Below, in pieces: positions 1 through 22,868 of a DNA stretch of 22,868 nt. Source of the DNA: a virus. Within the stretch, counting starts at the first letter, position 1; each line of letters begins with the position of its first letter. Where the stretch lies: IMG/VR virus record IMGVR_UViG_3300035698_002636, positions 1-22,868 of that record; one strand, written 5' to 3'. Both the position numbers and the translations under genes were made by a program. The notes beneath the pieces were generated by a model. The model had not been told where the DNA came from, made no database searches, and saw only the letters and a list, made by a program, of their open reading frames with translations.

Positions 1-45
1 CATAGAATGTTACATCAACCTAAAGGGGTGAAGATAGGATGTTAA
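1..45 (+). CDS. C-terminal end of an upstream gene (partial)
   Basis: Frame 1 is open from the first base and ends at TAA 43-45, giving 14 residues (HRMLHQPKGVKIGC). It overlaps the next start by 7 bases, which is the normal spacing in this window, so it is probably the tail of a gene that begins outside. Too short to identify. Confidence 0.3.
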   Translation, partial: HRMLHQPKGVKIGC

Positions 46-1175
46 TAGAATATATGGATATATACGATGTTATACCTTATGATAAAAATTCAAAGAAGCA
101 TGATAAAGTTCAGGTAGACAAAATAAAACAGTCAATAAAAGAGTTTGATTTTAATGTTCCAATTATTGTTGACAAAAATAATGTGGTGATTGCAGGTCAT
201 GGAAGATTGTTGGCTGCTAAACAGTTAGGTATTCAAAAAGTTCCTGTTGTTACGAAATATGATTTAAGTTCTGCTCAAGTGAAAGCGTTTAGGATTGCTG
301 ATAATAAAGTTGCTGAGAGTGATTGGGATTTTAGTTTTTTAAAGCAAGAGTTTGAAAGCTTAAAACAGGATAATTATGATTTTAAATGGTTGGATTTTGA
401 TATGGAAGAGATTGGGTTGAGTGATGATGATATTGAGGTTGAAGAAGATACAGTTCCTGAAATAGAACATATTAAGACTAGTATTAAGTTAGGTGATATA
501 TTTTTGTTAGGTGAGCATAGGTTAATGTGTGGAGATAGCACAAGCAAAACTGATATTGATAAATTAATGATAAGGACTATTCAAAATATAACATTTACAG
601 ACCCACCAGATAATATAGCTTATAAAGATATGAAAGGTAAGCACGATGAAATAAAAAATGATAATATGTCTGAAGAAGACTTTATTAAATTTAATAATTC
701 TTGGATGAAACACATAACTTCAGATAGTGGTTATATATGCTGTAACTGGAAATTTTATCATATATTCTATAAAAATATGAAAGAGAATAATATTCCTTGT
801 AAGAGTTGTATAGTATGGGATAAAGAATATGGCGTACAAAACCTTGACAAATATCATAAACAACACGAATTTATACTTTATTTCGGTAAGTTTGGTGGAG
901 AGAAAACAATAAGAGGTGATATATTTAGATTAAAAAGAGAGAGAAGCGATTTACATCCTACTATGAAACCAATTGAGTTATGTTCTACTTTCATTAAAGA
1001 TAGTACTATGAAAGGTAATTTAGTATATGACCCTTTTGGTGGTAGTGGAAGCACTCTTATAGCTTGTGAACAATTAAATCGTAAATGTTATATGATGGAA
1101 TTAAGCGAATCCTATTGCGAGGTTATTTGCCAAAGATGGGAAAAACTAACTGGTAAGGAGAGGGTTAAACTTTGA
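39..1175 (+). CDS. ParB-like domain fused to beta-class DNA methyltransferase, DPPD variant
   Basis: This 378-aa protein has two domains. Residues about 8-95 look like the ParB/Srx nuclease-like domain, with the signature AGHGRLLAAKQLG near residues 53-65. Residues about 155-375 are an amino-methyltransferase in beta-class order: motif IV comes first (TDPPDNIAY, 187-195), then HPTMKPIEL (motif X), then the SAM-binding DPFGGSGST at 331-339. In this family motif IV is normally DPPY, DPPF or DPPW; here the aromatic position is Asp191, so catalysis may be lost or altered. Such fusions are common beside phage terminases, where they protect or mark viral DNA. GGGGTGA at 26-32 is a well-placed ribosome binding site. 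The gene overlaps the next one by 4 bases. Confident of the family, not of activity. Confidence 0.88.
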   Translation: MLIEYMDIYDVIPYDKNSKKHDKVQVDKIKQSIKEFDFNVPIIVDKNNVVIAGHGRLLAAKQLGIQKVPVVTKYDLSSAQVKAFRIADNKVAESDWDFSFLKQEFESLKQDNYDFKWLDFDMEEIGLSDDDIEVEEDTVPEIEHIKTSIKLGDIFLLGEHRLMCGDSTSKTDIDKLMIRTIQNITFTDPPDNIAYKDMKGKHDEIKNDNMSEEDFIKFNNSWMKHITSDSGYICCNWKFYHIFYKNMKENNIPCKSCIVWDKEYGVQNLDKYHKQHEFILYFGKFGGEKTIRGDIFRLKRERSDLHPTMKPIELCSTFIKDSTMKGNLVYDPFGGSGSTLIACEQLNRKCYMMELSESYCEVICQRWEKLTGKERVKL

Positions 1176-1612
1176 ACTCATCTAACCTTATTCCTTTAGC
1201 TAGTAGGACTATGGAAGAACAACGAGCTATTCAGAAGAAAGGTGGGCGTAGTAAAAGCCCAAAAAAGAGCGTATCAGCTAAACTAAGGTGGTTAAGGGAG
1301 CGTAAGATTAATGATGAGAGTGCAAATAAATTAATAGAAATGTATGATAATAAGGAAATTACTCATATTGATTTGTTAGCGTTTTATCAGAAATGGCAGA
1401 GTAAGGCTAATACTATTCAAGAAGCAGTTATGATTGGAAGATTAATAATGGATTGGTCTAAGCAAGTTCACGGAACTGAAGCTATTAATACTCAAGTAAA
1501 TATTCAAAACAATACTGAGATTAATGTTGATGAACATTTATACGCTGTTTACAATGAAGGTTTAAAGAGGGATAAACAATTACTAAAAAAAAGAGTAAAG
1601 AAGAAGTCCTAG
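1172..1612 (+). CDS. probable terminase small subunit
   Basis: A 146-aa protein starting at TTG 1172, inside the stop of the methyltransferase gene, with GGAGAGGG just upstream. It has a basic N-terminal segment (residues about 21-46, rich in Lys, Arg, Gly and Ser, containing KKGGRSKSPKKS) followed by a helical middle and a Lys-rich end. The assignment rests on position directly before the large terminase, size, and the basic GGRS-type N-terminus seen in many small terminases, which bind the packaging site and hand DNA to the large subunit. I see no clear helix-turn-helix by eye. The last codons overlap the probable true start of the large terminase and contain a run of eight A (1585-1592). 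Confidence 0.6.
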   Translation: MNSSNLIPLASRTMEEQRAIQKKGGRSKSPKKSVSAKLRWLRERKINDESANKLIEMYDNKEITHIDLLAFYQKWQSKANTIQEAVMIGRLIMDWSKQVHGTEAINTQVNIQNNTEINVDEHLYAVYNEGLKRDKQLLKKRVKKKS

Positions 1613-3006
1613 ATATATGGGTAAAAAACAAAGATGCTTGGGCATTGTGTAAGAATTATTTTAAGACAGATCTAACAATTACTCAAGCAGAGATAGTAAA
1701 AACTATCGCATTCCGATTAACCAAGAAGCTTGTTATAAGTTGCCTTACTCGTTATGGTAAAAGTTGGTGTGTAGCTCAAGCAGTATTATTATATGCAAAA
1801 CTTAATCCTAACAAAAGAATCTTATTAGTAGCTCCAACTCTTGACCAAACAAAGATTATAAGAAACTATATTTCTACATTCATATTAGAAAATAAAGAAA
1901 TGAGTTGTATGGTAGATGTAGCTATGAGTGGACTTGACCGATTAAAGAATGAAGTAAGTAAGAAGCGTATCACATTAAACAATGGAACTGAAATAACTAT
2001 TTTAAGTGCTGAAGGAACTGGGGATAGACTTATGGGTTTTGGTGGGGATCTTATAATTGATGATGAAGAATGTTTAATCAACTATGAAGTATACCAGCAG
2101 AAGATTAGCCGTATGACTGGTGATAGTCCTGATGCTATGAGAGTTAGTATTGGAAATCCGTGGAATAGAAATAATCAAATGTGGGATTTTTGGAATGACC
2201 CAAGCTATACTAAGATTCAAGTAGGATGGAAGACTGCATTAAAAGAAGGTAGGATTACTGAAGAGTTCTTAGCAGACCAAAGAAGATTATTAAATCCTAT
2301 TACTTTTAAAGTTTTATATGATGCTGAGTTCCCTGAGAATGCTGAGGATAGTTTGTTTGATTATAATTGTATTGCAGAAGCTAATGAAAGAGAGTTCAAG
2401 TTTTCAAAGGGAAGACCGTTAAATTTGTTAGGAGTTGATGTTGCAAGATTTGGTTTAGACAGTACTGTATTAACTCACATACAAACTTTTGATGGAAAAT
2501 ATCAGCTGGTCAAACAATATGTGTTTAATAAGATGAATACAATGCAAACAGTAGGTAAGGTTAGAGATTTACATTCTAATATTGGCTTTGATAGTATTAA
2601 CGTGGATGTTTGTGGTTTAGGTGCTGGTGTAGTTGATAGATTAAAAGAAGAAGGACTAAGTGTTGTGGAAGCTCATTTCGGTCAAGCTCCTACTAAAAGT
2701 TTTGAAGAAAGTAGTATTGTTGGTAGTACTAAGGCACGGTATGAAGACCAAACTAGAAACATTGTTCATAGTAATAAGAAGGCTGAACAATATTTTAGGT
2801 TAGCTAGATTGTTTGAAGAAGGTAAAATAAGTATTAAGGGTTGTGATACTACTTTGATTGATAACTTGCGTAAGATGGGTTATGAGATTACTAGTGGTGG
2901 TAAGACTAAGATAATTGATCCTGAAGATGGTAAAAGTCCTGATTATGGTGATAGCTTGGTTTATGCGTGTTGGGAAGATGAAGGAGAGGTGGTGATAGAT
3001 TGGTAG
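1579..3006 (+). CDS. terL: terminase large subunit (ATPase-nuclease)
   Basis: Packages viral DNA into the procapsid with an ATPase motor and cuts it with an RNase H-fold nuclease. The first conventional start is TTG 1645 (453 aa), which lacks a ribosome binding site. The frame stays open back to 1576, and the extra residues (TKKKSKEEVLDIWVKNKDAW) look like normal protein, so I place the start at ATT 1579, 7 bases after GAGGG (475 aa). Numbered from TTG 1645: Walker A-like LTRYGKSW about 34-41, Walker B LIIDDEE about 136-142, nuclease Asp in GVDVARFGLDST about 263-274, VDVCGLGAG, and the last acidic motif PDYGDS near 433-438. Length fits the family. It overlaps the next gene by 7 bases. Family certain, start uncertain. 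Confidence 0.93.
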   Translation: MTKKKSKEEVLDIWVKNKDAWALCKNYFKTDLTITQAEIVKTIAFRLTKKLVISCLTRYGKSWCVAQAVLLYAKLNPNKRILLVAPTLDQTKIIRNYISTFILENKEMSCMVDVAMSGLDRLKNEVSKKRITLNNGTEITILSAEGTGDRLMGFGGDLIIDDEECLINYEVYQQKISRMTGDSPDAMRVSIGNPWNRNNQMWDFWNDPSYTKIQVGWKTALKEGRITEEFLADQRRLLNPITFKVLYDAEFPENAEDSLFDYNCIAEANEREFKFSKGRPLNLLGVDVARFGLDSTVLTHIQTFDGKYQLVKQYVFNKMNTMQTVGKVRDLHSNIGFDSINVDVCGLGAGVVDRLKEEGLSVVEAHFGQAPTKSFEESSIVGSTKARYEDQTRNIVHSNKKAEQYFRLARLFEEGKISIKGCDTTLIDNLRKMGYEITSGGKTKIIDPEDGKSPDYGDSLVYACWEDEGEVVIDW

Positions 3007-3218
3007 GAACTTTTGAGTTATTACAATGCCCTAAATGTCCTATAAGACATTATGATAGGAAAAGACCGAATAGTCTTGGTAAGTTTAAGGTGTATATTAC
3101 TAATACTAATTGGCTTATTTTTAAATGTGTTAGGTGTAGGGAACGGTTTAAGTATAAGTTTATTGGGAGTAGGTTGACAAGAGCAGATATGAGTTGTGAA
3201 GAGGTGGAAGAATGTTAG
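3000..3218 (+). CDS. small zinc-ribbon protein
   Basis: A 72-aa protein starting at TTG 3000 inside the end of the terminase gene, with GGAGAGGTGGTGA just upstream. Cys10-x2-Cys13 and Cys43-x2-Cys46 form a four-Cys zinc-ribbon pattern around basic beta-strand-like sequence; two more Cys lie near the C-terminus (67 and 72). It overlaps the next zinc-ribbon gene by 7 bases. Zinc ribbons of this size usually bind nucleic acid or protein partners; the actual role here is unknown. Confidence 0.7.
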   Translation: MVGTFELLQCPKCPIRHYDRKRPNSLGKFKVYITNTNWLIFKCVRCRERFKYKFIGSRLTRADMSCEEVEEC

Positions 3219-3328
3219 ATGTTGTTAAGAAAGCGTGTTTGATGTGTAAGGAATGTAGTTATGAATTATTAGTGTATGAGGATATTGTGTTCTGCCAAAA
3301 TTGTAATGCACAAGTAATACCGAACTAA
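3212..3328 (+). CDS. mini zinc-ribbon protein, 38 aa
   Basis: A very short gene, ATG 3212 to TAA 3326-3328, preceded by GAGGTGG. The product has Cys9-x2-Cys12-x2-Cys15 and Cys28-x2-Cys31, a compact four-Cys zinc-binding pattern with one spare Cys. It overlaps the previous gene by 7 bases and ends 2 bases before the next ATG, so it sits in the same translational chain. The regular Cys spacing and good ribosome binding site argue that it is real despite its length. Function unknown. Confidence 0.65.
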   Translation: MLDVVKKACLMCKECSYELLVYEDIVFCQNCNAQVIPN

Positions 3329-3330
3329 AA

Positions 3331-3996
3331 ATGAAATTGTTAGATAATATTAATGATTGGTTGATTGTTCGTAGTGAACGAAAGCATAATAATCTTAGAG
3401 GTAACACTAAATGTTTTAAAAGCACTAATGGTATCTCTTGGAATATTTATCAGAATCAAAAAGAATCATTAACTAAGGGGGATAATTTAAAGAAATATCA
3501 ATGGTTGCATTACGTGTTTAAACTACCTATTAAGAAAGGTTTGTTATTAGTTAATAAGATTGCTAATAAGTATTTAGTTCGTAAGGTTATTAAAACTCCT
3601 TATAACATTAATTTTGTAGTATTTGAGAAGTCTTTTGATAAAGCTATTGATGATTGGAGTGAGATTTATATTGCAAATAGACATTCTTGGGTTGGTAATA
3701 AACATACTAAAGAAACTATTGAGAACTTTAAGAAAGGTGATAGTGTTAAGACTTTAAGAGTTTGCAAAGATATTATGGTTACTATGTGTTTGGAAGATAC
3801 TGCTTATAGAGAGTTTTTTAATATCTTGATGTTTGAGATGATGAATGGTATGAATAAAGAGTATAAGAATGAAAGAATAAATCATTTATTATATACTGAT
3901 ATTGATACTAAGGATATTCATTATTACGGGATCACTAAAAGTTTTGTTGATAAGAATAAAAAACCAATAATAGGAGAATTTAAACGTGTCCATTAA
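3331..3996 (+). CDS. unknown protein, 221 aa
   Basis: I do not recognise this gene. The product is basic and rich in Lys, Asn and aromatic residues, with no membrane segment, Cys pair or nucleotide-binding motif visible. Residues about 135-175 read as helical (TMCLEDTAYREFFNILMFEM). The ATG lies 2 bases after the preceding stop and has no clear ribosome binding site, so it is probably read by translational coupling. Its position between terminase and portal is a usual place for accessory phage genes such as nucleases or recombination helpers, but nothing in the sequence shows such a function. Confidence 0.7.
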   Translation: MKLLDNINDWLIVRSERKHNNLRGNTKCFKSTNGISWNIYQNQKESLTKGDNLKKYQWLHYVFKLPIKKGLLLVNKIANKYLVRKVIKTPYNINFVVFEKSFDKAIDDWSEIYIANRHSWVGNKHTKETIENFKKGDSVKTLRVCKDIMVTMCLEDTAYREFFNILMFEMMNGMNKEYKNERINHLLYTDIDTKDIHYYGITKSFVDKNKKPIIGEFKRVH

Positions 3997-4051
3997 ACTT
4001 AAATTATTTAAGAAGTATTTAGAATATTTTAAAACAAACGAGGTAATATAA
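3986..4051 (+). CDS. possible 21-aa peptide
   Basis: GTG 3986 follows AGGAG with about 8 bases of spacing and opens a 21-codon frame (Lys-, Leu- and Phe-rich, amphipathic) that ends at TAA 4049-4051, immediately before the next ATG. It overlaps the end of the 221-aa gene by 11 bases. The GAGGT near its end is the binding site of the next gene. It may be a genuine mini-gene or simply a leader that couples translation. Confidence 0.3.
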   Translation: MSIKLKLFKKYLEYFKTNEVI

Positions 4052-4183
4052 ATGAAGACAAAATATGTGGTATTAATGATTATCCTGATGATAATCATTA
4101 TGATTGGGTTGATAGTTTTTCAAGTAGATAAGAGAGTGGACATAATGTTTAATGGCTTAGACTTTTTGAGAGCTGGACAATGA
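4052..4183 (+). CDS. small single-pass membrane protein, 43 aa
   Basis: ATG 4052 follows ACGAGGTAATATAA, a good GAGGT ribosome binding site. The product begins with MKTKY, then a strongly hydrophobic stretch of about 19 residues (Val, Ile, Leu, Met; residues 6-24), then a short soluble tail (QVDKRVDIMFNGLDFLRAGQ). It overlaps the following membrane gene by an ATGA junction. Size and topology would suit a holin, an entry factor or a small regulator; none can be chosen from sequence. Confidence 0.6.
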   Translation: MKTKYVVLMIILMIIIMIGLIVFQVDKRVDIMFNGLDFLRAGQ

Positions 4184-4344
4184 TAATACAAATATGTGCA
4201 ATAGCTTTCATAATGTTCTTAACAGGATATTATGTAGGTAGGGCGACAGCAATAGATGAGATATTACAAAGGCTAGAAATAGCAACTGGGGTAAATAAAA
4301 AATGGAACATAAATTTGAGTGGAACAAAGAAAAGAAAGAGTTAG
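4180..4344 (+). CDS. small membrane protein, 54 aa
   Basis: Starts in an ATGA overlap with the previous gene. Residues 2-20 are hydrophobic (IIQICAIAFIMFLTGYYVG), followed by a helical soluble segment (about 21-36) and a basic C-terminus. The last 43 bases overlap the next gene in another frame, which is long for this genome, so the C-terminus may be less constrained. Together with the 43-aa protein it forms a pair of tiny membrane proteins, an arrangement seen in some viral lysis cassettes; this is only a suggestion. Confidence 0.5.
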   Translation: MIIQICAIAFIMFLTGYYVGRATAIDEILQRLEIATGVNKKWNINLSGTKKRKS

Positions 4345-4694
4345 TTGAAACAAGAATAGGTGATGAATTAGTTGATGCTAAGCAGAATAAGGTTGAAGGT
4401 AAATTTATTAATACAACTATTTATCCTGAGCATACTGCTAGAAATATGATTGCTGAATTAACTAAGCAGATTAAGGATATGGATTTACAAGGGAGTGTTA
4501 TTGAGAAATCTATTAAGAACTTTAAGAAAAGCATTAAGCCTGTTGATAAAGTATTTTGGACTAAGTTTCAAGCGTGTGCTAGTATGATGGGAATTAAACA
4601 AAAAGAAGATGAGTTGAATAATAATAAAGAAGCTAAGGATGGAGTGCTTGAACAATTAGATGAAGTGCGTAAAGCTATGGGTGACGAATTTTAA
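4302..4694 (+). CDS. helical protein of unknown function, 130 aa
   Basis: A charged, mostly helical protein rich in Lys and Glu, with heptad-like patterns near residues 45-70 and 100-125 suggesting coiled coil. Upstream GGGGTAAATAAAAA is a fair ribosome binding site for ATG 4302. It is the last gene before the 142-base regulatory gap and so probably the last gene of the terminase operon. I do not recognise a family; a helper of packaging or head assembly would fit the position but is not shown. Confidence 0.75.
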   Translation: MEHKFEWNKEKKELVETRIGDELVDAKQNKVEGKFINTTIYPEHTARNMIAELTKQIKDMDLQGSVIEKSIKNFKKSIKPVDKVFWTKFQACASMMGIKQKEDELNNNKEAKDGVLEQLDEVRKAMGDEF

Positions 4695-4720
4695 TGTTTG
4701 TTGGCGTATTAAGGATAAAA

Positions 4721-4746
4721 TAAAGGGTTTTATAAACATTAAAACA
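4721..4746 (+). promoter_or_regulatory. promoter-like element, copy 1 (archaeal TATA type)
   Basis: Contains TAAAGGGTTTTATAAA (4721-4736) and then, after two bases, TTAAAACA. The same 26-nt element, with two differences, lies upstream of the protease gene at 7628-7653. TTTTATAAA matches the archaeal TATA box and the preceding AAAGGG is purine-rich like a BRE. A start about 25 bases downstream, near 4756-4760, would give a leader of about 80 bases for the portal gene. Confidence 0.6.
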
Positions 4747-4771
4747 TAGTATAGTGTATATAATCCAATTT

Positions 4772-4799
4772 GTGATAAATTTTCCAAACGATTTATCAC
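4772..4799 (+). other. perfect 9-bp inverted repeat in portal leader
   Basis: GTGATAAAT (4772-4780) and ATTTATCAC (4791-4799) are perfect reverse complements around a 10-base loop, followed by CCCTTTTT. It could be a terminator for the upstream operon, a leader hairpin, or a binding site for a dimeric regulator. It lies downstream of the promoter-like element, which favours a role in the transcript or as an operator. Confidence 0.45.
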
Positions 4800-4811
4800 C
4801 CCTTTTTCCTC

Positions 4812-4826
4812 ACCTCACGGTGAGGT
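4812..4826 (+). promoter_or_regulatory. hairpin holding the portal ribosome binding site
   Basis: ACCTCA (4812-4817), loop CGG, TGAGGT (4821-4826): a perfect 6-bp stem whose right arm is the GAGGT ribosome binding site, 10 bases before the portal ATG at 4837. The left arm resembles the anti-Shine-Dalgarno end of 16S rRNA. It could mask the binding site and tune portal synthesis (inference). Confidence 0.5.
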
Positions 4827-4836
4827 TTTATATTCA

Positions 4837-6540
4837 ATGGGTTTCAAAGATTTCATAAGAAAGGCGATAGGTGATGTTGAGAGTACTAGCGATAGTTCTG
4901 AAAGTAGTGCTGTTATTGATATGAGTTTAGCACAAGATAGAGATATGGGAATATTCAAAGCATACATTCCTAACTTCTTATACAAGCCACCTTATGGTTA
5001 TCCAAGAAATGTTAATACTCCACAACTAAAAGTATTAGCTAAGAATCCTTATATTTTCTCAGTTATTAAAACTATTTGTGATGAGATAGTAAGTTGTCCG
5101 TGGGAAGTTAAAGTTAAAGAAGGATTCCAAGATGATGGTAATGATTATAATGAAGATATTGATACAGCTACTAGATTCTTAAATAATCCTAATGGTAACG
5201 CTGAAAGTTTTGAACAAATCCTCAGGCAAGTAGTTACTGATATATTAGAAACTGATAGTGGGATTATTAATAAAGTTTTTAATTCAGCTGGAGAGTTACA
5301 GCATATCTTTGCTAGAGATGGAAGTTTATTCTTAAAGAATCCTGATATTTATGGTTATTTAGGTAACAGAGCTGATTTTGTTGAGCCTATGGTTGATTCT
5401 ATGGATGCTCCAGTTAGTTTTGATAGTCCTAGTGATATGCAAATGGAAGTTATTAAAACTTATAATGTTATGTTTAAAGAACAAGCTGCTTATTTCCAAT
5501 ACGGTTGGACTGCTGGTAGTATGCCAGTTCCTTTCGGTAAGAAGGAGATTATTTATTTTATGCAGAATCCTAGAAGTGATAGTATTTATGGAAGATCCCC
5601 ATTACAAGTTTTAGCTCAAGTAATACAAACCTTAGTGTATGGTAGTGAGTTTAACCTTGATTTTTATGTTAATAATAATATGCCTGATGGTGTGATAAGT
5701 CTTATGGGTGCGAAGAAAGAACAAATCGCTGCATTCAGAGATAGATTTGATGCAAGTTATCAAGCTGGTGAAGATGAGTTTGGGAAAAAGAGAAAGAAAA
5801 ACTTTACAATACCTATTGTGAGTACTAAGCCTGAGTTTGTACCGTTCCAATTAAGTCCTAAAGATATGGAAGTACTTGCTCAACAAGAATGGTTTATGAA
5901 AATTGTATGGGCTTGTTTTGGAGTTACTGCTAGTGAAATGGGTTGGACTGAAAGTAGTAATAAAGCTACTGATGATAGTCAGACACAAGCAAGTAAAAGA
6001 AAAGCTATACAACCATTACTTAAAGTATTACAATATAACCTTAACACTCAATTAATGCCATCATTCTTTAAAGATATAGAATTTGATGATTTTAGAAATG
6101 TGCCATTGGAAATTGTTTTTGACCATTATGATGTTGAAGAAGATAAGATGAAGCACGATTTATTAGAGCAAGAGATTCGTATGGGAGTTAAGACCCCTGA
6201 GATGGCTGCCGAAGAGTTAGGGATTAATGTAGAGGAGCTTAAACAAGGAAAAGAAGAACAAGCCAAGAATGATATGGCTAAGTTTGAACAAGAAGCTGGT
6301 TTCTCTCAAGGTGGTAATGATGAAAGTTCTAAAGGAGATAATCCTTTTGCTAAAAAAGATGATAAAGGCTCACCTGATAAGAAGGAAAAGAATCCTTTTG
6401 GTAGTAAAGATAAAAAGACTGAAGAGAAATCTAAAAATAGTCTTAATCCGTTGAAACAAATGGAGAAAACCATTGATGAAGTTGGTAAACAATTAGTAGA
6501 AGCTATTGATAGAATCCCTGAAGATGAATATAAAGAATGA
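4837..6540 (+). CDS. portal protein
   Basis: The dodecameric ring at one capsid vertex through which DNA enters and leaves. The 567-aa sequence has the HK97-type portal layout: N-terminal PYGYPRNVNTPQLKVLAKNP about residues 52-71 followed by a helix (IKTICDEIVSCPWEVKV), a central GRSPLQVLAQVIQT helix about 253-266, FNLDFYVNNNMPDGVISL about 272-289, then the FGVTASEMGW segment about 365-374. From about residue 485 the protein becomes a low-complexity Lys/Asp/Glu/Ser tail with two NPF-containing blocks, probably disordered and extra to the core. The GAGGT binding site lies in a hairpin. The 3' end overlaps the MuF-like gene, the usual neighbour. Confidence 0.92.
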   Translation: MGFKDFIRKAIGDVESTSDSSESSAVIDMSLAQDRDMGIFKAYIPNFLYKPPYGYPRNVNTPQLKVLAKNPYIFSVIKTICDEIVSCPWEVKVKEGFQDDGNDYNEDIDTATRFLNNPNGNAESFEQILRQVVTDILETDSGIINKVFNSAGELQHIFARDGSLFLKNPDIYGYLGNRADFVEPMVDSMDAPVSFDSPSDMQMEVIKTYNVMFKEQAAYFQYGWTAGSMPVPFGKKEIIYFMQNPRSDSIYGRSPLQVLAQVIQTLVYGSEFNLDFYVNNNMPDGVISLMGAKKEQIAAFRDRFDASYQAGEDEFGKKRKKNFTIPIVSTKPEFVPFQLSPKDMEVLAQQEWFMKIVWACFGVTASEMGWTESSNKATDDSQTQASKRKAIQPLLKVLQYNLNTQLMPSFFKDIEFDDFRNVPLEIVFDHYDVEEDKMKHDLLEQEIRMGVKTPEMAAEELGINVEELKQGKEEQAKNDMAKFEQEAGFSQGGNDESSKGDNPFAKKDDKGSPDKKEKNPFGSKDKKTEEKSKNSLNPLKQMEKTIDEVGKQLVEAIDRIPEDEYKE

Positions 6541-7165
6541 GATGGAATCAAAAAATATCATTACTGCGATTACGCAGAAGATAGTAAAAATATTTAGTTT
6601 AACTAGTTTATTTCCTGATATGGATGAGTTCTTGAAAGAAGAGTATCATAAGGGTATGGTTAAGAGTGAAGTGCAGTTGGGTATGAATTTTGTTCCTAGT
6701 GATACTGATTTAGGATTTCTTAGTGATTATGTGAATGAGAATGTTAATGGTGTTACTGATGCTTTGGGTGAGAAGTTAAGAGGAGAGTTACAGCGTGGTA
6801 TTTTGAATAAGGAAAAGGTTTCTCAATTAAAAAAGCGTATTAAGACTTTGATGAAGGATGATGCTTTTAATAATCGTTTGAAAACTGTATTGCGTACTGA
6901 GGGTTTAAGGGCTGAGAATCTTGGTAGTTATGAAGGTGCGTTACAGTCTAATCTAAATTTAAAGAAGTATTTGGATATTACTATGGATAATAAAACGAGT
7001 GATATTTGTAAAGAAGAAATGAAGAAGTATGGTAGTGAAGCTCAAGCCATTCCTTTAGATAAAGAGTTTAAAGTTCGTGTTAAGAATAAGACTTTTAGTG
7101 CTCAATATCCACCGTTTCATCCTAATTGTCGTACTGTTATTATGTTTGTGAGGGAAAAAGAATGA
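6524..7165 (+). CDS. MuF/SPP1 gp7-like head morphogenesis protein
   Basis: A minor head protein of the Mu gpF / SPP1 gp7 family, which sits at the portal and may enter with the DNA. From ATG 6524 it is 213 aa. Family signs are the RTEGLRAENLG helix (124-134), the strand DITMDNKTSDICKE (151-164) and the C-terminal PPFHPNCRT (196-204) with conserved His199 and Cys202. The N-terminal half is mainly helical. The frame is open further upstream to TTG 6506, but ATG 6524, overlapping the portal end by 17 bases, is the first ATG; ATG 6542 just after the portal stop is also possible. It overlaps the next gene by ATGA. Confidence 0.88.
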   Translation: MNIKNEMESKNIITAITQKIVKIFSLTSLFPDMDEFLKEEYHKGMVKSEVQLGMNFVPSDTDLGFLSDYVNENVNGVTDALGEKLRGELQRGILNKEKVSQLKKRIKTLMKDDAFNNRLKTVLRTEGLRAENLGSYEGALQSNLNLKKYLDITMDNKTSDICKEEMKKYGSEAQAIPLDKEFKVRVKNKTFSAQYPPFHPNCRTVIMFVREKE

Positions 7166-7281
7166 GTGAAGTAAATAATAAGATTACAGTTAAAGCTTTT
7201 AAGAAAAAGAAACATATTGGTTTTAGAGAAGAAATGGATGAGATTAGAGTTAAAATAAAGAATTTGGAGTTAATAAAATGA
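7162..7281 (+). CDS. small basic protein, 39 aa
   Basis: Starts in an ATGA overlap after GAGGG and ends in another ATGA overlap, the hallmark of a real gene in a coupled operon. The product has a basic patch (KAFKKKKHIGF, residues 11-21) and a charged C-terminal helix (EEMDEIRVKIKNLELIK). No family recognised. Confidence 0.6.
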   Translation: MSEVNNKITVKAFKKKKHIGFREEMDEIRVKIKNLELIK

Positions 7282-7550
7282 TTTTCGTTATTGGTTGGAA
7301 TGTGTTTCAACAGCGTTATCTAATTAAGAATACTGTTTTTGTTAAAGAAGAAAGTGATAGGTGGGAGTGTTATACTTATGATGAACACGATAAAATAAAA
7401 TGTGTGATTGCTAAGACTGGTGGAGAGAATGATATTATGTTTGTTACAAGATTTTTTAGTAATAGACCAAATGTTATTATAGTTGAGGATATTGAAATGC
7501 ATAAGGGATTGGTTGAAACTATTGAGGAGTATAGTGAGCAAGAAGAGTAA
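7278..7550 (+). CDS. unknown small protein, 90 aa
   Basis: Begins in an ATGA overlap with the 39-aa gene. The product appears to be a small mixed alpha/beta domain with alternating hydrophobic strands (MIFVIGWNVF, WECYTYD, NVIIVEDIEM) and an acidic C-terminus (EEYSEQEE). No motif recognised. It is the last gene before a 126-base gap that carries promoter copy 2. Confidence 0.65.
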   Translation: MIFVIGWNVFQQRYLIKNTVFVKEESDRWECYTYDEHDKIKCVIAKTGGENDIMFVTRFFSNRPNVIIVEDIEMHKGLVETIEEYSEQEE

Positions 7551-7627
7551 CTGCGTTAGATAGTAGTGGAACTAATAGTAATATAGTTTCATTCAAAGCA
7601 AGTTGGTATGAACATACAGATAAAGAT

Positions 7628-7653
7628 TAAAGGGTTTTATAAAGTTTAAAACA
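7628..7653 (+). promoter_or_regulatory. promoter-like element, copy 2 (archaeal TATA type)
   Basis: TAAAGGGTTTTATAAA is identical to 4721-4736, and the next ten bases match at all but two positions, ending in TTAAAACA. A start about 26 bases after the TATA centre falls near 7665, only about 12 bases before the protease ATG at 7677, so the GAGGT at 7659-7663 would lie at or just outside the 5' end and the mRNA may be nearly leaderless. It would drive the protease, scaffold and capsid genes. Confidence 0.6.
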
Positions 7654-7676
7654 CAGAAGAGGTATATATAGTTAAA

Positions 7677-8663
7677 ATGATAAACGAAACTAAATGGAAC
7701 GAAGCTAAGGAATTAGCATTAAAGTCCGATAAAGTGAGAGATTATTCTTATATCAAAAAAGTATATAATAAATTAGTTAAGAAGAGTGAGTACACTTTTA
7801 GAACAGAACAGTTCGCTTTTGAAATGAAAGGTGGAAAACATTATGTTACTGGTTATATTTCTAATACTGAGAGAGATATCGTAGATGATATTGTAACGGA
7901 GAAAGCTCTAAAGAGTATGCTTAAACAAATTAATGAGAGTACTATTACTCTTGATTATGAACACGAAGCATTTAGAGATGACCCAACAATTCTCCCAGCT
8001 GGAAAAATAGTAGAAGCTAAGATTGATGACCGAGGGTTATGGGTTAAAGCAGAGATCAACAAAAACTCTCCTAAGTTTAAGAGCTTATGGGGAAGTATTA
8101 AAGACGGTTTCTTGAAAGCGTTTAGTATTGCTTTCAAACCAATTAAAGTAGTTGAAAAAACTTTAGTGGATGGAACTGTTAGATTAATAGAAGAATTGCA
8201 ATTACTTAATGTTGCTATAACTGCTACTCCTGTAAATCAGAGTGCTGTTATCAGTAATTATAGTATGAAAAGTGTTATGCTAAAAGCAATTAACGAGGTA
8301 AATGAAATGGTAGATGAAAATGTAGAAAAACCAGCTGAAGTTAAAGAAGAAGCTAAAGTTGAAGAAGTTGCTGAAGCTCCTAAAGAAGAAGTTAAAGAAG
8401 AAGCTAAGGTAGAAGAAAAAGGCGAGTTCCCACCAAAGAAAAAAGATGGTGAAGAAGACGAAGAAGAAGAAGATAAAGATAAAAAGAAAAAGGTTGAAGA
8501 AAAGTCTGTAATTGCAGAACTTAAATCTTTAAGAAAAGAAATTGAATCTCAGAACAAAGAGATTAAAGACCTTAAAGAAAAAGGAATTTTCAAAAGTAAA
8601 ATTTCAGAACAACCAATAGTAGAGAAAAGCGTAGATGTTAAAGATATGCTTTCAATGATTTAG
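7677..8663 (+). CDS. prohead protease with C-terminal scaffold region
   Basis: A 328-aa protein in two parts. Residues about 40-205 match the HK97-type prohead protease (U35/S78-like): GYISNTERDIVDD, then LDYEHEAF with probable catalytic His96, LPAGKI, GLWVKAEIN, the KDGFLKAFSIAF segment with probable nucleophile Ser150, and NVAITATPVNQSAVI. These enzymes trim scaffold and capsid N-termini during maturation. Residues 211-328 are highly charged (Glu, Lys, Asp) with a coiled coil near 283-312 (IAELKSLRKEIESQ), as expected for a scaffold. An in-frame ATG at residue 211 has its own ribosome binding site. Promoter copy 2 lies directly upstream and the capsid gene follows after 12 bases. Confidence 0.88.
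   Translation: MINETKWNEAKELALKSDKVRDYSYIKKVYNKLVKKSEYTFRTEQFAFEMKGGKHYVTGYISNTERDIVDDIVTEKALKSMLKQINESTITLDYEHEAFRDDPTILPAGKIVEAKIDDRGLWVKAEINKNSPKFKSLWGSIKDGFLKAFSIAFKPIKVVEKTLVDGTVRLIEELQLLNVAITATPVNQSAVISNYSMKSVMLKAINEVNEMVDENVEKPAEVKEEAKVEEVAEAPKEEVKEEAKVEEKGEFPPKKKDGEEDEEEEDKDKKKKVEEKSVIAELKSLRKEIESQNKEIKDLKEKGIFKSKISEQPIVEKSVDVKDMLSMI
8307..8663 (+). CDS. probable nested scaffold protein (internal in-frame start)
   Basis: Met211 of the protease gene is an ATG at 8307, 7 bases after GAGGT (8295-8299). The wider sequence AATTAACGAGGTAA is identical to the ribosome binding region before the gene at 10394. Translation from here gives a 118-aa acidic, Lys/Glu-rich protein with a C-terminal coiled coil and none of the protease domain. 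This is the same design as the nested C/Nu3 genes of phage lambda, where the shorter product is the main scaffold. The start is seen in sequence; the use of it is inferred. Confidence 0.6.
   Translation: MVDENVEKPAEVKEEAKVEEVAEAPKEEVKEEAKVEEKGEFPPKKKDGEEDEEEEDKDKKKKVEEKSVIAELKSLRKEIESQNKEIKDLKEKGIFKSKISEQPIVEKSVDVKDMLSMI
8337..8417 (+). repeat. 30-nt direct repeat in scaffold region
   Basis: Positions 8337-8366 and 8388-8417 carry the same 30-nt unit with two mismatches, encoding EVKEEAKVEE twice. It lies in the disordered, charged start of the scaffold region and probably reflects local duplication with little structural constraint. Confidence 0.7.
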
Positions 8664-8675
8664 AGGTAAAATAAA

Positions 8676-9773
8676 ATGGTAGATGTAAATGTAGGAAATG
8701 CTTATGCTGTTAGTTTTGGTAACTTACCAAGTGGTACGTGTTATCAAAAGGCAGATTTAAAAAGTTTGAAAGTAGATATGGAAATAGATATGAGAGGAGC
8801 ATTAAATGAGAAGGCTAAAGTTGGAATGAAGGCATTAACTTCAACAACTGGTGGAGCTGGAACTACTGGATATGCTCTTGTACCTATTTATGTAGACCCA
8901 AGAATCATAGATACAACAAGAAAATATACCCCATTAGTAGAGTTAATTCCAAGAGTAACAAATATGGGAACTACTGCTGATTATAACAATATTACTGCAA
9001 AAGGTGGAGCTATCACAGCAAACGAAGATGCAGCATTGGCTGAAACAAATACAACTTATGACAGATACTCAACAAGTATAAAATATATATATGCTGTTGG
9101 AAGAGTAACTGGACAAGCTGTTGCAGCAATTCCTTCATATATTTTAGAAGGTATGGCTTCAAGTGGTTCAACTGGTGGTTTCGGAAATCAAGGAGCAACT
9201 AATGCTAAGCAACAAGAAGTTCTTGTGAAGACTAGAGAAATCCGAGAAAAAGAAGAATCATTAATTGTTAATGGTGACGCTTCATCTGACGCTACACAAT
9301 TTAGTGGAATAGTTAAGTTAATGACTACAACTAATACTGTTGCTAAAGGTACAACTGCTTTAGGACTTGCTGATATTAATTTAGCTATCCAATACGCATT
9401 TGATGATGGTGGAAGACCTAACCTTGCTGTTTGTTCTTCAGGAGTTTATAATGACTTACTAGGATTACTAACTGCAAAGATTGGTTATATGCAACCTACT
9501 CAACAAGTATTCTGGGGATTCTCCACAATAGTTTTAAACACTATGGTTGGACAAATACCAGTAATACCAAGTATGTATTTATCAAATACTAGTGGATCTA
9601 AAGCTATGTATTTCTTAGATATGTCTGTTGTTGAAATGAGAGTTCTTCAAGACTTAACATTTGAAGACCTTGCAAAAACTAACGATAGTGAGAAGTTTAT
9701 GTTGAAAATCTATGAAGCTTTAATCATAAGAAATACAGCATTCTGTTCTTCAATAACAGCAATTAGTGCATAA
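8676..9773 (+). CDS. major capsid protein (HK97 fold)
   Basis: A 365-aa protein located directly after the protease/scaffold gene and preceded by GAGGTAAAATAAA, an excellent ribosome binding site. HK97-type signs are a short N-terminal region, ALVPIYVDPRIIDTTRKYTPLVELI about residues 68-92, the long glycine- and threonine-rich segment after it (NMGTTADYNNITAKGGA), a helix with REIREKEESLIVNGDAS about 188-204, and the C-terminal FMLKIYEALIIRNTAFCSSI. Codons here use A and C in third position more often than the tail genes, as might be expected of the most abundant protein. It is followed by an oligo-T terminator. Confidence 0.88.
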   Translation: MVDVNVGNAYAVSFGNLPSGTCYQKADLKSLKVDMEIDMRGALNEKAKVGMKALTSTTGGAGTTGYALVPIYVDPRIIDTTRKYTPLVELIPRVTNMGTTADYNNITAKGGAITANEDAALAETNTTYDRYSTSIKYIYAVGRVTGQAVAAIPSYILEGMASSGSTGGFGNQGATNAKQQEVLVKTREIREKEESLIVNGDASSDATQFSGIVKLMTTTNTVAKGTTALGLADINLAIQYAFDDGGRPNLAVCSSGVYNDLLGLLTAKIGYMQPTQQVFWGFSTIVLNTMVGQIPVIPSMYLSNTSGSKAMYFLDMSVVEMRVLQDLTFEDLAKTNDSEKFMLKIYEALIIRNTAFCSSITAISA

Positions 9774-9784
9774 GAGATATGTAC

Positions 9785-9793
9785 TTTTTTTTT
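9785..9793 (+). terminator. oligo-T terminator after the capsid gene
   Basis: Nine consecutive T on the coding strand, 12 bases after the capsid stop, with no hairpin in front of it. Oligo-T without a stem is the usual archaeal terminator. A 6-bp hairpin (CTTTCT 9794-9799 with AGAAAG 9805-9810) lies just after the run, which is the wrong order for a bacterial intrinsic terminator. Confidence 0.55.
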
Positions 9794-9828
9794 CTTTCTT
9801 TTATAGAAAGGGAATGAGGTAAAAAAAT

Positions 9829-10092
9829 ATGACAAATACAAATGTAGAAGCCGTTGAAGTACTCCCTCAAGCTGGAACTGATTTAGCTGGTTATAGATTA
9901 GGTTATGTAGATAGTGGAGCGAAAGCTGCACAAAACGATACTTGGACTATACTAGGAGCTGATACTGTTTTATTAGCTTGGCCAACTCTTGACGCAACTG
10001 GAGCTTCAGAATTATACACCGTAGCAACGAATGTTATCACTCTAAAAGGTGCGACAGGAACTGCTTGTAGTGCATTAATTTTGTATAAATGA
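9829..10092 (+). CDS. probable decoration protein, pair A copy 1
   Basis: An 87-aa, beta-rich protein preceded by GAGGTAAAAAAAT. Its last 75 residues are about 60% identical (45 of 75 by hand count) to the next gene, sharing AWPT, DATGASE, NVITL and the C-terminal TACSALILYK. No catalytic or membrane features. Small beta proteins just after the major capsid gene are typically capsid decoration or stabilising proteins, so that is the likely role; it is inferred from position. It lies between two oligo-T runs, in a cluster that may be transcribed separately. Confidence 0.75.
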   Translation: MTNTNVEAVEVLPQAGTDLAGYRLGYVDSGAKAAQNDTWTILGADTVLLAWPTLDATGASELYTVATNVITLKGATGTACSALILYK

Positions 10093-10102
10093 GGTGTAAT
10101 AA

Positions 10103-10372
10103 ATGGTAGTAGTAAATGTAGATGTGAACTGTGTCCAAATATTTCCTCAAGGTGGAGCTAATAATAAAGGTTTCAAATTAGGTTACATTGATAGTGGTGA
10201 TAAAGGAAAAGCTGATGATACTTGGACTGTAAAAAATGCAGTTGAAGTTATAATGGCTTGGCCAACTGTTGATGCAACTGGAGCTAGTGAAGTATACACA
10301 ATATCAGGAAATGTAATTACGTTAGCAAGTGTTGCGACAACTGCTTGTAGTGCATTAATATTATATAAATAA
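10103..10372 (+). CDS. probable decoration protein, pair A copy 2
   Basis: An 89-aa tandem paralogue of the previous gene, 10 bases downstream, with its own GAGGTG ribosome binding site. The N-terminal dozen residues differ most between the copies, while the C-terminal half is nearly fixed. Two diverged copies suggest that both are kept and may form different capsid positions or a hetero-oligomer. Confidence 0.75.
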   Translation: MVVVNVDVNCVQIFPQGGANNKGFKLGYIDSGDKGKADDTWTVKNAVEVIMAWPTVDATGASEVYTISGNVITLASVATTACSALILYK

Positions 10373-10393
10373 AATTAACGAGGTAACAAAAAA

Positions 10394-10711
10394 ATGACAG
10401 CAACATCAATATTAAAACAATGGGAAGTAGCTCCTAATGCAGGTTTAAAATCTGTTTTATTCACTACTCCGAATACTGCTGACGCAGGAAATACTTTAGA
10501 AATAACTTTAACAGATTATGGAATTGCAGCAACAGGATTACTAGTAGTAGAATCTTGGGTTCATACTACTGACGGAAGCGTTATTACAACTGAATTAAAT
10601 ACTTGTGCTGTAAGTTCAGGTGTTCTAACAGTTACAGTAGTTGCTGGAACTGATAATGATATGAGAGTTATCCAAGTAATTGGAAGAGCTGACGCTGGAG
10701 TGTTTGCATAA
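10394..10711 (+). CDS. probable decoration protein, pair B copy 1
   Basis: A 105-aa protein preceded by AATTAACGAGGTAA. It begins MTATSILKQWE and reads as beta strands with many Thr, Val and Ala. It is about 57% identical (60 of 105 by hand count) to the next gene with no gaps. SWVHTTDGSVITT is fully shared. It is not clearly related to pair A by sequence, although all four are small beta proteins in one cluster. A virion decoration or head-fibre base role is inferred from position. Confidence 0.75.
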   Translation: MTATSILKQWEVAPNAGLKSVLFTTPNTADAGNTLEITLTDYGIAATGLLVVESWVHTTDGSVITTELNTCAVSSGVLTVTVVAGTDNDMRVIQVIGRADAGVFA

Positions 10712-10712
10712 A

Positions 10713-11030
10713 ATGACAGCAACTAGTATTTTACAGTCTTGGGAACAAGTACCTAATAATGGATTAAAAACTATTATTTTTCAGACTCCAAATACTACTG
10801 ACGAGAACGATACTTTTACAGTTGATTTAACTGCTAACGGAATTAGTGCTACTGGACTTCTTACTATTAGAAGTTGGGTTCACACTACTGACGGAAGCGT
10901 TATTACAACTGATATTGCGACTTGTTCAGTAACAAATGGAACTGCAACTATAACTGTTCAGTCTGCTAATGCTAATTCAACTAGAGTTGTTGAATTAACT
11001 GGTAGAGCAACACTTGGAGTGTTTGCATAA
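10713..11030 (+). CDS. probable decoration protein, pair B copy 2
   Basis: A 105-aa tandem paralogue of the previous gene. The frame is open upstream to 10680, but the true start is ATG 10713, one base after the preceding stop, because from here the protein aligns residue for residue with copy 1 (MTATSIL in both). There is no separate ribosome binding site, so translation is probably coupled. An oligo-T terminator follows the stop. Confidence 0.78.
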   Translation: MTATSILQSWEQVPNNGLKTIIFQTPNTTDENDTFTVDLTANGISATGLLTIRSWVHTTDGSVITTDIATCSVTNGTATITVQSANANSTRVVELTGRATLGVFA

Positions 11031-11033
11031 ATC

Positions 11034-11050
11034 TTTTTTTTATTTTTTTT
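11034..11050 (+). terminator. double oligo-T terminator after the decoration genes
   Basis: Eight T, one A, eight T, starting 3 bases after the stop at 11030 and without any hairpin. This is the second oligo-T run of this kind in the window and matches archaeal-type termination. Confidence 0.6.
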
Positions 11051-11083
11051 ATTATTATAATTAATGAGTGAGGTAAAAATAAA

Positions 11084-11341
11084 ATGGCTATGACAACAAA
11101 TACGGAAAGTGAAATAATTACTTCTCAACCACATGGTAAAGATGATCCTATTGGTGAGATTAGAGCAGATGCTGAAGGGAAATTATATGTTTACATTCCT
11201 GAAGTAAAAGAAGTTAAAGAAAAGAAATCTAAGAAAGTTAAAGATGAAATTAATATGGATTTAAATGGTGATGGAGTTGTTGATATAAAGGATGTTTCTA
11301 TTGCTGCGAAAGTTATGAGAAGAGTGAGGAATAAAAAATGA
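11084..11341 (+). CDS. small virion protein with dockerin-like calcium loop
   Basis: An 85-aa protein with a strong GAGGT ribosome binding site. Residues about 22-39 (IGEIRADAEGKLYVYIPE) form a beta segment; residues 41-55 are Lys/Glu-rich; residues 59-70 are a complete EF-hand-type loop (DLNGDGVVDIKD) with ligands at positions 1, 3, 5, 9 and 12, followed by a helix (VSIAAKVM). This is the type I dockerin half-repeat pattern, in which loop plus helix binds calcium. Only one repeat is present, whereas true dockerins have two. It overlaps the next gene by ATGA. A calcium-stabilised structural or attachment role is plausible but not shown. Confidence 0.7.
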   Translation: MAMTTNTESEIITSQPHGKDDPIGEIRADAEGKLYVYIPEVKEVKEKKSKKVKDEINMDLNGDGVVDIKDVSIAAKVMRRVRNKK

Positions 11342-11673
11342 GTGTAGAAACTAGAACAGTATTGTTAACTAGTGATGGTAGTGGTGATGCGAGTGGAAGT
11401 ATTAATTGTAATGGTATCTTGAGAGGTATTGCACTTAATAGTGTTGTAACTCCTACTGACCAATGGGATGTAGCTGTTACTGATGGAAATGGTACTGCTT
11501 TATTTACTGATACTGGTGTTGGTAGTGCTGCGAATGAATTTGCTATTCCAAGCGTTGCTGGAACTGTTGGAGCTAATGGATTATTATATCCTGTTGCTGG
11601 AAGTTTAAGCGTTGTTGGTGCTAATATGGGTAATGCAAAATCAGCTAATGTAATATTTTATGTAGAGGTATAA
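11338..11673 (+). CDS. probable small structural protein, 111 aa
   Basis: Starts in an ATGA overlap after GTGAGGA. The product is beta-rich and Gly/Ala/Thr/Val-rich with almost no charge, containing TSDGSGDASGSI near the start and WDVAVTDGNGTALF in the middle. This composition fits a capsid decoration or head-fibre protein. No catalytic motifs. It lies 3 bases before the connector gene. Confidence 0.7.
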   Translation: MSVETRTVLLTSDGSGDASGSINCNGILRGIALNSVVTPTDQWDVAVTDGNGTALFTDTGVGSAANEFAIPSVAGTVGANGLLYPVAGSLSVVGANMGNAKSANVIFYVEV

Positions 11674-11676
11674 AGA

Positions 11677-12519
11677 ATGCCATATTGTACTTATGACGAA
11701 GTTAAGGCAGCGATTAATTTCCCTGATACAGGAGCTCCTGTTAGTGATGCAGACATTACTGAGTTTATAACTTATAGTGAAGCAGAAATTGAAGCTGTGT
11801 ATAATACTAAGTTTGGAGTAGTTGAACAGAGTGGAACTGCTGATGGTGATTATAGTACAACAACTTTAAGTCTTACTACTCTTGATATGACTACTGATGC
11901 CTATGTGGGTTATGTGTTATGGATTACTGCTGGAACTAATAGTGGTGAGTATAGACAAATAAGTGCGAATGATGCTACAAAGATTACAGTTGATACTGCT
12001 TTTAGTGGTGCAACTGATGTTACAAGTGAATTTAAGATATTAAAACTGGGGTATAACAATGAAACTATTGATGGTGATGGAACGGATACACTATTTACTA
12101 CTGGGTTTCCTTTAATTGAATTAAATGAATTAACTATAAACTCAGTAAGTGTAACTCCTAGTTATGTTTATCAATATAAGTCTGCTGGAAAACTTTTATT
12201 AGGTACGGCTAATTGTGAAGCTACATATTTTAATGATAGCCAACCTCAATTAGTTAATCTAAAATATGTTTATGGGGTTTATCCTCTTCCAACAATTATT
12301 AAAAGATTATGTATATTATTGACTGGGATTAGAACTTTAAATGCAAAGGTTGGTGGATCTTATACTGATTTTGCTACTATTAGTTTGCCTGGTGGTGTGA
12401 GTGGAAGTAAGGGACAACCTTATGTTAATCTTAAAGCTGGAGCTGATGCACTTGGAAAAGAAGCAAAGAATATCGCCGAACAAGTTTACAGACCTTTTAC
12501 TTTATTTGAACAAGCCTGA
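11677..12519 (+). CDS. head-tail connector protein with two inserted beta modules
   Basis: A 280-aa protein with GAGGT upstream. Residues 1-48 look like the helical start of a gp6/gp15-type connector (YDEVKAAINFPDTGAPVSDA, then ITEFITYSEAEIEAVYNTKF), and residues about 200-280 resume helical connector-like sequence (PTIIKRLCILLTGIRTLNA). Between them are two beta modules: about 49-125 (TDAYVGYVLWITAGTNSGEY, then ANDATKITVDTAF) and about 126-200 (starting ETIDGDGTDTLFTTGFPL and ending NLKYVYG). Plain connectors are about 100-120 aa, so the extra length is these modules. The role is to join the portal to the tail stopper. Assignment moderate, based on motifs and gene order. Confidence 0.7.
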   Translation: MPYCTYDEVKAAINFPDTGAPVSDADITEFITYSEAEIEAVYNTKFGVVEQSGTADGDYSTTTLSLTTLDMTTDAYVGYVLWITAGTNSGEYRQISANDATKITVDTAFSGATDVTSEFKILKLGYNNETIDGDGTDTLFTTGFPLIELNELTINSVSVTPSYVYQYKSAGKLLLGTANCEATYFNDSQPQLVNLKYVYGVYPLPTIIKRLCILLTGIRTLNAKVGGSYTDFATISLPGGVSGSKGQPYVNLKAGADALGKEAKNIAEQVYRPFTLFEQA

Positions 12520-12559
12520 ATTTGTTGAAGAATATGGGTTTGGAACTAAGAGGTTACGA

Positions 12560-12589
12560 ATGGGAAGATTTGAAATAGGTATTTATTAA
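12560..12589 (+). CDS. 9-codon mini-gene before the neck gene
   Basis: GAGGT at 12550-12554 is the best ribosome binding site in this gap and is spaced 5 bases before ATG 12560, which opens MGRFEIGIY and stops at TAA 12587-12589. The next gene starts at the following base, 12590. It may be a leader that delivers ribosomes to the next gene by stop-start coupling. The next gene's own ATG has only a weak AGGT. Confidence 0.35.
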   Translation: MGRFEIGIY

Positions 12590-13204
12590 ATGGTAGTTAC
12601 AAATGTTTTAACGGAAGCTGATTTTAATACTATTCTTAATGATTGGGGTAGACAAGTAGCTTTAGTTCCGATTACTAGAGCTATTAGTAATATATCAGGT
12701 CAAGAATCTCTTACTGCTGGAACTCCAGTAATTATTGAAGCTTACTTTATGCGTTCATCTCAAACTTGGGATTTTCAAGGTGATGGTTTTGTTGAGAAGG
12801 GAGCTGCTGTTTGTCTTGCTAAAGATGATGATGCTGTTGAGAAGGATGATTTAATTTATGCTGATGGAACTTATGTAAGTATTACTGCTATTGAGGGTGA
12901 TGCTACGACTATTACGATTACTGCTGTTGCTCACGGTTTGAGTGCTGGTGATGAAATATGTATTCTTGGTACTACTAATTATCAAGGAGTATTTACTATA
13001 ACTTCAGCTCCTGATGTTGATACACTTACTATAACAGATGCAACACACGACTTAGATGCTGAAACAAGTGGGCAGATAATGAAGGGTTTTATAAAGTTTA
13101 GAATAAAAGAAAACTTTAGAGTACCAGGAATCTTTGATAATACTGGTGGTCAAACACAATTCATATACTCAGCTAATAATTGTTTCATTCAAGATGGAAG
13201 TTAA
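12590..13204 (+). CDS. neck/structural protein with E1-FCCH-like insert
   Basis: A 204-aa protein. Residues about 1-103 and 168-204 read as one beta-rich phage structural domain, interrupted by residues about 104-167: TTITITAVAHGLSAGDEI, then GTTNYQGVFTITSAPD, then DTLTITDATHD. That middle part matches the short beta module annotated in many phages as E1_FCCH-like (the AHGLSxGD and NYxGxFxI pattern). The order between connector and tail-completion genes suggests a head-closure or stopper role, but this is inferred. Bases 13082-13100 contain a copy of the promoter core. Confidence 0.65.
   Translation: MVVTNVLTEADFNTILNDWGRQVALVPITRAISNISGQESLTAGTPVIIEAYFMRSSQTWDFQGDGFVEKGAAVCLAKDDDAVEKDDLIYADGTYVSITAIEGDATTITITAVAHGLSAGDEICILGTTNYQGVFTITSAPDVDTLTITDATHDLDAETSGQIMKGFIKFRIKENFRVPGIFDNTGGQTQFIYSANNCFIQDGS
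13082..13100 (+). promoter_or_regulatory. possible internal promoter, core identical to copy 2
   Basis: AAGGGTTTTATAAAGTTTA is a 19-base exact match to the protease promoter element (7630-7648), here inside a coding gene. A start about 26 bases downstream of the TATA core would lie near 13117, about 77 bases before the tail-completion gene. The same bases encode KGFIKF, so chance through common codons cannot be excluded. Confidence 0.35.
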
Positions 13205-13598
13205 TCAAACTGATTTTGATACAAAGATACATAATGCCTTAGACATTATGGGTCACGAACTAACAGTATCAATGCAAAAAAAACTTACTAAAGCTCACGG
13301 TAAGGATACTGGAAAACTCAAAGCAAGTATCAAATATTCAATTAAGAATGATGAAATTGATATTCGTATGTTAGACTATGGTCGTACTGTTGAATACGGA
13401 CAACCAATAGGTGCTGATGTAGACCCTAAAGAATTAGAGGGTTGGTGTGAAAGAAAGTTAGGCGACAAAGGTCTTGCTAAGGCTGTTGCTGATAAGATTA
13501 AATTGAATGGAACTAGACCTTATCCGTTCATAAGAAATACTTTTAATCAAGAAGCAAAGAAAATAATTAAGAAAGCTTTACTTGAAGCTTTTAGTTAG
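13194..13598 (+). CDS. HK97 gp10-like tail-completion protein
   Basis: A 134-aa protein from ATG 13194, overlapping the previous stop by 11 bases; the frame extends upstream to 13134 but only as a shadow of the previous gene. Family signs are the helical N-terminus (HNALDIMGHELTVSMQKKL), the GKDTGKLKASIKYSI block (residues about 40-54) where the family has a G.L..SI pattern, DYGRTVEYGQPIGADVDP, and the C-terminal RPYPFIRNTFNQE, typical of gp10 proteins (RPFxxPA-like end). These proteins join the tail to the neck. The codons are uninterrupted and the context fits. Confidence 0.82.
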   Translation: MEVNQTDFDTKIHNALDIMGHELTVSMQKKLTKAHGKDTGKLKASIKYSIKNDEIDIRMLDYGRTVEYGQPIGADVDPKELEGWCERKLGDKGLAKAVADKIKLNGTRPYPFIRNTFNQEAKKIIKKALLEAFS

Positions 13599-13643
13599 GC
13601 AGAACTTAGGTTTGCTGAATAATCCACGAGGACTAAAAAAGAG

Positions 13644-14291
13644 ATGGCATTTACAAGTATATGGGATATTAAACAAGAATTGGTAGTCTTTCTTAGGAAT
13701 GCTGATGTTATTTCTGTTGGTGACCGTGGTGTTACAACTTCTCAAGATACTGGAACTTTTACTGCTGCTAGTTCTCATACTCTTGCTGTTAATCCAACAT
13801 TGATTAAGAATGTTAGAGATATTACTGTTGTTACTACTAAACTTTCTTTTGGCTCTGATTATACAGTTAATTATAATACTGGTGTTATCACTTTCTTAGT
13901 TGCTCAAACTGGAGCTTATACAATTAATTATGACCAGGGAAGTACTGACCGTATTTATCCTGATTTTCCTCAAGCTCATTTAAAGATTAAAGATTTTCCT
14001 AGGATCGCAGTTGATATATTAGGTGCTAGTAGTAATGAATATGAGTTAGGTGCTGGTAGTACTTATTCTGAATATGATATGACTATTGTTGGTTATGATA
14101 AAGACCAAAGTGATGTAGAACAAATCATAGCAAGTATAAGAAGTAATATGATGAGCAATAAGAAAACTTTTTATTATAGTCCTTTTGTAACTCCTACTGG
14201 AATGGGAGCGTTATTAATAAGTCCTTTTGGAGAGAATAAAATCTTTCAAAGAAATCAAGATTTTAAGATAAGATTTATTTATGATAGTTAA
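13644..14291 (+). CDS. probable tail terminator with inserted beta module
   Basis: A 215-aa protein; GAGGA lies upstream of ATG 13644. Residues 1-22 (SIWDIKQELVVFLRN) and about 110-215 (FPRIAVDILG, DMTIVGYDKDQSDVEQIIASI, and IFQRNQDFKIRFIYDS at the end) resemble gp17/gpU-type tail terminator proteins, which cap the tail tube. Residues about 28-100 are an extra beta segment ending in SFGSDYTVNYNTGVITF and YTINYDQGS, the same general pattern as the inserts in the connector and hub genes. Its stop TAA directly touches the next ATG. Confidence 0.65.
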   Translation: MAFTSIWDIKQELVVFLRNADVISVGDRGVTTSQDTGTFTAASSHTLAVNPTLIKNVRDITVVTTKLSFGSDYTVNYNTGVITFLVAQTGAYTINYDQGSTDRIYPDFPQAHLKIKDFPRIAVDILGASSNEYELGAGSTYSEYDMTIVGYDKDQSDVEQIIASIRSNMMSNKKTFYYSPFVTPTGMGALLISPFGENKIFQRNQDFKIRFIYDS

Positions 14292-14492
14292 ATGGAAACA
14301 ACAATAAGTTATGAAAGTGAAGATGGTAAGGTGTTTGAAGTAACACGAACTGTTGAAGTTAGGCAGAGTAGAAAAGAAATCAGTACAAATTTATTGATGA
14401 ATAAGATTCGTAAGACCGAACAATACCTAGCAAATATAAATAAAAGATTAGAAATTATAAATAAACTAGAGGTAAATGAAGATGGTAAGTGA
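14292..14492 (+). CDS. small helical protein, 66 aa
   Basis: ATG 14292 immediately follows the previous TAA. Residues 1-24 are strand-like (ISYESEDGKVFEVTRTVEV) and residues 28-60 form one long charged helix (NKIRKTEQYLANINKRLEII). It overlaps the next mini-gene by 11 bases. Tail regions often hold such small helical genes; function unknown. Confidence 0.65.
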   Translation: METTISYESEDGKVFEVTRTVEVRQSRKEISTNLLMNKIRKTEQYLANINKRLEIINKLEVNEDGK

Positions 14493-14577
14493 AAATTGGG
14501 GAAAACAAAAAAGCCCTATTAACGATAAAAAAGAAAAGAAAAAAGATAAGAAAGAAACTAAGGAGAGTGAAGAATAA
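14482..14577 (+). CDS. Lys/Glu-rich mini protein, 31 aa
   Basis: ATG 14482 follows AGAGGTAAATGA, a good GAGGT site, and the frame ends at TAA 14575-14577, overlapping the tail tube ATG by one base. About half of the residues are Lys and a quarter Glu, so the product should be disordered. It also places the GGAG site of the tail tube gene inside its own codons, so it may serve mostly to couple translation. Confidence 0.5.
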   Translation: MVSENWGKQKSPINDKKEKKKDKKETKESEE

Positions 14578-15593
14578 TGGCATCAAATGTTTTTAATGGA
14601 ACTGGATCATATCTTATTTTTGCAGAAGACACAGCTTTCGGAACGGCTGGAACTCCAACTGGAAGTAATTATGTAGATAAGACAAGTACAACAAGTTATA
14701 GTATTACTAATAATTTTGTGAGAAGTCACGGTATTGGTGAAGGTAGAAATGCAACACAAGCAGTACCTGGTGGATTAGATGTTAGTGGAAGTACGGAGTT
14801 TGAATTAACTGACCCTGATTTCTTAAAGTATTGTGTAATTGGTTTAGTTACTGGAAGTGGAACTGTTGGATCTCCATATCTTATTACTGAAGCAAGTGAT
14901 TTAGGTTATTCAGCTAGTACTGTTAATACTCTTACTTTAGAAGTTGGAAGTATAGGAGATACTGCTGATGTTATGACTTTTGATGGTTGTGCAATAAACA
15001 GTTGGTCTTTAAGTGGAACTGCTGATGAAACTATTAAAGGAAGTTTTGAATGGCTTGGTAGACAAGCAACAAGTAGTACTAGTAGTGTTACTTATGTGCC
15101 ACCTAGTAATCCTCCTATGACTTTTCAAGCTGGAGCATTAAGTGTTGCTGGAGATACTGTTGGTAAATTAGTTAGTTTTGAATTAACTAGTGAAAATAAT
15201 TTAGGTGTTTATAGAACACTTGGAAGTAGATTAATTAATCAACCTGTTGCTGGAATCAGAAGATATGATTTTACTGTAACTGTTAAGATGAATTATGATG
15301 ACGCTGCAAGTACGCTTAATGCTGTTGAACTTAGAGCTTTGGCTATGGGTGGCTTAACTACTAGTACAACTTGTAGTGATGTTATGTCTTGGGATGGTAA
15401 GGCTATGAGTTTTGTTTTAACTGAAGGAGCAGTAGCTGGTGATAGAGTTATTACAGTAAATCTTGCTGATTGTTATTTTGAGAATCCAAGTGCAAGTTAT
15501 GATGTTGAAACACAAGCTATTGAATTAACTGTAAGTGGTTTCGCTTTAGGTGGAACTAGTAGCATACCTATTCAATGGTATACTGTATCATAA
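14577..15593 (+). CDS. major tail tube protein
   Basis: A 338-aa protein preceded by GGAG. It begins NGTGSYLIFAEDTAFGTAGT, a typical tail-tube opening, followed by ITNNFVRSHGIGEGRNATQ and VSGSTEFELTDPDFLKY, then an alternating strand pattern, including CAINSWSLSGTADETIKGSF (about 143-162), VGKLVSFELTSENNLGVYR and YDFTVTVKMNYDD. This is the two-sheet tail tube fold with duplicated halves. It polymerises around the tape measure to form the tail. The place immediately before the G/GT chaperones is conserved in siphoviruses. Confidence 0.82.
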   Translation: MASNVFNGTGSYLIFAEDTAFGTAGTPTGSNYVDKTSTTSYSITNNFVRSHGIGEGRNATQAVPGGLDVSGSTEFELTDPDFLKYCVIGLVTGSGTVGSPYLITEASDLGYSASTVNTLTLEVGSIGDTADVMTFDGCAINSWSLSGTADETIKGSFEWLGRQATSSTSSVTYVPPSNPPMTFQAGALSVAGDTVGKLVSFELTSENNLGVYRTLGSRLINQPVAGIRRYDFTVTVKMNYDDAASTLNAVELRALAMGGLTTSTTCSDVMSWDGKAMSFVLTEGAVAGDRVITVNLADCYFENPSASYDVETQAIELTVSGFALGGTSSIPIQWYTVS

Positions 15594-15613
15594 AATTTTG
15601 AGGTAAAAGAAAT

Positions 15614-15946
15614 ATGGAAACTATAAAGTTGAAAGAAGGGGAAGTCCTATTAAGATCCCCACTCGGTGGAGCTATTCAAGACGCTCTCATAAACAGTAGT
15701 GATAAGAATGGTTTTAATGAAGCTAAAGTATTAATTGAGTTAATTCCAAACTGTGTTCATTCGCATCCGTGGGGTACAACTCCTATAAGAACTGCATTAA
15801 GACAAATGGATGGAATGGAATATATTAAGTTATTGAATGGTGCTAAGACTTTATTAGAGCCTTTGATGGGAACTGAACAAGTAAAAAAGTCCGAAGAGTT
15901 ATCCGAACAGGAAAGTGTGACGACAGATGGCTCTCAGACCAAATGA
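15614..15946 (+). CDS. tail assembly chaperone (G-like)
   Basis: A 110-aa protein preceded by TTGAGGTAAAAGAAAT. It lies between tail tube and tape measure, the universal position of the tail assembly chaperone. Residues 1-88 form the folded part (LKEGEVLLRSPLGGAIQDAL, then a helix ending in LLEPLMGTEQ); the rest is a charged tail. At codons 90-92 (GTA AAA AAG) the heptamer A_AAA_AAG sits in the right frame for -1 slippage into the downstream frame, giving a 169-aa G-T fusion. Without slippage the protein ends at TGA 15944-15946. These chaperones hold the tape measure while tube protein is recruited and do not stay in the virion. Confidence 0.8.
   Translation: METIKLKEGEVLLRSPLGGAIQDALINSSDKNGFNEAKVLIELIPNCVHSHPWGTTPIRTALRQMDGMEYIKLLNGAKTLLEPLMGTEQVKKSEELSEQESVTTDGSQTK
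15883..15889 (+). promoter_or_regulatory. -1 ribosomal frameshift site A_AAA_AAG
   Basis: The heptamer A AAA AAG is phased exactly as the X_XXY_YYZ rule requires. The -1 frame is open from 15865 to 16122 and carries the T-like segment. I could not find a clear stimulatory hairpin in the 60 bases downstream by eye. Confidence 0.7.
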
Positions 15947-16122
15947 GTATGTACGGCTATTGCCGAACATTTCACACAAATCCAACGGAGTATAGAAAGC
16001 AAAAATATCAAGATATTTTAACTTTGCTTACTATTCATTCAGAAGTTAAAAATCACGAAAAAGAAGAAATGGAAAAGAGCAATAAGAAAATGAAATCACA
16101 AGGAAATAGGAGAAGAAAATAG
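15943..16122 (+). CDS. tail assembly chaperone T-part (read by -1 frameshift)
   Basis: The -1 frame downstream of the slippery site. It can be read as the C-terminal 77 residues of a G-T fusion (beginning VRRVIRTGKCDDRWLSDQM) or from ATG 15943, which overlaps the G stop as ATGA, giving 59 aa. The sequence GYCRTFHTNPTEYRKQ, then YQDILTLLTIHSE, then a Lys/Arg-rich end fits the second part of GT chaperones, where the T segment binds the tape measure. It stops at TAG 16120-16122, directly before the tape measure ATG. The open -1 frame upstream of ATG 15943, including the plausible WLSDQM segment, favours frameshifting. Confidence 0.7.
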   Translation: MSMYGYCRTFHTNPTEYRKQKYQDILTLLTIHSEVKNHEKEEMEKSNKKMKSQGNRRRK

Positions 16123-17454
16123 ATGGCAGATAGTATGAACATTAAGGTTAAGTTAGACGCTAGTGATGTTAAATCTAGTGGTGGTGGTCTTAGTGGATTA
16201 TTTGGTGGTGGAAAGAAATCAGGTGGTAAGTCAGGTGGTGGTGGTTTAGGTGGGATGAAAGGTCTTGCTGGAATTGCAAAGATTGCAACTGGCGTAGGAG
16301 CTGCTTTAGCTGTTCTTGGTGGTATCAAAAAACTTGCTGGGTCTATTGTTAAATCCAGTCCTAGATTACAACAAATTCTTGCTGTTATGGCTAAATCTTT
16401 TATGCTTATTCTTAGACCTATTGGTGATGTGATTGCTAATTTTTTAAGACCTATGGCTATTGGTATTCTTAGATTTTTAATTAAGAGAAGGAAAGAAAGT
16501 AAGAAAGCTGCCGCCGATGGTGAAGAGGGTGCTGAGAATAGTAGTGTGGCTGGTGCTAAGATTGAAGGGCAACAAGATTTCATTACTAGTATTGAAGAAG
16601 CTGGTGGTGTTATGAGTAATTTTACTGGGATCATTGAAGCTGGAATGTTTGTTTGGAATATTTTTTCGGGAAGTTTAGAAATGTTATGGGGTAGTCTTAA
16701 AATTATTGGAGCTATTTTATATTTAGTAGGTGCTGCGATTGTGTGGTTAGTTAGTATAGCTCTTGAGCCTTTTATGTGGATTCTAACTCCATTGGGTGAA
16801 GCTATTGTCGCGATGGGTGCTTTTATGAGTGATATTGGAACTGCTATTTGGGATTTAGCAACTGGTGGAAGTTGGGATGCTTTTATGGAAGCTATTTCTG
16901 CAATATGGAATACATTAGTTGAAAATTTTAAAAAGATATGGGCTGGATTATGGGATGCTCTTAGTAAGAAATGGGGAGATGCATTCACTAAATTTAAAGA
17001 CGGTTGGACTGCTGTATGGGAAGGTATAAAAACTGTGTTTATGGCTATGGGTGAATTTTTTACTACTTGGCTTATTGACCCTATAAAGAATGCTTTTAGA
17101 ACTGTTGTTGATAGTATTGTAGGATTCATTCAAGGTATTCTTAATAAGCTACCTAAATTTTTAGGTGGTGGTGGTGGAGAAGCTGAAGATAAGCCTAGAG
17201 CTAAAGGTGGTGATGTTGTTGGTGGTCAAAGTTATTTAGTTGGAGAAAATGGACCTGAAACTTTTACCCCTAATGGTGGTGGTAGTATAAGTCCAAATGG
17301 TGCTGGTGGTGGTGGAAGTGTTACGATTAATGTTAATGCTATGGATGCTGGAAGTATTGATAGTGGAATAATAAGTAAGATTCAAAGTGCTGTTGAAGAA
17401 GCTATGAAGAGAAGCACAGTAGGAAGAACTACTGAGTTTAGTGGGGTACAATAA
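16123..17454 (+). CDS. tape measure protein
   Basis: A 443-aa protein preceded by AGGAG. The N-terminus is Gly/Lys-rich (about residues 19-46), followed by helices, hydrophobic segments (ILYLVGAAIVWLVSIAL region, about 197-225) and a Trp-rich amphipathic repeat region (IWDLATGGSWDAFMEAISAI, then AIWNTL, IWAGLWDAL, WTAVWEGI; about 245-310). The C-terminus has the motif common in tape measures: KGGDVVGGQSYLVGENGPET near residues 364-383, then Gly-rich sequence and SPNG. The family sets tail length and enters the cell envelope. At about 0.15 nm per residue the tail would be near 65 nm, a short siphovirus tail (estimate). The long antisense frame here is a shadow. Confidence 0.85.
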   Translation: MADSMNIKVKLDASDVKSSGGGLSGLFGGGKKSGGKSGGGGLGGMKGLAGIAKIATGVGAALAVLGGIKKLAGSIVKSSPRLQQILAVMAKSFMLILRPIGDVIANFLRPMAIGILRFLIKRRKESKKAAADGEEGAENSSVAGAKIEGQQDFITSIEEAGGVMSNFTGIIEAGMFVWNIFSGSLEMLWGSLKIIGAILYLVGAAIVWLVSIALEPFMWILTPLGEAIVAMGAFMSDIGTAIWDLATGGSWDAFMEAISAIWNTLVENFKKIWAGLWDALSKKWGDAFTKFKDGWTAVWEGIKTVFMAMGEFFTTWLIDPIKNAFRTVVDSIVGFIQGILNKLPKFLGGGGGEAEDKPRAKGGDVVGGQSYLVGENGPETFTPNGGGSISPNGAGGGGSVTINVNAMDAGSIDSGIISKIQSAVEEAMKRSTVGRTTEFSGVQ

Positions 17455-17828
17455 TGGGAACTGCAACTTATTTAGCTGGAACTCTTTTAGAAGGATGTGA
17501 TACTGTTAGAATGAATAAGGGTGGTAATATTATTCAATTACCTATGCCTGGAGAGGATAGTGACCAAACTGAATTATTTGATTTTGGTGGGAGCATTGAA
17601 AGTTATAGTGTTGCTGGAACTTTTTTAGGAGAAGAATCAGATATACAAAATTTTATTACTCAATTTACTGCATTGGTAGATGGAAATCAAGTTACTACTG
17701 TTGCTTTTACTTGTGCGTTATTTGCTAGTAATCAAGATGTTATGATTATGAGTTTTGATTTTACTTTAGCTTTACCTGGAAATCAATTAACTTATAGTTT
17801 TAAATTAGCTAAGGGGAATGCGATATAG
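17454..17828 (+). CDS. probable distal tail protein, 124 aa
   Basis: The ATG overlaps the tape measure TAA by one base. The product is a compact beta-rich domain: LPMPGEDSDQTELFDFGGSI near the start, then SYSVAGTFLGEESDIQNFI and the paired strands TVAFTCALFASNQDVMIMSF and LTYSFKLAKGNAI. Position between tape measure and hub is where distal tail (Dit-like) or tail-tip proteins lie. I do not recognise the family from sequence alone, so the role is inferred from order. Confidence 0.6.
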   Translation: MGTATYLAGTLLEGCDTVRMNKGGNIIQLPMPGEDSDQTELFDFGGSIESYSVAGTFLGEESDIQNFITQFTALVDGNQVTTVAFTCALFASNQDVMIMSFDFTLALPGNQLTYSFKLAKGNAI

Positions 17829-19409
17829 ATGGCAAGTGCTATGCTTAGTAAGGTTTTAGTGAATGGTGTTGATGTTAGTGCTAGATGTGTTAATTGGAAG
17901 TGTAAGGATTCTTTTGGAGAAGAGATTAGAGATATTAAATTAACTTTTAATAAAAAGATTTATGCTGATATTCCTACATTAAATAGTGGTATGAGTATTA
18001 AGATTTATAGAGGGGAAACTACTAGTACTGACCAGTTTGTTTTTGATGGTTTTATTGATACTGTTAATAAACAAGGTTTATTTATTGAAGTTATGGCTAA
18101 GGATAAGATGATTTCTTTAGTTAGAAAGAATGTTCGTTATTCTTATAATGGTGCTGCTTTACCAAGTACTGAAGGTAGAGGGTCTTGGATTATGACTGAT
18201 ATGATTGAAACTTGGGGTGGTATGACTGCAAGTGTTGTTGATACTGGAAGTACTATTCTTATTGAAAAGTTTATTTGTAATGATACTGATATTTTTAGTA
18301 GGTTACAAATGTTAGCTGATATTTATGATTATATGATTTATTATGATACTGATGATGAGAAAGTTCATTGTGAGCCTAAAGGTTATTTAGATAATAGTAT
18401 TCCTTTAGTTATTGGTCAGAATGTTTCTAAAGTTCCTAAATGGATTTTTGATAACACTCAATGTGTTAATCAATTAACTGTTAAAGGTGCTGTTCAAAGT
18501 GTTGAAACTAACGAACAATTTAATGGTGATGGAACTAGTGCTAGTTTTATTCTAGGTGCTAAACCAGCTACTGTTAAATTATTTATTGATGGTGTTGAAA
18601 AGGTTGCTGGAGTTGAGAGAAGTACTAGTGGTAGTTATGATTATAGTATTGATAAAGAAACTGCAACTATTAAATTTCAGAGTGGAAGTATTCCAGCTGC
18701 TGGTGTTAATAATATTAATGTTCAGTATACTAAAAGTATTCCAGTTCCTATTCAAGTGGAAGATACGAATAGTCAGACTACTTATGGTTTACATACTGCT
18801 GTTAAACATTTTTCTGATATTCAAAGTGTTGATGATGCTGAACAAAGAGGTCAGAACTTCTTAGATAAGTATGCTAATCCTTTTGTTAAAGTTAATTTAC
18901 AAGTTAGTGGTTTACACAATTATGAAGCTGGTCAAAAAGTTCCAGTTACTGATGGTTATAATAATGAATCAAGAAATTTGTTAATTAATAGTATTAGTAA
19001 GAAATGGCCTGGAAAACTTGATACTCTTGAGATGGGTGATAAGGATTGGCGACTTGCTGAATGGGGTGTGTTTACTATTGAGAGAGTTAGAAGACTTGAG
19101 GAAGAGCAACAGAAGAATACTGAATTAATTATTAGTGTTAAGACTTTTCCAAGTGATTATTATTATGACCCTAGATATTTTAAAGTTCTTAATGATGTTG
19201 CTGGTGATGGTTTTATATTAGGACACTCTACTAAAGGTATTTTGGGTATTGGTCAATTAGGTAAACAAGGTGGATGGGTTGAGAATGGTTTGACCAGATT
19301 AATTCATCCAAACGATATGTATATTGAAGATTTTATTGATACTGATTTTGAGGGATCTTCAAGTACTGCTAGTTGGGATGTAACTGAGAATAAATTAATA
19401 TTTACATAA
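17829..19409 (+). CDS. tail hub / tail-associated protein
   Basis: A 526-aa protein. Residues 1-215 resemble the gp27/gp44-type baseplate hub: LVNGVDVSARCVNWKCKDSF at the start, KIYRGETT, FVFDGFIDTVNKQGLFIEV and DKMISLVRKNVR. Residues about 228-305 are an inserted beta module (from FNGDGTSASFILGAKPAT, through LFIDGVEK and DYSIDKETATIKF, to NNINVQY). Residues about 325-400 resume hub sequence (SVDDAEQRGQNFLDKYANPF, then VPVTDGYNNESRNLLINSI), and the rest is a short helix plus C-terminal tail-tip domain. The hub forms the tail tip and contacts the cell envelope. No enzymatic motif is visible. Confidence 0.7.
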   Translation: MASAMLSKVLVNGVDVSARCVNWKCKDSFGEEIRDIKLTFNKKIYADIPTLNSGMSIKIYRGETTSTDQFVFDGFIDTVNKQGLFIEVMAKDKMISLVRKNVRYSYNGAALPSTEGRGSWIMTDMIETWGGMTASVVDTGSTILIEKFICNDTDIFSRLQMLADIYDYMIYYDTDDEKVHCEPKGYLDNSIPLVIGQNVSKVPKWIFDNTQCVNQLTVKGAVQSVETNEQFNGDGTSASFILGAKPATVKLFIDGVEKVAGVERSTSGSYDYSIDKETATIKFQSGSIPAAGVNNINVQYTKSIPVPIQVEDTNSQTTYGLHTAVKHFSDIQSVDDAEQRGQNFLDKYANPFVKVNLQVSGLHNYEAGQKVPVTDGYNNESRNLLINSISKKWPGKLDTLEMGDKDWRLAEWGVFTIERVRRLEEEQQKNTELIISVKTFPSDYYYDPRYFKVLNDVAGDGFILGHSTKGILGIGQLGKQGGWVENGLTRLIHPNDMYIEDFIDTDFEGSSSTASWDVTENKLIFT

Positions 19410-19424
19410 TGATTTAAAAACAAA

Positions 19425-20288
19425 ATGGAAGAAAACATAACAGTAAGAATTGATGGTGGAATTGGTAGAAATATCGCTGCAACAGTAATGCTTAGGAATC
19501 TTAAAAAAGAAAATCCTAACTCAAATATAAATATTGTTTGTAGTCATCCAAGTATTTTTAAATTTAATCCTAACATTAAGAAAGCTTATCCTTTGAACAA
19601 TGCGTTTTTATGGGATGATGTAATTAAAGGAACTGAATATCTTACTCCTGAACCTTACACTAATTATAATTATTATGAGAAAGGAGAACATATATCTAAA
19701 GTGTTTTGTGATGAAATAAAGGTAGGTTGTGATAGTAAGAAGCCTGACTTATTTTTTACTGAGAAAGAAATACAAGGTGCTAATAAGTTTTTGATGGATC
19801 AAAAGAAAGAAGTAGTATTGTTTCAACCGTTTGGTCAAACAAATCAGACTGATGAAATGTATCGTGATTTAACTTTTGAGTTTGCTCAAAAAATGGTTAA
19901 TGCTTTACTTAAAGAGGGTTATGCTGTTATTCAAATTAGTGCTGAAGACCAACAACCACTTAAAGGAGCTACAAAACTAAAGGTAGGTTTAAGACCGTTA
20001 ATGGCTTTGATTAGTAATTGTAAGGCTGTGATTGGTGTTGATAGTTTTTTACAACACGCAAGTAATTCTTTTGGAAAGAACACTATTGTATTTTGGGGTG
20101 GAACTGATGAGGGAAGAGTAGGTTATAAAGAGCACACTAATATTCGTGCTGTTAAAATTAAAGAACATTTCCCTATAAGGATGGAGCATAATGTTCCTGA
20201 TGGTTTTCATAGTAATCAAGGGGTTAATGGAAAGTTTGATGATGAACATATTAATAAAGTTTTAAAGGTGATTAAAGATGGCAGATGA
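19425..20288 (+). CDS. glycosyltransferase, GT9/heptosyltransferase-like
   Basis: A 287-aa protein of GT-B type. The N-terminal RIDGGIGRNIAATVMLRNLK (residues 8-27) corresponds to the glycine-rich acceptor-side loop of GT9 enzymes; VVLFQPFGQT (130-139) starts the second domain; AVIGVDSFLQHASNSFGKNT (201-220) is the characteristic nucleotide-sugar site, followed by IVFWGGTDEGRVGY. GT9 enzymes add heptose or similar sugars to lipid or protein acceptors. The gene lies within the tail/adhesion block and overlaps the fibre-like gene by 11 bases, so it may glycosylate a virion protein or alter the host surface (inference). No ribosome binding site is visible before ATG 19425. Confidence 0.75.
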   Translation: MEENITVRIDGGIGRNIAATVMLRNLKKENPNSNINIVCSHPSIFKFNPNIKKAYPLNNAFLWDDVIKGTEYLTPEPYTNYNYYEKGEHISKVFCDEIKVGCDSKKPDLFFTEKEIQGANKFLMDQKKEVVLFQPFGQTNQTDEMYRDLTFEFAQKMVNALLKEGYAVIQISAEDQQPLKGATKLKVGLRPLMALISNCKAVIGVDSFLQHASNSFGKNTIVFWGGTDEGRVGYKEHTNIRAVKIKEHFPIRMEHNVPDGFHSNQGVNGKFDDEHINKVLKVIKDGR

Positions 20289-21327
20289 AAATGAGTTCCC
20301 AAAAAGTGATGGTGATGTATATTATGCGAGTGAAGTTAATAAGATTAGTTTTAATAACACTACTGGTGTTAATGAAGTAGCTATGGAGGGTTTAGCTGCA
20401 CAATTTTGTGCTGGTATAACTCCTATAACTAAAACTTATATGGATTCTGAAATATTTACGGATGCTGATGGTTATAATAGTAAGGTTGATACAACTAATA
20501 CAACAGCAGTTTATGATGGGTCTAATTTGACTGGTAGATATTTTGAAATGTCTAAGAATATTTATGATGTTTGGGATACTAGTATTGATTTAAATAAATG
20601 GAGTTGTTTCCAACAGGTTGGTGAAGCTTGTGTTTGTGAAAGTGTAGCTGGTATTTATTTATATGGTAGTAGAAATGGAAGCACTAATGGTTATGGTTGT
20701 GTTACAAGTTTGTGTGATACTTTTACGGAAGATGGTGATAGTGTTTATTTTTGTATAGCTGCAAGTACTCAGTCTTATGGAGGTGGTGCTACTAGTTATG
20801 CTTATGTTAAATATGGTGATACTGCTCTGATGTCTATTGGAAGTAATCAGTCTTGTAGTGGTTTCTTTAGACTAAACAAAGTTAATAGTGTTTGTTATGA
20901 TTTATACAAGAGTGGAACTTGCTTATGCCAAGTAACACCAACTGGAACTGACTGGTTATTCAACGCTGGTAGTAGTGGTAGTGGTAGTCTTGATAGTACT
21001 GGAACTATGAGATTATATGACTTTTTTACAAGTACTAACGGTGGTAGTAGTTCAAGTGTTTATGCTGTTAGTAAAGATTTTACAGACAATGTTAATATGG
21101 TTTATGCAAGTGCAGATAAAAATGCTCCAACTGGAACTTGTGTTACTTATGATGTTTTGAAAGCAAGTGATTGTAGTACTATTAGTTCGTGTACTCCAAT
21201 AAATAATTATGCAGATACTAGTGGTGGTAATACTAGTGATATTATTGTTAAATATAATTTGTGTAGTAATTATAAAGATACTTGTGTTTGTATGAATAAA
21301 TTTGCGTATAGTGTGAAAACGGAATAA
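20278..21327 (+). CDS. Cys-rich fibre-like / receptor-binding candidate
   Basis: A 349-aa protein with GGTGA before ATG 20278. It is rich in Ser, Thr, Gly, Asn and Tyr, and reads as many beta strands. It has 17 Cys, including three CxC motifs (ACVCES, TCLCQV, TCVCMN). The centre (SCFQQVGEACVCES through DSVYFCIAAS and FFRLNKVNSVCYDLYKSG) has the strand pattern of a jelly-roll/lectin-like domain, often found in tail fibres. Cys richness suggests disulfides and therefore an extracellular place. It follows the hub and overlaps the glycosyltransferase gene. Receptor binding is inferred from position and composition. Confidence 0.6.
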   Translation: MADENEFPKSDGDVYYASEVNKISFNNTTGVNEVAMEGLAAQFCAGITPITKTYMDSEIFTDADGYNSKVDTTNTTAVYDGSNLTGRYFEMSKNIYDVWDTSIDLNKWSCFQQVGEACVCESVAGIYLYGSRNGSTNGYGCVTSLCDTFTEDGDSVYFCIAASTQSYGGGATSYAYVKYGDTALMSIGSNQSCSGFFRLNKVNSVCYDLYKSGTCLCQVTPTGTDWLFNAGSSGSGSLDSTGTMRLYDFFTSTNGGSSSSVYAVSKDFTDNVNMVYASADKNAPTGTCVTYDVLKASDCSTISSCTPINNYADTSGGNTSDIIVKYNLCSNYKDTCVCMNKFAYSVKTE

Positions 21328-21332
21328 AAAAA

Positions 21333-21959
21333 ATGATGTTAAGTAATGAATTTGCAGATAAGTTGATGGGTGTATTGTTTAAGAATGTAGACCAGTCTAG
21401 TTGGATGAGAACTTTTTATAGTTATTGTATTGATAGTAAGTATAGAAAGTATGCTAGGCTTGATAAGTTTTTGAAAGACCAAATAACTAATTATGCTATT
21501 AGATATGTTTTAGAAGAAGAAGCTGAGAATATTCCTGAGCGTAAGAATTATGATTTGCAAATTGTTGAAATATTAAAGTATGTTAAAAAGAATTATGCTT
21601 ATGTTCTTGATAAATACAATTATGGTAGTGAGGAAATGTGGGCTACTGCTGATAAGATTATTGGTAAGAAGAAAGATGATTGTGATGGCTTGAACAGTTT
21701 GGTTTATTTGTTAGCTAGGATTAAAGGTATTCCTAGTTATATGTTGTATAATGCGATTGGTGATGTGAATGGTGGGGGACATTATTGGTTGTTATATTTT
21801 AGTCCTACTACTGGTTTGTTATATCCTATTGATGCTACTTATTGGGTGTCGTTTATGGATATTCCTAGTAGGAGTGTGTTTAAGTTTACTAAGAGTAAGT
21901 ATCATAGTATTTGGTATTTGTTTAATGAGAATAGAATATTTAAGACGAGGTCTGAATGA
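21333..21959 (+). CDS. transglutaminase-like cysteine enzyme
   Basis: A 208-aa protein with a complete transglutaminase-type triad in order: Cys117 in KKDDCDGLNSLVYLLARIKG, His150 in GGGHYWLLYF and Asp167 in YPIDATYW. The first 110 residues are helical. This superfamily (bacterial-type Cys proteases and related amidases) cleaves or crosslinks amide bonds. In a tail/entry block it could act on envelope proteins or cell-wall-like peptides, or process a virion protein. No signal peptide is visible. ATG 21333 and 21336 are both possible starts, with only a weak ribosome binding site. Confidence 0.78.
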   Translation: MMLSNEFADKLMGVLFKNVDQSSWMRTFYSYCIDSKYRKYARLDKFLKDQITNYAIRYVLEEEAENIPERKNYDLQIVEILKYVKKNYAYVLDKYNYGSEEMWATADKIIGKKKDDCDGLNSLVYLLARIKGIPSYMLYNAIGDVNGGGHYWLLYFSPTTGLLYPIDATYWVSFMDIPSRSVFKFTKSKYHSIWYLFNENRIFKTRSE

Positions 21960-22216
21960 GGGGATGTACGGAAGAAGAGTTTGCAGTAGTAAAAGATAAT
22001 GTTCACGAAATGAAGGGTGACATTAAATCTTTAGTGAAAGTTATTACTATTGGAAATGGTAAGCCTAGTTTATTATCTCGTATTGATTCATTGGAAAATC
22101 AAACTAAATGGATTCCAACTATTTTAACTTGGATGAATAAAAGCAAGGGTATGATTGCGTTAATAAGTTTTTTAGGTATGGGGGGAATTTTTGCTTTAAT
22201 TAGGACATTTGTATAA
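21956..22216 (+). CDS. coiled-coil plus C-terminal membrane protein (XhlA-like)
   Basis: An 86-aa protein starting in ATGA overlap with GAGGT just upstream. Residues 5-50 are a charged helix with the phrase GNGKPSLLSRIDSLE, similar to a motif common in small phage membrane proteins; residues 66-84 are a single hydrophobic segment (MIALISFLGMGGIFALIRTF). The layout of coiled coil plus C-terminal membrane helix matches XhlA/holin-accessory proteins. A part in lysis or envelope anchoring is likely but unproven. Confidence 0.7.
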   Translation: MRGCTEEEFAVVKDNVHEMKGDIKSLVKVITIGNGKPSLLSRIDSLENQTKWIPTILTWMNKSKGMIALISFLGMGGIFALIRTFV

Positions 22217-22868
22217 TGGGAACTAAAGGTAGTAAACGGATTACGGCAGACCGAGTTAAGAAATGGTTACTTAGTTATGGCTCTAGTTTACTTCCAGTTA
22301 TAGGACTTATAGGTTTTATGATTTTCTTAAATGCAATTACTTTAACTGGTTATAGTGGGGATAGTACTTGTGCTGGAACTATTGATGACCCTTGTATTGC
22401 GTTTGTTAATTTTACTGCTAATACTGATATATTTATTTATCCTAGTGATGAATGGGGTTTGACGACGAGTGAGCCTTTGAAGTCCTTGAAGTTATATCGT
22501 AGGTGGGATACTCGGTGGGGTGAATCTTATCGTGAGCTTAAACTAAATGAAACTTGCAAGAGTACTGCGTGTGGTGGAAAAAGAGGAGCTACTGATAATT
22601 CTTATAGTTATGCGTTTAGAAAAGGTAAGAGTTATAGTTTGAAATATGTTGCTATGAAGTTTAATCCTAGTGATGATGTTAAATGGTGGGTTGATGATTT
22701 GAATGTTCCTGATCCAGTATGGTATGGTGTTGGTAATGATGGTTCTGATTCTTTTAATATTCCTAAGACTTATTATAAGACTGTTCTTAATGCTAATGTT
22801 CTTGAGCGTACTGGTGAGGTTGCTGATTATAATTTAAGCATTACTAATACAAGTTATAGAAAAGTTAA
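22216..22868 (+). CDS. membrane-anchored Cys-containing protein (partial, runs off end)
   Basis: ATG 22216 overlaps the previous TAA (TAATG) and the frame is open to the last base (217 codons seen). A basic N-terminus (GTKGSKRITADRVKKW) is followed by one membrane segment (LLPVIGLIGFMIFLNAITL, residues about 22-40), then a large, probably external domain with CAGTIDDPC and CKSTAC pairs and many aromatic residues (KLYRRWDTRW, VKWWVDD). The orientation suggests N-terminus inside, Cys-bearing domain outside. From memory the external part resembles proteins of uncultivated archaea and their viruses; I cannot verify this. It may be a membrane-bound virion or surface protein. Confidence 0.7.
   Translation, partial: MGTKGSKRITADRVKKWLLSYGSSLLPVIGLIGFMIFLNAITLTGYSGDSTCAGTIDDPCIAFVNFTANTDIFIYPSDEWGLTTSEPLKSLKLYRRWDTRWGESYRELKLNETCKSTACGGKRGATDNSYSYAFRKGKSYSLKYVAMKFNPSDDVKWWVDDLNVPDPVWYGVGNDGSDSFNIPKTYYKTVLNANVLERTGEVADYNLSITNTSYRKV

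Follow-up and report, generated by a model that had tools for sequence, protein, structure and literature searches.

The DNA analyzed here (the window) is a linear piece of viral sequence from IMG/VR, 22868 bases long and ending where the record ends, and the segment of interest is the end of the late (tail) operon of a tailed virus. The window also encodes a terminase, portal, prohead protease, SU10-type capsid protein, tail tube, tape measure, and hub. Three genes make up the segment (Table 1): a transglutaminase-fold enzyme (TG), a small membrane protein of 86 residues, and a membrane-anchored protein (ANCHOR). As described from the letters alone in an earlier note on this DNA, the genes overlap tightly, and the ORF coordinates place an ATGA between TG and the 86-aa gene (21956-21959) and a TAATG between the latter and ANCHOR (22214-22218). 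No fetched record continues the window past 22868; L004 is a near-identical fragment of only 10 kb that starts inside the gene for MCP.

Table 1. Features at the end of the late operon (window coordinates).
Feature	Position	Strand	Basis
TG: transglutaminase-fold, LapG-like cysteine peptidase, 208 aa, without signal peptide	21333..21959	+	Pfam, 43-row alignment, AF2
Cys117 codon, catalytic; homologous site carries an intein in L072 and L066/L069	21681..21683	+	43/43
His150 codon, catalytic	21780..21782	+	43/43
Asp167 codon, catalytic	21831..21833	+	42/43
86-aa coil + C-terminal TM protein, possible holin-type partner	21956..22216	+	ORF, homologues
ANCHOR: N-terminal TM, Cys-containing domain, ectodomain; 217 aa, no stop, cut by the record end	22216..22868	+	
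ANCHOR TM helix, about residues 25-43	22288..22344	+	topology

TG matches Pfam Transglut_core (PF01841) above the gathering score (28.6 versus 23 bits, E 1.8e-6). Its family consists of cysteine peptidases of transglutaminase fold encoded by uncultured viruses. A scan of viral contigs with the single sequence returned zero relatives, and only an alignment-based scan worked, recovering 51 viral loci. Five family members, as well as ANCHOR and MCP, gave no tblastn match in 50,697 phage records, and the window protein matched no NCBIfam model. The Cys117/His150/Asp167 triad, which had been called intact in the window, is conserved across the alignment: D116, C117, and H150 are invariant in 43 of 43 aligned sequences, position 118 is E or D in all 43, and D167 is kept in 42. 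Two different LAGLIDADG-type inteins occupy the same site in TG genes (L072:1265-2941; L066:1324-2895, also L069:2808-4379). The first, in the 558-aa L072 gene, matches intein N- and C-terminal models, and the second, in the 523-aa L066/L069 gene, matches Intein_splicing (4e-11). Both end immediately ahead of the catalytic Cys, which is therefore also the first extein residue, and the convergence of two different inteins exactly on this residue argues for a conserved active site. A hydrophobic, signal-peptide-like N-terminus was seen in one of 49 family members, which is not the TG of the window. The family tree has an unresolved backbone, with the divergent window TG on a long branch.

The fold and catalytic type of TG are already known. 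An AlphaFold model (AF2; pLDDT 90.9) is closest to LapG by Foldseek and by VIA-align (Z 13.0-13.7), and LapG is also the top solved relative by sequence profile (8e-16 and 1.4e-11). LapG is a surface-protein protease that releases anchored adhesins. TG resembles LapG/BTLCP enzymes (Peptidase_C93) in profile, fold, and Cys-His-Asp triad, as well as in having its Cys flanked by acidic residues; in DvhG, a LapG-family enzyme, the flanking acidic residues form a calcium site, and both these and the Cys are needed for activity (PMC13090378). We infer that TG is probably a peptidase, rather than an enzyme of some other activity, and probably calcium-dependent. TG is nevertheless not classed here as a LapG member, as it scores under the curated cut-off of the LapG/BTLCP profile (PF06035; 13.4 versus 27 bits) and carries no export signal. 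It also differs in being virus-encoded, in a late operon, with no LapD-type receptor seen and with a neighbor that lacks the AAG substrate site: the LapG-type cleavage site, [TAP]AAG, is absent from the ANCHOR proteins of both the window and L072.

A second comparison is with PeiW and PeiP, the pseudomurein endoisopeptidases of methanogen viruses, which are lytic enzymes of archaeal viruses. TG shares their transglutaminase-type Cys-His-Asp triad and may be of their fold class, yet it stands farther from them (VIA-align Z 8.3 for PeiW and 8.9 for PeiP, near the general transglutaminase-fold rows) than from LapG, and Pfam reported no other domain in the window TG, for instance no repeat that would bind a cell wall. 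Pseudomurein is not known from DPANN archaea.

TG genes usually come after hub and fiber genes, and they are enriched upstream of small membrane genes. With the loci clustered at 50% identity, 14 of 32 TG clusters have a small TM-containing gene (45-135 aa) in the same orientation no more than two genes downstream, as compared with eight of 171 other genes at the same loci (odds ratio 15.8, p 5e-8); the pattern is missing from 18 of the 32 loci, and the gene calls (longest ORF) and TM calls (hydropathy) behind these counts are crude. In the window, this position is held by the 86-aa protein, a short coil followed by one C-terminal TM segment from about residue 63, with homologues 59% identical in L062 and a positional counterpart in L072. 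The protein had been called XhlA-like, a description that covers only its coil-plus-TM architecture: Pfam XhlA (PF10779) gives E 0.45 and 11.2 bits against a cut-off of 34.7, and the profile matches neither of two homologues, so we rejected XhlA membership. The arrangement is nonetheless reminiscent of holin-endolysin cassettes such as xhlA-xhlB-xlyA of PBSX, i.e., a late position after the tail genes and a soluble enzyme without signal peptide beside a small TM protein. It departs from them in that TG has a protease-type fold and is not a peptidoglycan hydrolase; the 86-aa protein is a putative holin whose homology to XhlA is not significant.

According to a survey of viral lytic proteins from 2025, endolysins are most often amidases (24%) or muramidases (23%) (PMC12596118). 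Neither Amidase_2 nor Phage_lysozyme occurs in the 50 TG-bearing virus records (~1.76 Mb as the sum of listed lengths), a whole-record search that comprised these two models; both did match control bacterial genomes. Using the wider list of Pfam families, no peptidoglycan hydrolase was found among 89 genes flanking TG, nor, for 25 of the 27 families, among 90 genes of four long TG records. The earlier remark that no bacterial-type muramidase, amidase, or endopeptidase is visible also agrees with a Pfam scan of the 20 window proteins, none of which is a bacterial cell-wall hydrolase.

The hosts are probably DPANN (Nanoarchaeota-type) archaea, which are tiny and have no peptidoglycan. Relatives of the MCP profile, at about E 1e-160, occur in two of 371 Nanoarchaeota genomes, in one case on a 36-kb virus contig whose portal, protease, and terminase match as well. 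An ANCHOR-bearing record (G045) encodes a TCP-1/cpn60-family chaperonin (L158:5186-6592) that appears by eye to be of the archaeal group II type. Together with a Nanoarchaeota homologue of ANCHOR described below, these MCP relatives and the chaperonin support DPANN hosts; the assignment rests on binned contigs, in which virus contigs can be misplaced, and on one chromosomal homologue. A CRISPR comparison of 20 kb of the window with the 371 Nanoarchaeota genomes gave no clear spacer, the matches being mostly low-complexity or in the capsid gene. TG-related domains are present in 133 of the 371 genomes, the best two matches being proteins of 734-747 aa that are encoded on DPANN chromosomes and show no obvious signal peptide.

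The third gene is of a different nature. ANCHOR has no Pfam match and no confident PDB match to its fold (best sequence-profile E 0.3). The single membrane anchor, external domain, and Cys pairs first noticed in the window protein are confirmed by topology and a 13-row alignment of viral sequences, all of which begin with a common domain that contains a single TM helix and invariant cysteines at 52/60 and 114/119. The window helix is N-in/C-out by charge, and in 12 of 12 proteins tested the sequence before the helix is more positive than that after it. Beyond this shared domain, the ectodomains vary (laminin-G type lectin, MAM, CBM96, DUF2341, and FGE-type), reaching 2143 aa. In most ANCHOR proteins, the density of N-x-S/T sequons is about 2-3 times that of shuffled sequence; the enrichment is weaker in a few, among them the L081 protein (1.07 versus 0.84) and the truncated window protein (1.84 versus 0.97), and little or none is seen in hub, tape measure, and capsid proteins.

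The anchor domain has a single match in GTDB contigs, on a chromosomal Nanoarchaeota contig (L169) that also carries FtsZ, SecE, and Spt5. The protein (L169:3090-4280) joins the ANCHOR N-terminal domain to an Exo_endo_phos (DNase I-like) nuclease (Pfam 1.4e-12), as if a DPANN archaeon kept this nuclease anchored at its surface. It is likewise comparable to MnuA-type membrane nucleases, which are membrane-anchored Exo_endo_phos enzymes, but its score against the MnuA model (1.5e-6) is far under the cut-off, and the viral proteins bear lectin-like domains instead. The best reading of the ANCHOR domain is that it serves DPANN archaea and their viruses as a module for display at the cell surface. 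The viral protein looks like a display protein, not an enzyme of lysis or entry, and is probably exposed on the infected archaeal cell. One family member (L165:13205-17308) ends in an FGE-sulfatase-type domain. The FGE-type fold is often diversified by DGRs, an idea we rejected here, as no reverse transcriptase was found in 20 records, including that of L165.

The earlier note took the three genes for one functional set, a view that comparison with related records does not sustain. Among ANCHOR-bearing records, TG is found only in the window and in G019, and G019 is the one other record with all three genes in this order. The closest relative, G002 (95% MCP identity), carries the coil/TM and ANCHOR genes with no TG between the collar-type fibers and the coil/TM gene. 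The single three-gene unit is thus rejected: the genes form two modules, a TG module and a separate ANCHOR family. Replacement of a classical lysis system in a host without peptidoglycan, which had been proposed for all three genes, fits TG, with its intact active site, its lysis-like slot, the absence of two endolysin families, and the Nanoarchaeota link, but it does not extend to ANCHOR.

We propose, with a probability of about 0.5, that TG and the coil/TM protein are a protease-based lysis pair of DPANN-archaea viruses, with ANCHOR as a separate display protein. TG, a Cys-His-Asp peptidase that is probably calcium-dependent, would be made in the cytoplasm without a signal peptide. Its overlapping partner most likely completes a holin-plus-protease pair, opening or permeabilizing the membrane late in infection. 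TG would then take the role of a peptidoglycan endolysin by cleaving the proteinaceous envelope, either the S-layer itself or the anchors that hold it. ANCHOR would act apart from this pair as another late protein, its anchor domain presenting at the surface of the infected cell a large ectodomain that is probably N-glycosylated. The substrate of TG, the holin role of the 86-aa protein, and the choice of lysis over entry are all inferred.

The most serious competitor, which we consider rather doubtful, places TG in the virion as a tail-tip or fiber-associated protease that opens the host surface layer at entry, leaving the coil/TM gene as an ordinary late gene. TG directly follows the hub and fibers, its domain forms part of large, repeat-rich proteins that resemble tail components in L134 (1077 aa) and L137 (722 aa), and the relatives L080 and L073 have coiled-coil N-termini. 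Against this, stand-alone TG genes are strongly enriched for small downstream TM neighbors, a trait of lysis genes, and the searches for the two commonest endolysin families gave no alternative lysis enzyme. Lysis is favored over entry rather than proved because of the L134 and L137 fusions, the lack of TG in G002, and the chromosomal relatives.

Two other roles are less likely than either lysis or entry. TG could work inside the cell, for example in the maturation or cross-linking of fibers or in changing host proteins, which would account for its missing export signal and sits well with the Cys-rich fiber next door and the signal-less chromosomal DPANN relatives; we regard this as unlikely, given that it explains neither the small TM genes downstream nor the absence of common endolysins. 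Least probable is a LapG-like protease that sheds anchored surface proteins, ANCHOR included, and in this way governs how the infected archaeal cell adheres. LapG, the solved protein nearest to TG, is indeed a releaser of adhesins, and ANCHOR, a surface protein held by its N-terminus and bearing lectin-like domains in relatives, lies together with TG in the window and G019, but the two are otherwise apart, TG has no signal peptide, and LapG-type cutting of ANCHOR was rejected for lack of the cleavage site in the window and L072 proteins.

How tailed viruses exit from archaea that have only a protein S-layer is a largely open question. Holins combined with proteolytic enzymes were raised as a hypothesis for such archaea in a 2015 review, which also noted that in vivo tests were still lacking for every predicted archaeal holin (PMC4456609). 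The 2025 survey covers Pei of methanogen viruses, pyramid proteins (PVAP), and structure-based candidates, and the words transglutaminase and DPANN are absent from its main text (PMC12596118). What is new here is a large uncultured viral TG family in a lysis-like slot and linked to DPANN archaea, in addition to the anchor domain. In about 50 uncultured virus records, the family offers a defined candidate enzyme with an active site and a membrane partner; if the lysis reading holds, it may supply the enzyme, missing so far, by which the protein coats of archaea are opened. More tentatively, it is possible that DPANN, and perhaps other S-layer archaea, are lysed by a viral holin-like coil/TM protein acting with a LapG-type, calcium-dependent protease that cuts the S-layer. 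This would amount to an archaeal counterpart of holin-endolysin lysis across a large group of uncultured viruses, some of which would also display glycosylated lectin-like proteins on infected cells. The ANCHOR domain, in turn, is a handle on what such viruses place on the surface of small archaea.

Several other genes were noted in the course of the analysis. Tail-fiber-like repeat proteins with a signal-peptide-like hydrophobic N-terminus are found in structural modules (L081:9838-11037, L165:10157-13195, and L200:1621-4155), those of L081 and L165 being enriched in sequons. In the window, the fiber-like protein at 20278-21327 has 17 Cys in 349 aa (4.9%), as compared with at most 2.6% in other window proteins longer than 100 aa. 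A glycosyltransferase family 9-like gene (19425-20288; Pfam 1.4e-6, phrog_8954 3e-21) lies between the hub and fiber genes. Directly after the capsid gene, at 9829-11030, are small genes in two pairs of tandem duplicates (87/89 aa and 105/116 aa), which may encode decoration proteins, and at 11084-11341 an 85-aa protein has, by eye, a single C-terminal dockerin/EF-hand-like motif (DLNGDGVVDIKDVSIAAKVM).
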